From Brevibacterium gallinarum (GTDB taxonomy: Bacteria > Actinomycetota > Actinomycetes > Actinomycetales > Brevibacteriaceae), in assembly GCF_014836885.1 (NCBI RefSeq), contig NZ_JACSPY010000004.1, positions 124,001-188,000 of the forward strand: a stretch of 64,000 nt of DNA, in the 5' to 3' direction. The notes beneath the pieces were generated by a model that saw only the letters and a program-made list of their open reading frames with translations, was not told where the DNA came from and did no database searches. The position numbers and the translations under genes are program-made. Each line of letters opens with the position of its first letter. Position 1 is the stretch's first letter. Shown here in pieces: positions 1 through 64,000 of the stretch.

Positions 1-298
1 CGGAGGCGCCCTCGGGCAGCCCGAGGGCATGCAGGGGCCCGCGCAGCAGCGCACCGAGCGATGGCTCCATGAGATAACCGGTCAGCAGCGTTGTGATCGT
101 GATGCCGACCTGGGCTGCAGACAGCTGTGTCGAGAGATGTGTGATGCCCTTGCGCAGGTATTTCGATCCCGGTTCGCCGCGGGCGACGGCCTCGTCGACG
201 GTGTGCTTGTCAAGGGTGAGGAGGGAGAACTCGGCTGCGACGAACACGCCGGTGCCGAGGATGAGCAGCAGGGCGAGGGCGAGGAGGAGCCATTCCAT
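1..298 (-). CDS. CNNM/CorC-type membrane protein, N-terminal part (cut by window edge)
   Basis: The first 99 residues are visible; the rest lies beyond base 1. They start with a hydrophobic helix (MEWLLLALALLLILGTGVF) followed by VAAEFSLLTLDKHTVDEAVA and the segment LSAAQVGITITTLLTGYLME. This is the start of the CNNM (DUF21) transmembrane domain found in the hemolysin-C/CorC family, whose full members usually continue with two CBS domains and a CorC_HlyC domain. The family is associated with Mg2+/Co2+ homeostasis or efflux, but the exact substrate cannot be told from this fragment. The ATG at 298 is preceded by a GGGG stretch about 10 nt upstream. It reads in the same direction as guaB1, about 250 bases downstream of it, with a strong hairpin in the gap. 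Confidence 0.85.
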   Translation of the reverse strand, partial: MEWLLLALALLLILGTGVFVAAEFSLLTLDKHTVDEAVARGEPGSKYLRKGITHLSTQLSAAQVGITITTLLTGYLMEPSLGALLRGPLHALGLPEGAS

Positions 299-475
299 CA
301 GCGGCTGTCCCCTGCCGCCAGGTGACCGTGATCGGCGCGCACGCGCCGGGTGGAGCTTCGCATCAGCAGGGCCGCGTCGCGCGCGGCGGGGCTGATGCCG
401 GGTATTCGGGGTTTATCGGGGCTGCCGGCTTCACGCCGGCTGGGACTGTCACTGGTCATGCGAGAAGCTTACCGT

Positions 476-519
476 GCCCGAGGCGGTGGTCGCCATGTGC
501 GGCGGCCACCGCCTCGGGC
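476..519 (-). terminator. Perfect 14-bp hairpin downstream of guaB1
   Basis: Bases 476-489 (GCCCGAGGCGGTGG) are an exact inverted copy of 506-519. The structure lies 30 nt past the guaB1 stop codon and so may end that transcript, although the T content after it is low. The same core sequence recurs at other intergenic sites in this window (see findings), so it may also be a dispersed palindromic element. Apart from this hairpin I see no gene between 299 and 549. Confidence 0.6.
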
Positions 520-549
520 CCGGGGCGAGGATCTCAGATGGCAGCCTGT

Positions 550-5889
<5,340 letters not shown>

Positions 5890-5892
5890 AGC

Positions 5893-6507
5893 GTGAGCAC
5901 CCCGAAGTCCACTTCGATCGTCGTGGCCGGCAGCGAACTCGTTGCCGGCCACAGCGATGGTCGCGGTCTCGGATGGGTCGGCCGTGTCGCCGTCCGCACG
6001 CACCCCGCGCTGCCGAGTGCGAACTTCTACACCCTGGCAGCGCCGGATGAGACCTCAGCTGACCTGCATGATCGCTGCATCGCAGAAGCGATGCGCCGGT
6101 TCTCGTCGGAGACCGACAACCGCCTCGTCATCGCCCCGGGCATCGCCGACATCGAAGCGGGGCTCTCAACCGCCCGGTCGCGGCTCAACCTCGCCAATAT
6201 CCTCGACGCGGCCCTGGCTGCCGAGATCTCGACGTTCGTCGTCGGCCCGCCTCCGGCGATCGGGGAGCTGACGAACCGGTCGATCGCCGATCTCAACGCA
6301 GGCTTCGCCGATGTCGCCCATCGCCGAGGTGTGCCCTACGTCGACACCTTCACTCCCCTGCGCGGTCATGCCGTGTGGCAGCGGGAGATCGCCTCATCGT
6401 CGACGGGACTGCCGAGTCAGGAGGGCTACGGTCTGCTCGCCTGGCTCGTCATCCACCGCGGATGGTTCGACTGGCTCGCTGTGCCCGACGTGCTCGCCGG
6501 ACGCTGA
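5893..6507 (+). CDS. SGNH/GDSL-hydrolase-like protein with incomplete catalytic residues
   Basis: The 204-residue protein starts with GTG only 3 nt after kgd and is probably cotranscribed with it. The fold pattern is that of SGNH hydrolases: a beta strand leading to VVAGSELVAGHSDGRGLGWV, where the GDSL block reads GSEL and the nucleophile-position serine is kept; NRLVIAPGIADI near block II; VVGPPPAIGE near block III; and a C-terminal GYGLLAWLV. The block V Asp-x-x-His, which supplies the other two catalytic residues, reads STGL before PSQEGYG. The triad therefore looks broken, and the protein may be inactive or use another mechanism. It has no signal peptide and is probably cytosolic. The true substrate is unknown. 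Confidence 0.7.
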   Translation: MSTPKSTSIVVAGSELVAGHSDGRGLGWVGRVAVRTHPALPSANFYTLAAPDETSADLHDRCIAEAMRRFSSETDNRLVIAPGIADIEAGLSTARSRLNLANILDAALAAEISTFVVGPPPAIGELTNRSIADLNAGFADVAHRRGVPYVDTFTPLRGHAVWQREIASSSTGLPSQEGYGLLAWLVIHRGWFDWLAVPDVLAGR

Positions 6508-6602
6508 GCACCCGCACCGCCCGTCTGACAGCATGGACTGTTTTGCTCCGCTGGCACGGGTGTGGAAAAATGGATTGGATTCAAAAGAAGGAGTGAACCG
6601 AG

Positions 6603-6680
6603 ATGGCAAGCAAGCGCGCTCGCAAGCGTAAGGATCGCAAGAAGCGTGGGGCCAACCACGGCAAGCGTCCCAACACCTGA
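6603..6680 (+). CDS. 50S ribosomal protein bL37 (25 residues)
   Basis: This very small gene encodes MASKRARKRKDRKKRGANHG followed by KRPNT. It is extremely basic, and the C-terminal ANHGKRPN signature matches bL37, a short actinobacterial large-subunit protein known from mycobacterial ribosome structures. An ideal ribosome-binding site, AAGGAG at 6588-6593, stands 9 nt before the ATG. A perfect terminator hairpin follows 18 nt after the stop codon, so it is a complete stand-alone transcription unit or the end of the kgd operon. It sits beside rshA-sigH, an association I recall from other actinobacteria. Confidence 0.85.
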   Translation: MASKRARKRKDRKKRGANHGKRPNT

Positions 6681-6698
6681 TCTATTCAGACATTGACG

Positions 6699-6733
6699 AA
6701 GGCGGGGCGGAGATCACATCTCCGCCCCGCCTT
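6699..6733. terminator. Bidirectional terminator between bL37 and rshA
   Basis: A perfect 16-bp stem is formed by 6699-6714 (AAGGCGGGGCGGAGAT) and 6718-6733, with a 3-nt loop and T runs on either strand. It lies between two convergent genes and can serve both. Confidence 0.9.
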
Positions 6734-6749
6734 TCGCGTGCGGTCTCTC

Positions 6750-7046
6750 TCAGCCGAATGTGCGGCGCACGTAGGTGCGGCGCTCGACGACGATCCGCGC
6801 CCGGATCCGCTCGGCCAGCCCGGCCGGTGCCTGATCCTGGCAGCAGGAGCGGCGCACCAGCTCCTTGAGCAGCGCCTCGATGGTGTAATCGTCCTGGCAC
6901 TGTGAGCAGTTGGCCAGGTGGTCTTTGATGACGTCGATCTCCTCGCGCGTCAGTTCGCCGTCGAGGTAGTTGTAGATCCGCATGAGGCTGTTCTGGCGGT
7001 TCTGCTCATCGCAGCAGCCGGTGTGGCTGAGTGGCTCTTCGCTCAT
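6750..7046 (-). CDS. rshA: Zinc-containing redox-sensing anti-sigma factor RshA/RsrA
   Basis: The 98-residue ZAS-family anti-sigma factor contains the signature His-x3-Cys-x2-Cys (H43, C47, C50). Extra cysteine pairs at C11/C12 and C68/C69 match the cysteine pattern of Streptomyces RsrA and mycobacterial RshA. In those proteins, oxidation causes disulphide formation, zinc loss and release of the sigma factor. The start ATG overlaps the sigH stop codon by 4 bases (ATGA), so the two are translationally coupled and made in matched amounts. Its partner is the SigH encoded directly upstream. Confidence 0.95.
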
Positions 7047-7879
7047 GAGGACACCTCCTCGGTCGTCTTCTTCGCAGTCGTGTCCCGCTTCGCGGTCTTC
7101 TCCTGCTTCGCGGTCGTGGTCTTCGTTGCGGTCGTGGTCTTCGTCGCGGTCTTCCGATCAGCTGCTGCCGTGTCGCCGTTCTTCTCGACGCCGAAGCCGC
7201 GCTCGCGTGCGTAGTCGGAGAGCATCTCACGCAGCTGGCGCCGGCCGCGGTGCAGACGCGACATCACGGTGCCGATCGGCGTGTCCATGATCTCGGCGAT
7301 CTCCTTGTACGGCAGGCCCTCGACGTCGGCGTAGTACACGACCATCCGGAAGTCGTCGGGCAGCTGCGAGAGCGCTTCCTTGATGTCGGAATCCGGCAGG
7401 TGATCAAGGGCTTCGAGCTCGGCTGAGCGGCCACCGGATGAGGTGTGGCTGGCCGCGCGTGCGATCTGCCAGTCCTCGATCCCCTCACCGCTGGACTCCT
7501 GCGGCTGGCGCTGCTTCTTGCGGTAGGAGTTGATGAAGGTGTTCGTCAGGATCCGGTACAGCCAGGCCTTGAGGTTCGTGCCCTTCCTGTACTGGTGGAA
7601 GGCCGCGTAGGCCTTGACATAGGTTTCCTGTACGAGGTCCTCGGCATCAGCCGGGTTGCGCGTCATGCGCAGGGCAGCCGCATACAGCTGGTTGACGTAC
7701 TCGAGCGCATCGCGCTCGAAGCGCGCATGCTGCTCTTCGGGCGTCTCGGTGGTCTCGTCACTGTGGGCGGCATCGAGATTCTCGTCCGGCGGTGAGGACT
7801 GGGGTGCGTCTGGAGCAAGAGGTTTCGTCATCACCGTCCATGGTACGCGCTTATGCGTCTGCGCTTCTATGACTGGCAT
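7043..7879 (-). CDS. sigH: Redox/heat stress ECF sigma factor SigH (SigR type) with a Lys/Thr-rich C-terminal tail
   Basis: The 278-residue protein has sigma region 2 ([40 protein letters not shown]) and region 4 ([34 protein letters not shown]), nearly identical to mycobacterial SigH. The ATG at 7879 is preceded by an AGGAAGGGG ribosome-binding site. An upstream in-frame ATG at 7939 lies inside the sigma-type promoter described below and can be ruled out for that transcript. A third candidate is ATG 7831. After the conserved domain the protein carries an unusual tail of about 45 residues built of repeated [13 protein letters not shown]-like units, ending in EEVSS like mycobacterial SigH. SigH controls thioredoxin, mycothiol and chaperone genes in relatives and is held inactive by RshA. 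Confidence 0.95.
7110..7145 (-). repeat. Two tandem 18-bp repeats inside the sigH tail
   Basis: The unit gcggtcgtggtcttcgtt occurs at 7110-7127 and again with one change at 7128-7145, followed by a degenerate partial copy. Read on the coding strand it gives the Thr/Lys-rich tail. Such repeats can change copy number by slippage. Confidence 0.85.
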
Positions 7880-7939
7880 CGCATCGCCCCTTCCTGCCTG
7901 GTCGTGCCGGCTGTGCGCGGCTGGCCGTTCATGAGTCAC

Positions 7940-7965
7940 AACGCATGAGGGCCTGCGATCATTCC
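7940..7965 (-). promoter_or_regulatory. SigH/SigR-type autoregulatory promoter of sigH-rshA
   Basis: On the minus strand GGAAT (7965-7961) is followed after exactly 18 bases by GTT (7942-7940). This matches the GGAAT-N18-GTT consensus of SigR/SigH promoters and implies positive autoregulation on thiol oxidation. Transcription would start about 50-60 nt before the ATG at 7879. Confidence 0.8.
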
Positions 7966-8016
7966 GTGCCCGAGGCGGTGGCCGCCGTCCATTCCTCGCG
8001 TCACCTCAGCAAGTCC

Positions 8017-8053
8017 CAGGACTGCTCCCAGGACTGCTCCCGGGACTGGTTCC
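8017..8053 (+). repeat. 12-bp tandem repeat in the sigH-cspA gap
   Basis: CAGGACTGCTCC occurs twice head to tail (8017-8028, 8029-8040) and a degenerate third copy, CGGGACTGGTTCC, follows. The gap from 7966 to 8547 contains no convincing gene; it holds this repeat, a copy of the CCCGAGGCGGTGG motif (7969-7981) and the probable cspA leader. Confidence 0.8.
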
Positions 8054-8154
8054 GGGCCCTGGTCAGATGCGCATCGTTCATCCCGATTTCACGCCCACCT
8101 CAACGAGCGAATTCGTGTGAGCCGAAATTGCTGATACAGTTGAAGATGTCCAAG

Positions 8155-8185
8155 GCGGATGAAACCCGGAATTCGGGATATCCGC
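8155..8185 (+). other. Structured element in the probable cspA 5' leader
   Basis: GCGGAT (8155-8160) pairs with ATCCGC (8180-8185), enclosing a second stem CCCG-AATT-CGGG. It lies about 360 bases before the cspA start codon and just after a possible -10 box (TACAGT, 8136-8141). Long structured leaders that work as RNA thermosensors are known for cspA genes of other bacteria; this role here is only an inference. Confidence 0.35.
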
Positions 8186-8547
8186 TGCGGCACATCCGAT
8201 TTCGTCAAGGATCATGAATCGGTTTGCTGTTGTTCATCTCGGCACCTGCGATCAGCTCGCGGACGTGCCACTGACGATTCGGTTGGTTTATCTCAGTCTC
8301 CCCCATTCTCTGCGCGGCACCTTCGCCGCGTTCTCATGCTGCACATCTGCACGCGCCCGCATCCATGCTGGCAGTTGAGAGTCTCTGACTCGCGGAAGCC
8401 GGACAGCATCATTCTCAGTTCATCTCATGTGCATGCACCCGGGCAGAACTCTGCCGTGTTGCGCAATCCACAGATTTCCATGTCACATCTATCGGCATGG
8501 AGCAAGAGGTCATGAATATGGCCATATCTACACAAAGAGGAAAAACA

Positions 8548-8751
8548 ATGGCTACAGGCAACGTCAAGTGGTTCAACGCTGAAAAGGGCTTCGGTTTCAT
8601 CGAGCCTTCCGACGGCTCGGCTGACGTGTTCGCGCACTTCAGCGCCATCGAGGGCTCGGGTTACCGCAGCCTCGAGGAGAACCAGACGGTGGAGTACACC
8701 TCCGAGAGCACCCCGAAGGGCCCGCAGGCCACCTCGGTGCGCGTCCTCTGA
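8548..8751 (+). CDS. cspA: Cold shock protein of the CspA family
   Basis: The 67-residue single-domain OB-fold protein has both RNA-binding motifs: RNP1 in KGFGFI, and RNP2 in DVFAHFSAI. It is a nucleic-acid chaperone that melts RNA secondary structure. The start ATG 8548 gives the standard N-terminus [10 protein letters not shown] and has AGAGG 7 nt upstream; in-frame ATGs at 8497, 8512 and 8518 would add residues not found in the family. It is followed by a terminator hairpin and then a fatty-acid desaturase, so two cold-adaptation genes stand together. Confidence 0.95.
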
Positions 8752-8763
8752 GACTCCTGACAT

Positions 8764-8798
8764 CAGCGGGGCAGCGGTCTGACGACCCTGCCCCGCTG
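8764..8798 (+). terminator. cspA terminator
   Basis: CAGCGGGGCAG (8764-8774) and CTGCCCCGCTG (8788-8798) form an 11-bp stem 12 nt after the cspA stop codon. It lacks a long T run. Confidence 0.65.
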
Positions 8799-8911
8799 CT
8801 GCATACCCACCTCCCATCACCGCGCTGACCGCATACTGCGGACAGCCCTCCCCCGCCGGCTGCCCTGGGCACTGACGGATCCCCGCATCCACACCCGAAG
8901 GAGCCCTGCCG

Positions 8912-10030
8912 ATGCCAGCCGCACAGACGCCACCGACAACCGCCGTCCAGCCGACCCGGACGAGCCGCTATCTGCGGCCTGAGGACTTTCCGCCGGCGGC
9001 CCGCACCTACGCCGAGGTCTCCCAGGCCATCCGCGCCCACGGACTCCTTGCCCGCACCCCTGTCTTCTACCTGCTGCTCGGCACCGGCCTCACCGTGGCC
9101 TTCGCCGCGCTGGCAGCAGGATTCATTCTGCTCGGCGAGTCATGGTTCCAGCTGCTCATCGCCGGCGGCCTGGCCGTCGTCTTCACCCAGGTGGCCTTTC
9201 TCTCCCATGAGGCCGCCCACCGCCAGATCCTCTCCTCCGGCCCAGCCAACGACCGGCTCGCCCGCCTTCTCGGCTGCGGCGTCGTGGGCATGAGCTACAG
9301 CTGGTGGGATTCGAAGCACTCCCGTCACCATGCCAATCCCAACCGGGTCGGCAAGGACCCTGACATCGCCGTCGACACGATCTCCTTCCTGCAAGAAGAC
9401 GCCGCCGAGTCACGCGGGCTGCGCCGCCTGCTCACCCGCTATCAGGGCTGGGCGTTCTTCCCGCTGCTCACCCTCGAGGGCATCAACCTGCACTTCCAGG
9501 GACTCAAGCACTTGAGCAGCCGCGGACCGGTCAAGCAGCGTTGGACCGAACTCTGCCTCATCACCGTCCGCTTCTCCCTCCTGCTCACCGCCGTCTTCGC
9601 CTTCCTGCCGATCGGCATGGCGTTTGCCTTCCTCGGCGTGCAGTTGGCGGTCTTCGGCGTCTACATGGGCGCCTCCTTCGCCCCTAACCACAAGGGCATG
9701 CCGGTCTTCGCCCACGACGCCAAGCGCATCGACTTCTTCACCAAGCAGGTGCGCACCTCCCGCAACATCGCCGGAGGCTGGTGGGCCAGCGCACTCATGG
9801 GAGGACTGAACTACCAGGTCGAACACCACCTCTTCCCCTCCATGCCGCGCCCGCACCTGGCCAGGGCCCGCCTCATCGTCCGCGATGCCTGTCAGCGCTT
9901 CGACGTGCCCTACACCGAAACGAGCCTGTGGCGCTCCTACGGCATCGTCATCGCCTATCTCAACCGGGTCGGACTCGCCGCCCGCGACCCGTTCGACTGC
10001 CCGCTCATGAGCCAGCTGCGCCGCAGCTGA
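8912..10030 (+). CDS. Membrane fatty-acid desaturase (acyl-lipid/DesA3-like)
   Basis: The 372-residue membrane protein carries the three diiron histidine boxes: HEAAH, HSRHH, and QVEHH near the C-terminus. Four hydrophobic segments are arranged around them, as in acyl-lipid and acyl-CoA delta-9-type desaturases. It introduces double bonds into membrane fatty acids using O2 and electrons from a reductase. Placement right after cspA suggests homeoviscous adaptation to cold. In M. tuberculosis the related desA3 lies near aroA-rsgA, as it does here. The ATG at 8912 has GAAGGAG close upstream. Position specificity of desaturation cannot be read from sequence. Confidence 0.9.
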   Translation: MPAAQTPPTTAVQPTRTSRYLRPEDFPPAARTYAEVSQAIRAHGLLARTPVFYLLLGTGLTVAFAALAAGFILLGESWFQLLIAGGLAVVFTQVAFLSHEAAHRQILSSGPANDRLARLLGCGVVGMSYSWWDSKHSRHHANPNRVGKDPDIAVDTISFLQEDAAESRGLRRLLTRYQGWAFFPLLTLEGINLHFQGLKHLSSRGPVKQRWTELCLITVRFSLLLTAVFAFLPIGMAFAFLGVQLAVFGVYMGASFAPNHKGMPVFAHDAKRIDFFTKQVRTSRNIAGGWWASALMGGLNYQVEHHLFPSMPRPHLARARLIVRDACQRFDVPYTETSLWRSYGIVIAYLNRVGLAARDPFDCPLMSQLRRS

Positions 10031-10202
10031 GCCTCCTGCACAGGAACAAGGCGCCTTGCCTCTGACTGTCTGCCGGAGCGCTCGCAGCAGCAGCGATCAC
10101 CAGCCGGCCGCTCATCTACATGCCAGCGCATGGCGTGAGCCTGATCTTCGACTATGCTTGAGCCAGGCTCGACTCATCGACGTCAATCGGAAGGAAGCCA
10201 CC

Positions 10203-10682
10203 GTGTCCCTGGTTCGCCTCATCGCCCGCCCTATGCTCGCTTCGGCCTACATCGCCAACGGCGTCTCCCGGATCAAGCATCCGCAGGCCGCAACCGATTC
10301 GATCACCCCGGTCATCAACGCCGTGAAGAAGCAGGTCGACATCCCGATCGACGCTGAGCTCGCCGCTCGCGCAACCGGCGTCGCACAGGTCGCCGCCGGC
10401 TCCCTGCTGGCGATCGGCAAGTTCCCGCGCTTCTCCGCCACGGTGCTCGTCGGCACCTACCTCATCGACGTCATCGGCGAGCAGCTGCTGACCCCGAAGG
10501 AGGAGCGTTCGCAGGTCTCGCTGCTGACGAAGACCTCGATGATCGGCGGCGCGCTCATCGCCGCTGTCGACACCGCCGGCAAGCCGGGCCTGGCCTGGCG
10601 CGTCCAGCACGCAGCGCAGGACCTGCGCAAGAACGTCGAGAAGACCTCCGCCAAGGCGATGGACGCCGTCAACCTCGGCTGA
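10203..10682 (+). CDS. DoxX-family membrane protein
   Basis: The 159-residue protein begins VSLVRLIARPMLASAYIANG, the usual actinobacterial DoxX opening, and has about four hydrophobic segments, with a Lys-rich cytosolic C-terminus. DoxX proteins are poorly understood; in mycobacteria one forms a membrane complex with a superoxide dismutase and a thiosulphate transferase. The GTG 10203 start follows GGAAGGAAG with good spacing; an in-frame ATG at 10056 would add 49 residues unlike the family and is rejected. TATGCT at 10153-10158 is a plausible -10 box. The aroA start follows 5 nt after the stop, so the two may be cotranscribed. Confidence 0.8.
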   Translation: MSLVRLIARPMLASAYIANGVSRIKHPQAATDSITPVINAVKKQVDIPIDAELAARATGVAQVAAGSLLAIGKFPRFSATVLVGTYLIDVIGEQLLTPKEERSQVSLLTKTSMIGGALIAAVDTAGKPGLAWRVQHAAQDLRKNVEKTSAKAMDAVNLG

Positions 10683-10687
10683 ACTCG

Positions 10688-11989
10688 ATGACCCAGCGCG
10701 ACGTCTCGCTGTGGCCCGCCCCGCGTGCAACTGCACCGGTGCGGGCCACAGTCGCAGTACCCGGTTCCAAGTCCCTGACCAACCGCTACATCGCCCTTGC
10801 CGCGGTCGCAGCCGAGCCCTCGACGATCATCAACCCGCTCATCAGCCGCGACACCGAGCTCATGTTCGCAGCGATCACCGCACTCGGCGCTGAGGTCGAC
10901 CGCTCGACCGACGGCCAGGTGACGATCACCCCGGTGCCGGCCACCGCCTCGGGCGCGGACGCCGCCGCCACCGTCGACTGCGGGCTAGCCGGCACCGTCA
11001 TGCGCTTCATCCCGCCGCTGGCCGCTGCCACCGGCCGCAGCGTGCGCATCGACGGCGACGCACAGGCCTACGTGCGGCCGATGGACACGATGATCGAGGC
11101 GCTGCGCGACCTCGGCGTCGAGATCACAGCCGGCGCCACCTCCCTGCCGTTCGACCTCCACTCCCCCGGCGGGGTACCCGGCGGGCGGGTCGAGATCGAC
11201 GCCTCTGCCTCCAGCCAGTTCGTCTCCGGGCTGCTGCTGGCCGGCTGCCTGTTCGACGACGGGCTCACCCTCGTGCACACCGGCCGGTCCGTGCCCTCGC
11301 GCCCGCACATCGAGATGACCCTGGAGACGATGCGCCTGGCCGGCATCGATGCCCGCGCCACCGGACCGGACGAGTGGACGGTCGCTCCCGGCCGGCCGCG
11401 CGGCTTCACCGTCACCGTCGAACCGGACCTGTCGAACGCCGCGACCTTCCTCGCCGCGGCGATCGTCACCGGCGGGCAGGTGTGCGTGCCGCACTGGCCT
11501 GCCGAGACGACCCAGGCCGGTGACGCCTTCCGCGGCCTGGCAGCGGAGTTCGGCGCCCAGGTCGCGTTCGCTGACGGCACCCTGTGCGTCACCGGGCCCG
11601 AGGCGGTGGCTCCGATCGACGTCGATCTCTCCGCGGTCGGCGAACTCACCCCGGTCACGGCCGCTGTCGCGGCGTGTGCACCAGGCGAGAGCCGGCTGCG
11701 CGGCATCGGGCATCTGCGCGGTCACGAGACCGACCGGCTGGCCGCCCTGGCCGCCGAGCTCGGCCGGCTCGGCGCTGAGGTGACCGAACATGCCGATGCG
11801 CTCACGATCCACGCCCCAGCACGCACCGGCGGGCGGTTCGAGACCTATCACGACCACCGGATGGTGATGGCCGCAGCCGTGCTCGGCCTGTGCGTCGACG
11901 GAGTCGAGGTCATTGATGTGGGCACCGTGGCCAAGACGATGCCCGCCTTCACGCAGCTGTGGTCAGGCATGCTGGCAGGCGAGCGCTGA
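10688..11989 (+). CDS. aroA: 3-phosphoshikimate 1-carboxyvinyltransferase (EPSP synthase)
   Basis: The 433-residue shikimate-pathway enzyme joins shikimate-3-phosphate and phosphoenolpyruvate. Visible family motifs are PGSKSLTNRYIALAA near residue 25, the central DCGLAGTVMRF (in place of the commoner GNAGTAMR), RPHIEMTLETM, and a C-terminal YHDHRMVMAAAVLG. The variation in the central loop is shared by actinobacterial AroA proteins as far as I recall. No strong ribosome-binding site is seen, which suggests translational coupling to the upstream DoxX gene. rsgA starts 2 nt after the stop, which is the same aroA-rsgA pairing as in mycobacteria. Confidence 0.95.
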   Translation: MTQRDVSLWPAPRATAPVRATVAVPGSKSLTNRYIALAAVAAEPSTIINPLISRDTELMFAAITALGAEVDRSTDGQVTITPVPATASGADAAATVDCGLAGTVMRFIPPLAAATGRSVRIDGDAQAYVRPMDTMIEALRDLGVEITAGATSLPFDLHSPGGVPGGRVEIDASASSQFVSGLLLAGCLFDDGLTLVHTGRSVPSRPHIEMTLETMRLAGIDARATGPDEWTVAPGRPRGFTVTVEPDLSNAATFLAAAIVTGGQVCVPHWPAETTQAGDAFRGLAAEFGAQVAFADGTLCVTGPEAVAPIDVDLSAVGELTPVTAAVAACAPGESRLRGIGHLRGHETDRLAALAAELGRLGAEVTEHADALTIHAPARTGGRFETYHDHRMVMAAAVLGLCVDGVEVIDVGTVAKTMPAFTQLWSGMLAGER

Positions 11990-11991
11990 GC

Positions 11992-13032
11992 ATGGGCCGA
12001 CGGTACAACAACTTCACCGAAGACGACTACCGGCCCAGGCCCAACCGCAAGGGCTCGCGGCCGCGGACCAAGGAGCGCCCCGACTACTCGGATGCCCCGA
12101 CGGCGATGGTCACGGCCGTCGACCGCGGCCGCTACCGGGTCGTCGTCCATGACGATGACGGGCAGGCACCGGTCGACGGGCCGATCGTCACCTGCGTGCG
12201 CTCCTCCCGGCTGCGCCGCCGCTCCATCGTCCCCGGTGACCGCGTCCGGGTCGTCGGCGACACCTCGGGAGCCGATGGCACGATGGCCCGGATCGTCGAG
12301 ATCCTCGACCGCCGGACGCTGCTGCGCCGCAGCGCAGATGACACCGACCCGACCGAACGGGTGCTGGTGGCCAATGCCGACCAGCTCGTCATCGTCACAG
12401 CCGCCGCCGACCCCGAACCGTCCTGGGGGCTCATCGACCGGGCGCTCGTCGCCGCCTTCGATGCCGGCATGGAGCCGCTCATCGCGGTCACCAAGCTCGA
12501 CCTGGCCCCGCTCGACGCGATCGGCGACTACTATGCCGCAGCCGGTGTGCGGGTGGTGGCCTGCGGCTTCGACGCCACCGGCCGCCCGCAGATCGGGCAG
12601 CTGCTGCCGGAGCTGACCGGGCGGCTGTCGGTGCTCGTCGGGCACTCCGGGGTGGGCAAGTCGACGCTCATGAACGCGATCATCCCGGCAGCCGACCGGG
12701 CGATCGGCGACGTCAACGCCGTCACCGGGCGCGGACGCCACACCTCGTCCTCGGCGCTGTGCCTGCCGCTGCCGGACTCCGGCTGGCTCATCGACACACC
12801 CGGAGTGCGCAGCTTCGGACTCGCCCACGTCGACATCGACAGCGTGCTCACCGCCTTCGACGAACTCGTCGAGGCCACCGCCGACTGCCCGCGCGGATGC
12901 ACACACCTCGACGACGCCCCCGACTGCGCACTCGACGCATGGGTCGCCGAGGGGAAGGCCGGGGAAGCCGGGCCGCAGCGGCTGGCCTCCCTGCGCCGCC
13001 TGCTCGGCGGCCTGCAGCAGCCGGCCTACTGA
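11992..13032 (+). CDS. rsgA: Ribosome small-subunit-dependent GTPase RsgA
   Basis: The 346-residue GTPase has the circularly permuted order typical of RsgA/YjeQ. An N-terminal OB-fold (about residues 35-105) is followed by G4 TKLD, then G1 GHSGVGKST, then G3 DTPG. A C-terminal zinc-binding segment (CPRGCTHLDDAPDC) follows. It checks maturation of the 30S subunit late in assembly. The ATG at 11992 follows directly on aroA. An upstream in-frame ATG inside aroA (11959) is unlikely, as the MGRRYNNFTEDDYRPRPN opening is the usual one. Confidence 0.93.
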   Translation: MGRRYNNFTEDDYRPRPNRKGSRPRTKERPDYSDAPTAMVTAVDRGRYRVVVHDDDGQAPVDGPIVTCVRSSRLRRRSIVPGDRVRVVGDTSGADGTMARIVEILDRRTLLRRSADDTDPTERVLVANADQLVIVTAAADPEPSWGLIDRALVAAFDAGMEPLIAVTKLDLAPLDAIGDYYAAAGVRVVACGFDATGRPQIGQLLPELTGRLSVLVGHSGVGKSTLMNAIIPAADRAIGDVNAVTGRGRHTSSSALCLPLPDSGWLIDTPGVRSFGLAHVDIDSVLTAFDELVEATADCPRGCTHLDDAPDCALDAWVAEGKAGEAGPQRLASLRRLLGGLQQPAY

Positions 13033-13098
13033 ACCTCTCCCCTGGCGCCTGCCTTTTCCATATGCCGACCAGGCCGCAGGCACAGCCAACGGCACCGC

Positions 13099-13104
13099 TA
13101 CAGT
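13099..13104 (+). promoter_or_regulatory. -10 box of a probable leaderless hisN promoter
   Basis: TACAGT ends 6 nt before the hisN ATG, so transcription would start at or next to the start codon. There is no Shine-Dalgarno site. Confidence 0.55.
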
Positions 13105-13110
13105 GTCACC

Positions 13111-13887
13111 ATGGACGATCTCGCACTCGCACTGCGCCTGGCCGATGAGGCCGACGCCATCAGCCTGCCGCGCTTCCGGTCGCATGACTTCCACGTCTCG
13201 ACGAAGCCGGACCTGACCCCGGTCACCGATGCCGACCAGGCAGTCGAGCAGATGCTGCGGAAGGCGATCGGCGACGAACGTCCAGAGGATGCGTTCTACG
13301 GTGAGGAGTTCGGCAGCCGTGGGCAGGCATCGCGGCGCTGGATCGTCGACCCGATCGACGGGACGAAGAACTTCGTGCGCGGCGTGCCCGTCTACGCCAC
13401 CCTCATCGCCCTCTACGACGGCGCGCGGCCGCTGGTCGGCGTCGTGAGCGCCCCCGCGCTCGGGATGCGCTGGTATGCCGCAGCAGGCAGCGGTGCATTC
13501 CGCACCCTGGCGCCGGGACTCGGCGGCGGTGAGCCCGAGCGGCTGCGGGTCTCGACCGTCGGCACGCTCGGTGATGCGTCGCTGTCGTACTCGTCGCTGA
13601 CCGGCTGGGCGACCCACCGGGATCGGGACCGTTTCATCGCGCTGACCGATCAGGTGTGGCGCACACGGGCCTACGGAGACTTCTGGTCGTACATGATGGT
13701 CGCCGAAGGAACCGTCGACATCGCCTGCGAACCAGAGCTCGAGCTCTACGATATGGCCGCGCTCGTGCCGATCATCACCGAAGCCGGCGGCAGCTTCACC
13801 GATCTCGACGGCCAGCCCGGGCCCTTCGGCGCCAACGGCCTGGCCACCAACGGACGACTGCACACGGAGGTTCTCACCTATGTCTGA
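13111..13887 (+). CDS. hisN: Histidinol-phosphatase of the inositol monophosphatase family
   Basis: The 258-residue IMPase-fold phosphatase has the metal-binding motifs GEEFG (about residue 64), DPIDGTKNFVRG (about 80) and ELELYDMAAL (about 210). Its opening (LALRLADEADAISLPRF), the FVRGVPVYATLIAL and GDFWSYMMVAEG stretches match the HisN type of actinobacteria, which performs the eighth step of histidine synthesis. Other IMPase functions (myo-inositol-1-phosphatase) are less likely but possible. Its end overlaps the start of the following aminotransferase by 8 bases, so the two are cotranslated. Confidence 0.85.
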   Translation: MDDLALALRLADEADAISLPRFRSHDFHVSTKPDLTPVTDADQAVEQMLRKAIGDERPEDAFYGEEFGSRGQASRRWIVDPIDGTKNFVRGVPVYATLIALYDGARPLVGVVSAPALGMRWYAAAGSGAFRTLAPGLGGGEPERLRVSTVGTLGDASLSYSSLTGWATHRDRDRFIALTDQVWRTRAYGDFWSYMMVAEGTVDIACEPELELYDMAALVPIITEAGGSFTDLDGQPGPFGANGLATNGRLHTEVLTYV

Positions 13888-15151
13888 TGCCACCCAGTCC
13901 GGCAGCCGCAATGCTGCCCACCCCGGCCTGTACGCGGCCCCGACGTGGCACCAGATGGCCACCGCAGCCGGGCTGGTGAATGCCGATGGGTCGATCGGTG
14001 AGACGATCTTCGGGCAGATGACCGCCCTGGCCGGCCGCCACGACGCGATCAACCTCGGGCAGGGATCGCCGGGGGATCCGACACCGGACTTCCTCATCGA
14101 CGCCGCGACCGAGGCGATGCGCGCCGGGGTCAACCAGTACGCCCCCGGCCAGGGCCACCGCGTCCTCATCGACGCTGTCGCCGAGCAGCGGCGCCGCTGC
14201 TACGGCCAGCAAGTCTCGGCTGACGAGGTGCTCATCACCATCGGAGCGACCGAGGGGCTCAGCGCTGCGATCGTCGCCCTCGTCCCCCGCGGCGGCGAGG
14301 TCATCGTCTTCGAGCCGTTCTACGACTCCTATGCCGCCGCCACCGCACTGGCCGGCGGGAAGCTGCGCGCCGTCGGGCTCATCGAGGACGGCGCGGGCGG
14401 CTTCGCACCCGACTGGGAGGCCTTCGAACGCACCATCGGCCCGCAGACGGCAGCGATCATCGTCAACACGCCGCACAACCCCACCGGGCTCGTGTTCACC
14501 GCCGAGATGCTCACCCGCATCTACCAGGCAGCCGTCGACAGCGACGCCTGGATCTTCACCGACGAGGTCTACGAGTACCTCGTCTTCGGCGACCGGCAGC
14601 ATGTGGCACTGGCCAGCATCGTCGACGACCCCTCACGCGTCGTGTCGATCTCGTCTGCGGGCAAGAGCTTCAACATCACCGGCTGGAAGATCGGCTGGAC
14701 GATCGCCGCTCCCGCGGTGCGCGTGGCCATCCAGGCCGTCAAGCAGTACTTCTGCTTCACCGGCGGCGCGCCCTTCCAGCCGGCGGTCGCTGCAGCACTG
14801 AACGAGCATGAGGACTTCGCCCACACCTCGGCGCGCAGCCTCGCTGCCCGTTCGGAGACCCTCGTCCCGGCCTTCGAGCACCTGCCCGGCGTGCGTGTCT
14901 CCCAGCCGCAGGGCGGCTACTTCACGCTCGTCGACTTCGCCGGCACCACCGATGAGGACGCCTATGCGCTCAACGAACGGCTGACCCGCGAGTTCGGATT
15001 CACCGGGATCCCCGGCCCCGCGCTGTGCGCAGCCGGCACCCCGGTCAGTGAGGCCTTCGCGCAGACGATCCGCTACTCCTTCTGCAAGAGCGAGGAGGAG
15101 ACGGCTGAGGCTGCACGCCGTGTGCGGGCGGCAGCCGAGAAGCTCAGCTGA
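13880..15151 (+). CDS. Fold-type I PLP aminotransferase (DapC/kynurenine-aminotransferase-like)
   Basis: The 423-residue class I/II aminotransferase has NLGQGSPGDPTPDFL near the N-terminus, the substrate-lid segment GVNQYAPGQGH, NTPHNPTG, FTDEVYEYLVF, and the PLP lysine in SSAGKSFNITGWKIGW. These mark the branch that includes methionine/kynurenine aminotransferases and Rv0858c-type N-succinyldiaminopimelate aminotransferase. Because a second candidate dapC stands next to fdxA at 54.5 kb, this copy more likely acts on another substrate. It overlaps hisN by 8 bases. Its 3' end overlaps the convergent MFS gene by 8 bases. Confidence 0.85.
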   Translation: MSDATQSGSRNAAHPGLYAAPTWHQMATAAGLVNADGSIGETIFGQMTALAGRHDAINLGQGSPGDPTPDFLIDAATEAMRAGVNQYAPGQGHRVLIDAVAEQRRRCYGQQVSADEVLITIGATEGLSAAIVALVPRGGEVIVFEPFYDSYAAATALAGGKLRAVGLIEDGAGGFAPDWEAFERTIGPQTAAIIVNTPHNPTGLVFTAEMLTRIYQAAVDSDAWIFTDEVYEYLVFGDRQHVALASIVDDPSRVVSISSAGKSFNITGWKIGWTIAAPAVRVAIQAVKQYFCFTGGAPFQPAVAAALNEHEDFAHTSARSLAARSETLVPAFEHLPGVRVSQPQGGYFTLVDFAGTTDEDAYALNERLTREFGFTGIPGPALCAAGTPVSEAFAQTIRYSFCKSEEETAEAARRVRAAAEKLS

Positions 15152-16322
15152 TCGCTCCGGGCTGGCAGGCCCGTGCGGCGACGAACGCCTTGACCACGAC
15201 CGAACCGAGGACGAGTGCGAACGCCGGCCAGATGACGCTGGACTGGACGAGGAATCCGAAGATGAGCGGGCCGGCGGCGGCCAGGCAGTAGCCGAGGCCC
15301 TGGACGAATCCGGACAGGGCAGCAGCTGACTCGGTGCTTGAGGAGCGCAGGCTGATGAGGGTCAGGGCCAGCGGGAACGTCGAGATGCCCAGGCCCAGCA
15401 GCACCGTCCACAGCACCGGCGCGGCAGCCGGAGCCAGCCACAGCCCGAGGTAGCCGGCCGCCAGACAGGCGGAGAAGGCCAGCACCACGGCCACCGGGCT
15501 GCGCACGCGTTCGGCGAACATTGGCAGCACCAGCCCGAGGACGAACGGGATCGCGGTGACCAGTGAGAGCATCGCCCCGCCGAAGCTCTCGGACAAGCCG
15601 GCGCGCACGAAGATGAGCGGCAGCCACGTGAAGAGGATGAAGTTGTTAAACGAGGTGATGCCGGTCATGAGCATGAGCGCCCACGCCCGGCTGCTGCGGA
15701 AGAGCTCCAGGTAGCGGCCAGAGGACACGACGGCGGAGTTCGGGGCGGCTTCGGGGGTCACGCGCCTGATCCACAGCAGCAGCCAGATCGCGGCGGGGAC
15801 GGCAGCGGCGAGTGACCACACGGCCAGTGAGCCCCGCCATCCCAGTCCCTGTGCCAGCGGAACCGCCAGGATCGGTGGGATGAACGTGCCGAACTGCAGG
15901 GCTGCGACGTGGATGGTCGAGAACAGGCCGATCCGGGTGGGGAAGAATCCCTTCACCAGCGGTGGGATGACGACGTTGCCGATGCCCATGCCGATGAGTG
16001 CGAACCCTGAGAGCAGCAGGAAGACCACCGGTGAGCCGGTGGCGCTGCGGATGGCCAGGCCGGCAGCGATGATGATCATCGCCAGGCTGATGACGCTCAC
16101 CGCACCCCAGCGGATCGTCAGGCGTGGAGTGAGGAATCCTGCGATGCCGAAGATGAGCGGGGGCAGCATCCCGATCACGGCGAGGAATGCGGCGGTCACG
16201 CCCAGCGGCTGAGCCATCATGTCAAGCAGCGGCGAGAGCCCGGTGACGCCGGGCCGCAGGTTGAAACCGGCGGCGACGATGCCGATGACGACGAGAACGT
16301 AGGCGGCTGAGGATTTCACCAC
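15144..16322 (-). CDS. CynX/NimT-family MFS transporter
   Basis: The 392-residue protein has about 12 hydrophobic segments. The opening NLRPGVTGLSPLLDMMAQ is the signature of the CynX/NimT branch of the major facilitator superfamily (cyanate, 2-nitroimidazole and related compounds). The direction and substrate of transport cannot be inferred from sequence. It is convergent with the aminotransferase, overlapping it by 8 bases at the 3' ends. The 16323-16523 stretch upstream has no gene. Confidence 0.85.
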   Translation of the reverse strand: MVKSSAAYVLVVIGIVAAGFNLRPGVTGLSPLLDMMAQPLGVTAAFLAVIGMLPPLIFGIAGFLTPRLTIRWGAVSVISLAMIIIAAGLAIRSATGSPVVFLLLSGFALIGMGIGNVVIPPLVKGFFPTRIGLFSTIHVAALQFGTFIPPILAVPLAQGLGWRGSLAVWSLAAAVPAAIWLLLWIRRVTPEAAPNSAVVSSGRYLELFRSSRAWALMLMTGITSFNNFILFTWLPLIFVRAGLSESFGGAMLSLVTAIPFVLGLVLPMFAERVRSPVAVVLAFSACLAAGYLGLWLAPAAAPVLWTVLLGLGISTFPLALTLISLRSSSTESAAALSGFVQGLGYCLAAAGPLIFGFLVQSSVIWPAFALVLGSVVVKAFVAARACQPGAIS

Positions 16323-16523
16323 GTCATTCTTGCATCCAGCGTTCAGCGGTGCGCAATCGGTTCACCACGACCGCCGATGCGCGCAGCGCTCCAGGTGATG
16401 CTCGTCCCTTGCTTTGCGGTCGAGACACGGCACCGATGACGCGCCGAACCCATCCACACGTCGTGGGCATCAACCCGCCTTGGGAGCATCAACCCGCAGT
16501 TGCTCTTGCTCGGAGGTAAGCAG

Positions 16524-16564
16524 AAGGCCCGCTGACCTGGCATTTCTGCTGGTCAGCGGGCCTT
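16524..16564 (-). terminator. Terminator of the initiator tRNA gene
   Basis: AAGGCCCGCTGACC (16524-16537) pairs with GGTCAGCGGGCCTT (16551-16564), a 14-bp stem 6 nt past the tRNA 3' end. It has T-rich flanks on both strands and could also stop transcription from the other side. Confidence 0.85.
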
Positions 16565-16570
16565 TTCTCG

Positions 16571-16644
16571 TGGCGGGGGGAGGATTTGAACCTCCGACCT
16601 CCGGGTTATGAGCCCGGCGAGCTACCGAACTGCTCCACCCCGCG
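16571..16644 (-). tRNA. Initiator tRNA-fMet (anticodon CAT)
   Basis: The gene folds into a complete 74-nt cloverleaf. The acceptor is CGCGGGG/CCCCGCC, the D-stem is GAGC/GCTC, the T-stem is GGAGG/CCTCC, and the anticodon loop is CTCATAA. It is the initiator type: position 1 and position 72 do not pair (C against C), and the anticodon stem ends in three G-C pairs (GGG/CCC). CCA is not encoded. The usual initiator mismatch in E. coli is C1-A72; here it is C1-C72. A consensus promoter and a hairpin terminator frame it as a single-gene unit. Confidence 0.95.
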
Positions 16645-16655
16645 GCGCACGTTCC

Positions 16656-16684
16656 ACTATACGGCAGTCCTGACGTGCGTCCAA
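16656..16684 (-). promoter_or_regulatory. Consensus promoter of the initiator tRNA gene
   Basis: On the minus strand TTGGAC (16684-16679) is followed after exactly 17 bases by TATAGT (16661-16656). The tRNA 5' end lies 12 nt downstream, so transcription would start just before it. Confidence 0.9.
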
Positions 16685-16721
16685 ATCCCTGATGGTGACC
16701 TTGTTAACACTGCCTGAATCG

Positions 16722-16760
16722 CCGAGGCGGCGGTCACCGCAGTGGTGACCGCCGCCTCGG
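16722..16760 (-). terminator. Perfect 16-bp hairpin downstream of the UPF0182 gene
   Basis: CCGAGGCGGCGGTCAC (16722-16737) is an exact inverted copy of 16745-16760. It starts 17 nt after the stop codon of the UPF0182 gene and probably ends that transcript. It shares the CCGAGGCGG core with the hairpin at 476-519. Confidence 0.7.
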
Positions 16761-16777
16761 GCACGGGGCCGGCGGGC

Positions 16778-19771
16778 TCAGTTGCCGCCGTCGGTGGCAG
16801 CGTCACCGGGTTCGGTTTCGCTGTCAGCCGGCGAGGCCTCGTTCTCCGCCTTCATCGCCTCGTCGAGGGCCTCCCGCAGGCGCGTCTGTGCCTCACCGTA
16901 GGCGGCGAAGTCGCCGTCCTGCAGGGCCTTGTCAGAATCCTCCATGGCCCGCTTGGCCTTGTCGAGGGCGTTGGCGAGAGCCTGGTCGGCAGTCTCCTCC
17001 GGCTGGGTGCCGCCGGTCGCACCCTCGTCCTCGTCGACCGGCTCCTGGCCGGCGTCACCGGCCTGAACGCCGGAGTCACCGCCGAACACCTGGTCAAGGG
17101 CGGCATCGAGGGTCGGGGCGAAGCCGATCTGCTCACCGAAGGCCACGAGCACGCGCTGCAGCACCGGGTAGGAGGTCTCACCGGCCGAGCGGACGTAGAC
17201 CGGCTGGATGTACAGCAGACCGCCGGCCACCGGCAGGGTCAGCAGGTTGCCGTTCTGCACCTGCGACTCACCCTGGCGCAGCAGGTTGAGGCTCGACTGG
17301 ATCTCAGGCTCGGTGTTGAAGTTGTTCTGCGCCTGGCCCGGGCCGGGGAACGTCGTGTTGCGCGGCAGCTGCAGCAGACGCAGCCGGCCGTAGTCCTCGC
17401 TCTTCGTGCCGGCTTCCTCACCGGCATCGGCGTTGGCCGCCAGGAAGCCGGTGAGGTTGTTGCGCGTCTGGCCTTGGGCCTGACGCGGGATGAACGACGA
17501 GGTCAGCGAGAACGACGGCTTCTCCTGGCCGGGCATGCGCAGCGTCAGGTAGAACGGCGGCTGCAGGAGGTTGCGCTCCTGGTTGACCGTCGGGTCCGTC
17601 GGCAGCGTCCAGAAGTCCTGGCCCGTGTAGAAGGAGTTCGCGTCGTCGACGTGGTAGCGGGTGAGCAGCTGACGCTGCACCTTGAACAGGTCCTCGGGGT
17701 AGCGCACGTGCGCCATGAGGTCTGCGCTCATCTCATCGGTGGACTTGAACAGGCCCGGGAAGATCTTCATCCAGGTCTTGAGCACCGGGTCGTCGTCTTC
17801 CCACTCGTATAGGTCGACTTCGCCGTCATAGGCGTCGACGGTGACCTTGACCGAGTTGCGGATGTAGTTCACCTGCTGCGGCGGCAGCGCCTGCTGGCTG
17901 CCGCTGCGCTCGGTGTTCGAGTCCTGCGTGGCATCCTGCAGCACCTGCGGAGTCGAGTACGGGTAGTGCGGGCTCGTCGTGTACGCATCGACGATCCACT
18001 TGATGCGCCCGTCGATGACCGCCGGGTAGGGGTCGCCGTCGACTTCGAGGAACGGGGCGACGCGCTTGATGCGCTCACGCGGGGTGCGCTCGTACAGGAT
18101 CTGGGATTCCTCGTTGACCGCATCGGAGAGGACGATCTGCTCGTCCTGGAACTTCACGGCGTAGACGAGGCGGTTGAAGAAGTTGCCGACAGACGGTCCG
18201 CCCTCACCGGAGAACGTGTTGTACACCTGGGCCTCGCCGTCGTCGCCGTCAGCGGGGTAGTCGATCTCGCGCGGGTCGGCGCCGTCGGGTGCGCCGACGA
18301 TCGAGTACAGCGGTGAGCGCTCTCCGAAGTAGATGCGCGGCTCGTACTCGCCGAGCTCACCGGTGGGCGGGATGTTGGCTTCGAGGAAGGACGGCTGGCC
18401 GTCATTGCCCTGGCGGTTGCCGTACGCGGCGACGACACCGAAGCCGTGGGTGTAGACGACGGCCTGGTTGAGCCACGAGGAATCCGCCTGCGAATCCGGG
18501 TTGAGCTCACGCAGCGCGATGACCGTGTCCTGCATCTCGCCGTCGATCCGGTAGCGGTCGACGTCGAGCTGTTCGGGGAAGCTGTAGAACGGACGCTGCT
18601 GCTGCAGCTGGCGGAACGTATCGGACACCAGGTTCGGGTCGAGCAGACGCACCGAGGCGGCGGTCTCGGCATCGGCGCGCAGCGCGCCGGGCTCACCTTC
18701 GGTGGTCGGCGAGTACGGGATCACATCGACGTCCTGGATGCCGTAGGCGTAGCGGGTGGCGTCGAGGTTGCGCTGGATGAACTCGCGCTCCAGGGACTGC
18801 TCGGAGGGCGAGACCTGGAACTGCTGCACGGCAGCCGGCAGGCCGATGACCGACACAGCACCGAGGACGAGCAGCATGATGACCGAGACGATCGAGAGCT
18901 TCCACATGCTGCGGAAGGCGTTGGCAAGGAACAGCAGCGCGACGACGAGCGCGGCCAGGGCAATGATGAGCATCGCCGGCAGCGTGATGTTGCTGGTCGT
19001 GTAGGTGGCACCGGTGACGATGCCGCTGGTGTTGGTCAGCGACTCGTAGCGCAGCACGAACAGGCGGGCGGCCTGCAGCAGGATGAGCACGCCGGCGGTG
19101 ATGGCGATCTGCACCTGAGCCGCACGGGTCATGTCGAGACCGCGCTGCTCACCGGGACGCAGCCCGCCGAACAGGTAGTGGGCGACCAGCGAGCCGATGA
19201 AGGCCAGCAGCGCGACCATGCCGAGGTAGTCGACGATGAGGCGGATGACCGGCAGCTGGAAGACGAAGAAGGACACGTCCCAGCCGAACTCGGGATCCTT
19301 GATCCCGAACGGGGTGGAGTGCAGGAACATCTGCACCTGCTGCCAGGAGGCCGACAGGGCGATGCCGCCGAGCACACCGACGACGAGCGAGGCGACGATG
19401 GTGACGACTGCGCGCAGCGGTTCGATGGCCTCGCGGTAGCGGTCGAGGTTCTCCTGCTGCGGCGTCGTGGGCGCATAGACCGGCCGCTTGCGGTGGGCCA
19501 GGTTCAGGCACAGCCACAGCGGTGCGGCCATGAGCAGCACACCGATGACGAACAGGACGATCTTCGTGACCCATTCGGTGGTGAACACCTGCAGGAAGCC
19601 GAGCTGGTCGAACCACAGGATGTCGGTGTAGACCTGCGCGAACACGACGAACAGGCCCAGCACGACGGCCACGCCGATGAGCGTGAGGACCAGCGGCGAG
19701 ACCTTCGTCGACCGGCCTTGCGGCCGACCGGGCGAACCGGGCTTACGGGGTGGACCGGCGGAAAACGTCAC
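16778..19771 (-). CDS. UPF0182 family large membrane protein
   Basis: The 997-residue protein has seven or so hydrophobic segments in the first third, then a large extracellular region with repeated tyrosine/proline-rich motifs and a C-terminal tail of about 90 acidic, coiled-coil-like residues (AKRAMEDSDKALQDGDFAAY). UPF0182 proteins (Rv3193c, Rv0064 in M. tuberculosis) are conserved in actinobacteria and some other phyla; their role is not established. The GTG start at 19771 follows AAAGGGA. It is next to the PDZ-Lon protease gene, on the same strand and 24 nt downstream of it, the same pair as in mycobacteria, which suggests a functional link at the membrane. Confidence 0.92.
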   Translation of the reverse strand: MTFSAGPPRKPGSPGRPQGRSTKVSPLVLTLIGVAVVLGLFVVFAQVYTDILWFDQLGFLQVFTTEWVTKIVLFVIGVLLMAAPLWLCLNLAHRKRPVYAPTTPQQENLDRYREAIEPLRAVVTIVASLVVGVLGGIALSASWQQVQMFLHSTPFGIKDPEFGWDVSFFVFQLPVIRLIVDYLGMVALLAFIGSLVAHYLFGGLRPGEQRGLDMTRAAQVQIAITAGVLILLQAARLFVLRYESLTNTSGIVTGATYTTSNITLPAMLIIALAALVVALLFLANAFRSMWKLSIVSVIMLLVLGAVSVIGLPAAVQQFQVSPSEQSLEREFIQRNLDATRYAYGIQDVDVIPYSPTTEGEPGALRADAETAASVRLLDPNLVSDTFRQLQQQRPFYSFPEQLDVDRYRIDGEMQDTVIALRELNPDSQADSSWLNQAVVYTHGFGVVAAYGNRQGNDGQPSFLEANIPPTGELGEYEPRIYFGERSPLYSIVGAPDGADPREIDYPADGDDGEAQVYNTFSGEGGPSVGNFFNRLVYAVKFQDEQIVLSDAVNEESQILYERTPRERIKRVAPFLEVDGDPYPAVIDGRIKWIVDAYTTSPHYPYSTPQVLQDATQDSNTERSGSQQALPPQQVNYIRNSVKVTVDAYDGEVDLYEWEDDDPVLKTWMKIFPGLFKSTDEMSADLMAHVRYPEDLFKVQRQLLTRYHVDDANSFYTGQDFWTLPTDPTVNQERNLLQPPFYLTLRMPGQEKPSFSLTSSFIPRQAQGQTRNNLTGFLAANADAGEEAGTKSEDYGRLRLLQLPRNTTFPGPGQAQNNFNTEPEIQSSLNLLRQGESQVQNGNLLTLPVAGGLLYIQPVYVRSAGETSYPVLQRVLVAFGEQIGFAPTLDAALDQVFGGDSGVQAGDAGQEPVDEDEGATGGTQPEETADQALANALDKAKRAMEDSDKALQDGDFAAYGEAQTRLREALDEAMKAENEASPADSETEPGDAATDGGN

Positions 19772-19795
19772 TCGTTCCCTTTCGTCGAAGCGGTG

Positions 19796-20983
19796 TCATC
19801 GCGCGCCCTGCTGGGCGTCGCACTGCGGAAGGCTGTCGGTATTTCCTGCGGCGATGTCCTCGACCGCAGCGTGGGCATCGGACAGCGTGTCGATGCGGAC
19901 CACATTCAGATCTGTGGAGGCGGCGGCGTCGACCACCTCGGGGCAGTTCTTCGCCGGTGACAGGAAGTACTCGGCACCCGCATCCGAGGCGGCGCTGACC
20001 TTCTGCCGGGCCCCGCCGATCGGCGAGACGGTCCCGGCGGGATCGATGGCGCCGGTGCCGGCGATCGGCGTGCCGCCGGTGAGGTTGCCTGGGGTGAGTT
20101 CGTCGATGATCGTCAGGGCGAAGATCATGCCTGCTGAGGGCCCGCCGATGTCTTTGACGTTGTAGGTGACCTCGAACGGGAAGTCGAAGCGCTGCTGCAT
20201 CGAGATGCCGATCATCTTCTTGCCGTGCACCGGCTTGGGCTCCAGTTCGACAGACAGCTCGTTGTCCCCGCGCTTGAGGCCGAGCTGCACGCTGCCCTCG
20301 GATTCGGTGACGGCCGCCGCGACTGCCGTCGCGGCATCGGGGTCGCCTCCGAGTCCGGTGCCGTCGATCGAGGTGATCTCGTCTCCGGGCTGGACCTGCC
20401 CGTCTGCCGGCGAGTTTGCCACGACCTCGGCGACGGTGGTGACAGAGGAGTAGTCGATGCCGAGCTCGCCGAGCGCAGCAGCGGTGGCGGTGTCCTGCGA
20501 GGAGGCCATCTGGGCGGTGTTCTGGCCGGTGACGTCCTCGCGGGTGGTCGTCAGCGGGTAGTAGGTCTCGTTGGGCACGACGGTATCGGTTCCTTTGATG
20601 ACCGATCGCAGCGCCTCGGAGGCGTAGACGGTGTTGCCCGGGCCGCCGGCGACGGCGACGGTGAGCATGTCGAGCTGGCCCTCAGCCTCATACGTTTCGG
20701 TGCCGCTGATCGTGATGAGATCTTTACCGTCGACCGGCTCGAGGGTGTTGACCACCGGGCCGGGCATCTGCAGCAGATAGGGCACCGGGATGAGTGCGCA
20801 GGCGAGCACGAGGCCGTAGGTGATGATTCCGGACAGGATCCCACCGGAGCGGGCGCGGGGCCTGCCGGCCGGCTTCCCTGCCGGGTCTGCGGCGCTGTCA
20901 GCGCTGGTCGTGGGGGTCTGCGGCGCGCCGACGGGGGCGGGCTCAGGTGCGTGACCCGAACCGGCTCCGGCGTTGTTCGTCAC
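19796..20983 (-). CDS. PDZ-Lon membrane protease (YlbL/Rv3194c-like, peptidase S16)
   Basis: The 395-residue protein has a disordered Pro/Ala-rich N-terminus, one transmembrane segment (about residues 50-75), a PDZ domain (VANSPADGQVQPGDEITSID) and a Lon-type protease domain. The catalytic serine is in GGPSAGMIFAL and the partner lysine in GGARQKVSAASDAGAEYFL. It is anchored in the membrane with the catalytic part outside, and in Bacillus the related YlbL is connected to SOS-response protein turnover. The GTG at 20983 has an AAAGGG site; an ATG 60 bases further upstream lacks one. It probably shares a transcript with the UPF0182 gene. Confidence 0.9.
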   Translation of the reverse strand: MTNNAGAGSGHAPEPAPVGAPQTPTTSADSAADPAGKPAGRPRARSGGILSGIITYGLVLACALIPVPYLLQMPGPVVNTLEPVDGKDLITISGTETYEAEGQLDMLTVAVAGGPGNTVYASEALRSVIKGTDTVVPNETYYPLTTTREDVTGQNTAQMASSQDTATAAALGELGIDYSSVTTVAEVVANSPADGQVQPGDEITSIDGTGLGGDPDAATAVAAAVTESEGSVQLGLKRGDNELSVELEPKPVHGKKMIGISMQQRFDFPFEVTYNVKDIGGPSAGMIFALTIIDELTPGNLTGGTPIAGTGAIDPAGTVSPIGGARQKVSAASDAGAEYFLSPAKNCPEVVDAAASTDLNVVRIDTLSDAHAAVEDIAAGNTDSLPQCDAQQGAR

Positions 20984-21216
20984 GTGGTTCAACCCTTTCG
21001 ATACGCACCAGTGAACAGACCTGCTCCAGTCTAGACGAGGCACCGGATGGGAACCACTCAGGAATCCCCTGTCCGCCGGCTGTGTGTGCGAGGGCCGGCG
21101 CGCATTTCGCCGAGGACGAAACGACCGCCTCGGGACCGGTGGTTCGGAACATTTGACCAGCTTCTCCGGTTAGCCTGACATGACTACCACCGCCCGCACC
21201 GAACCAGGGGGTCCGC

Positions 21217-22656
21217 ATGACCGATAAGAACGACAACGAACAGCAGCCTGACGAGAACAATCCTTTCGGCAACATGTTCGGCATGTTCTTCGGACCCGGC
21301 GGCGGTGCAGGTTTCGGCGGCCCCGGCGGCGGCTCCGGCGGCCAGCAGGGCATGCCCGGCGGGTTCCCGTTCGACCCGGCGATGCTCGGCGGGATCATGC
21401 AGCAGCTGCAGGAGATGATGAGCGGAGCCGGTGCCCAGAAGGCAGCACTCAAGGCCGCCGAGGACAAGGTGCCGACTCCCGATCCGGACGTCAGCGAGGA
21501 GACTGCCGCCGCCAGCCGGGATGCGTTCCGTGTCGCTGAGCTGTGGCTGGCGAAGGTCACCGACCAGCCGGCCAGGATCGGAGATGCGCAGACCCTGACC
21601 CGCAGGGAATGGGTGCACCAGTCGCTGCCGGGCTGGGAGAAGTTCCTCGCCCCGGTGCAGACGAACATGACCCAGGCGCTGACGAGCACGATCGCCGAGC
21701 AGGCACCCGAAGAGCTCAAGCCGATGCTCGCCGGTGCCTCGCAGATGTTCGCCTCGATGAGCAGCTCGATGTTCGGCGTGCAGCTCGGTGAGGCGCTCGG
21801 CGGACTCTCCGGTGAGGTGCTGACGTCGACGGACATCGGCCTGCCGCTGGTCGCCGGTGACAGGCCGGTGCTGGTGCACGCGAACATCGTCGGCGCCGCA
21901 GCAGAGCTCGACATCGACCCGAAGGAGCTGCGCATCTACCTGGCCGTGCGTGAGCTTGCCCACCTGTGGCTGTTCACGCGCGCCCCGTGGCTGGCCGGCC
22001 ACGTCGAGACGGCGCTGGCGAAGTACGCCTCCGGCATCGAAGTCGATATGGGCCGCATCGAGGGGCTGGCCGGGCAGATCGATCCGAGCAACCTGGAGCA
22101 GGTCAGCCAGGAGGTCCGCGAGGGCCTCTTCAACCCGCAGCAGACCCCGCAGCAGGCTGCGGCCCTCGAGCAGGTGCAGAACCTGCTGTCGGTCATCGCC
22201 GGCTGGGCTGATGTCGTCACCTACTCCGCCTGCGAGGCGCTGAGCGAGCGCGATGCGATCCGGGAGGCGCTCCATCGCCGGCTGGCCACCCAGAGCTCTG
22301 CTGATCGCCGGTTCGCCGAACTCGTCGGCCTCGAACTGGTGCCCACCCGACTGCGCGATGCCGTCGCACTGTTCGGATACCTGGAGCAGTCCGAGGGCGC
22401 TGAGGCACGCGACCAGATCTTCACCCACCCGGATCTGCTGCCGAGCGCCAAGGATCTTGATGATCCGCTCGGCTACCGGGAGCGCCGTCAGGAAGCCTGG
22501 TCGAGTGAGACCGAGATCGACGAGGCGCTCGAGAAGATCCTGAGTGAAGGTTCGGCCGAGAAGCCGACCGCTGACGATGCTGACAGCAGCGCAGGCGCAG
22601 CAGATGACGGTGACAGTGGAGCCGCCGATGGCACCGATGCGGATGATGAGCGCTGA
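21217..22656 (+). CDS. Actinobacterial zinc-dependent metalloprotease-like protein (TIGR03624/Rv3195 family)
   Basis: The 479-residue protein has a Gly/Phe/Met-rich disordered N-terminus (about 1-60), a helical core with RELAHLWLF near residue 247, the place where this family has a conserved zinc-site-like REAAHxRLF, and an acidic Asp/Ala/Ser-rich tail (about 445-479). Proteins of this family are annotated as putative hydrolases or zinc-dependent metalloproteases; enzyme activity has not been demonstrated as far as I know. It is divergent from the PDZ-Lon gene, mirroring Rv3194c-Rv3195. Its last codons overlap the start of a NUDIX gene. Confidence 0.85.
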   Translation: MTDKNDNEQQPDENNPFGNMFGMFFGPGGGAGFGGPGGGSGGQQGMPGGFPFDPAMLGGIMQQLQEMMSGAGAQKAALKAAEDKVPTPDPDVSEETAAASRDAFRVAELWLAKVTDQPARIGDAQTLTRREWVHQSLPGWEKFLAPVQTNMTQALTSTIAEQAPEELKPMLAGASQMFASMSSSMFGVQLGEALGGLSGEVLTSTDIGLPLVAGDRPVLVHANIVGAAAELDIDPKELRIYLAVRELAHLWLFTRAPWLAGHVETALAKYASGIEVDMGRIEGLAGQIDPSNLEQVSQEVREGLFNPQQTPQQAAALEQVQNLLSVIAGWADVVTYSACEALSERDAIREALHRRLATQSSADRRFAELVGLELVPTRLRDAVALFGYLEQSEGAEARDQIFTHPDLLPSAKDLDDPLGYRERRQEAWSSETEIDEALEKILSEGSAEKPTADDADSSAGAADDGDSGAADGTDADDER

Positions 22657-23197
22657 TCGAGCGCTGAACGACTTCGCTGCCGAGCTGCGCAGCGCCGGAC
22701 AGGCCCCGCAGGCAGAGTTTCTGCTCGCTGCGGGGCCTGCCGCATTGTCGAAGAGCGCCGGTCCGGATCACTTCACTGCCAGCTGCGTCGTCTTCGACCT
22801 CGCAGCCGATGATCGGCGGGTGCTTCTGCAGCAGCACCGCAAGACCGGCAAGTGGATGCAGTTCGGTGGCCACGTCGAGGCGCATGATGATTCGTTTGCT
22901 GCCGCAGCCGCGCGCGAGCTGAGCGAGGAGGCGGGTCTGTGCTCCTGGCGCTGGTTCTCCCCCATGCCTGTGTCCGTGACCTCGTACACCCTCTCAGCCC
23001 AGCACGGCCGGTGCACCCGTCACCGGGATGTGCTCTTCGCAGCCGATGCCTCTGAGACCGAATCGGTGAGCGTCTCGCCGGAGTCCCACGCGCTCGGCTG
23101 GTTCAGCCTCGATGCGCTGCCGGATCAGCTCATGCCGGATCTGACCGACCGGCTTCCGAAGCTGTGGGATGCTGCTCACCAGCTCGCACAGCGCTGA
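22628..23197 (+). CDS. NUDIX hydrolase
   Basis: The roughly 189-residue protein contains a NUDIX box, GGHVEAHDDSFAAAAARELS followed by EEAG, flanked by the usual beta strands. The substrate is not clear; relatives act on nucleoside diphosphate derivatives. The start is uncertain because the gene overlaps the upstream gene: ATG 22628 has GTGGAG with 6-nt spacing, and ATGs at 22637, 22643 and 22646 are also in frame. It is translationally coupled to the metalloprotease-like gene. Its 3' end is convergent with the YgjP-like gene. Confidence 0.85.
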   Translation: MAPMRMMSADRALNDFAAELRSAGQAPQAEFLLAAGPAALSKSAGPDHFTASCVVFDLAADDRRVLLQQHRKTGKWMQFGGHVEAHDDSFAAAAARELSEEAGLCSWRWFSPMPVSVTSYTLSAQHGRCTRHRDVLFAADASETESVSVSPESHALGWFSLDALPDQLMPDLTDRLPKLWDAAHQLAQR

Positions 23198-23209
23198 CTC
23201 ACAGGCTGG

Positions 23210-23752
23210 TCAGCTGGTGTGCCGGGCTTCGCCCTCTCCGTAGCTGAACCCCGACAGGAAGATGTCGGCGTCCTTGGTGCGCTCATAGCGGTCCGTCAGC
23301 GCATGGAAGGCCGGCGAGTGATTGGGCTCGCGCAGGTGCGCGAGCTCGTGGACGAGCACCGCATCGAGGACCCACGCCGGCACCTCGCGCAGGCGCTCGG
23401 AGATCCGGATCTGACCGGTGGCCGACGTCGTCGACCCGAATCGGGTGCGCTGATTGGACACCCAGCGCACCGAGGTCGGGGCGATCCCATCGTCGAAGAG
23501 ACGTGCGTTCAGCTCATCCGCGCGGGCTTCCAGATCCTCATCACCTGGTGCCGGCACCGCAGCCCGGCGCTCCAGGCGCTCGATGAGCCGTGCGATCGAG
23601 GAGATGTTGCGCTCCAGGTCGAATCGGGCAGGCACAGCCAGCTGATAACCCACCGGGGTCTTCGTCGCCGAGATCGTCTTGCGGCGTCGCGCTGAGCGCT
23701 TGAGGGTGATCGTGCCGTCGCCGATCCCTGCTCGCACATCCGAGGCGTCCAC
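23210..23752 (-). CDS. YgjP-like (DUF45/M48-type) metal-dependent hydrolase
   Basis: The 180-residue protein has the gluzincin motif HELAHLREPNHSPAFHALTD, giving the zinc ligands of HExxH and a downstream His, at about residues 138-157. The N-terminal part is basic and beta-rich (TITLKRSARRRKT). YgjP-like proteins are conserved in bacteria; a natural substrate is not known. The GTG start at 23752 has a weak GGTGAGAG site. It is convergent with the NUDIX gene. Confidence 0.82.
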   Translation of the reverse strand: MDASDVRAGIGDGTITLKRSARRRKTISATKTPVGYQLAVPARFDLERNISSIARLIERLERRAAVPAPGDEDLEARADELNARLFDDGIAPTSVRWVSNQRTRFGSTTSATGQIRISERLREVPAWVLDAVLVHELAHLREPNHSPAFHALTDRYERTKDADIFLSGFSYGEGEARHTS

Positions 23753-24141
23753 GTACTCTCACCCTGCCCTTTCACACGGCTCTGCCACTGCAGACATCTT
23801 CGCACGCCGCACAGACATCACCACCGCCGCCGGGCCCATCGACTCCGCCGGACCCGCCGACTCCACCTCCCGCGTGACAGCCACCACTCGACCGGCAGCG
23901 ACCTGCCACAGGCGGCAGGGAAAACCAAGCCGCAACGCCGCAGTCAGGAGCTCCGGAAAAAATTCTCGAGATTTCTTTGTGTCCACACCTCACCCAGGGG
24001 GTGATTCCTCACGTCAATCGGGACTTCCCGGCAGTTGCGCTCACCCGAACCCGATACACAATGCACACCGTTATCCACACAAACGGCGTCAGTTCCCCGG
24101 CGTTTTCCACACACCATGCACAGGGGGTGCTCGGCAGTCTG

Positions 24142-24171
24142 TTGACGTGGGTGCGGCAAGCGGCATAGTTT
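24142..24171 (+). promoter_or_regulatory. Promoter of the candidate structured RNA
   Basis: TTGACG (24142-24147) is followed by a -10-like TAGTTT (24166-24171, 18-nt spacer) or the overlapping ATAGTT (17-nt spacer). The -35 element differs from TTGACA by one base. Transcription would start near 24178. Confidence 0.6.
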
Positions 24172-24177
24172 GAGGAG

Positions 24178-24322
24178 TCAGACCCTCGGAAAACCCGAGA
24201 TTCGTGGGCTGGGGGAAGGTTCACGAAACTCGCGAGCGGCTGAGGGCTTCGACCGGGCGAACAGCTCTGACGGCGTGCATCTCACGCCTCATGTCATGAG
24301 TGCGTTCGCCCGGTCTCATTTC
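24178..24322 (+). ncRNA. Candidate structured RNA of about 145 nt with a three-way junction
   Basis: Downstream of the promoter come hairpins CTCGG-CCGAG (24185-24199) and TTCGTG-CACGAA (24201-24227). They are followed by a perfect 12-bp stem formed by GACCGGGCGAAC (24251-24262) and 24304-24315. This stem encloses two further perfect hairpins, GGCGTG-CACGCC (24272-24288) and CTCAT-ATGAG (24288-24300), making a three-way junction. A short U-rich stretch (TCATTTCTGTC) follows. No open reading frame in it looks real. It could be an independent small RNA or a 5' leader of the gene starting at 24427. I do not recognise it as a known RNA family. Confidence 0.5.
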
Positions 24323-24426
24323 TGTCTGGGCCCGTTTCTGCACAGAGTTTTCCACAATCGCCTCATCCCCCTGTCCGTGCATGTGCGTGTGAGCCTACGA
24401 TGCCGGTGTACAAGGGGGTTCACGGC

Positions 24427-25317
24427 ATGAGATATCAGCTTTACCGATCGGTACCGGTGGTCTGGCGCAGCACACGATGCATCCAATTCGGTGTCGACTC
24501 CCCCGTGCTCATCGACGGGCTCACCGCGGCCGACACCGAACTCATCAATGCGATCCGGATGGGCATCAGCGCCCGCGACTTCGACGCCCGCGCAGCCCAT
24601 CTCGAAGTCAGCCCGGCTCGCTCAGCTTCGCTGCTGTCCCTTCTGAGTGAAGCCGGTGTGCTCATGCCTGTTGAGCGCACTGCGTATCGGGCCGGCAGCA
24701 CCGCGCACGTCGATGCCTATGCCGCCCGGATCCGGGCAGAGCCCAGCAGCATCACCGGACAGCTCACTCGACCCAGCGTGCTCGTCCTCGGGCCGCTGCG
24801 ACGCGGACTCCAGGCCCTGCTCGTGGCCGCCGGCATGCGCGCTGACATCATCGACCGGGCCGAGGATGCACTGACGGCGGACCGGCCGCTCGTCGTGCTG
24901 ACCGGCGCCTGGGTCGATGACGCGGTGGGCGCTGGATTCCTCCATGAGCACGGGATCGACCACTGCCACGTCACGGTCGGGCAGGAGCAGGTGCGTCTGT
25001 CGCATGTGATCCGGGCACAGGAGACTCCCTGCACGCGCTGTGCGATCGGCTTCCGCTGCGATGACGACGCCGACTGGTTCGGCAGCTGGCAGGCGCTGTG
25101 GCAGCAGGCTCCCTCCGCGTCGCTGCTCGATCCGGTGCTGTGCGCTCTGGCGTATGCGCATCAGGCCGAGCGCGTGCGCGAGCACATTCTGAATCCCGGC
25201 TGTGTCGCCGATGATCTCGTCGTCTCCGCCGGCGGCGAGGTCGTCATCGAGACACCGGAGTTCCATGCCAGCTGCGATTGCCGGGCATCCGTCCTGCAGC
25301 ATCTGAGCCGCGTGTGA
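24427..25317 (+). CDS. ThiF/TOMM-cyclodehydratase-like protein (Rv3196-type)
   Basis: The 296-residue protein has a winged-helix-like N-terminal part (about 1-85) and a Rossmann-like centre (SVLVLGPLRRGLQALLVAAG). A cysteine pair sits in ETPCTRCAIGFRCDDDADWF (about residues 196-215), and the C-terminus contains CDC. This layout resembles the ThiF-like half of azole-forming (TOMM) cyclodehydratases, where paired cysteines bind zinc, but no YcaO protein or precursor peptide is nearby. Similar proteins sit beside uvrD2 in other actinobacteria. I infer peptide- or protein-binding rather than modification. ATG 24427 has AAGGGGG 8 nt upstream; GTG 24406 is an alternative start. Confidence 0.6.
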   Translation: MRYQLYRSVPVVWRSTRCIQFGVDSPVLIDGLTAADTELINAIRMGISARDFDARAAHLEVSPARSASLLSLLSEAGVLMPVERTAYRAGSTAHVDAYAARIRAEPSSITGQLTRPSVLVLGPLRRGLQALLVAAGMRADIIDRAEDALTADRPLVVLTGAWVDDAVGAGFLHEHGIDHCHVTVGQEQVRLSHVIRAQETPCTRCAIGFRCDDDADWFGSWQALWQQAPSASLLDPVLCALAYAHQAERVREHILNPGCVADDLVVSAGGEVVIETPEFHASCDCRASVLQHLSRV

Positions 25318-27465
25318 TCAGGAGGCGTTGTCACTGCGCTGCTGACGGACGGTCTCGATGATCGCCTCACCGAACTGCTCCTGTTTGACCGGGCCGATGC
25401 CAGGCACCCGGGCGAGCTCTTCCCGGTTTCGGGGCGCAACCTCGGCAACCATATTCAGCGTCGCGTTCGTCAGCACCATGTAGGCAGGGATCTGGTGGTC
25501 CTCCGAAGCCTGCTTGCGCCAGTCCTTGAGCGCTTCGAGCAGCTGCGGGTCGATGGCTCCTGGGCAGTCGCCGCAGCGACCGATGCGGCGTTCGACGATG
25601 TTGACGAGGACCTTCTGGCACTTCTGACAGTGCACCGTGTCTCCCCCGCGGGTCGTGCCGGCAGCCCGGCTGCGCCGTGCCTGCGGGACCTGCCGGAGCT
25701 GGTCGCCGCGCAGTTCGGCCAGGAAGCGTGACGGGCGCCGCGATCCGGCCCGGCCGGCATGCCGGGCTTTCGACCAGCTCAGCCGCAGCTGCTTGCGCGC
25801 ACGGGTCACCGCGACATAGAGCAGCCGGCGCTCCTCGGCGATCTCGGCTGGTTCGCTAGCATAGCTGATGGGCATCAGCCCCTCGCTGAGGCCCACGACG
25901 TGAACGCTGTCCCATTCCAAGCCCTTGGCCGCGTGCACAGAGGCCAGTGTGACGCCGTTGATCGGCGGAGCGAACTGGTGCTCCTGCCGGTCGGCGAGCT
26001 CGGCGACGAACGTCTCCAATGGCACCGGTATCTCGCTGTCGGCCTGCATCGCCTCGGCAAGGTCGACGATGGCGGCAAGCGATTCCCACTTCTCGCGGGC
26101 GGCACCCACCCGCGATTCGCCGGCGGCACTCCAGCCGGTGTTCTCCAGCACCTCGCGGACCACCTCGGGCAGCGGCCCTACCCCGTGGGTGCGGGTGGCG
26201 GCGTTGAGCATGACGAGGGCCTGCTTGACCTCTGGGCGGGCGAAGAACCGCTCCCCGCCGCGCAGCACATAGGTGATGCCGCGGGCGGCGAGGGCCTCTT
26301 CGTAGGCCTGGCTCTGGCCGTTGGTGCGGAACAGCACCGCGATGTCCTGGGCGGCGCGTCCGGCAGCGAGCTCATGGGCGACGGCGTCTGCCACGGCTGC
26401 TGCCTCGGATGGGTCGTCGCCGTATTCGAAGTACTGCACCGGGCCCATGCGGGGATGGGTGGCCTGGAGCACGAGCGCCCCGCGGCCGGTGTGGGTCAGC
26501 AGCCGGTTGGCGGTGTCGACGATGTCGGCACTCGATCGGTAGTTGCGCACCAGTCTGACGGTCGAGGCGTTGGGCAGGTCCCGGCGCAGGCCGAGCAGGA
26601 ATGAGTCGGTGGCACCGGCGAACGTGTAGATGGTCTGGGCTGGATCGCCGACGACGCACAGGCTCTCGCGTCTGCCCAGCCAGCGGCGCAGCAGGTCATA
26701 CTGCAGCGGGGAGACGTCTTGGAACTCGTCGACGACGAAGCTGCTGTACTGGGAGTGGACTTTCGCGGCGATGTCCTCGCGGGTGCCGAGCACGCCGTTG
26801 AGCACGAGGAGGACGTCTTCGAAGTCGATGAGGCGGCGGCGGGATTTCATCTCCGAGTAGGCGAGCATGATCCGCTCCATGCTGGCGACATCGATGCCGT
26901 CGGGCAGCTCGCGGTCACCTGCAGCGTGCAGGTATTCCTCGACGCCGAGCAGGGAGGCTGCGGCGTACTCGATCTCGGCTGCGACATCGCGGACGACTTC
27001 GCGTTCTGGTTCGAAGCCGAGGCCGGCCATCGTCTGCGAGAGCACTCCGGCTTTGTGCGTCAGCAGGTCGGGAAACGGACCTTCGGCGATTGATGACCAG
27101 AAGAACCGCAGCTGTCGCAGCGCAGCTGAGTGGAAGGTGCGGGCCTGCACGCTGGGCACGCCGAGGCTGCGCAGCCGGGAGCGCATCTCACCGGCGGCCT
27201 TCGATGTGAACGTCAGGGCGAGCACCTCGGTAGGGCGGAACTGCCGGGTGTGCACGCCGTAGGCGATGCGGTGTGTCATCGCTCGTGTCTTGCCGGTGCC
27301 TGCACCGGCAAGGACGACGAGCGGGCCGTCGAAGTGCTCGGCAACCTGCCGCTGTTCGGGGTCGAGGGCGGCCAGCAGCTCTTCGGCGACCGGTCCCGAG
27401 GCGCCGGGGCCTGGGGGCGTATCCGCGTGGCTGTGCGCGCGGGGCTGGGTGGGCTGTGGGCTCAT
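25318..27465 (-). CDS. uvrD2: ATP-dependent DNA helicase UvrD2 with tetracysteine and HRDC domains
   Basis: The 715-residue superfamily 1A helicase has Walker A GAGTGKT, motif II VVDEFQDVSPLQYD, motif III-type GDPAQTIYTFAGA and motif VI VAVTRARKQL. After the motor comes a four-cysteine motif (CQKCQ...CGDC) and then an HRDC domain (YMVLTNATLNMVAEVAPRNR). This is the actinobacterial UvrD2 arrangement; in mycobacteria the protein is essential and needs the tetracysteine part for unwinding. ATG 27465 overlaps the nudC stop codon by 4 bases (ATGA). The gene ends directly against the convergent ThiF-like gene. Confidence 0.93.
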   Translation of the reverse strand: MSPQPTQPRAHSHADTPPGPGASGPVAEELLAALDPEQRQVAEHFDGPLVVLAGAGTGKTRAMTHRIAYGVHTRQFRPTEVLALTFTSKAAGEMRSRLRSLGVPSVQARTFHSAALRQLRFFWSSIAEGPFPDLLTHKAGVLSQTMAGLGFEPEREVVRDVAAEIEYAAASLLGVEEYLHAAGDRELPDGIDVASMERIMLAYSEMKSRRRLIDFEDVLLVLNGVLGTREDIAAKVHSQYSSFVVDEFQDVSPLQYDLLRRWLGRRESLCVVGDPAQTIYTFAGATDSFLLGLRRDLPNASTVRLVRNYRSSADIVDTANRLLTHTGRGALVLQATHPRMGPVQYFEYGDDPSEAAAVADAVAHELAAGRAAQDIAVLFRTNGQSQAYEEALAARGITYVLRGGERFFARPEVKQALVMLNAATRTHGVGPLPEVVREVLENTGWSAAGESRVGAAREKWESLAAIVDLAEAMQADSEIPVPLETFVAELADRQEHQFAPPINGVTLASVHAAKGLEWDSVHVVGLSEGLMPISYASEPAEIAEERRLLYVAVTRARKQLRLSWSKARHAGRAGSRRPSRFLAELRGDQLRQVPQARRSRAAGTTRGGDTVHCQKCQKVLVNIVERRIGRCGDCPGAIDPQLLEALKDWRKQASEDHQIPAYMVLTNATLNMVAEVAPRNREELARVPGIGPVKQEQFGEAIIETVRQQRSDNAS

Positions 27466-28442
27466 GCGTTGTGCATCCACGCGGAGATGAGCTGGCCTGC
27501 GATCGAGACGCTGCCGGGCACCGAGACGGCACCGGTGTCGACCTGTTCGCGCAGCTCCTCACGCGTGAACCAGCGCAGGCCGGAGATCTCGACGAGATCG
27601 GCCTGGAAGTCCAGCGTCTGCGCCTCGACGCTGAAGCCGAGCATGAGCGAGGCAGGGAACGGCCACGGCTGCGATCCGAGGTAGCGGGGGTTGCGGCACG
27701 GCACGCGTGCTTCTTCCCAGACCTCGCGCACCACGGCGTTCTCCAGGGTCTCTCCGGGTTCGACGAAACCTGCGAGGACTGAGAAGCGGTCTTCGGGCCA
27801 GGCCGCGTTGCTGCCGAGCAGGAGGCGTTCGGTGCCGTGCTCGTCGGTGTGCACGACGGCCATGATGACAGCCGGGTCGGTGCGCGGGAAGTGCTCGCTG
27901 CCGGCCTCGGGATCCCTGCGCACCCAGCCGCCGCGCATCGGCACAGTTGGCGCGCCGTTGCGCGGCGAGTGCGTATGTGTGCGGTGCCAGTTGCCCACCG
28001 CGACGAGTTCGCAGGCCAGTCCTGCGTCGCGGTCGCTGAGCGCCTCGGCGATCTCGCGCAGCGGCAGCCAGGTCGGCTCGGCTGCGTCGATGCCGCTGGC
28101 CGGTGCGTCGAGGAAGTCGACGGCGTCCCGGTCGCGCTGCGCGGCCAATGAGGAGTCGATCGCCGCACGTCCCGCATCGGTGAGGTCGATGCCGATCCAA
28201 TGGGTGTCGGTGTCGTCGACGCCCAGGTAGATCTGGGTGGAGTCCTCCGGCACCTCAGCTTCGGTCACCGGGGCCAGGCCGCCTGAGGCGACGAGCAGGT
28301 AGCCGCGGTGGGCAAGGATCCCGTGCACGCGCGAACGCTGCCACAGCTCGGAGAGATCGCCGTCGGATCCGCGCGCCGCATCGTTGCGGTCGACGGCACT
28401 GCGGGCAAGGCTGGCCGGCTGGAGCATCGGGAGGGGTTTCAT
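27462..28442 (-). CDS. nudC: NudC-type NAD(P)H pyrophosphatase lacking the zinc-ribbon cysteines
   Basis: The 326-residue protein contains the NUDIX box (GFVEPGETLENAVVREVWEE) and directly after it SQPWPFPASLM, the specific signature of NADH pyrophosphatases, which hydrolyse NADH and remove NAD caps from RNA. The usual preceding zinc ribbon keeps its frame (NWHRTHTHSPRNGAPT, GGWVRRDPEAGSEHFPRTDP), but all four cysteines are replaced, by Ser, Asn, Asp and Ala. The start at ATG 28442 is supported by a TACAGT box 7 nt upstream (leaderless). It is coupled to uvrD2 by a 4-base overlap, as in mycobacteria. Confidence 0.9.
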   Translation of the reverse strand: MKPLPMLQPASLARSAVDRNDAARGSDGDLSELWQRSRVHGILAHRGYLLVASGGLAPVTEAEVPEDSTQIYLGVDDTDTHWIGIDLTDAGRAAIDSSLAAQRDRDAVDFLDAPASGIDAAEPTWLPLREIAEALSDRDAGLACELVAVGNWHRTHTHSPRNGAPTVPMRGGWVRRDPEAGSEHFPRTDPAVIMAVVHTDEHGTERLLLGSNAAWPEDRFSVLAGFVEPGETLENAVVREVWEEARVPCRNPRYLGSQPWPFPASLMLGFSVEAQTLDFQADLVEISGLRWFTREELREQVDTGAVSVPGSVSIAGQLISAWMHNA

Positions 28443-28449
28443 GCGTTCC

Positions 28450-28455
28450 ACTGTA
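28450..28455 (-). promoter_or_regulatory. -10 box of a probable leaderless nudC promoter
   Basis: TACAGT on the minus strand ends 7 nt before ATG 28442, with no Shine-Dalgarno site between. Confidence 0.5.
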
Positions 28456-28569
28456 GCGAAGGGCAGGGACATCGATTCGAGGAATGGCCGCGCCTGTGGA
28501 GGACGCGAACTTCTGCCACCGGGCGGCGGCATCGGAGTGTAGATCCACCAACCTCCGCGCGCGGACAGG

Positions 28570-28575
28570 TAGATT
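28570..28575 (+). promoter_or_regulatory. -10 box of a probable leaderless promoter for the phosphotransferase-like gene
   Basis: TAGATT ends 7 nt before GTG 28583. Together with the nudC box it makes a divergent pair of leaderless starts in a 140-base gap. Confidence 0.5.
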
Positions 28576-28582
28576 GGGTGAC

Positions 28583-29884
28583 GTGGACACCTTGGGACTC
28601 AGGCTTGCAGCAATCGCCGCCGGACAGATCGCCGGTTTCGAACCGTCGCTGTGGACGAAGCTGCCGGATTCGCGCGGCCCGCGTGTGCTGCTCAGCGATG
28701 AGGACCGCTCGCTGGTCGTCAGCCTCATCCCCGACTCTGATGTGCCGGCCGCTCAGACCGAGGCAGTGGCGTGCGCTGTGCTGCGCAGCCTGCTGCCCGA
28801 TACGCAGATCGGGTTCCCGCAGATCCTCGCGACCGTTCGGGCTCCGAATGACCTGACCGAGGACGACCGCACTTACGAGGTCCAGATCTCCGACCCTCTG
28901 GCCGGCACCCCTGCAACGCTGGAGGGCTTCGCAGAATCCCAGCAGCTGGTCAGCGCACTGGCCGACTTCCTCGCCGACCTGCACAACAGCGACACCGGTG
29001 CGGTCGCCGATGCCGGGCTCGTCGTCCATGATTCGGCTGAGCTGCGCGAACAGCTGCTGGCTGATCTCGATCGCGCGGCCGGCACCGGGCTTGTGCCTGC
29101 GGTGCTGCTGCAGCGCTGGGAAGACGCCCTGGAGAACGTCTCGACCTGGCGGTTCCTGCCCTGCCCGATCCACGCAACGCTGGCTCCGGAGGCGATCCGC
29201 ATCGAAGATGAGCGCATCACCAGTGTCAGTGATTTCTTCCGCTTCCGAGTCGGCGACCCGGCAGCCGACTTAGCGGCGGTGTCGACGTTTGTGGAGGGCT
29301 CCCACTACGAGCACTTCCTCGACCGCTACCGCCAGCAGCGCGACATCAAGGATGCCGGTCTGCAGGCACGCGCCGAGCTGCTGGCCGAACTGGCAGTCCT
29401 CGACTGGCTGCTGCTGGCAGTCGACACCGAAGATGAGACCGCGAAGTCCGATGCGGTCGCCCTGCTGAATTCGCTTGCCGAGGTGGCGACAGCTGATGCC
29501 GAACAGCCCCGGCATGCCCAGCCGTACGAGTTCACCGATCGCCGCGAGGCCCTGGCAGATGACGCAGCCACCCACGAGGAGGACGCCCCTGCGCCAGGGT
29601 CTGCAGAGGACACTCCCGCAGCGGACACTCCCGCAGCGGACACTCCTGCAGAGGATACGTCTGCAGACGATGAGCCCGACACGGCCTCGCCTGGGCTGTC
29701 CGCACCTGATCTGCAGCCGCGAGTCGAACCGCAGGTGCAGCGCAGCAGCGACCCTGACACATTCCGTCCGGCAGCTGACCCCGCCCCGTTTGACGAGGGA
29801 GTCTCAGCAGACGTGCCGACGGAGCGCATCATGGATGTCGACGAGCAGCCGCAGGAATCCGGCGAACGTCCCGAGAAGTTCTGA
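28583..29884 (+). CDS. Aminoglycoside-phosphotransferase-like protein with degenerate catalytic loop
   Basis: The 433-residue protein has the outline of the APH/choline kinase-like fold in its first 300 residues. The region where active members read HGDLxxxN followed by IDW instead reads CPIHATLAPEAIRIED and VSDFFRFRVGDPAADLA. The catalytic Asp and the metal-binding Asn of the loop are therefore replaced by Thr and Ala, while GDPxxDLA is kept. It is probably a pseudokinase or binding protein. The last 130 residues are an acidic Ala/Pro/Asp tail with short tandem repeats. Genes of this type commonly lie between nudC and the adnAB pair in actinobacteria. Start at GTG 28583 is supported by the TAGATT box. 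Confidence 0.7.
   Translation: MDTLGLRLAAIAAGQIAGFEPSLWTKLPDSRGPRVLLSDEDRSLVVSLIPDSDVPAAQTEAVACAVLRSLLPDTQIGFPQILATVRAPNDLTEDDRTYEVQISDPLAGTPATLEGFAESQQLVSALADFLADLHNSDTGAVADAGLVVHDSAELREQLLADLDRAAGTGLVPAVLLQRWEDALENVSTWRFLPCPIHATLAPEAIRIEDERITSVSDFFRFRVGDPAADLAAVSTFVEGSHYEHFLDRYRQQRDIKDAGLQARAELLAELAVLDWLLLAVDTEDETAKSDAVALLNSLAEVATADAEQPRHAQPYEFTDRREALADDAATHEEDAPAPGSAEDTPAADTPAADTPAEDTSADDEPDTASPGLSAPDLQPRVEPQVQRSSDPDTFRPAADPAPFDEGVSADVPTERIMDVDEQPQESGERPEKF
29603..29677 (+). repeat. Five 15-bp tandem repeats in the tail of the phosphotransferase-like gene
   Basis: The unit gcagaggacactccc is repeated with a few changes at 29603, 29618, 29633, 29648 and 29663, coding for (A-E/A-D-T-P)-type pentapeptides. 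It lies in a region predicted to be disordered. Confidence 0.85.
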
Positions 29885-29888
29885 GCGC

Positions 29889-32800
29889 TCAGAGCTCGAG
29901 CCGGGCGACGAGCTCTGACTCGCTCATGATGTGCGGGACCGTGATCTCCTGGTCATCACCGAGGAAGTAGAACCCGCACTCGATGCGCTCCGCATCGGCA
30001 AAAGCCGGCATCTTATGCACAGCCATCCGATAGATCGCCAGCTGAATCGCCCGGTCTGCCAGCTCGTCCTCACTGCGCGGGGACCTGCCGGTCTTCCAGT
30101 CGACGACGTAGTAGCCGCCGTCGATGGCGAAGATCGCATCGATCTTGCCCGGCACCGTCACCGTGTGTCCGTCAGCGCCGGTGAGGGTGAGTTCGAAGGA
30201 CTGCTCCACCGCCGCCGGCTCGAGTGCTGCAAAACGTGAGCGCTCGAATCGCCGGCACAGCTCGTCGAGCTGCTCGTGCAGGTATGCCGGCAGAGTCACG
30301 GTGTTCGGGTCGTCGTCGAGGTCGCTCAGTGCCGCCTGGCCGTAGAAGTTCTCCACCCAGGCGTGGAAGGCGGTGCCGAGCCCGGCGGCGTGCGATGGGC
30401 CCTGCGGCATGGGGCGCCTGAGTTCGCGGCGGTAGCGCTGCGGGTCCTCTGCCAGCTGCACGAGCCCGGTGGCCGAGAGCCGGCTCGGCAGGGGAAACTC
30501 GTCTGCCTGCTGGGTCCGCTCCGCCTGCAGTGCCAGCGCCATCTGTGCAAGTGCGGCAACCTCGGCAGCCGCGCCGGCGTCGCTGTCCGCTTGTGATTCA
30601 GCCAGCTGCTCAAGCTCGGGTTTCGCTCGCAGGGCGGAGGCGAAAACCCCGGTCAGCTCCGCTCGTCGCGCGGCCTCCGCGGGGTCGGGACGTTTCGGCC
30701 ATTCGACGGAGATCGCCTCACCCTCTGGGCGTTCGGTGTCGTCGTCTCCGGGGTTGAGGACCTCGTCGGGGTCGAGGTCGAGGACCTCAGCGGCCTCGTA
30801 CAGGAATGGTGAGAACTCGTTCTGCTTCTGCCGGGTGGTGAACAGGCTGCCGCCGAGCCACAGGTGCTGTTTCGCTCGTGTCACTGCCACATAGCCGATG
30901 CGGCGTTCCTCGATGGCGTGGTGCAGGTTGAGCTGTTCTTTCAGCTCCGTGTCCCGGTATGTCTCGATGTCGTCTTCGGTGGCGAATCGGGTGTCGGTGA
31001 GGTCGAAGCGGGGAATGTGGTGCCGGTCGCCGCGCAGCGCATACGGCAGCATTCCGCCGGTGAGCCACGCCTGGTGGCTGCGCAGCGTGGTGGGCATGTC
31101 CCCTTCGGTCAGGTGCGGGATGGCGACGATGTCGAATCCCAGCCCTTTCGACCCGTGAACGGTCATGATCGTGATGGCGCCCTCGGCAGCCGGCTCCTCG
31201 GGAATGCTCAGTGACTGTTCGGCGTCCATGACCGCAAGCCAGGTGAGGAAGTCATCGAGTGATCCCACCGGGTTCTGTGACACGAAGTCACTTGTCAGCG
31301 AGATGAAGGCATCGACGGACTTCTCATGGTTGGCCCGGGCTGCTTCCGGCAGTGATTCGATCTCTGTGTCGATGTCGAGCTCGACGATCACTGCCCGCAC
31401 GAGGCCGGGCACGGTGACAGCCAGGCGCCTGAGGTGACGCAGGCTCTCAGCCAGGCGGATGAGCCGGCGCGTGGCCGTCTCACTGAGCTTCGACCTGCGC
31501 CAGTCAGCGACGACCGGTGAGCGCTGGGCGCTGTCTGATCCGTCGAGGGCAGAGGCGACAGCGATGAGGTCGTCAACAGCTTCGATGATCCCAACGGTGA
31601 CAACTCCCGTGCCGTCTGCGGTGGCACCACTGGTCTCAGCACTGTCGGTCTCGGTGCCGGCAGCGCTCTGGCTGGCCTCGAAGACCTGCTGGGCGCGCTC
31701 GTTGCGGGCCTTGGCGAACCGGTGCAGCGCGGCGATGTCAGCAGCACCGAGTGAGCAGCTGCGACCGCTGATGAGGCGCATGAGCTCGGTGCCGGCGTTC
31801 GGATCGGCCACCGCGTGCAGGGCTGCGTGTACATCAGCGACGTAGGTGTCTTCGAGCAGTCCGTCTGCACCGGCGATGTGCACTTCGAAGCCGGCATTCT
31901 CCAGTGCGGTGGCCGTTTCAGTCAGGAAGGAGCGTTTACGGCACAGCACTGCGCGCTGGGGTGGGTCAGTCCTGCCGCTGGCGTGCCAGGTCTCGGTGGC
32001 GGCGTGCATGAAGTCGACGAGTTCTGCCATCAGGTCGGTGCCGTACGTCTGGTCGATCTCGCCGATGGTCGAGACGACGTGTGTCTGGCCGTCGCCGGCG
32101 CCGGGCCGGGGCCGCAGCACGTCCTTCTCGTCGTATTCCGGCAGGTCCTCGGAGATCCGGTTGGCCACGGCGAGGATGCTCTTGTCGTTGCGCCAGCCGA
32201 TGCTCAGCGTCCGGACGTGCGCGTCGGCGACGGCCGGCTGCTCGCCGCCCGGGCCGGTTGCCGGCAGCTGACGTTGGAACTGCTTCGGGAAGTCGCTGAT
32301 ATTGCGGGCTGAGGCGCCGCGCCAGGCGTAGATCGACTGCCGGGGATCACCGACTGCCATGACGTTCTTGCCGTTGAACAGCCGCTGCAGCAGCTGGAAC
32401 TGCGAGTCCGAGGTGTCCTGGTATTCGTCGAGCATGATGGCATCCCACCTGCTGCGCTCGATCGGCAGGATCCGTCCGTCGGGCCGGCTCATGATGTCGT
32501 AGGCGTATTTCACCTGGTCGGAGAACTCCATGGCCGAGCTCTGCCGCTTGGCTGTGAGGAACCGTTCGGCCAGCACGGTGATCTTCCGCTTGTCCAGCAG
32601 CTTCTCGAGCGCGGTCCTGCTGCACAGTTCGGTGATCCGCTCGGCCAGTTCGTCGCGCGTCCCGCGGTTTGTGTGGCTTTTGCCTGCTCGGCCGACACCA
32701 GCTTCGTCGGCCAGCGCCCACAGCTCGGCGATGACGCCGTCCTTCTCCTCCTTCCGCAGCGATCGTCCCCGCCGGATCTTCGCGAAATACGATGTCAGAC

Positions 32801-33428
32801 CGGGTTCACCGAGCAGGTGGTCGATGCAGTCGTCGAGGTAGTCGAGGACTCTCTGCGGGGTCTGCAGGTGCTCGTTGATCTGCCCTGCCATCTCGCGTAC
32901 GCGCGCGATGAGAGCAGTGCGCGCAACGTCGGCGGGGATCTCGTGCGGTTCTGCGGCGAGGATGATCTGCTCGGCCAGCCGGATCGATCCAGCTGCGTCG
33001 AGGACTGAGGAGTCGGATTCGATGCCGATCGCCAGGCCGTAGTCGCTCACGAGCGAGGCGGCATAGGAGTTGTAGGTCGAGATCGTCGGCATCTCAAGAT
33101 CAGCGAGCCTGCCAGGCTGCCCGCCTCCGGTGCCGGTGCTGGCAGGACGGGCGCGGCGGAAGGTGCGCACGAACGCCCAGATCCGCTCAGTGAGCTCACC
33201 GACGGCTTTGCGGGTGAATGTCAGGCCGAGGATGCGCTGCGGGTCGGCGTAGCCGTTGGCGATGAGCCACAGCACGCGAAGCGCGAGCGTCTCCGTCTTC
33301 CCTGAGCCCGCACCGGCGATGATGACGGTCGGTTCGAGTTCGGCTTCGATGATCGCCGCCTGCTCATCGGTCGGGGGGTGCACTCCGACGATCTCGGCGA
33401 GTGCGGCGGCGCTGTACTGCGCGCTCAT
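29889..33428 (-). CDS. adnB: AdnB-like helicase-nuclease subunit
   Basis: The 1179-residue UvrD-type motor has Walker A GAGSGKT, an intact motif II (IMLDEYQDTSDSQF), motif III-like GDPRQSIYAWRGASA and motif VI VAVTRAKQHLWLGG. A C-terminal RecB-type nuclease has AIDGGYYVVDWKTGRSP as its Asp-x-Lys motif. It corresponds to the AdnB subunit of the mycobacterial AdnAB complex, which resects DNA double-strand ends for homologous recombination and replaces RecBCD. ATG 33428 overlaps the adnA stop codon by 4 bases. An upstream in-frame ATG at 33470 falls inside adnA and is less likely. Its 3' end is convergent with the phosphotransferase-like gene. Confidence 0.92.
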   Translation of the reverse strand: MSAQYSAAALAEIVGVHPPTDEQAAIIEAELEPTVIIAGAGSGKTETLALRVLWLIANGYADPQRILGLTFTRKAVGELTERIWAFVRTFRRARPASTGTGGGQPGRLADLEMPTISTYNSYAASLVSDYGLAIGIESDSSVLDAAGSIRLAEQIILAAEPHEIPADVARTALIARVREMAGQINEHLQTPQRVLDYLDDCIDHLLGEPGLTSYFAKIRRGRSLRKEEKDGVIAELWALADEAGVGRAGKSHTNRGTRDELAERITELCSRTALEKLLDKRKITVLAERFLTAKRQSSAMEFSDQVKYAYDIMSRPDGRILPIERSRWDAIMLDEYQDTSDSQFQLLQRLFNGKNVMAVGDPRQSIYAWRGASARNISDFPKQFQRQLPATGPGGEQPAVADAHVRTLSIGWRNDKSILAVANRISEDLPEYDEKDVLRPRPGAGDGQTHVVSTIGEIDQTYGTDLMAELVDFMHAATETWHASGRTDPPQRAVLCRKRSFLTETATALENAGFEVHIAGADGLLEDTYVADVHAALHAVADPNAGTELMRLISGRSCSLGAADIAALHRFAKARNERAQQVFEASQSAAGTETDSAETSGATADGTGVVTVGIIEAVDDLIAVASALDGSDSAQRSPVVADWRRSKLSETATRRLIRLAESLRHLRRLAVTVPGLVRAVIVELDIDTEIESLPEAARANHEKSVDAFISLTSDFVSQNPVGSLDDFLTWLAVMDAEQSLSIPEEPAAEGAITIMTVHGSKGLGFDIVAIPHLTEGDMPTTLRSHQAWLTGGMLPYALRGDRHHIPRFDLTDTRFATEDDIETYRDTELKEQLNLHHAIEERRIGYVAVTRAKQHLWLGGSLFTTRQKQNEFSPFLYEAAEVLDLDPDEVLNPGDDDTERPEGEAISVEWPKRPDPAEAARRAELTGVFASALRAKPELEQLAESQADSDAGAAAEVAALAQMALALQAERTQQADEFPLPSRLSATGLVQLAEDPQRYRRELRRPMPQGPSHAAGLGTAFHAWVENFYGQAALSDLDDDPNTVTLPAYLHEQLDELCRRFERSRFAALEPAAVEQSFELTLTGADGHTVTVPGKIDAIFAIDGGYYVVDWKTGRSPRSEDELADRAIQLAIYRMAVHKMPAFADAERIECGFYFLGDDQEITVPHIMSESELVARLEL

Positions 33429-36400
33429 GCGCGTGCCTCCTCGTTGTCGCTGTCCATCACGGCCGGGCATGAACTGCGCACCGGGCAGTATCGGCAGGCC
33501 TCCGGAGACGGGGTGGCTGGGAAGTACGCCGAGCGCATCTGCCGGGCGGTCTCGACGGCCATCCGGCCAGCCCAGGTGTGGCCATCGGGGCTGTCCTCGT
33601 CAGTCTGCAGGGCAGGCTGCTCGCGGGTCGTGGGCTTCCTATTGCGCAGGAATACCAGTTCCGCTCCGGCTGGCGTGCCGTGCACGTGGCTGCCGTCGGT
33701 CAGTTCGACCGTCCCGCTCGGATGTGCGAGCGCTGCCTGATAGGTGCCGAGCTGCGGGTGTTCGGGCATCTCCTTGCGTGGCGTCGGGTTCTTGCCGGTC
33801 TTGAAGTCGATGACGTACAGGCCGCGTCCGTCGGCGAGCTGCTCGATGCGGTCGATACGGCCGCGGATCTGCCACGGACCACCCTGCTCGGGGTCGTTCT
33901 CCACGGCACTGACGCTGGCTTCGACTCCGACCAGGGTAGCTTCGCTGCGGCGCGCGCGCAGGTAGGTGCTGAGATTGTCGACCATTCCTGCGATCGCCTC
34001 GTATTCGCGTTCGCGTTCCCACTCTGCGTCGAATTCGAGCTGGGCGAATTTCTCTTCGAACGCCTGCTGCATGCCCAGCAGGTCCCCATCGGGGAACTCC
34101 TCGGCCAGCGCGTGGATGAGGGTGCCGGTCGTCTGCGCCTGTGTGGCCGCCGTGTCGCCGGCGTGCCGGGAGAGGAACCACTGAAGCGGACACGTCGCGA
34201 ATGTCTCCATTGTCGACGGGCTGAGGGTCACGATCTCATCTGCTGCCCGGATCGGGTCCTGTGAGCTGCGTTCGTACCAGCGCTGCCATGTCGTCGAGTC
34301 GGCTTCGCTCACATGTGCGCGCGTGAGCGCGGCGAGCAGCTTTGCCCACTGTTCCTGTTCCTCGGCGGTGTCGGCTGTTTCGAAGCGGTGCCGGGCGTGT
34401 GCTGCGATCGACCGGATGCTCAGCTGCTGGGTGGCAAGCTCAGCAGCAGGACCGGCGACGGGCGCCTCGGCGGCTGCCACCGCATCGGCGTGGTCTGCCC
34501 CGGCATCGGGGTCGGGGCGCAGCAGGGTGAAGAAGCCGCTGGGGCTCGACTCACCGTCATCGAGAGCGGTGATGAGCAGGTGGGTGCGGGCCCGGGACAG
34601 CGCGGCGAGCAGCAGCCGGGCCTCATCGCGGATGACCTCGCGGCGTCGCTGCGCGAAGCGGGCCGCCTGGGCAGCGGAGCTGTCGGTCTCAGGGCCTGCC
34701 GTTGGCAGGCGCTCATCGAGGGCGTCGCAGAGGTCGACGGTGTCGAAGATCGACCCGCGGATCTTGGGGTTGGGCCATTGGCCGTCGTTGACATCGGCGA
34801 CGATGACGGCGGTGAAGTCGAGGTGGGCCACAGCTGCCGGTGAGTCGACGACGACCATGTCACCGTGATGCTGGCGGGCCAGGGAGTCCTGCGCGAAATC
34901 CTGGTCAAGGACCTTGAGGGCGAAGCTGTGGGCAGGCATCGCGTCGCGGCCGCTGTAGCGTTCGGCCAGTGTCATGAGCCGGATGACAGCATCGAGACGG
35001 TCATTGAGCGGGTGCGTCGGCTGGGATGCGACGACCGGCTCCCAGCGGCGCGCCGCGCCGGAGGTCTCCCACAGCTGCCACAGTGCCGTGTGCGGATCGG
35101 CGCCCCGCACCTCGGCGGCCGTGCTCAGCAGCCGGTGAACCATCGCCAGCTCCCTGGGCAGCTGCTCGGCAGGATAGGTGCGCAAGGCGGTGAGCAGCGC
35201 GTCGTCCGCGCTGCCGGTGAGGACGGCGAGTTCGCGTTCGAGGCCGCGCACCGCCAGCGCATCGACGTCACCGTAGACCCCGGTGAGCAGCTCGCGGGCG
35301 ACGGCCTCGACGGCGATGTCGTCATCGCGATCGAGGTCGAGCAGCCGCAGCAGCGGGGCGGCAGCTGGGTCGGCGGCCAGCGACATGCTGCTGCCGGCGA
35401 CCGGGATTCCCAAGTGCTCGAGCTCCTGCCGCAGCGCCGTGGCCGTGCCTGCGGTGCGGCACAGCACCGCACAGTCCGACCAGTCCAGGCCTGCGTCATG
35501 ATGCCAGCGCCTCAGCGTCCGGGCGATGCCGCGGGTTCGTTCGGCCGCGCTGGGGAACACGGTGAATGACGCTGGTTCACTCGCGCCCCGCTCACCGGGT
35601 TCTGCGATTTCCTCAGCTGTGCGGTCGGGAATCGGCAGGTGTCCGTATGCCTGTTCGGCAGACAGCGCTGAAGCGAAGCTGTGCCACATCTGCGCCAGCG
35701 CACCGGCACCGCGGCAGGACGGGTCGCGCGGGTCGAGGGTGAGCACGCAGCTGCCGCCGGGTCCTGCGAGCGGCCCGCCGGTGGCGTCCTGGCGGACCGC
35801 ATGGCGCAGCAGCACGCCGGTCGCCCCGCGGAACGCCTGGGTCGTCGTGTCAGGTGAGGCGGTCAGCAGGATCCGGCATCCTAAGGCCACCAGGCACTGC
35901 AGCACCGACAGTGCGCCATCGGGCAGATCCTGGGCGGCATCGACGAGCACGAAGCGCGGCACCGGCTGGCCCGGCTGTTCGCTGACAGGACGGCCGGGCA
36001 CCGAGAAGTCCCAGTGGCTGCCGGCCCGCACCCCGCGGTCGTTCTGGTCGATGAGGATGCTCGTCGCCTCGGTGAGCACACTGGCGGTATCGACGCCGCT
36101 GAAACCGGGGAACGAGTTGAGCTCCAGGTACTCGCGCATCATGACGGCCAGCACCTCCCACTCCCCTCGTGCGTGGGCAGCGGCGGCTGCGAACACGTCG
36201 CTGGCATCGAGTGTGCGTGCCATGACTTCGTTGAGGGCTTCGCGCAGCTGGTCGCGGAAGCCGCGGGTGGTCCGCACCTCGGCACTCAGGTGCTCCGGCC
36301 AGGCGGGGGCGGGAACGCGCCCGGATTCGTAGCCCTCGAGCATGTCGGCGAGGAAGGCGTCCTGTTCGGCGCCGGAGATGAACCGCGACTGCCGGCCTTC

Positions 36401-36769
36401 GGTGGCTCCGCTGAGCGCGCTGACGAGCCCGAAGGCGAATGAGTGGATGCTGCGTGCGGCTGGTGCCGAGCGGATTCCGTTGCGGCCGGGCCCGAGGCGG
36501 TCGCGCAGCACAGTGGCGTGGTCGCGGTTGGGAGTCAGCACGAGGATGTCATCAGCACCGACGCCCGGTGTCGCGGCGAGCTGTTCGAACACCGTGCAGA
36601 CAAGCGTCGTCTTCCCGGTTCCCGGCGCTCCGATGACTGTGATGTTGGACCCAGAATGCATGTCGCGCAGTTCACGAACACACCGCTCGATGACGTCACC
36701 CAAAGCAGACGCGGAACCGGCGCCTTCCCTGCTGGTGTGCGGTGTGAGCTCATCTTCCGTTGCGACCAT
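33425..36769 (-). CDS. adnA: AdnA-like helicase-nuclease subunit with altered Walker B and Fe-S motif
   Basis: The 1114-residue protein combines a UvrD-like motor (Walker A GAPGTGKTT near residue 47) with a nuclease domain (GLYVIDFKTGKNP). C-terminal cysteines CRYCPVRSSC, together with the CPLQW cysteine upstream, form a probable 4Fe-4S cluster site of AddB/AdnA type. Motif II reads FVLVDAAQDLPDG, where active SF1 motors have Asp-Glu; the catalytic Glu is replaced by Ala. This fits the idea from mycobacteria that AdnB is the main motor. It is the promoter-proximal gene of the adnAB pair. The intergenic stretch 36770-36920 is shared with the divergent TetR gene. Confidence 0.92.
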   Translation of the reverse strand: MVATEDELTPHTSREGAGSASALGDVIERCVRELRDMHSGSNITVIGAPGTGKTTLVCTVFEQLAATPGVGADDILVLTPNRDHATVLRDRLGPGRNGIRSAPAARSIHSFAFGLVSALSGATEGRQSRFISGAEQDAFLADMLEGYESGRVPAPAWPEHLSAEVRTTRGFRDQLREALNEVMARTLDASDVFAAAAAHARGEWEVLAVMMREYLELNSFPGFSGVDTASVLTEATSILIDQNDRGVRAGSHWDFSVPGRPVSEQPGQPVPRFVLVDAAQDLPDGALSVLQCLVALGCRILLTASPDTTTQAFRGATGVLLRHAVRQDATGGPLAGPGGSCVLTLDPRDPSCRGAGALAQMWHSFASALSAEQAYGHLPIPDRTAEEIAEPGERGASEPASFTVFPSAAERTRGIARTLRRWHHDAGLDWSDCAVLCRTAGTATALRQELEHLGIPVAGSSMSLAADPAAAPLLRLLDLDRDDDIAVEAVARELLTGVYGDVDALAVRGLERELAVLTGSADDALLTALRTYPAEQLPRELAMVHRLLSTAAEVRGADPHTALWQLWETSGAARRWEPVVASQPTHPLNDRLDAVIRLMTLAERYSGRDAMPAHSFALKVLDQDFAQDSLARQHHGDMVVVDSPAAVAHLDFTAVIVADVNDGQWPNPKIRGSIFDTVDLCDALDERLPTAGPETDSSAAQAARFAQRRREVIRDEARLLLAALSRARTHLLITALDDGESSPSGFFTLLRPDPDAGADHADAVAAAEAPVAGPAAELATQQLSIRSIAAHARHRFETADTAEEQEQWAKLLAALTRAHVSEADSTTWQRWYERSSQDPIRAADEIVTLSPSTMETFATCPLQWFLSRHAGDTAATQAQTTGTLIHALAEEFPDGDLLGMQQAFEEKFAQLEFDAEWEREREYEAIAGMVDNLSTYLRARRSEATLVGVEASVSAVENDPEQGGPWQIRGRIDRIEQLADGRGLYVIDFKTGKNPTPRKEMPEHPQLGTYQAALAHPSGTVELTDGSHVHGTPAGAELVFLRNRKPTTREQPALQTDEDSPDGHTWAGRMAVETARQMRSAYFPATPSPEACRYCPVRSSCPAVMDSDNEEARA

Positions 36770-36920
36770 GGCTTCATTGAAGCACAGCCCACGGACATCG
36801 CCGGGTCCGCACCGGAAACGCCTTCACCGACCCCCGCTGTCTCCTCCGCCGAACGCTTGTTACATAAATTAGAGGGCATACCGAACGCCCCGACCCCACT
36901 ACCGCGGATAGGATATGGCC

Positions 36921-37610
36921 ATGGTTCCGACACAGCGTATGCCGCGTGAGCAGCGCCGCGAACAGCTCATCGGCGTAGCGACCGCCATGTTCGCCGACTC
37001 CGGTTACCACACGACGTCGATGGACGATGTCGCGGAGGCCGCTGGGGTGTCCAAGCCGGTCCTCTACCAGCACTTCACCTCCAAGAAGGACCTGTATCTG
37101 GCCGCCATCGATGCGGCAGCGGCCGCTTTCGACGCCTCCGTCCGCAGTGCGCTGCAGGCCACGGAGAACAACGAGGAGCGCGTCTACAGCACGTTCAACG
37201 CCTTCTTCACCTTCGTCAGCGAGAACCGCAACGAGTTCATCGTGCTCTTCTCGGCCGACAGCTACGAGCCCGAGGCGGCGCGCCGGGCCGAGGCGGTCCG
37301 GCGCCGGATCGCCAGTCAGATCGCCGAGCTCATCACCCGCTACACCTACGCGACTCTCGATGAGGCGCTGCTGCTGGCGCAGGGCGTCGTCGGGATCGCT
37401 GAGAAGGCCGCCAGCCAGGTGGTCGAGTCCGCGTCGATGGATCCCCATTCGAGTGCGCGCCTCATGGCCTTCATGACCTACCGGGGGCTGACGTCGATGC
37501 CGCGCGTCGACGAGGTTGCGCCACCGGGGCCGGGCGGTTCGGCCGAAGCGCGCCCGTGGGACGTAGACTATCCAGGGTTGCCCCACCCGAACCCGGATCA
37601 CAAGGAGTGA
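36921..37610 (+). CDS. TetR-family transcriptional regulator
   Basis: The 229-residue protein has the TetR helix-turn-helix (MDDVAEAAGVSKPVLYQHFT) at about residues 34-53 and a helical ligand-binding part. The tail is Pro/Gly-rich. ATG 36921 has AGG 8 nt upstream; an ATG at 36915 is too close to it. It is followed after 2 nt by the DUF3107 gene with a strong ribosome-binding site, the same TetR-DUF3107 pair as Rv3208-Rv3208A in M. tuberculosis. Target genes and ligand are unknown. Confidence 0.92.
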   Translation: MVPTQRMPREQRREQLIGVATAMFADSGYHTTSMDDVAEAAGVSKPVLYQHFTSKKDLYLAAIDAAAAAFDASVRSALQATENNEERVYSTFNAFFTFVSENRNEFIVLFSADSYEPEAARRAEAVRRRIASQIAELITRYTYATLDEALLLAQGVVGIAEKAASQVVESASMDPHSSARLMAFMTYRGLTSMPRVDEVAPPGPGGSAEARPWDVDYPGLPHPNPDHKE

Positions 37611-37612
37611 GT

Positions 37613-37837
37613 ATGGAAGTCAAGATCGGCGTCCGCCAGGCCCCGCGCGAACTCGTCATCGAAACCGAGGCCACCGCTGAGGAGATCACCCAGCAGGTCG
37701 ACGAGGCGCTGTCCTCGGGTTCGACCTTCGTCCTCGCCGACGAGAAGGGCCGCAAGGTGATCGTCCCGGCAGCCGCTCTGGCCTACGTCGAGACCGGCAG
37801 CGCCCAGCAGCATCCGGTCGGCTTCGGGCTCTCCTGA
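37613..37837 (+). CDS. DUF3107 family small protein (TB9.4-like)
   Basis: The 74-residue protein starts MEVKIGVRQAPRELVIET and is followed by a short alpha/beta sequence with a [20 protein letters not shown] stretch, as in DUF3107 proteins. An ideal AAGGAG (37602-37607) stands 5 nt before ATG 37613. Rv3208A (TB9.4) is a T-cell antigen of unknown function. It is cotranscribed with the TetR gene. An in-frame ATG at 37556 lies inside that gene and is not the start. Confidence 0.93.
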   Translation: MEVKIGVRQAPRELVIETEATAEEITQQVDEALSSGSTFVLADEKGRKVIVPAAALAYVETGSAQQHPVGFGLS

Positions 37838-37897
37838 GCCCGCACGCCAGCTGACAGCCTCGCCGGCAGCGGATGCCGGCACCGTCGATGAGCGCGT

Positions 37898-38530
37898 TCA
37901 GGCCACGAGGCCGAGCGCGCTCATCCGCCTCGAGTGGGCGGTCATCGCCTGCTGTACCATCTGCGCCTCCGCCTCCTGCGTCTCAGCGGCGTGATAGCGG
38001 CGGATGAGCCGTCTGCCGCGGCCCATCGAATCGGCCACCAGCTTGCGTCCCCACAGCGCCAGGCGAGACGACAGCGAGGGGTCGGACTCGATCGCTGCGG
38101 CCAGCCGGGTGCGGAGATACTCGGACTGGCGTGTATCATCGAGGACAGCGGTGGCAACCTGCCGGCTCTCCTCGTCGAGGCCGGTGAGCACCGCGCGATA
38201 GAAGTCGTGCATGATCCCGTCGAGCACGTAGCCCTTCATCAGGCTTTCGTGCCAGTCATGGGGTGCGGTGCGGTCCCGCAGTTCGCTGTAGGCCTGCTGC
38301 ACATGCTGCATCTGCGCCGTCGTGTCTTCGCCGAGCTCGCCGATGCGAGCGGCCAGACGCGAGAAATTGTCCAGGCAGTGTCCGGCGACAGTCGCAAGAT
38401 CCACTCTGTCCTGCATGGTGGGCGCGTACTGCGCATCGGTGGCTGACCGCTCGAATGCGGTGAGCTGACCGTGGGCGATGACGGCAAGGGTTGTCACCGG
38501 AGTCGAGGCAGCTGACGAGGATTGGGGCAT
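37898..38530 (-). CDS. Ferritin-like-fold protein (MiaE/Rv3210c-like)
   Basis: The 210-residue, mostly helical protein is of the ferritin-like type annotated near the tRNA-(ms2io6A)-hydroxylase family. Helical segments include DRVDLATVAGHCLDNFSRLA and DWHESLMKGYVLDGIMHDFY. A conserved His near MKGYVLDGIMHDFYRAVL and several Glu/Asp may bind metals, but a full diiron ligand set (E, ExxH, E, ExxH) is not evident by eye. The start ATG 38530 follows a TAGGCT box with 7-nt spacing (leaderless). It is divergent from the DEAD-box helicase gene, as in the Rv3210c-Rv3211 arrangement. Confidence 0.75.
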   Translation of the reverse strand: MPQSSSAASTPVTTLAVIAHGQLTAFERSATDAQYAPTMQDRVDLATVAGHCLDNFSRLAARIGELGEDTTAQMQHVQQAYSELRDRTAPHDWHESLMKGYVLDGIMHDFYRAVLTGLDEESRQVATAVLDDTRQSEYLRTRLAAAIESDPSLSSRLALWGRKLVADSMGRGRRLIRRYHAAETQEAEAQMVQQAMTAHSRRMSALGLVA

Positions 38531-38537
38531 GCCCCAT

Positions 38538-38543
38538 AGCCTA
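38538..38543 (-). promoter_or_regulatory. -10 box of a probable leaderless promoter for the ferritin-like gene
   Basis: TAGGCT on the minus strand ends 7 nt before ATG 38530. No Shine-Dalgarno site is visible. Confidence 0.5.
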
Positions 38544-38600
38544 CCGCCTCACTCAGACGTGAACGCGTGCTCCTCGAAGGAGCACTGTGAGGAGAATAAC

Positions 38601-40094
38601 GTGACCACAACTGAACAGACTTTCGCTGACCTCGGTGTGTCAGCCCCGATCGCCGATGCGCTTGCCGACAAGGGCATCGTGCACCCCTTCCCCATCCAGG
38701 CGATGACCCTGCCGGTCGCACTGACCGGCGCCGACATCATCGGCCAGGCCAAGACCGGCACCGGCAAGACGCTGGGCTTCGGGATCCCGCTGCTCGAGCG
38801 CGTCGTCGGCCCCGATGAGGACGGCGCCCCGGCCGACCGGATCCCGCAGGCGCTCGTCGTCGTGCCGACCCGTGAGCTCGCCCAGCAGGTCGCCGGCGAC
38901 CTGGAGGCCGCGTCGACGCGACGCAACATCTCCGTTGTCACCATCTACGGCGGCAAGGACTTCGAACCCCAGATCAAGGCGCTCGAATCCGGCGCCGAGG
39001 TGGTCGTCGGCACCCCCGGACGCCTCCTCGACCTCGTCGGCCGGCGCATCCTGCGCCTGGGTGGCGTGCGCACCGCCGTGCTCGATGAGGCTGACGAGAT
39101 GCTCGACCTCGGCTTCCTGCCCGATGTCGAGAAGATCATCTCGCACCTGCCGGCGCAGCGGCAGACGATGCTGTTCTCGGCCACCATGCCCGGTGCGGTC
39201 ATCTCGATGGCCCGCCGCTACATGATCCAGCCGACCCACATCCGCTCCCAGGACCCGGATGACACGACGCAGACGGCGAAGAACACCACCCAGTACATCT
39301 ACCGCGCCCATGCGATGGACAAGACCGAGATGGTCGCTCGCCTGCTGCAGGCTGAGGGCCGGGGACGCACGATCATCTTCGCGCGCACCAAGCGCACCGC
39401 CGACCGGCTGGCCGAGGAGCTCGGCGACCGCGGCATGAACGCCAAGCCGATGCACGGCGATCTGCCCCAGCAGATGCGCGAGCGCTACCTCAAGGCCTTC
39501 CGCGACGGCACTGTCGACGTGCTGGTCGCCACCGATGTCGCCGCCCGCGGCATCGACATCTCGAACGTCACCCATGTCATCAACTACCAGTGCCCCGATG
39601 ACGAGAAGACCTACGTCCACCGGATCGGGCGCACCGGCCGTGCCGGTGAGTCCGGCATCGCGGTGACGTTCGTCGACTGGGACGATGTGCCGCGCTGGAA
39701 GCTCATCAACCGCCAGCTCGGCCTCGACTTCGATGAGCCGGTCGAGACGTATTCGACGTCCCCGCACTTCTTCGAGGACCTCAACATCCCGAAGGGCACG
39801 AAGGGCCGGATCAAGGGCGCCAAGCCTGCCGAGGAGGGCCGTGACCGCCGCCGAGGCGGTGGCCGCGGCGGCCGTGATTCCGGCCGTTCCGGTGACCGCG
39901 GCCGGCAGGAGGGCCGCACGGGTGAGCGGCGTCAGCGCCGCCGCACCCGCGGCGGGCGTTCGGGTGAGAATGCCGGTGACGCCGGTGCGAACACGAACAC
40001 CTCGAAGCCGGAGCAGAGCTCAGGTGAGTCCGCTCCGCGGCGGCGCCGCCGTCGCCGCCGCTCGAATGCCGAGCAGCCGGCTGCGCAGAGCTGA
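38601..40094 (+). CDS. DEAD-box ATP-dependent RNA helicase (RhlE/DeaD type)
   Basis: The 497-residue helicase has the Q motif and the full motif set AKTGTGKT, PTRELAQQV, GTPGRLLDLV, VLDEADEMLD, SAT, ATDVAARGID and HRIGRTGRAG. The C-terminal tail (about 425-497) is Arg/Gly-rich with RGG-like stretches and a run of arginines, suited to RNA binding. It probably assists ribosome assembly or RNA decay at low temperature. GTG 38601 has GAGGAG 6 nt upstream; an in-frame ATG at 38478 would overlap the divergent ferritin-like gene and is rejected. Confidence 0.93.
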   Translation: MTTTEQTFADLGVSAPIADALADKGIVHPFPIQAMTLPVALTGADIIGQAKTGTGKTLGFGIPLLERVVGPDEDGAPADRIPQALVVVPTRELAQQVAGDLEAASTRRNISVVTIYGGKDFEPQIKALESGAEVVVGTPGRLLDLVGRRILRLGGVRTAVLDEADEMLDLGFLPDVEKIISHLPAQRQTMLFSATMPGAVISMARRYMIQPTHIRSQDPDDTTQTAKNTTQYIYRAHAMDKTEMVARLLQAEGRGRTIIFARTKRTADRLAEELGDRGMNAKPMHGDLPQQMRERYLKAFRDGTVDVLVATDVAARGIDISNVTHVINYQCPDDEKTYVHRIGRTGRAGESGIAVTFVDWDDVPRWKLINRQLGLDFDEPVETYSTSPHFFEDLNIPKGTKGRIKGAKPAEEGRDRRRGGGRGGRDSGRSGDRGRQEGRTGERRQRRRTRGGRSGENAGDAGANTNTSKPEQSSGESAPRRRRRRRRSNAEQPAAQS

Positions 40095-40146
40095 CTTTCA
40101 GATGCTGAGGCCGGCAGAGCTGAGCTTCAGACACTGACGCCGACAG
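40088..40146. repeat. Imperfect 29-bp tandem duplication across two convergent stop codons
   Basis: 40088-40116 and 40117-40145 match at 23 of 29 positions. The first copy contains the stop codon of the helicase gene (TGA, 40092-40094). The second contains the stop of the PHP gene (TCA on this strand, 40127-40129). Confidence 0.7.
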
Positions 40147-40978
40147 GACTGGCCCCGGAGGCTGCCCGCACAAGGCGGGCCAGCATCTCCGGGGCCGTCG
40201 TGTGCTCTGCCAGCAGGTTCGGCTTGCCGGCACCGTGATAGTCCGAGGATCCGGTGACGATGAGGTCGTGGGATGCGGCGATGCGCCGCAGCTCGGCGCG
40301 TTCGGCCACCGGGTTGTCGCGGTGGTCGACTTCGATGCCGTCAAGACCGGCGGCGATCATCTCGCGCATCCCGGCCTCGGGCACCACTCGCCCGCGCATC
40401 CGCGCCCGGGGGTGGGCGTAGACCGATACTCCGCCGGCCTCGCGGACCATGCGGATCGCATCGATCGGGCTGACTGTCGGCAGCGTGACGTAGTACTTCG
40501 ACCGGGTGGAGAGCAGCTCGCCGAAGGCTGCGGTGCGGTCGTTGACGATTCCGGCGCGCACGAGCGCATCGGCGATGTGCGGCCGGCCGATCGTCGCTCC
40601 CGGTTCGCAGACGGCCTCGATATCGGCCCAGCTGAGCGGGAAGTCCTCTGCCAGGCGGGCGACGATCTCGCGTGCCCGGCCCTCACGGTCGCTGCGCGCA
40701 GCCCCGACGGTGGCGGCCAGTTCGGTGCTGCCGGGATCGTGGAGGTAGCTGAGCAGATGAACGCTGATGCCCTCGTACCGGCAGGAGATCTCCATGCCCG
40801 GCACCAGCCCGATGCCCAGCCGCGTGACCGCTTCGCTGGCTTCGGCCCACCCGCTGGTGGTGTCGTGGTCGGTCAGGCCGATGACATCGACGCCGCAGGC
40901 CGCCGCCTCGGCCATGAGCTCTGCTGGGCTCTGGGTGCCGTCTGAGACGGTCGAATGGGTGTGCAGGTCGATGATCAT
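40127..40978 (-). CDS. PHP-domain phosphoesterase (RNase AM/YciV type)
   Basis: The 283-residue protein opens with IDLHTHSTVSDGT and continues with LTDHDTTSGW, GMEISCRY and VYAHP, with metal ligands H/D in the order of the PHP family. The C-terminus has TGSSDYHG. Members of this branch are 3',5'-nucleoside bisphosphate phosphatases and 5'-3' exonucleases of short RNA (RNase AM). The start ATG 40978 has a TATGAT box 6 nt upstream, so it is probably leaderless. It is divergent from the aminopeptidase P gene. Confidence 0.88.
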   Translation of the reverse strand: MIIDLHTHSTVSDGTQSPAELMAEAAACGVDVIGLTDHDTTSGWAEASEAVTRLGIGLVPGMEISCRYEGISVHLLSYLHDPGSTELAATVGAARSDREGRAREIVARLAEDFPLSWADIEAVCEPGATIGRPHIADALVRAGIVNDRTAAFGELLSTRSKYYVTLPTVSPIDAIRMVREAGGVSVYAHPRARMRGRVVPEAGMREMIAAGLDGIEVDHRDNPVAERAELRRIAASHDLIVTGSSDYHGAGKPNLLAEHTTAPEMLARLVRAASGASPVGVSV

Positions 40979-40984
40979 GAGTCG

Positions 40985-40990
40985 ATCATA
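40985..40990 (-). promoter_or_regulatory. -10 box of a probable leaderless promoter for the PHP gene
   Basis: TATGAT on the minus strand, 5 of 6 matches to TATAAT, ends 6 nt before ATG 40978. Confidence 0.6.
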
Positions 40991-41031
40991 GGACGATCGC
41001 CACGATTCCTCCCCTGCCGGTGGGCGGTGGC

Positions 41032-41037
41032 TAGAAT
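41032..41037 (+). promoter_or_regulatory. -10 box of a probable leaderless promoter for pepP
   Basis: TAGAAT ends 6 nt before ATG 41044 and no Shine-Dalgarno site is visible. Confidence 0.6.
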
Positions 41038-41043
41038 GGCCGC

Positions 41044-42618
41044 ATGATGACTCAGGATTCTGACCCGAACGCGCAGACCACCAGCCCCTCCGCCGCTGAA
41101 TCCGGTGCCCCCTCCGGCACCGGCTCCCCCGACCAGCCCCTGTCAGACCGAGTGAACAACCGCTCCCGCCGTCCCCAGTCGAAGGCCTTCCGCGATTTCG
41201 TCGCCTCCGGCTGGGATCGCACCAGTGAGGACGATGTCGAGCCCTTCGCCTCGGCCGCCTACACCGGTGCCCGCCGCCAGGCGCTGTCTGAGCAGTTCCC
41301 TGGCGAGCGCCTCGTCATCCCCGCCGGCGGGCTGAAGGTCCGTTCGAACGACACCGACTACCGCTTCCGCGCCCACTCGGCGTTCATCCACCTCACCGGC
41401 CTGCACTCGGACCTCGAACCCGATTCGGTCCTCGTCATGGAGCCCACCGATGACGGCCACGAGTCGACTTTCTACTTCCGCCCGCGTGCCGGAGCCGACA
41501 CCGAGGAGTTCTTCTCCGATGCCCGCTACGGCGAGTACTGGGTCGGCCCGCGCGAGGACCTGGAGACGATGGCGATCAAGACCGGCATCCGGTGTGCTGA
41601 CATCGCCCACGCGACCGAGGCGATCTGCCGGGACCTGGGCGCCATGTCGCTGCGCCTGGTCCGCGGTGCCGATGAGGCGCTCGACGCGCAGGTCGATGCC
41701 GCCCGCGCCGAGGTCGAGGCCGACCTGGAGATCTCCCGGGCCGGGGATGCCGAGATGGCCCAGTTCCTCTCCGAGCTGCGCCTCATCAAGGACGACTATG
41801 AGATCGGCCAGATGCGCCACGCCATCGACATCACCCGCTCCGGTTTCGACAACGTCGTCACCTCGCTGAAGGAGGCGATCGTCCACCACCGCGGCGAGCG
41901 CGTCATCGAGACGGCCTTCGAATCCGCTGCCCGCACCGACGGCAACGGCGTCGGCTACGACACCATCGCCGCTGCCGGCAACCATGCCTGCACCCTGCAC
42001 TGGATCAAGAACACCGGTGAGGTTCGCGACGGTGATCTCATCCTCGTCGACGCCGGTGCGGAGGCCGATTCCCTCTACACCGCCGACATCACCCGCACCC
42101 TGCCGATCAACGGCACCTTCTCCGAGGTGCAGGGCAGGATCTACGACGCCGTCCTCGAAGCAGCTGATGCCGCCTTCGCTGTGGCCGCCGAGCACACCCA
42201 GCGCCCGGTCATCTTCGCCGAGGTCCACGATGCGGCGATGAACGTCATCGCCCACCGCCTCGAAGAGTGGGGTCTGCTGCCGGTCAGTGCCGAGGAGTCG
42301 CTCTCACCTGAGGGTCAGCAGCACCGCCGCTGGATGGTCCACGGCACCAGCCACCACCTCGGCCTCGATGTGCATGACTGCGCGCAGGCACGCGCGGAGA
42401 TGTACCTGGGTGCCGAACTCAAACCGGGCATGATCTTCACGATCGAGCCGGGCCTGTATTTCAAGGCCGAGGACCAGCTCATCCCCGAGGAGTACCGCGG
42501 CATCGGTGTGCGCATCGAAGACGACGTGCTCGTGACCGAGGACGGCGTCGAGAACCTCTCGGCCGGCTTCCCGCGCACCCGCGCCGAAGTCGAGGCCTGG
42601 GTCCAGCAGGGCCGCTGA
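41044..42618 (+). CDS. pepP: Aminopeptidase P family protein (M24B, Xaa-Pro aminopeptidase)
   Basis: The 524-residue protein has a low-complexity start (1-45), the aminopeptidase P N-terminal domain (about 70-220) and the pita-bread M24 domain. Metal-binding residues are visible in VDAGAEADSLYTADITRT, VHGTSHHLGLDVHD, IEPGLYF and IEDDVLV. It removes N-terminal residues preceding proline. ATG 41044 or the adjacent ATG 41047 may start translation, with the -10 box close upstream. It is followed after 2 nt by a P1-family peptidase gene, so both probably share a transcript. Confidence 0.93.
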   Translation: MMTQDSDPNAQTTSPSAAESGAPSGTGSPDQPLSDRVNNRSRRPQSKAFRDFVASGWDRTSEDDVEPFASAAYTGARRQALSEQFPGERLVIPAGGLKVRSNDTDYRFRAHSAFIHLTGLHSDLEPDSVLVMEPTDDGHESTFYFRPRAGADTEEFFSDARYGEYWVGPREDLETMAIKTGIRCADIAHATEAICRDLGAMSLRLVRGADEALDAQVDAARAEVEADLEISRAGDAEMAQFLSELRLIKDDYEIGQMRHAIDITRSGFDNVVTSLKEAIVHHRGERVIETAFESAARTDGNGVGYDTIAAAGNHACTLHWIKNTGEVRDGDLILVDAGAEADSLYTADITRTLPINGTFSEVQGRIYDAVLEAADAAFAVAAEHTQRPVIFAEVHDAAMNVIAHRLEEWGLLPVSAEESLSPEGQQHRRWMVHGTSHHLGLDVHDCAQARAEMYLGAELKPGMIFTIEPGLYFKAEDQLIPEEYRGIGVRIEDDVLVTEDGVENLSAGFPRTRAEVEAWVQQGR

Positions 42619-42620
42619 AC

Positions 42621-43730
42621 ATGCCGGTGCTGCGCCGCGGCGGAGGGGTCTGCGAGATCGACGGTGTCGGACTCGGCCACGCCGGCCGCATCGACTCCGC
42701 TGCCGGTGCGCTGACCGGCACGACCGCGCTCATCCTGCCGCCGGGCACGACCGGCGGGGTCGATGTGCGCGGCGGAGGGCCGGCCAGTCACGAGACCGAG
42801 CTGCTGGCTCCCGGCACCCTGACAGCCGGATGCGATGCCATCGTGCTCACCGGCGGCAGCGCCTATGGACTGGCCGCCGCTCACGGCGTGCAGGCCGGTC
42901 TCGCCGCTGCCGGGCGCGGGTTCCCCGCTCCCGGCCTGGCCGGCGTGACTGTCCCGCTCGTGCCGGCGGCTGGGATCTTCGACCTCGGCCGCGGCGGGGC
43001 ACCCTGCCTGCCGCCGACGATCGAGACCGGGCAGGCTGCCTATGCCAACAGGCTCACCGGTCCCGAGGCGGTGGTCCGCGGGTCTGTCGGCGGCGGCATC
43101 GGTGCGTGGACCGGTCGCGGGCTGCTGCGCGGCGGCCTCGGTTCGGCTGTCATCGACACCGATACCGGCCACCGGGTGGCAGCGATCGCTGTCGCCAATC
43201 CGATGGGCACCGTCATCGCGCCGACCGGCCGGCTGCATGCTGCCGAGGTGTTCGCGGGCTACGGCATCGACGTGCCGGCAGACGACTCTGCCGCGCTGCG
43301 GGAGCGGTTCGCAGCACTGGCGGCGCAGACTGCCGGCAGCCCGCCTCCGGCGCGGAACACGACGATCGCCGCGGTGGTCACCGACGCCCAACTCGATGCC
43401 GCGCAGGCTCACCGGCTGGCGCAGTCGGCTCATGCCGGGCTGGCGCGGGCGATCCACCCCTCGCATACGCTCTTCGACGGTGATACGGTCTTCGCCGCAG
43501 CCACGGGTGCGGTACCGCTGACTCGGTCAGCCGGTGCGCCGGGTGAGGCGGATGACACGATGGTGCTCGCGCAGCTGAATATCGCGGCCGCGGATGTGCT
43601 CTCGGCAGCGATCGTCGATGCGGTCATCTCCGCTGGCGACTATGCCGAGGGTGCGCCGCTCCCGGCTTCTCCTCCCCCGCTGCGCACGGTGTGCCCGCAG
43701 CTCGCGGCTGCCTGGCAGTCACTCGACTGA
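42621..43730 (+). CDS. P1 family (DmpA/NylC-like) self-processing peptidase
   Basis: The 369-residue protein begins with a conserved beta segment and the motif GHAGRIDSAAGALTGTTAL, and has LTGGSAYGLAAAHGVQAGL. At about residue 248 stands RNTTIAAVVTDA, where the P1 family cleaves itself to free an N-terminal Ser or Thr nucleophile; Thr is the likely nucleophile here, as in NylC. The family includes D-aminopeptidases, beta-peptidyl aminopeptidases and nylon-oligomer hydrolases, so the substrate cannot be fixed. It starts 2 nt after pepP, which points to peptide recycling. Confidence 0.85.
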   Translation: MPVLRRGGGVCEIDGVGLGHAGRIDSAAGALTGTTALILPPGTTGGVDVRGGGPASHETELLAPGTLTAGCDAIVLTGGSAYGLAAAHGVQAGLAAAGRGFPAPGLAGVTVPLVPAAGIFDLGRGGAPCLPPTIETGQAAYANRLTGPEAVVRGSVGGGIGAWTGRGLLRGGLGSAVIDTDTGHRVAAIAVANPMGTVIAPTGRLHAAEVFAGYGIDVPADDSAALRERFAALAAQTAGSPPPARNTTIAAVVTDAQLDAAQAHRLAQSAHAGLARAIHPSHTLFDGDTVFAAATGAVPLTRSAGAPGEADDTMVLAQLNIAAADVLSAAIVDAVISAGDYAEGAPLPASPPPLRTVCPQLAAAWQSLD

Positions 43731-43760
43731 CGAACCCCTGCGGCTGTTGGGCTCCGTGTC

Positions 43761-44234
43761 TCAGCGGGTGGCGAGGATCGCCTGCGCCTCGTTCACGACG
43801 CCGGGCGGGCAGATGATGTCATAGGTCGTCGCCAGTACCTGCGGGCTGGACATCACGGCACTCTGCTTGCGGTTGATCGCCTTGATCGCAATCCCCCAGA
43901 TCATGCCCAGGCCGACGCCGATGACGATGCCCGGCAGCAGCGCCCCGGTGGTCAGGGACGCGTCGGTGCCGCCGCCGAGCAGCATGAACACCAGGCCGAA
44001 GAGCATGCCGATCCAGGCTCCGGACAGCGCTCCGCGGCCGGCTGCGGCTGCCCAGGTGAGCATCCCGGTGACCGGTTCGACGATCTTGAGATTGGAGCCG
44101 ACGATCGTCAGTGAGGACACGTCGAAGTCCTTTTCAGCGAGGAACCTGACCGCCTTCTGCGCATCCTCATGCGTGCGGTAGGAGCCGAGCACTTCGCCGT
44201 GCGGGATCTGGGTGACCGGTCGTCTGGAAGCCAT
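43761..44234 (-). CDS. General stress protein 17M-domain membrane protein
   Basis: The 157-residue protein has a ferredoxin-like YflT/GSP-17M N-terminal domain (GEVLGSYRTHEDAQKAVRFL) and two hydrophobic segments (WIGMLFGLVFMLLGGG; GIVIGVGLGMIWGIAIKAI) with glycine-rich packing. Such proteins are common in actinobacteria and likely stress-related; the biochemical role is not known. A GGAGG lies immediately next to the start codon, too close to be ideal, and a CATACT box just upstream suggests a leaderless message. It is located beside mrp and tatB, as in mycobacteria. Confidence 0.78.
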   Translation of the reverse strand: MASRRPVTQIPHGEVLGSYRTHEDAQKAVRFLAEKDFDVSSLTIVGSNLKIVEPVTGMLTWAAAAGRGALSGAWIGMLFGLVFMLLGGGTDASLTTGALLPGIVIGVGLGMIWGIAIKAINRKQSAVMSSPQVLATTYDIICPPGVVNEAQAILATR

Positions 44235-44270
44235 ACCTCCAGTATGGACTAGTCACCGGCTCACATGGGT

Positions 44271-44302
44271 GCCGGGTTGCCGGGTTGCCGGGTTGCCGGG
44301 TG
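44271..44302. repeat. Four tandem copies of GCCGGGTT
   Basis: An 8-bp unit repeats four times (the last copy ends in G) between the stress-protein start and the end of the next gene. Confidence 0.9.
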
Positions 44303-44309
44303 TGCACCA

Positions 44310-44657
44310 TCAGTCTGGGGGCAGGTCGACCTCACCGGCCGGCAGGACGACGTGTGCCCGCCACTGGTCGGCAGCACTGAGGTCGGTTGTCAGCAGACCG
44401 TGGGTTCCCAGCCCGACGAACGAGGCGGACGGGACGAAGCGCTGCAGGTAATCACCGGCGGCGGTGATCGCGAACAGCAGCGCCTGCACTGAGTCCTCCC
44501 CGTAGACCTCCATCGAGTCGGTGACCGCCCCGGTCTCGTCGACGAGGTCGTAGCGAAACGTTGGGATGTCAGTTGTGGTGTCGCTGATGTGCAGGGTGAG
44601 ACCACCCGTGTCGGTCTCGAAGATCCGGGTGGCGACGATGCGGGGCTCAGCGGGCAT
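44310..44657 (-). CDS. Hypothetical protein of 115 residues
   Basis: I do not recognise the family for certain. The sequence is beta-rich (RIVATRIFETDTGGLTLHIS) with a C-terminal helical and strand part including VYGEDSVQALLFAITAAGDY and ADQWRAHVVLPAG. It is acidic, without signal peptide or membrane segments. A GGAG box stands 9 nt before ATG 44657. It lies between the stress-protein gene and the divergent mrp gene. Confidence 0.65.
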   Translation of the reverse strand: MPAEPRIVATRIFETDTGGLTLHISDTTTDIPTFRYDLVDETGAVTDSMEVYGEDSVQALLFAITAAGDYLQRFVPSASFVGLGTHGLLTTDLSAADQWRAHVVLPAGEVDLPPD

Positions 44658-44841
44658 GAGAGTGACTCCGTTCAGATGGGGACGGCATCACGGTAGCGGG
44701 AGCGTGTCGGCAGCGTCCACGCCGGATGATGACCGGGACGCCGAGGAGAGTCGGATATCGCACAGCTGCAGGCGGCAGCGAATGGAGTACGCTGGAATCG
44801 CCCGCGATCTCCGGCCTGCTGGAAGGACACTCAGAGCGCAT

Positions 44842-45969
44842 ATGACCGCCCCCACCATCGATGCCGTCCGCGCCGCCCTTGCCACTGTGCTCGATCCCGA
44901 GATCCGCCGCAGCATCGTCGAACTCGACATGGTCGACGACATCGCCGTCGCCGATGACGGGCATGTCGCCGTCACCGTGCTGCTGACCATCGCCGGCTGC
45001 CCGCTCAAGGACACCATCACACGCGACACCGAAGCAGCGGTTGCGAAGGTCGACGGCGTCACCGGCGTGACGGTCACCCTGGGCACCATGACCCCTGAGC
45101 AGCGGCAGGCGATGCGAGAGAAGCTGCAGGGGCCCGGTGCCGACCGCGAGATCCCGTTCAACAAGCCGAACTCACTCACCCGCATCTACGCGGTCGCCTC
45201 CGGCAAAGGCGGGGTCGGGAAGTCCTCGATCACCGCCAACCTCGCCGTGGCGCTCGCTGCCGAAGGGCTGCGCGTCGGGGTCATCGACGCCGACATCTAC
45301 GGATTCTCGATCCCGGGCATGCTGGGCCTTTCCGGCAAGCCGACGAAGGTCGATGAGATGATCCTGCCGCAGGTCGCCCACGGGGTGAAGGTCATCTCGA
45401 TCGGCATGTTCGTCCAGCCCGGTCAGGCCGTCGTGTGGCGCGGACCGATGCTGCACCGGGCTCTCCAGCAGTTCCTCACCGACGTGTTCTGGGGCGATCT
45501 CGATGTGCTGCTCCTCGATCTGCCGCCGGGCACCGGCGACATCGCGATCTCAGTCGCCCAGCTGCTGCCGCGCTCTGAACTGCTCGTCGTCACCACCCCG
45601 CAGCAGGCAGCCGCACAGGTCGCTGAGCGTGCCGGGTCGGTCTCAACGCAGACCCAACAGCAGGTCACCGGTGTCATTGAGAACATGTCGTGGATGGAGA
45701 TGCCCGACGGCACCCGGATGGACGTCTTCGGCTCCGGCGGCGGAGAGTCAGTGGCGAAGAACCTCACTCAGATCACCGGTGGTCAGGTGCCGCTGCTCGG
45801 CCAGATCCCGCTCGATCCGCCCGTGCGCACCGGCGGAGATGAGGGCACTCCTGCCGTGCTGGCAGCCCCCGATTCACCAGCCTCAACGGCTCTGCGGGCG
45901 GTGGCTCAGCAGCTGGCGACGCGCTCGCGCGGACTCGCCGGCCGATCACTCGGCCTCTCCCCTGCCTGA
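44842..45969 (+). CDS. mrp: Mrp/NBP35-type Fe-S cluster carrier ATPase
   Basis: The 375-residue protein has an N-terminal MIP18/DUF59 domain (about 1-95; GCPLKDTIT carries the conserved cysteine) and a P-loop NTPase domain with a deviant Walker A (GKGGVGKSS), DIYGFSIPGMLG and DLPPGTGD. It delivers iron-sulphur clusters. The ATG at 44842 is favoured because it gives the usual N-terminus. GGAAGGA lies 14 nt upstream, somewhat far, and a TACGCT box is at 44788. Further in-frame start candidates upstream would cross the hypothetical gene. It is convergent with tatB. Confidence 0.93.
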   Translation: MTAPTIDAVRAALATVLDPEIRRSIVELDMVDDIAVADDGHVAVTVLLTIAGCPLKDTITRDTEAAVAKVDGVTGVTVTLGTMTPEQRQAMREKLQGPGADREIPFNKPNSLTRIYAVASGKGGVGKSSITANLAVALAAEGLRVGVIDADIYGFSIPGMLGLSGKPTKVDEMILPQVAHGVKVISIGMFVQPGQAVVWRGPMLHRALQQFLTDVFWGDLDVLLLDLPPGTGDIAISVAQLLPRSELLVVTTPQQAAAQVAERAGSVSTQTQQQVTGVIENMSWMEMPDGTRMDVFGSGGGESVAKNLTQITGGQVPLLGQIPLDPPVRTGGDEGTPAVLAAPDSPASTALRAVAQQLATRSRGLAGRSLGLSPA

Positions 45970-46011
45970 TCGACCCCTGCCGCATCAGACATTGCCTGAT
46001 CGGCCCCTGCC
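45964..46011. repeat. 18-bp direct repeat after mrp
   Basis: GCCTGATCGACCCCTGCC (45964-45981) returns 30 bases later with one change (45994-46011). It includes the mrp stop codon and lies between two convergent genes. Confidence 0.8.
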
Positions 46012-46037
46012 GGACTGACCCCAGCCTGGATTCTGGC

Positions 46038-46460
46038 TCAGGTGGCTTCCGGGTCGAAGGGCGGGGCCGCCTCGGCGTCGCGCAGAGCGACTTGGGCGCG
46101 GTAGCGCTGGACGGGACTCAGCTGCGCGGCTGCTGCCTCGTCTGAGCTGGAACCGGCAGCCGTGCTGCCTGTGGATTTCCGCGAACCGGAAGACGCCTGT
46201 GCCTGGGACTCCTCCTGCAGCGCCTCGCGCACAATCCGGCGCGGGTCGTACTGACGCGGGTCGAGGGTCTTCCAGTCGACATCGGGCAGGTCCTCGGCGA
46301 AGTCGCGACGCAGGCTGCCCTTGGCTTCGTCAGCGCGGCGCTTGAGCAGCTTGACGAACTCCTTGAGCTGCTCGGCGTATTCGGGAAGCCGCTGCGGGCC
46401 GATGACAAGGAGGGCAACGATGACGATGATGAGCATCTCCGTGCCGTTGATCCCGAACAT
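46038..46460 (-). CDS. tatB: Sec-independent protein translocase subunit TatB
   Basis: The 140-residue protein has the Tat signature: a short extracellular N-terminus (MFGINGTE), a membrane helix (MLIIVIVALLVIGPQRLPEY) ending in the conserved GP-L-P, an amphipathic helix and a long charged cytosolic tail. It forms the Tat receptor with TatC. The start at ATG 46460 is 7 nt from a TAGAAT box, so it is probably leaderless; an ATG at 46469 would be inside that box. In M. tuberculosis, htrA, rseA and sigE stand between tatB and the methyltransferase; here they are absent. Confidence 0.92.
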   Translation of the reverse strand: MFGINGTEMLIIVIVALLVIGPQRLPEYAEQLKEFVKLLKRRADEAKGSLRRDFAEDLPDVDWKTLDPRQYDPRRIVREALQEESQAQASSGSRKSTGSTAAGSSSDEAAAAQLSPVQRYRAQVALRDAEAAPPFDPEAT

Positions 46461-46467
46461 GGCCCTC

Positions 46468-46473
46468 ATTCTA
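46468..46473 (-). promoter_or_regulatory. -10 box of a probable leaderless tatB promoter
   Basis: TAGAAT on the minus strand ends 7 nt before ATG 46460. Confidence 0.55.
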
Positions 46474-46588
46474 ACAGTGCGCTCAGGGGTCTCACGGCTG
46501 CTCCGGGCTACACTGAGGGCACGGATCGCCGGCGCTTTCCACGTCTTCTTCTGCCGGTCCGCGATCCGCTGTCAGCAGGAAGGAACGT

Positions 46589-47227
46589 ATGAGCCGCGAC
46601 TGGGCGATCAACGCGCAATACGCCGAACGCTACAACCCTGCCGACGCCGTCTTCGACGCCGCCCGCACCATCGCCGCTGATTACGCCGTCACCCCGCTGT
46701 CGGCCAACACCGCAGGCCTGCTGCGCCTGCTCACCCAGCTGGCGAAGCCGGCGAGCGCGCTGGAGGTCGGCACCGGAACCGGAACCGGCACGCTGGCGAT
46801 CATGCGCGGCATGCCCGCAGGCGGAGTGCTCACGAGCATCGACGTCGACGCAGACAAGCAGGCTGTGGCCCGCGAGCTGCTCGGTGCCGCACGGATCCGC
46901 CCGCACTGCGTGCGCATGATCCACGGCCGCGGCGAAGACGTCCTCGCCCGGCTCGCACCCGGCGGCTACGATCTCGTGTTCCTCGACTCCGAGCCGCTGA
47001 CCTACCCACGGCTCGTGCCGCTGGCGATCGAACGGCTCAGCGCCGACGGACTGCTCATCATCAACCAGGCGCTGCTCGGCGATGCGGTGGCCAAGCCGGC
47101 CAACCGTGCCCCGCGCACCCAGGTGATGCGCACCGTGCTCTCCGACATCGAAGCCCGCACCGACATCGAACGGCTCATGATCCCCATCGATGCCGGCCTG
47201 CTCGTGCTCCGGCGCCTGGGTCAGTGA
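46589..47227 (+). CDS. O-methyltransferase family 3 (Rv1220c-like, SAM-dependent)
   Basis: The 212-residue protein has the SAM-binding motif VGTGTGTGTLAIM near residue 57 and DLVFLDSEPLTYP, as in catechol-O-methyltransferase-like enzymes. The substrate is unknown. A GGAAGGA lies before ATG 46589 with good spacing. The stop overlaps the start of the MFS gene by 4 bases (GTGA). Confidence 0.88.
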   Translation: MSRDWAINAQYAERYNPADAVFDAARTIAADYAVTPLSANTAGLLRLLTQLAKPASALEVGTGTGTGTLAIMRGMPAGGVLTSIDVDADKQAVARELLGAARIRPHCVRMIHGRGEDVLARLAPGGYDLVFLDSEPLTYPRLVPLAIERLSADGLLIINQALLGDAVAKPANRAPRTQVMRTVLSDIEARTDIERLMIPIDAGLLVLRRLGQ

Positions 47228-48432
47228 GGCTCGGGCGGGAGTTCAGCCGCCTGTGGCTGGGCAATGCCGCCTCGAACCTCTCTGACGGCATCGCCTTCGC
47301 CGCGTTGCCGCTGCTGGCTGCCGCACTGACCGATGATCCGCGTGCCGTGGCCGGTCTGACCGTCGCCTCGACCCTGCCGCGCCTGCTGACCGTGCTGGGC
47401 ATCGGTGTTGTCATCGACAGGGTTGCCCGCCGGCGGCTGCTGTGGGCGTCGAACCTCGTTCGCGCCTCGCTGTTCGCGCTGCTGGCCGTTCTCGTTCTCA
47501 CCGGCATGATCCAGCTGTGGTCGCTGTACCTGATCTTCGCGGTCATCGGGATCGCGGAGCTGGTTTCAGACAGCACCGTCGCGGCTGTCATCCCGCAGAC
47601 GTCAGGCCCTCACCCGCATGCACTGGACGCTGCGAACTCGCGCATCGCGGGTGCCCAGACGCTCATCGACGAGTTCGTCGGTCCGCCGCTGGGTGGCCTG
47701 CTGTTCGCAGCTGCCGCGTTCCTGCCCTTCGGGGCCAACACGGTGGCCGCTCTCATCGCCACCGGCTGCTTCCTTCTCCTCACCGGCAGGTACGCTCCGC
47801 AGGCCCCGCCAGAGCAGAGGACTGCGGTGTGCGCCGACCTCGGCACCGCGGTGCGGTGGGCGCATCGTCAGCCGGTGATCGGAACGCTCATCACCGTCAC
47901 GGCACTGGCGAGCATCGGCTATATGATTCCGTTCTCCTACCTCGTGCTCTTCGCGCGAGAGAAGTTGGGCCTCGGCCCGGTCGGTTACGGCCTGCTGCTG
48001 TCGGTCACTGCTCTCGGCGGGCTCGCCGGTGCCGTGATCGCCGGTCCGCTGCGCCGGTGGCTCGGCTATGGCAGGGCGATTCTCGCGATGCTTCTGATGG
48101 CCGCCGTCACGTTCGTCATCACCGGTGTGAGTTCATCGGTCATCGTTGTGGCTGTTGCGCTGGCGATCTACATCCTCCATGCCGTCGTGTGGAATGTGCT
48201 CGCAGCATCTCTGCGACAGCGGCTGACACCGGAGCATCTCATGGGTCGCATCGGTGCCGTCACCCGGCTGGCGAGCCTGAGCGGTCTGACGATCGGTGCC
48301 GTCGCAGGCGGCATCCTCGCAGAGGCGTTCGGACTGCGGACGCCGTTCCTCATCGCAGCTGCGATCTTCACTGCCGCAGCTGCCGTCGTCATCCCCGTCA
48401 TTCGACGCTTCGATGCCGCCGGTGGCGGCTGA
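47224..48432 (+). CDS. MFS transporter of the MFS_3/EntS-TetV type
   Basis: The 402-residue protein has about 12 hydrophobic segments and begins LGREFSRLWLGNAASNLSDG, which is typical of the MFS_3 group of drug and siderophore exporters. GVVIDRVARRRLL is the cytosolic loop 2-3 motif. The GTG start at 47224 overlaps the stop of the O-methyltransferase gene by 4 bases, so they are coupled. The substrate is unknown. Confidence 0.85.
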   Translation: MRLGREFSRLWLGNAASNLSDGIAFAALPLLAAALTDDPRAVAGLTVASTLPRLLTVLGIGVVIDRVARRRLLWASNLVRASLFALLAVLVLTGMIQLWSLYLIFAVIGIAELVSDSTVAAVIPQTSGPHPHALDAANSRIAGAQTLIDEFVGPPLGGLLFAAAAFLPFGANTVAALIATGCFLLLTGRYAPQAPPEQRTAVCADLGTAVRWAHRQPVIGTLITVTALASIGYMIPFSYLVLFAREKLGLGPVGYGLLLSVTALGGLAGAVIAGPLRRWLGYGRAILAMLLMAAVTFVITGVSSSVIVVAVALAIYILHAVVWNVLAASLRQRLTPEHLMGRIGAVTRLASLSGLTIGAVAGGILAEAFGLRTPFLIAAAIFTAAAAVVIPVIRRFDAAGGG

Positions 48433-48440
48433 GCACCGGG

Positions 48441-48992
48441 TCAGGGTTGCGCGCGGCTTTCTTCCCGCGCCTCGCGCTCATCTTCGAGCCGCTGCAGCTC
48501 GCCCAGCTCATCGGCGCAGGCGACCAGCTCGGCGCAGAGGTCAGCGACCGGGCCGTCGGCCAGCGCCGTGAGCTTGCGCGCGAACTTCGGCCCGAAGCTG
48601 GTGTCGGGGGTGCCGGCCAGTATCCCCTCCCCTGCAATGCGCGCACCCATCTCGGTCACCGCCTCGGCGGCAAACCGGAGGGTCCGCTCGACGCTGCGAT
48701 CCTCAGCATGGGCCAGCCACACCATGCCCGTCGTGTACAGCCCGCTGACCTCAGCTGTGGCGGCAAATCGCTCAAGCGGGGGCAGCTGGTCCAGCCAGGC
48801 TCGGATGAAGATGTCGCAGAGCTCGGAATGGTCGAACAGAAGATTCGGCTCTTTGCGCTGCAGCGCCTCGACGACGTCGGTGATCGACATGTGAGCGGCG
48901 AACTCGAGCGCAGCCGACAGGTCGGCCCCGTCCGCGTCGAGGATCGCCTCGGCCAGCCGCTGCCGCTTCGCTTCGATCTCATACGTGTCCAC
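48441..48992 (-). CDS. Hypothetical protein, mostly helical, 183 residues
   Basis: I do not recognise the family. It is acidic and helical (AEAILDADGADLSAALEFAA, ITDVVEALQRKEPNLLF) and ends in a charged coiled-coil-like tail (LGELQRLEDEREAREESRAQ). There is no signal peptide. GGAGAGG stands about 9 nt before GTG 48992. It is convergent with the MFS gene. Confidence 0.7.
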   Translation of the reverse strand: MDTYEIEAKRQRLAEAILDADGADLSAALEFAAHMSITDVVEALQRKEPNLLFDHSELCDIFIRAWLDQLPPLERFAATAEVSGLYTTGMVWLAHAEDRSVERTLRFAAEAVTEMGARIAGEGILAGTPDTSFGPKFARKLTALADGPVADLCAELVACADELGELQRLEDEREAREESRAQP

Positions 48993-49112
48993 GTCCGCTG
49001 CCTCTCCGCTTCGGGCATGAGTATGGGCGCCGGTTGCGCGAGTGCGCGTCCGGCGCCCAGATGAGGGTGGTGCTCTCCGGTTGCCAGTCAGCGGACCGGA
49101 ACCGGCACTGCG

Positions 49113-49283
49113 TTACTTGCCCAGCGCCTCGGCGAGGGTGTCGTACAGGTTCGCAGCTTCCTCCGGGCTGATCTCGATGACCAGCCGCCCGCCGCCCTCG
49201 ACAGGTAGACGCAGAACCATGCCGCGACCTTCTTTGGTCACTTCAAGAGGACCGTCACCAGTGCGCGGTTTCTGTGCTGCCAT
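49113..49283 (-). CDS. DUF3117 small conserved protein (Rv1211-like)
   Basis: The 56-residue protein begins MAAQKPRTGDGPLEVTKEGR and continues with LRLPVEGGGRLVIEISPEEA; this is the strongly conserved DUF3117 of actinobacteria, of unknown function. ATG 49283 has GGAAGGA and AGAGG upstream; in-frame ATGs up to 49349 would add residues outside the family. It is found in the same general neighbourhood in mycobacteria. Confidence 0.93.
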   Translation of the reverse strand: MAAQKPRTGDGPLEVTKEGRGMVLRLPVEGGGRLVIEISPEEAANLYDTLAEALGK

Positions 49284-49393
49284 GAACCTCTGTCCTTCCG
49301 GTTGAAAATTTCCAGCATCTCTGATTATCCACCATTTGAGCTGGATCACGTAACGGGCGCGTCAAGCGCGCATCCGTCTGTCTTGCATGCTGA

Positions 49394-50638
49394 TCACGGC
49401 GGCCAGTCCGACGGCGGGGTGAAGTGCCACAGCTGACTGATCCACAGGTACTGGGTGACGATGAGCACGACGAGCAGCAGTCCGCGGTACGCCCACGAAC
49501 GGGAGTACGCCATCGCCAGGGCGAGCGGGAACAGCGGCAGCAGCAGCCGGAACGTCGACGTCTGCGGGTTGAAGAAGATGAACAGGTACGCCGCATAGGC
49601 GATAGTGAAGTGCTGCAGGTCGCGGCCGAGCTGCCGGCCGGCGGCCGAGACCATGAGAGCTGCGAACCCGATGATGAGCGCCACAAGCAGCACAGGTCCG
49701 ATGATGTCGCCGGCCAGCCAGCGCGACATGTCGAACCACTGGATGACGAACCGGGAGTGCCCACCGCTCCACGCGTGCTCAGTCTCAAGGTAGGCCAGCG
49801 GCTCACCGGTCCGCAGCCAGGCGTGGATGGGGTGGATCAGCGCAGCAACGCAGGACAGCACCCCCAGCGTCCAGCTGCGGATGACCTCTCCTGCCGGGTA
49901 GGGGTCGCTGCTGCGGCGGGCGAAGCGGCTGATGAGGTGGATGAGCATGAAGAACGAGAACGCCACCCCGATCGGCCGGGAAAGGTCCATCGCCACGACG
50001 ACCGGGATCGCCCACAGGTAGGCGCGGTCGATGACGAGCGTGAGCGCGCAGGCGAGCAGCAGCAGGTTGAGCGCCTCGGCGTATCCGGTGCTCAGGATCG
50101 GGGAGGCGGGGAAGACGAACACGACCGCCAGGCCCATGAGCGCCCGCCCGGCGGTGGTGTGGCGGCGGAACAGCGCAAGGATGACGATCGCAGCCCCGGC
50201 GGCGAACAGGTTCGACAGCAGCGGTGAGACGAACTGGTAGTCCAGCCCGGTGAGCACGGAGACGTCGCGGGCGATCCAGGGGTGCAGCGGGTAGAACGCC
50301 CACGCGTTCTGGCTGACATTTCCGGTCTCTGCGCGCGGGAGCACCTCGGGGTAGCCTTCGGTCGCGATGCGCTCGTACCAGCCGGCGTCCCAGAAGTTGA
50401 GGAAGTCCCGCAGCGTCGTGACCTCCCCGCTCGTCCAAGGAGAGCTGCCCTGCTCGGCGAGCACGTGGGAGAGGAACGTGAACGCGATGATCCGCGAGAC
50501 GAGGAAGACGACGAGCGCCTGCGCCCAGACCGGCAGGCCCAGCAGCCAGTCCGCTGCCCGCCTGACGATCCGCGGGGTGGCCGGCTGCACGGCGATCAGC
50601 CCGGCTGAGGATGCTGGGGCGGGTGTGGGCGGTGCCAT
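49394..50638 (-). CDS. PIG-V-like mannosyltransferase/integral membrane protein
   Basis: The 414-residue protein has about ten hydrophobic segments. The loop motif FLNFWDAGWYERIATEGYPE and WAFYPLHPWIAR are the conserved features of the PIG-V (GT-C glycosyltransferase) family, whose members add polyprenyl-linked mannose to acceptors; the Asp in FWDAGWY is the probable catalytic residue. The acceptor in this organism is unknown. The start ATG overlaps the stop of the DivIVA-domain gene by one base (TGATG). Confidence 0.82.
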   Translation of the reverse strand: MAPPTPAPASSAGLIAVQPATPRIVRRAADWLLGLPVWAQALVVFLVSRIIAFTFLSHVLAEQGSSPWTSGEVTTLRDFLNFWDAGWYERIATEGYPEVLPRAETGNVSQNAWAFYPLHPWIARDVSVLTGLDYQFVSPLLSNLFAAGAAIVILALFRRHTTAGRALMGLAVVFVFPASPILSTGYAEALNLLLLACALTLVIDRAYLWAIPVVVAMDLSRPIGVAFSFFMLIHLISRFARRSSDPYPAGEVIRSWTLGVLSCVAALIHPIHAWLRTGEPLAYLETEHAWSGGHSRFVIQWFDMSRWLAGDIIGPVLLVALIIGFAALMVSAAGRQLGRDLQHFTIAYAAYLFIFFNPQTSTFRLLLPLFPLALAMAYSRSWAYRGLLLVVLIVTQYLWISQLWHFTPPSDWPP

Positions 50639-51048
50639 CAGGGCTGCGGGTCGCCCAGCGTGCCGTGCGGTGCGTCGATGCCCCGCTCGCTGTCACCGGG
50701 CTGGGGGTCGTCCAGGGTCTCCGGGTAGCCGTCGCCGAGGCGGTGGTGGCCTGGGTGCGGGCGGTCGCGTTCGGCGTGCAGGCGGGTGATCTCGGCCTCC
50801 TGTTCGCGCAGCCGCTGGGTCATCTGCTCGAGCACCAGGTCGACTGAGTCGGTGCGGTAGCCACGGGCGGCGAGCTGGAAGCGCACGGTGCTGATGTCGT
50901 CTGCCGACCATTCCTCGCCCAGTCCGCGCGGGGGCTCCTGAGCCTGGTCGCCTCCCATGGCGCTGTTGAAGCCGCCGGTGGCTCCGAAGACGGCGACGAC
51001 GGCAAAGAACACGACAGCGCACACACCGAGGATGATGTAGATCGACAT
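50638..51048 (-). CDS. DivIVA-domain membrane protein
   Basis: The 136-residue protein has an N-terminal membrane helix (SIYIILGVCAVVFFAVVAVF) and a short DivIVA-like domain (SADDISTVRFQLAARGYRTD followed by VDLVLEQMTQRL). A disordered His/Pro/Asp-rich tail follows. DivIVA domains bind curved membrane or coiled-coil partners at poles and septa. It overlaps the PIG-V gene by one base, so the two are made together, linking envelope glycosylation and growth site. Confidence 0.85.
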   Translation of the reverse strand: MSIYIILGVCAVVFFAVVAVFGATGGFNSAMGGDQAQEPPRGLGEEWSADDISTVRFQLAARGYRTDSVDLVLEQMTQRLREQEAEITRLHAERDRPHPGHHRLGDGYPETLDDPQPGDSERGIDAPHGTLGDPQP

Positions 51049-51113
51049 AGCGGTATCGTCTCACAGCCCTGTCGGCCACCGGCGCACCGTGACGGGCATG
51101 CTGGAACGCTCGG

Positions 51114-51845
51114 TCAGGCCTCCGAGACGGAGGTGAGGATCGAGACAGCCTCGGCCGGATCGTCGGTGAGGCTGAGCCGGTCGGGGTCGTCGAGGCTGAT
51201 GGTGCCGTATTCGACCGGCTTGGACTTCAGCCAGTCGACGAGCCCGCCCCAATAGCTGGTGCCCATGAGCACGATCGGGAACTTGCGCACTTTGTGCGTC
51301 TGCGCCAGCGTCAGCGCTTCGAAGAGCTCATCGAAGGTGCCGAATCCACCCGGCAGCACGACGTAGCCCTGCGAGTACTTGAGGAACATCGTCTTGCGCA
51401 CGAAGAAGTACCGGAAGTTCACGCCCAGGTCGACGTAGTCGTTCATGCCCTGTTCGAAGGGCAGCTCGATGCCCAGGCCCACGGAGAGTCCCCCGGCGTC
51501 GTGCGCCCCGCGGTTGGCCGCTTCCATGATGCCCGGCCCTCCCCCGGTGATGACTCCGTAGCCGGCCTCGGCGATGCGGCGGCCGAGATCCCGGGCGGTC
51601 GCGTAGTCCGGTGAGGTCTCGGCAGTCCGGGCCGAGCCGAAGACCGAGAAGCACGACCCGAGTCCGGCCATCGCGCCGAAGCCCTCGACGAACTCCGACT
51701 GGATGCGCAGCACCCGCCACGGGTCCTCGTGCTGCCAGGCGGCCTCGTCCGGGCATTCGAGCAGCTGTTCGTCAGCGGTCTTCTCCGGCACCTGGGAGCG
51801 GCGCAGCCGCAGCGGTCCGCGGTTGTAGATTCCAGAGGTGAACAT
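51114..51845 (-). CDS. LOG-family TIGR00730 Rossmann-fold protein
   Basis: The 243-residue protein carries GGGPGIMEAANRGAHDAGG and the catalytic-loop motif PGGFGTFDELFE of the lysine-decarboxylase-like (LOG) family. LOG enzymes cleave cytokinin nucleotides, and bacterial relatives hydrolyse AMP or other nucleotide 5'-monophosphates. ATG 51845 has AGGAG with proper spacing. It is divergent from dapD and similar to Rv1205, which is also near dapD in M. tuberculosis. Confidence 0.88.
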   Translation of the reverse strand: MFTSGIYNRGPLRLRRSQVPEKTADEQLLECPDEAAWQHEDPWRVLRIQSEFVEGFGAMAGLGSCFSVFGSARTAETSPDYATARDLGRRIAEAGYGVITGGGPGIMEAANRGAHDAGGLSVGLGIELPFEQGMNDYVDLGVNFRYFFVRKTMFLKYSQGYVVLPGGFGTFDELFEALTLAQTHKVRKFPIVLMGTSYWGGLVDWLKSKPVEYGTISLDDPDRLSLTDDPAEAVSILTSVSEA

Positions 51846-51914
51846 CGGCAGACTCCTGGCGTTCGACGGGCACAGATCACGTCCAGCCTAGTGTCTCGCC
51901 GGCACACAGACCGA

Positions 51915-51920
51915 TAGGCT
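51915..51920 (+). promoter_or_regulatory. -10 box of a probable leaderless dapD promoter
   Basis: TAGGCT ends 6 nt before ATG 51927 and no Shine-Dalgarno site is seen. Confidence 0.5.
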
Positions 51921-51926
51921 GGTGTC

Positions 51927-52871
51927 ATGACTCAACGTTTCGTCTCAGCCAAGGGTGTCGCCACGTACCACGGCGACACCATCCTGTGCGTGTGGTACCC
52001 CGCTCCCGTCCTCACCGGCGACGAGGCCTCGGCAGCCAAGCTCGCCGCCGACGCCGTCGACGATGACGTCCTCACCCCGCTCGCGGCCGCCGATGAGGCC
52101 CGCGGCACCCGCGGTGAGCTCGTCAGCGTCACGATCGACCTCGATGCCGCCCCGGACGGCGCCGCCGACGGCTACCTGCGCCTGCACGCCCTGTCCCACC
52201 GCCTCGTCAAGCCCAACGACCTCAACCTCGACGGCCTGTTCGGCCAGCTCAGCAATGTCGTGTGGACCTCTGCCGGCCCGTGTGCGGTCGAGGACTTCGA
52301 GATCACCCGCGCCAAGCTCAAAGCACGCGGCCAGCTCTCGGTCTACGGTGTCGACAAGTTCCCGCGCATGACCGATTTCGTCGTGCCCGAGGGTGTGCGC
52401 ATCGCTGATGCCGACCGGGTGCGGATGGGCGCCTACCTCTCACCGGGCACCGTCGTCATGCACGAGGGCTTCGTCAACTTCAACGCCGGCACCCTCGGTC
52501 AGGCGATGGTCGAAGGGCGCATCTCCCAGGGCGTCGTCATCGGCAACGGAACCGACATCGGCGGCGGCGCCTCGATCATGGGCACCCTGTCCGGTGGCGG
52601 CGCGCACCGCATCGAGATCGGCGAGGGCACGCTGCTCGGCGCCAATGCCGGCGTCGGCATCTCACTCGGCGACAACTGCATCGTCGAGGCCGGCCTCTAC
52701 GTCACGGCCGGCACCCGCGTCGTCATGCCCGAGGAGGACGGCAGGGTCGTCAAGGCCGCCGAACTGTCCGGCAGCGACAACGTGCTGCTGCGCCGCAACT
52801 CCGAGACCGGTGCCGTCGAGGCTCGGTCCCGCACCGCCCAGGGCATCGAACTCAACCCCGACCTGCACTGA
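51927..52871 (+). CDS. dapD: Tetrahydrodipicolinate N-succinyltransferase
   Basis: The 314-residue enzyme has an alpha/beta N-terminal part and a left-handed beta-helix of hexapeptide repeats ([40 protein letters not shown]). It has the actinobacterial DapD length and pattern. It performs the succinylation step of diaminopimelate and lysine synthesis, upstream of DapC. It is followed by a perfect terminator hairpin. Confidence 0.94.
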
Positions 52872-52886
52872 TCTGCCGGGCACGGC

Positions 52887-52918
52887 AAAGGGGACAGACC
52901 AGCTGGTCTGTCCCCTTT
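52887..52918. terminator. Bidirectional terminator between dapD and gltA
   Basis: A perfect palindrome: AAAGGGGACAGACCAG (52887-52902) and its exact complement to 52918, with T runs on both strands. It serves convergent genes. Confidence 0.92.
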
Positions 52919-52946
52919 CGCGTATCCGGTGTCAGTGCACCGCGTC

Positions 52947-54233
<1,287 letters not shown>

Positions 54234-54426
54234 ATGTACTCCTCGAAATGTCTGATCTCCGGCCGGGGATTCGAGCGTGGAGGGCTCACAACGACCTGAG
54301 TGTTGTTTCACAGTCACATCAGAGACTACCGGCTTTGGTAGGCCAAGGGTAAATCGGGGTGGCCTGTCACCTGGGCTTGGTACCCTGCCCCGCTCTCCCG
54401 CGCGGCAGGCGGCGCGGTGCGGCCGT

Positions 54427-54454
54427 CCCCGAGGCGGTGGCCGCCTGCGCCTCA
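54427..54454 (-). other. GC-rich hairpin with the CCCGAGGCGGTGG core, at the dapC 3' end
   Basis: CCCGAGGCGGTGGCCGCC contains the inverted pair GGCGG-tgg-CCGCC. The first GAGGCG can also pair with CGCCTC at 54448-54453, which overlaps the stop codon. The core matches the hairpins at 476 and 16722. Confidence 0.45.
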
Positions 54455-55585
54455 GGCCTCGCGCAGGCGTGCGGCGGCTGCCGCGATCCGCTCATCGGGC
54501 GCTGTCAGCGCCAGGCGCACGTGCTGGCCGGCGGCAGCGCCGTAGAAGGCGCCGGGCCCGGCGATGATGCCCAGGTCGGCGAGCGCTGCGATGGTCTCCC
54601 AGCAGTCCTCATCGCGGCTGGCCCACAGGTAGAGCCCGGCTGTCGAGTGGTCGATGCGCAGCCCGAATGCCTCGGCTGCCGGCAGCAGCTCTGTGCGCCG
54701 GGCGGCGTAGCGGGCCTTCTGCTCCTGCACGTGGGCGGTGTCGCGCAGTCCTGCGATCATCGCCGCCTGGATCGGGGCCGGGAGGATCATCCCGGCATGC
54801 TTGCGGGAGTTGGTGAGGTTGCCGATGAGCTTCGCATCGCCGGTGACGAACGCCGCTCGGTAGCCGGCGAGGTTCGACTGCTTCGACATCGAGTACACCG
54901 CCAGCAGCCCGGTGTGCTCTCCGCCGGTGACGGCCGGGTCGAGGATCGAGGGCGCCGCGGTGTCGGCGGCCCAGTTGAGCAGGGCGTAGCATTCGTCGCT
55001 GGCGACGATGACCCCGGCTTCGCGGGCGCGGGCGACGACGGCGGCAAGGGTGTCGGTGTCGAGCACCTCTCCGGTCGGATTGCCCGGCGAGTTGAGCCAC
55101 AGCAGCCCGATTCCCTCCAAGGAGGCACCGGCGAGGATGTCAGCGGCATCGAGGCGGACGCAGTCGACGCCGGCCAGCCGGGCACCCATCTCATAGGTCG
55201 GGTAGGCCTGCGACGGGCAGGCGACAGCCATGGGCCGCTCCAGACCGGACGCTCCCCGCGCCGACAGCCCGAGCAGCGTCGGCAGCCAGGCGACGAGCTC
55301 CTTCGACCCGACGGTCGGCAGCACCTCGGTGGCGGGGTCGACGGTCACGCCGCGCCACTGGGCCGACCACCAGGCGATCGCCTCGCGCAGCGCGTCGGTG
55401 CCGGCGGTCGTCGGGTAGCCGTGGGCGTCGGCGGCCTCGCGCAGCGCCTGGCGGATCGCCTCGGGGGTGGGGTCGACCGGCGTGCCGATCGACAGGTCGC
55501 ACACCCCATCAGGATGTGCGGCAGCACGCTGTCGGTACGGGGTCAGGGTGTCCCAGGGGTAATCCGGCAGCTGGAGTCCGTACAT
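54452..55585 (-). CDS. dapC: N-succinyldiaminopimelate aminotransferase (DapC type)
   Basis: The 377-residue PLP enzyme begins LPDYPWDTLTPYRQRAAAHP and has SIGTPVDPTPEAIRQAL, NSPGNPTGE and the PLP lysine in YSMSKQSNLAGYR. This matches the actinobacterial DapC found directly after a ferredoxin gene (Rv1178 after fdxC in M. tuberculosis). It follows DapD in the same pathway. The ATG 55585 stands 6 nt after the ferredoxin stop codon and has no clear ribosome-binding site, so translation is probably coupled. Confidence 0.9.
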   Translation of the reverse strand: MYGLQLPDYPWDTLTPYRQRAAAHPDGVCDLSIGTPVDPTPEAIRQALREAADAHGYPTTAGTDALREAIAWWSAQWRGVTVDPATEVLPTVGSKELVAWLPTLLGLSARGASGLERPMAVACPSQAYPTYEMGARLAGVDCVRLDAADILAGASLEGIGLLWLNSPGNPTGEVLDTDTLAAVVARAREAGVIVASDECYALLNWAADTAAPSILDPAVTGGEHTGLLAVYSMSKQSNLAGYRAAFVTGDAKLIGNLTNSRKHAGMILPAPIQAAMIAGLRDTAHVQEQKARYAARRTELLPAAEAFGLRIDHSTAGLYLWASRDEDCWETIAALADLGIIAGPGAFYGAAAGQHVRLALTAPDERIAAAAARLREA

Positions 55586-55591
55586 GGGTTC

Positions 55592-55918
55592 TTACTCGTC
55601 GTGGTTCTGCGGCGGCAGCGCCTTGATGATCGGATGGTCGAGACCGGTGTTGCCGAGCTTGGCGGCACCGCCGGGTGAGCCGATCTCGTCGAAGAACTCG
55701 ACATTGGCGGTGTAGTAGTCGGCCCATTCCTCGGGGACGTCGTCTTCGTAGTAGATCGCCTCAACCGGGCAGACAGGTTCGCAGGCGCCGCAGTCGACGC
55801 ATTCGTCGGGGTGGATGTAGAGCGACCGTTCGCCTTCGTAGATGCAGTCGACGGGGCATTCGTCGATGCACGCCTTGTCCTTGAGATCGACGCACGGTTG
55901 TGCGATGACATACGTCAC
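55592..55918 (-). CDS. fdxA: Seven-iron ferredoxin
   Basis: The 108-residue protein has two cluster motifs. [21 protein letters not shown] binds the 3Fe-4S cluster with one Cys of the 4Fe-4S site. [15 protein letters not shown] completes the set. This is the FdxA/FdxC type with a long C-terminal tail. The GTG at 55918 is preceded by AAGGAG, 7 nt upstream. It is divergent from the GNAT gene; a TATAAG at about 55975 on this strand may be the -10 box. It is likely an electron donor to redox enzymes; the partner is not known. Confidence 0.95.
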
Positions 55919-56019
55919 TGTCAGTCTCCTTGAGTCAGCTTCGATGCGAAAAGTCCTCTCTCCAGGGTACTCCCTTATAGGCTGGGAGGGTTGGCACACC
56001 ACCGTCGAAAAGGTCACAG

Positions 56020-57132
56020 ATGTTCGATCCCCGTCCCGGCATGCGCGTCGTCCTGCGGTATCGCGCAGGCTCCGGCGCCACCGATGCACTCGGTCAGGTC
56101 ACCGCGGTCGACGACGCCTCGGTGACGGTCGAGACGAAGCGCGGGCCGGTCCGGGTGCCGCGGGAGGACATCATCCTCGCCCACGAGGTGCCCCCGGCCC
56201 CGCAGCGGGCCGGGCGGCTGCATGAGGTCGTGTCGGCTGCCGATGTCCGCCGGGTCGCCGCCCATGCCTGGCTGCCGCCGGAGGTCACGTGGCTCAATCG
56301 CGACAATCTGCACCGCGATGCCGCGCAGGCTGCCGGTGACGCTGCGGCCGGTCCCGAGGCGTTCGTCCAGTCCGGCTGGCTGCTGCGGGCTGCCGGCGGG
56401 GTCGGGAGGGAGGCGGCGAATGCCGCGCTGCCCCTCGACCCGCCCGGCGTAGAGACTGCTGAGGCACTCGAGATGGTCTCTCAGTGGTACAGCCAGCACG
56501 GCCTGCCGCCGATGGTCCAGATCTATTCGGAGGCTGACGCGGCTGAGCTGGCCGCTCCGTGCCGGGAGGTCGCCGGGCTGTTCCGGGATGCAGGGTTCGC
56601 CCCGTCCGAACCTCAGCTCGCGCTCACCGCTGCCACTGCCGAGGCGGCTGCCGGGCTGTCCGATCCCGCCGCCGCTGCCCCGGCTGGGCTGTCGATCGTG
56701 CGCTCGGATGCCCCGCACGCCCTGCACTATGACGCGTGGGGCCACCCGGAGGGTTCGGAGCGTCACGAGTCCTTCGCTGCTCTCATGACCTCAGCTGAGC
56801 AGATGTTCATCCTCTCAGCGATCACCGGTCCCCTGCCGGGGCAGGCGGATGCGGCCGCCCCGTCTGCCGGTCAGCCGACTCTCATCGGCACCATCCGGGT
56901 CGCGCTCACCCACCGGTGGGCGGTGCTGTCCCATCTCATCGTCCACCCCTCTGCCCGGCGCCGCGGCGTCGGCGCCGCACTCGTGCAGGCGGCGGCTGCT
57001 GCGGCATCCCAGCAGGGCATCCGCTCGCTGCTGGCCGATGTGCCGGCATCGAATGAGGCTGCGGTCGCGCTTATGCGTGCACGCGGTGCCCGCGAGCATC
57101 ACCGCCACTGGTTCGCTCTCAGATCGGAGTGA
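56020..57132 (+). CDS. GNAT acetyltransferase with N-terminal SH3-like domain
   Basis: The 370-residue protein has a beta-barrel-like N-terminus ([40 protein letters not shown]) and a GNAT domain at the C-terminus with the acetyl-CoA loop [10 protein letters not shown] and [10 protein letters not shown]. The middle segment is Ala-rich. Substrate unknown. AAAGG stands 8 nt before ATG 56020. A similar GNAT gene beside fdxC is common in actinobacteria. Confidence 0.85.
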
Positions 57133-57151
57133 GCGCCGGCGGCCCGCCCGC

Positions 57152-58540
57152 TCAGCTGGGTGGTCTGCGAGTGCCGTCGTCCCACAGCGGATCGGACTTC
57201 TCGGTGATCGGCACGTCGACGTCGAGGTGACCGCCGCGGGCGGGTGTGGGGCGGGTGAGGTTCATGAGCACTGCCAGCGCAGCTGCCGGCACGATGCCCG
57301 AGGTGAGCAGCACCTTGGCGGTGTGCGGGAACAGCTCGACCGATTCCGGAATGGCCGCAAACCCCTGTCCGACGCCGATCGACACGGCGATGACGAGCAT
57401 GTCGTGGCGGTCGAGGGCGGTCTCGGCCAGCAGTTTGATGCCAGCACCGATGAGCATCCCGAACATCACGACCGCTGCTCCTCCGATCACAGCCGAGGGC
57501 ATGACAGCGATGACGGCGGCGAACTTCGGCAGCAGGCCGAGCAGGATGAGGAATCCGGCACCGATCGAGACGACGTGCCGGCTCATGACGCCGGTGAAGG
57601 CGACGAGCCCGACGTTCTGGCCGAACGAGGTGTTGGGCAGGGCGGAGAACAGTGAGGCGAACGCGGTCGCCACACCGTCGGCCATCACGCCGCCGGAGAG
57701 CTCCTTGTCGGTCACGTCCCGTCCAGCGCCGCTCTTGGTGATCGCCGACAGGTCGCCGATCGTCTCGACGGCAGTGGCGATCGCCATCGCACCCATGCCG
57801 ATGAGGGCGGCCGCCGGGAAGTCGAGGCCGAACTTCAGCGGCACCGGGATGGCGAACCAGGGCGCGTCGCCGACGGCGGAGAAGTCGACCCGGCCCAGAG
57901 GAATCGCTGCCAGGTAGCCGACGATGAGGGCGAAGAGCACTGAGGCCGCCCCGATGATGCCCCGGCCGAAGCGGTAGAACAGCAGCATGACGAGGAGCAC
58001 CAGGCTGGCCAGGCCGAGGTCTGTCCACGAACCGAAGGTCGGTGAGCCGCTGCCGCCGGCGTAGAGCACCATGCCGGTGGGCAGCAGTCCGATGCCGATG
58101 ACGAGCACGACGATGCCGCTGACGAGCGGCGGGAACAGGGCTTTGAGCCAGCGCAGGCTCATCCCGAGGATCACCTGCACGACTCCGGCGAAGATCGCAC
58201 CGCCGAACACGGCGGCGATGCCGTAGGACTCCGCGAGCGGGATCGCGACGACGAGGAAGCCGAAGCTCGTGCCCTGCACGATCGGCAGCCGAGAGCCGAT
58301 CGGGCCGATGCCGATCGTCTGCATAAGGGTCGTGAGCCCGGCGACGAGCAGCGCGACCTGGACGAGGAAGGCGGTCTCACCGGTGGTGGCGCCGATCGCA
58401 GTGGCGAGGATGACGGGGATGGTGACGTTGCTGGCCATCATGACGAGGACATGCTGGATGCCCAGCAGCACTGCCTCGCCCAGCGGCGGCATCTCGTTGA
58501 TCTGGTAGCGCGGGGTGATCTCTGGCTCAGCGGCGGGCAT
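57152..58540 (-). CDS. NCS2-family nucleobase permease (uracil/xanthine type)
   Basis: The 462-residue protein has about 12-14 hydrophobic segments, the NCS2 motif [13 protein letters not shown] near residue 90, [13 protein letters not shown] near 240 and [17 protein letters not shown] near 300. It is a proton-coupled purine or pyrimidine transporter. The gene is divergent from a ring-opening amidohydrolase gene, which suggests uptake of uracil, barbiturate or a related ring compound. GAGGAG lies before ATG 58540. Confidence 0.88.
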
Positions 58541-58823
58541 GGCTCTCCTCGGGCGCGGCGGCCGGCGACTCTGCCTGCCGTCGTGGTGTGTCGTGTGTCA
58601 CATCACGCTAGGCGCATGTGCCGCAGCGCTGACACAGCACTTTCTGCCGAATGGATGCGGTGCCGCTTGGCGCAATCTGACGTGTTCTGCTCCACATTCC
58701 GCTCAGTACAGTGAGTGGCACTCAGGGACTGCGGTGACGGCGCCGCGCGCCGGTGCGCAGTCGATGACAGCCTCTCCGGCGTCACCCGCCGGGTGGGAAC
58801 GACACTCTGTTGGGAGCAGCCAC

Positions 58824-59975
58824 ATGCCACAGCCGATCGAAGTCCGGAAAGTCCCCCTGCACAGCGTCTCCGATGCCTCGGAGATGTCGAAGCTCATCGA
58901 CGACGGTGTCCTCGATGCCTCTCGCGTCATCGCGATCATCGGCAAGACCGAGGGCAACGGCGGGGTCAACGACTACACCCGCATCATCGCCGACCGCGCC
59001 TTCCGTGAGGCGCTCATCGACAAGGGCGCCCCGCCGGAGCAGGTCAAGGAGATCCCGATCGTGTGGTCCGGCGGCACCGACGGCGTCATCAGCCCGCATG
59101 CCACGATCTTCGCCACCACCGAGACGGCGGACACCCCTGCCAGCGGTGCCGCGCCGGGAGTCGATGACAAACGGCTGTCGGTCGGGTTCGCGATGAGCGA
59201 GCCGATTCTGCCCGAGGAGATCGGCCGCACCGGCATGGTCGACAAGGTCGCCGATGCCGTGACTGCGGCGATGGAGCGCGCCGGCATCACCGACACCGCC
59301 GATGTCCACTATGTGCAGACGAAGACCCCGCTGCTGACGATCGACACGATCCGCGATGCCCGCTCCCGCGGTCACGACGTCTTCACCGAGGACACGCTGA
59401 CGTCGATGGACGTCTCCAACGGCACCACCGCTCTCGGCATCGCCCAGGCGCTCGGCGAGGTCAGCGGCATCACCGATGACGACGTCATGCGCGATCGTTC
59501 GAAGTACTCCGCTGTCGCCTCGTGCTCCTCCGGTGTCGAGCTCGATCGCGCACAGGTGGTCGTCGTCGGCAACGCGCCGGGCATCGGCGGCCGGTTCCGG
59601 ATCGGCCACGGGGTGATGGATCATGCTCTCGATGCCGACGGGATCTGGGATGCGATCACCGATGCCGGTCTTGACCTGCCGGATCGGCCGCACCGCGACG
59701 ATCTCGGCGGTCGTCTCGTCAATGTGTTCCTCAAGTGCGAGGCCAGCCAGGACGGCTCGGTGCTCGGCCGCCGCAATGCGATGCTCGATGACTCCGATGT
59801 CCACTGGCACCGGCAGATCAAGGCCGCCGTCGGCGGCGTCACCGCCGCGGTCACCGGTGATCCGGCCGTGTTCGTCTCCGTGTCAGCCGCCCATCAGGGT
59901 CCTGACGGCGGCGGGCCGGTCGCTGCGATCATCGACTTGGGTGAGGATCCCAGCGGCTACACGTTCACCGACTGA
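58824..59975 (+). CDS. Ring-opening amidohydrolase (barbiturase/cyanuric acid hydrolase family)
   Basis: The 383-residue protein shows the three-fold repeat of the AtzD/barbiturase family. Each unit has a Lys or Ser motif: [16 protein letters not shown] near residue 38, [16 protein letters not shown] near 230 and [20 protein letters not shown] near 350. Lys-Ser pairs act in opening a barbiturate or cyanuric acid ring. The close, divergent nucleobase permease favours barbiturase and the oxidative pyrimidine pathway. ATG 58824 has GGGAGC 6 nt upstream; an in-frame ATG at 58515 would overlap the permease start. The gap 58541-58823 holds no other gene. Confidence 0.88.
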
Positions 59976-59992
59976 CCTGCTCCAGCATGCCA

Positions 59993-60024
59993 GTGCCCGG
60001 CACCGGGATTCCGGTGCCGGGCAC
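59993..60024. terminator. Perfect 14-bp terminator hairpin between the amidohydrolase and vanW-like genes
   Basis: GTGCCCGGCACCGG (59993-60006) is an exact inverted copy of 60011-60024, with a 4-nt loop. It lies between convergent genes. Confidence 0.85.
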
Positions 60025-60042
60025 AGCTGTGCTCGGGGTTGG

Positions 60043-61761
60043 TCAGTCGTCCTTCTTGCACTGCACGCGGTTGACCGGACGGTACACGGTGGTGAAGTCG
60101 TCCTTCTTCACGACCTTGCCGGTCGAATGGTCCTTGATCGTGCGGTAGATCGTGATCGACCAGCCCTCCCGCGGTGACTGCGGTGAGCAGGAGGGACCTG
60201 ATTCGGTCACGGTGCTCGGCGAGGTGAACGCGAACCGGCTGGAGGCATCGGCGTCGACGTCGACGGTCTTGACACCGAAGACCCGGGCGTGGACTTCGCC
60301 GTCCTTGAGGTACATGTCGAGCACCATCGGCTTGTCGGTGCTGTTGGTGAACTTCAGGTCGATCGACGTCCAGTCCAGGGTCGTCTCCCGGCCCTCCGGG
60401 TAGCGGGAGATGTACCGGGAGTGCGCGCGATGCTCATCGAGGTCGAGGCCGGCGAAGAAGGCCGCATTGAACAGCGTCGTCGACACCTGGGAGACACCGC
60501 CGCCGAAGTCTGTCTTCATCTGACCTTCGGAGATCACACCGGCCGGCTTGTAGCCGTTGGCTGCGGTGCGCTTGCCCAGCGTCTCGTTGAGGCTGAACTG
60601 CTCGCCGGGCAGCAGGACGGTGCCCGAGACCTTCTTCGAGGCCACCCTCAGGTTGGTGTCGCGGTTGGGCTCGGAGTTGTACGGGGTGGAGAACTTCGAG
60701 ATGACGGTGTCGACATCGGCCTTCTCGGCGTCCTCGGTGGAGAATTCCGGATCGGTCTCGGTCAGCGTCACCTCGGCGGTGCGGTCATCGGAGGTCAGTG
60801 CCGGCAGCACTGCGGCGGCGAACTCCTTCTCGTCGACGGAGATGCCCTTCTCGCTCGGCACGACCTTCGGTTTGCCGTCGACGATCTCGTAGCTGGCGTT
60901 CTTCATCTCCTGGCCGACCTGCGGGCTCTCGGCCAGCGCCAGCCGCTTGAGCCGCTTGGCGTCGAACACCGGCGTCAGGTCGCTGTCCTTCGGCTCGAAC
61001 TCCAGGGTCTGCGACACGGTCTCCGGGGAGACCGTGATCGTCCCGCCCGTCACGTCCTCATGGTCACCGGGGTCGGCGCTGACCGTGACATCGTCGCTGA
61101 TCGCCGGTTCGGCGATCTCGGTGCGGGCCTGCTGGGCCTCGGCGGTGGTGATGTCGGCTTCCTTCTCCTGCGCCGCCACCGTCAGCGGCCCGTCCTCCCG
61201 CAGCCATGACGTGTCGATCGCCTCCCGGATCGCATCGGCGGTCACAACCGTGCCGTCGCTGCTGTCGGTGACCTTCGGCTTGCCGTCTTCGTCATAGTCC
61301 AGCGTCGCATCGACGGGTTCGGTCGACATCTCCGAGCCGACTTCCTCGATGACGGACTTCTTCGACTCGTCGACGGTGATGACCGGGTCGATGACGTTGT
61401 CCTCGAACAGTCGCTGGTAGATGCGCACCGGGTTGAGGGTGAAGCCGGCGCCGCGATTGACGGTCGCCTGGGTGTCGAGCGCGATCCCGGCATCTGCCGG
61501 ATCGATCTTCGCGGAATTGTCCTCTGCGGTGATCTCGATCGGCTCCTCGGCACGCGGGGCGAGCTGCTCGTCGAGGGTCCGCTTCGCCTCGGTCTCGGAC
61601 ATCCCGCCGACGTCGATCCCGGCGACCTGGGTGTGACGCGGCATGCCGTTGGAGGCGAAGAACGCCGTTGCCAGGTAGGCAGCGGCGAGGGCGAGGACGG
61701 CGGCGACGATGACGATGATCGTCGTACGGCGGCCGCGCGCCGCAGTGGAGTCAGAGGCCAT
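60043..61761 (-). CDS. VanW family protein with peptidoglycan-binding-4 repeats
   Basis: The 572-residue protein has one N-terminal membrane helix (TTIIVIVAAVLALAAAYLAT) and a first pair of PG_binding_4-like repeats (about 40-330). A VanW domain with SGTVLLPGEQFSLNETLGKR, GGGVSQVSTTLFNAAFFAGL and HSRYISRYPEGRETTLDW follows. It is attached to the membrane and probably works outside on the cell wall. VanW is named after the vancomycin-resistance cluster, but its function is unknown and it does not by itself imply resistance. Confidence 0.9.
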   Translation of the reverse strand: MASDSTAARGRRTTIIVIVAAVLALAAAYLATAFFASNGMPRHTQVAGIDVGGMSETEAKRTLDEQLAPRAEEPIEITAEDNSAKIDPADAGIALDTQATVNRGAGFTLNPVRIYQRLFEDNVIDPVITVDESKKSVIEEVGSEMSTEPVDATLDYDEDGKPKVTDSSDGTVVTADAIREAIDTSWLREDGPLTVAAQEKEADITTAEAQQARTEIAEPAISDDVTVSADPGDHEDVTGGTITVSPETVSQTLEFEPKDSDLTPVFDAKRLKRLALAESPQVGQEMKNASYEIVDGKPKVVPSEKGISVDEKEFAAAVLPALTSDDRTAEVTLTETDPEFSTEDAEKADVDTVISKFSTPYNSEPNRDTNLRVASKKVSGTVLLPGEQFSLNETLGKRTAANGYKPAGVISEGQMKTDFGGGVSQVSTTLFNAAFFAGLDLDEHRAHSRYISRYPEGRETTLDWTSIDLKFTNSTDKPMVLDMYLKDGEVHARVFGVKTVDVDADASSRFAFTSPSTVTESGPSCSPQSPREGWSITIYRTIKDHSTGKVVKKDDFTTVYRPVNRVQCKKDD

Positions 61762-61910
61762 GAAGTCACTTCGCGAATGTCGGCCGGGCTGCAGCCCGGA
61801 GCGGGTGGGAGTTCGTTCCCAACTATAGCCAGTGGCACTGCGCTCACCTGCGGCTGCCGGGTGACAATCCTGCTACAGTTCGGTCTCGGCCGCCGGCCGG
61901 ACCGTCGGTG

Positions 61911-63377
61911 TCACGACCGCTTGGGAACTTTGAGCGAGGGCAGCGTGAACGCGAGCACGGCGGCGATGCCCATCGGTGCGACGAGCCAGACGATCGAGCG
62001 CAGATAGGCTGCGACGATGAGGTCGGCGCCGGGCAGCAGGCCCTGCTGCGTGAAGAGGAACGACACCATGCAGATGATCGCCGCGCACAGCACCATGAGC
62101 GATGTCGACCGGTACAGTGCGGCGATGTGCCACATGCCCGCCGTGCTCAGCGCAAGCGCAAGCGCCAAGCCCCACGGGGCGATGATCTGCTGGCCGCCGA
62201 GCTCCCAGGCGGTCGCGTTGAGGTGCTGAAAGGAGCCGAGCACGCCGATGAGCAGGCCGACGAGGATCGCATGGATGATCGCTGCCGCGCCGGTCCTCGG
62301 ACGTCCCGCAGGCTCGGTGTCAGCTTTCGCCGCTCCGGTTCCGGCAGCTGTCGCCGCACCGGCTGCTGCGCCCGGCGCCGAGGCGGTGGATGCGATGGCA
62401 TCGTCAGTGCCGGAACCGTCCGGAGCCGGGTAGGCGTGGGTCTCGACGGGCATGATGACGGCATCGAGGACATTGTCGACCAGCGCGTAGGGAGCCGGTT
62501 CGGGGCCCGGGTAGGAGGCGTCGGTGTAGCATTCGACGTCCATGACCTTCTGGCCGATGCCGTTGGACAGGGCGAAGAACTGCCCGGCCACGGTGATCTG
62601 TGTGCGGTGAGCGGCCATCGCCAGACTCTTCGCGCCGATGACGGCGTCGACGTCTTGGGCGACGGCGATCGGTGCTTCGGCTGCGATCGTCGGGATCGAT
62701 TCGGCCGCAGCGAAGCCGGTGAGCTCGAAGCCGGGTGCCTGCGGGTCGAAGGCATCGGCTGCGGCGTCGGCGGGGGTGTCGAAGAACAGCAGTGTGGCCA
62801 CCTCGTCAGCGGTGCCCTCTACTCGCTGGCAGGCGGCGACTGTCGCCTCGTGCATCCGCACATGGTCGGGGTGGCCGTAGCCGCCGCCGCTGGAGTAGGT
62901 GATGACGAGCTGCGGACGCACCCGGCGGATGACGTTGACGAGGTATCCGGCTGCTTCGCTCACCGGGGCGGCGCACAGCGCCTCGGGCACCATGTCATCG
63001 GGTGCCACAGCGTGCCCGTCAGGACCCCAGGCCATCCCGGAGTCCTCGAACCGGCGGGAAGGCAGGCGCTCATCTGCTCCCCCGCGCTCACCGTCGCCGA
63101 GGAAGGCATGGTCGCTGACCCCGAGGATCTCAAGCGCCTGCGCCAGCTCCTGCTCCCGGTGGGCTGCCAGTTCGGCCCGGTTGCCCTCCAGCCGTTCCTG
63201 CAGCTCGCCGATCACCTCACCGCCCTCACCGCGGGTGGCGGTGACGAGGGCGACGTGGGCGCCGGAGGCGGCGAGTGCGGCCATCGTCCCGCCGGTCATG
63301 ATCGACTCGTCATCGGGGTGGGCGTGGACGAAGAGGACGCGCGCCTGTGCTGCGGGAAGGGTCTGGGTGGCACTCAT
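61911..63377 (-). CDS. mshB: MshB-type mycothiol deacetylase fused to a membrane domain
   Basis: The 488-residue protein begins with an LmbE-like zinc deacetylase (about 1-305). Metal and substrate motifs are HAHPDDES and GGGYGHPDHVRMHEAT, as in MshB, which removes acetyl from GlcNAc-inositol during mycothiol synthesis. An Ala/Thr/Gly-rich linker leads to a C-terminal part with four hydrophobic helices (AAIIHAILVGLLIGVLGSFQ, LMVLCAAIICMVSFLF). In mycobacteria the corresponding membrane protein is separate (Rv1171 after mshB; DUF6113 type). The ATG 63377 start gives the standard N-terminus; upstream in-frame ATG 63455 lies within typA. Confidence 0.88.
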   Translation of the reverse strand: MSATQTLPAAQARVLFVHAHPDDESIMTGGTMAALAASGAHVALVTATRGEGGEVIGELQERLEGNRAELAAHREQELAQALEILGVSDHAFLGDGERGGADERLPSRRFEDSGMAWGPDGHAVAPDDMVPEALCAAPVSEAAGYLVNVIRRVRPQLVITYSSGGGYGHPDHVRMHEATVAACQRVEGTADEVATLLFFDTPADAAADAFDPQAPGFELTGFAAAESIPTIAAEAPIAVAQDVDAVIGAKSLAMAAHRTQITVAGQFFALSNGIGQKVMDVECYTDASYPGPEPAPYALVDNVLDAVIMPVETHAYPAPDGSGTDDAIASTASAPGAAAGAATAAGTGAAKADTEPAGRPRTGAAAIIHAILVGLLIGVLGSFQHLNATAWELGGQQIIAPWGLALALALSTAGMWHIAALYRSTSLMVLCAAIICMVSFLFTQQGLLPGADLIVAAYLRSIVWLVAPMGIAAVLAFTLPSLKVPKRS

Positions 63378-63384
63378 GCAGTGA

Positions 63385-64000
63385 TCAGTTCTTCTTGCGG
63401 CTCGAGATCTTGTGACGCTCCTTCTGGTCGAGTACGACCTTGCGGATGCGCACATGGGTGGGCGTGACTTCGACGCACTCGTCGTCGTTGGCGAACTCGA
63501 GGCTCTCCTCCAGGGTCAGCGCCCGCGGCGGGGTGAGGTTCTCGAAGGTGTCCGCCGAAGCTGAGCGCATGTTCGTCAGCTTCTTCTCCTTGGTGACGTT
63601 GACGTCCATGTCCTCATTGCGGGAGTTCTCGCCGACGACCTGGCCTTCGTAGACCTCGGAGGTCGGCTCGACGAAGAAGCTGCCGCGATCCTGCAGGTTG
63701 AGCATCGCGTACGGGGTGACCGAACCGGCCCGGTCGGCGACGAGCGAACCGGTGGTGCGGAAGGTGATCTCCCCGGCCCACGGCATGAGGCCGGCTGACA
63801 GGGAGTTGGCGATGCCGGTGCCGCGGGTCTCGGTGAGGAACCGGGTGCGGAAGCCGATGAGGCCGCGGGCCGGGACCCGGAATTCCATGCGCACCCAGCC
63901 GGTGCCGTGGTTGCTGATCGACTCCATCTGGCCCTTGCGGGAGGCCATGAGCTGGGTGATCGCGCCGAGGTACTCCTCGGGTGCGTCGATCGTCATCTGC
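63385..64000 (-). CDS. typA: Translational GTPase TypA/BipA, C-terminal part (cut by window edge)
   Basis: About 205 residues of the C-terminal half are visible, reading without interruption to base 64000. They contain RVPARGLIGFRTRFLTETRG, SVTPYAMLNLQDRGSFFVEP and EGQVVGENSRNEDMDVNVTK, which are diagnostic of TypA/BipA. The GTPase domain lies beyond the window. It is a ribosome-associated factor for stress and low temperature. mshB starts 7 nt downstream, so the two genes form an operon, as in Rv1165-Rv1170. Confidence 0.95.
   Translation of the reverse strand, partial: QMTIDAPEEYLGAITQLMASRKGQMESISNHGTGWVRMEFRVPARGLIGFRTRFLTETRGTGIANSLSAGLMPWAGEITFRTTGSLVADRAGSVTPYAMLNLQDRGSFFVEPTSEVYEGQVVGENSRNEDMDVNVTKEKKLTNMRSASADTFENLTPPRALTLEESLEFANDDECVEVTPTHVRIRKVVLDQKERHKISSRKKN

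Follow-up and report, generated by a model that had tools for sequence, protein, structure and literature searches.

The window analysed here is a stretch of 64,000 nt from a Brevibacterium genome, and the element described lies in one of its intergenic gaps (23753-24426), which has a YgjP-like metallopeptidase gene on one side and a ThiF-like gene on the other. The gap and its neighbours hold the following features:

23210..23752, minus strand: YgjP-like metallopeptidase gene (PF01863), divergent neighbour, kept with the RNA in all lineages in which the RNA was found
24071..24079, plus strand: DnaA-box nonamer TTATCCACA, a high-affinity sequence (PMC4285127), centred about -103 from the predicted start
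24103..24111, plus strand: DnaA-box-like nonamer TTTTCCACA, centred about -71
24142..24147, plus strand: -35 element TTGACG; nearly all homologues have TTGAC(G/C) here
24166..24171, plus strand: -10 element TAGTTT, after an 18-nt spacer; predicted transcription start near 24178
24183..24246, plus strand: hairpin HP1, defined, like its parts below, by covariation and fold
24183-24189/24240-24246, plus strand: HP1 stem P1
24190-24194 (AAAAC)/24235-24239 (AGCGG), plus strand: HP1 internal loop
24195-24199/24229-24234, plus strand: HP1 stem P2
24201-24209/24219-24227, plus strand: HP1 stem P3
24212..24218, plus strand: GGGGAAG, the apical loop motif, invariant from Brevibacterium and Dermabacteraceae to more distant homologues
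24251..24315, plus strand: HP2, a variable 3' hairpin with a 12-bp base (24251-24262/24304-24315)
24316..24325, plus strand: T-rich tail TCATTTCTGT after HP2, with GCCGTTTTT here in relatives
24348..24356, plus strand: DnaA-box-like nonamer TTTTCCACA, between the RNA and the ThiF-like gene
24396..24401, plus strand: TACGAT, a conserved sequence beyond the RNA that resembles a -10 element and is assigned to the ThiF-like gene
24427..25317, plus strand: ThiF-like gene without Pfam match, neighbour in Brevibacterium, outside the RNA
25318..27480, minus strand: UvrD2-type helicase gene (UvrD and HRDC domains), convergent neighbour in Brevibacterium and Dermabacteraceae

Structure, promoter, single-copy occurrence, conserved place and box positions were computed for the RNA, which adjoins the YgjP-like gene in Brevibacterium. 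The sequence provides it with a promoter and a 3' end of its own, and 24178-24315 (plus strand) is very likely an independent small-RNA gene.

Structure and conservation of the RNA

The promoter on the plus strand is conserved among homologues at a fixed distance to the RNA. The original prediction had already pointed to it, and it stands at 24142-24171 with its 18-nt spacer; the 5' end proposed there, 24178, is where the -10 element would place the start.

The fold of 24178-24322 has an energy of -75.7 kcal/mol, compared with -52.5 ± 4.4 kcal/mol for dinucleotide shuffles (z = -5.2), and none of 200 shuffles folded as well, bearing out the earlier claim of structure beyond chance. The opposite strand also scores (z = -4.3), because inverted repeats must score on both strands. 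The arrangement of the stems had to be revised. Instead of five stems around a three-way junction, the minimum-energy and centroid structures of the 145-nt element show two consecutive hairpins, HP1 and then HP2; where the junction had been placed, both predict a single imperfect hairpin without branches, and in a large group of Brevibacterium homologues the hairpin at this place is plain and likewise unbranched. The 12-bp stem that had been proposed to close the junction is real, and forms the base of HP2. The first small hairpin, CTCGG-AAAAC-CCGAG, does not withstand the covariation test: it pairs in only 63.8% of cells among 65 distinct homologues, no better than column shuffles.

HP1 shows the covariation of an RNA structure under selection. 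In the same 65 sequences its three stems (P1, P2 and P3) pair in 91.8% of cells, 214 of them doubly changed, and the covariation score is 0.471 against 0.212 ± 0.009 for shuffled columns and at most 0.091 for slid partners. The compensatory changes in relatives on which the original prediction had been staked are thus present, at 16 of the 21 HP1 pairs. G-U pairs are frequent in the stems (the P1 column pair 13-77 is GU in 39 of 65 sequences), and therefore point to selection on RNA of the plus strand. Both sides of the internal loop are conserved and unpaired, the left being AAAAC in Brevibacterium and GATAAC or GAAAAC in Dermabacteraceae, and the right GAGCG-like. HP2 evolves fast yet compensates, with 9 of 20 pairs doubly changed within one species group. 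It ends in TTTT in many Brevibacterium, and is missing at L074 and L116, where a U-tract follows HP1 directly; HP2 is probably a terminator or 3' cap. A TTG-started frame of 86 aa overlaps the RNA and was considered as a coding gene, but it is not conserved, since the length of HP2 varies freely among relatives while the paired bases compensate. The earlier judgement that no coding frame here is credible is therefore upheld.

Searches of Rfam 15 at gathering and permissive thresholds (to E = 10), with the window and six homologous loci, returned nothing beyond chance matches at the RNA, which is thus new to Rfam. Taken with the covariation, conserved promoter, single copy and conserved place, this supports the proposal that the element is a new actinobacterial small RNA with a promoter of its own.

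By BLAST, the element was found in 27 of 57 Brevibacterium genomes, and 25 of these have it in the corresponding gap, flanked by the same genes. With a covariance model of HP1 (R1) the RNA was found in 56 of the 57 genomes, one copy each, and in all 54 of good quality; it was not found in the three other genera of Brevibacteriaceae. Weak R1 matches elsewhere in the order, obtained by searching with the RNA only and no gene context, adjoin the same YgjP-like gene, and at L071, L072 and L074 also a UvrD2 gene. With a second covariance model (R2), which includes these weak homologues, the RNA was found in 45 of 47 genomes from the family to which genome G265 belongs. This family is presumably Dermabacteraceae, judging from a Helcobacillus massiliensis locus (L265) that is identical over the core to locus L162 from the same family. 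Phylum-wide, R2 found the RNA in no other sampled genome, an absence that is weak evidence because few candidates were scored per genome.

Distant forms were sought in the gap upstream of the YgjP-like gene across many other genera (116 loci). Homologues were found in Nocardioides and Nocardioidaceae (L207, L219, L232, L238, L245, L255 and L264), in Kribbella (L223), Microlunatus (L218) and Propionicimonas (L246), and in families f5, f7 and f15. The pattern TTGAC-N15-19-TANNNT-N28-52-GGGGAAG occurs 20 times in the 116 loci, with 0.0 occurrences expected from shuffles, and each distant homologue tested forms a hairpin with GGGGAAG at its tip. In Streptomyces, Arthrobacter, Amycolatopsis and similar genera the corresponding position yielded no RNA promoter. 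Within Brevibacterium, one strongly diverged copy (genome G022, locus L076, 27 bits) keeps the GGGGAAG loop and the promoter; its AAAAC/GAGCG internal loop is lost and it has no matching upstream DnaA box.

DnaA boxes around the RNA promoter

DnaA is the protein that starts DNA replication. According to Table 1 of PMC4285127, its high-affinity boxes in E. coli/B. subtilis and in M. tuberculosis/S. coelicolor have the forms TTATCCACA and TTGTCCACA. Across its 64 kb the window has four TTNTCCACA sites, against 0.6 expected, and three of them fall in the gap that holds the RNA. In the source genome the pattern TTWTCCACA occurs 18 times, against 2 for a reversed-pattern control; four of the sites are in the dnaA-dnaN region (contig C22) and three are here within 286 bp, making the RNA locus the tightest cluster outside dnaA-dnaN. 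The locus was rejected as a candidate for oriC itself, as the dnaA-dnaN region with its oriC-type cluster belongs to another contig. Genome G048 is closed and its contig begins with dnaA; there the RNA sits 1.54 Mb along the 3.74 Mb, a long way from oriC. The source genome's own dnaA (L266, C22) has three or four DnaA-box-like sites upstream, as expected for autoregulation.

Upstream of the RNA the boxes are nearly all in plus orientation and at fixed distances to the promoter. Their centres, relative to the predicted start, are at about -71 and -103 in Brevibacterium, at about -60, -81, -113 and -176 in Dermabacteraceae, and at -59 and -71 in Nocardioides; at about -71, the site of TTTTCCACA here, most Brevibacterium have TTATCCACA. 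Upstream of the -35 element no other 9-mers are as well conserved as the boxes in both large families, while the intervening sequence varies. The family-level positions that fall within 130 bp show phasing on the DNA helix (R = 0.79 at 10.5 bp, with the best value, 0.87, at 10.95 bp), and none of 20,000 random sets was phased as strongly, although this test overstates independence because positions within families are shared by descent. The agreement of box positions across families is the stronger point. High-affinity boxes at conserved, phased positions are what a DnaA-regulated promoter would display, and DnaA control of the RNA promoter is likely.

Such control may be lost or absent in places, since many Dermabacteraceae have only one or two strong boxes, and L005, L076, L094, L118 and L246 have no matching box. 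Relatives keep the downstream DnaA-box-like site at a fixed place, near +124/+136 or +159/+170 in RNA numbering. In two low-GC Brevibacterium (L014 and L025) a reverse-oriented box, TTATCCACA or TTTTCCACA, falls within HP2, about 109 nt after the RNA start, and is therefore inside the transcribed hairpin. DnaA boxes, single or in pairs, were also seen ahead of the YgjP-like gene in Amycolatopsis, Arthrobacter, Streptomyces and Kitasatospora, at loci where the RNA promoter was not found (L195, L199, L204, L209, L211, L224, L242 and L254). A box at the YgjP-like gene may be older than the RNA, or may serve the peptidase gene.

Candidate functions of the RNA

We propose that transcription by RNA polymerase with the housekeeping sigma factor would begin near 24178 and stop at HP2, or in some other families at the U-tract right after HP1. 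The resulting stable RNA would display the invariant purine loop GGGGAAG at the tip of a long hairpin with a freely variable stem sequence; the RNAs of Brevibacterium and Dermabacteraceae would display the AAAAC-type/GAGCG-type internal loop as well. The apical loop appears to be the working part, because the stems change freely and the loop is invariant. DnaA, bound at the same-face upstream boxes (about -60, -71, -81, -103, -113 and -176, by species), would control the promoter, most likely as a class-I-like activator. For class I activators such as CRP, same-face placement at about -61, -71, -82 and -103 is predicted, and it is by this analogy that DnaA is cast as an activator here. The amount of RNA would then follow DnaA activity or the replication cycle, and the box positions suggest that the RNA is tied to that cycle. 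The RNA may act in trans through its loop, either by pairing with CU-rich (CUUCCCC-like) sites in mRNAs or by binding a protein; the 5' region of dnaA, around its start, held no convincing complement to the loop in either of two genomes. Transcription, DnaA binding, the direction of its effect and action in trans are all things that we infer.

A DnaA-controlled, trans-acting small RNA of a family outside Rfam is the explanation that fits best, and we hold it with somewhat more belief than doubt. The more specific version, in which class-I-type activation through phased boxes lets a small RNA with a GGGGAAG loop relay replication status in several actinobacterial families, is put forward only tentatively. 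To our knowledge, few structured small RNAs of Actinobacteria are known, and the coupling of gene expression to chromosome replication in these bacteria is poorly understood. One promoter, one RNA and a handful of mutable boxes would offer a concrete handle on that coupling. If DnaA control holds, this would be a DnaA-driven small RNA, of which none was found in the literature searched; most subscription journals were outside that search, so an earlier description is possible. It would also mean a dedicated regulatory arm from DnaA to a small RNA, conserved across several actinobacterial families.

In the main rival explanation the RNA is independent of the boxes, which would instead serve to control DnaA at the level of DNA. 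The small RNA would then be constitutive and would merely share the gap with a DnaA-titrating or resetting locus of the kind represented by datA, DARS and the B. subtilis clusters. A box cluster is indeed present, likened to datA and DARS by its presence and not by detailed arrangement, and it is one of few outside oriC; boxes also lie downstream of the RNA in Brevibacterium, and single ones precede the YgjP-like gene in three genera that yielded no RNA promoter (Streptomyces, Amycolatopsis and Arthrobacter). However, the upstream boxes keep their distance and helical phase to the RNA promoter in several families, even where downstream boxes are missing, and we regard a separate role for the boxes as unlikely, if still a serious contender.

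It is improbable that the RNA is instead the 6S/Ms1-type RNA-polymerase-binding RNA of these bacteria, for which no detectable Ms1 is reported. Published work gives no Ms1 locus for Brevibacterium (PMC9130861) and predicts additional RNAP-binding RNAs (PMC11077062), so that a single-copy structured RNA with a housekeeping-type promoter might fill the place. The known RNAs, however, are rods of about 200-300 nt with a large central promoter-like bubble, whereas the present RNA measures 75-145 nt (145 nt and two hairpins here), and has a short internal loop and an invariant apical loop; its neighbours are unlike those of Ms1, and Rfam gave no match.

The other possibility raised by the original prediction, a 5' regulatory leader of the ThiF-like gene, which would act in cis as a riboswitch or attenuator, is very improbable. 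In Brevibacterium the RNA does lie upstream of this gene and in the same direction, but the gene has a conserved TACNNT-like -10 element of its own, downstream of HP2 and about 30 nt before its start. The RNA also persists in other families without the gene, with no ThiF match in the fetched flank at L071, L072, L074, L096, L113 and L125, and its 3' ends are terminator-like, the U-tract directly after HP1 at L074 and L116 among them. The ThiF-like protein (296 aa) is conserved in the genus without a Pfam match at E 0.001. DnaA-box-like sites stand at fixed distances before the gene's own -10 element (24348-24401 and relatives), and the gene may belong to the same regulon as the RNA.

Least probable of all is that the hairpins act as DNA (in cruciform or single-strand form) or as a mere terminator, with no functional RNA: inverted repeats adjoin DnaA boxes and HP2 alone resembles a terminator, but the common G-U pairs point to plus-strand RNA, the promoter is dedicated and at a fixed distance, and a terminator would need neither the conserved apical loop nor the internal loop.

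Comparison with known systems

The 6C RNA (RF01066) is a short actinobacterial RNA of stem-loops with a homopolymer-like loop motif, and resembles our candidate in being a short stem-loop RNA of Actinobacteria. Its loops are C-rich, whereas the loop here is GGGGAAG. The RF01066 model matched in none of 12 genomes including the source genome, so that 6C was set aside both as an identity and as a partner of the RNA in these genomes.

Ms1, 6S RNA and CoRP are likewise single-copy structured intergenic RNAs found by their conserved gene neighbourhood (PMC9130861, PMC11077062), but they are much longer and have other neighbours, and the RNA described here has no Rfam match and no large central bubble. 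CcnA of Caulobacter crescentus, a member of an unrelated phylum, is reported to be a noncoding RNA linked to cell-cycle control (PMC8959179), and the likeness drawn here is one of proposed role. The datA and DARS1/DARS2 loci of E. coli and the DnaA-box clusters of B. subtilis share with our locus intergenic boxes away from oriC (PMC4585315, PMC5295017). The available portions of those reports describe no conserved RNA at these clusters, whereas here the boxes are phased to the promoter of one.
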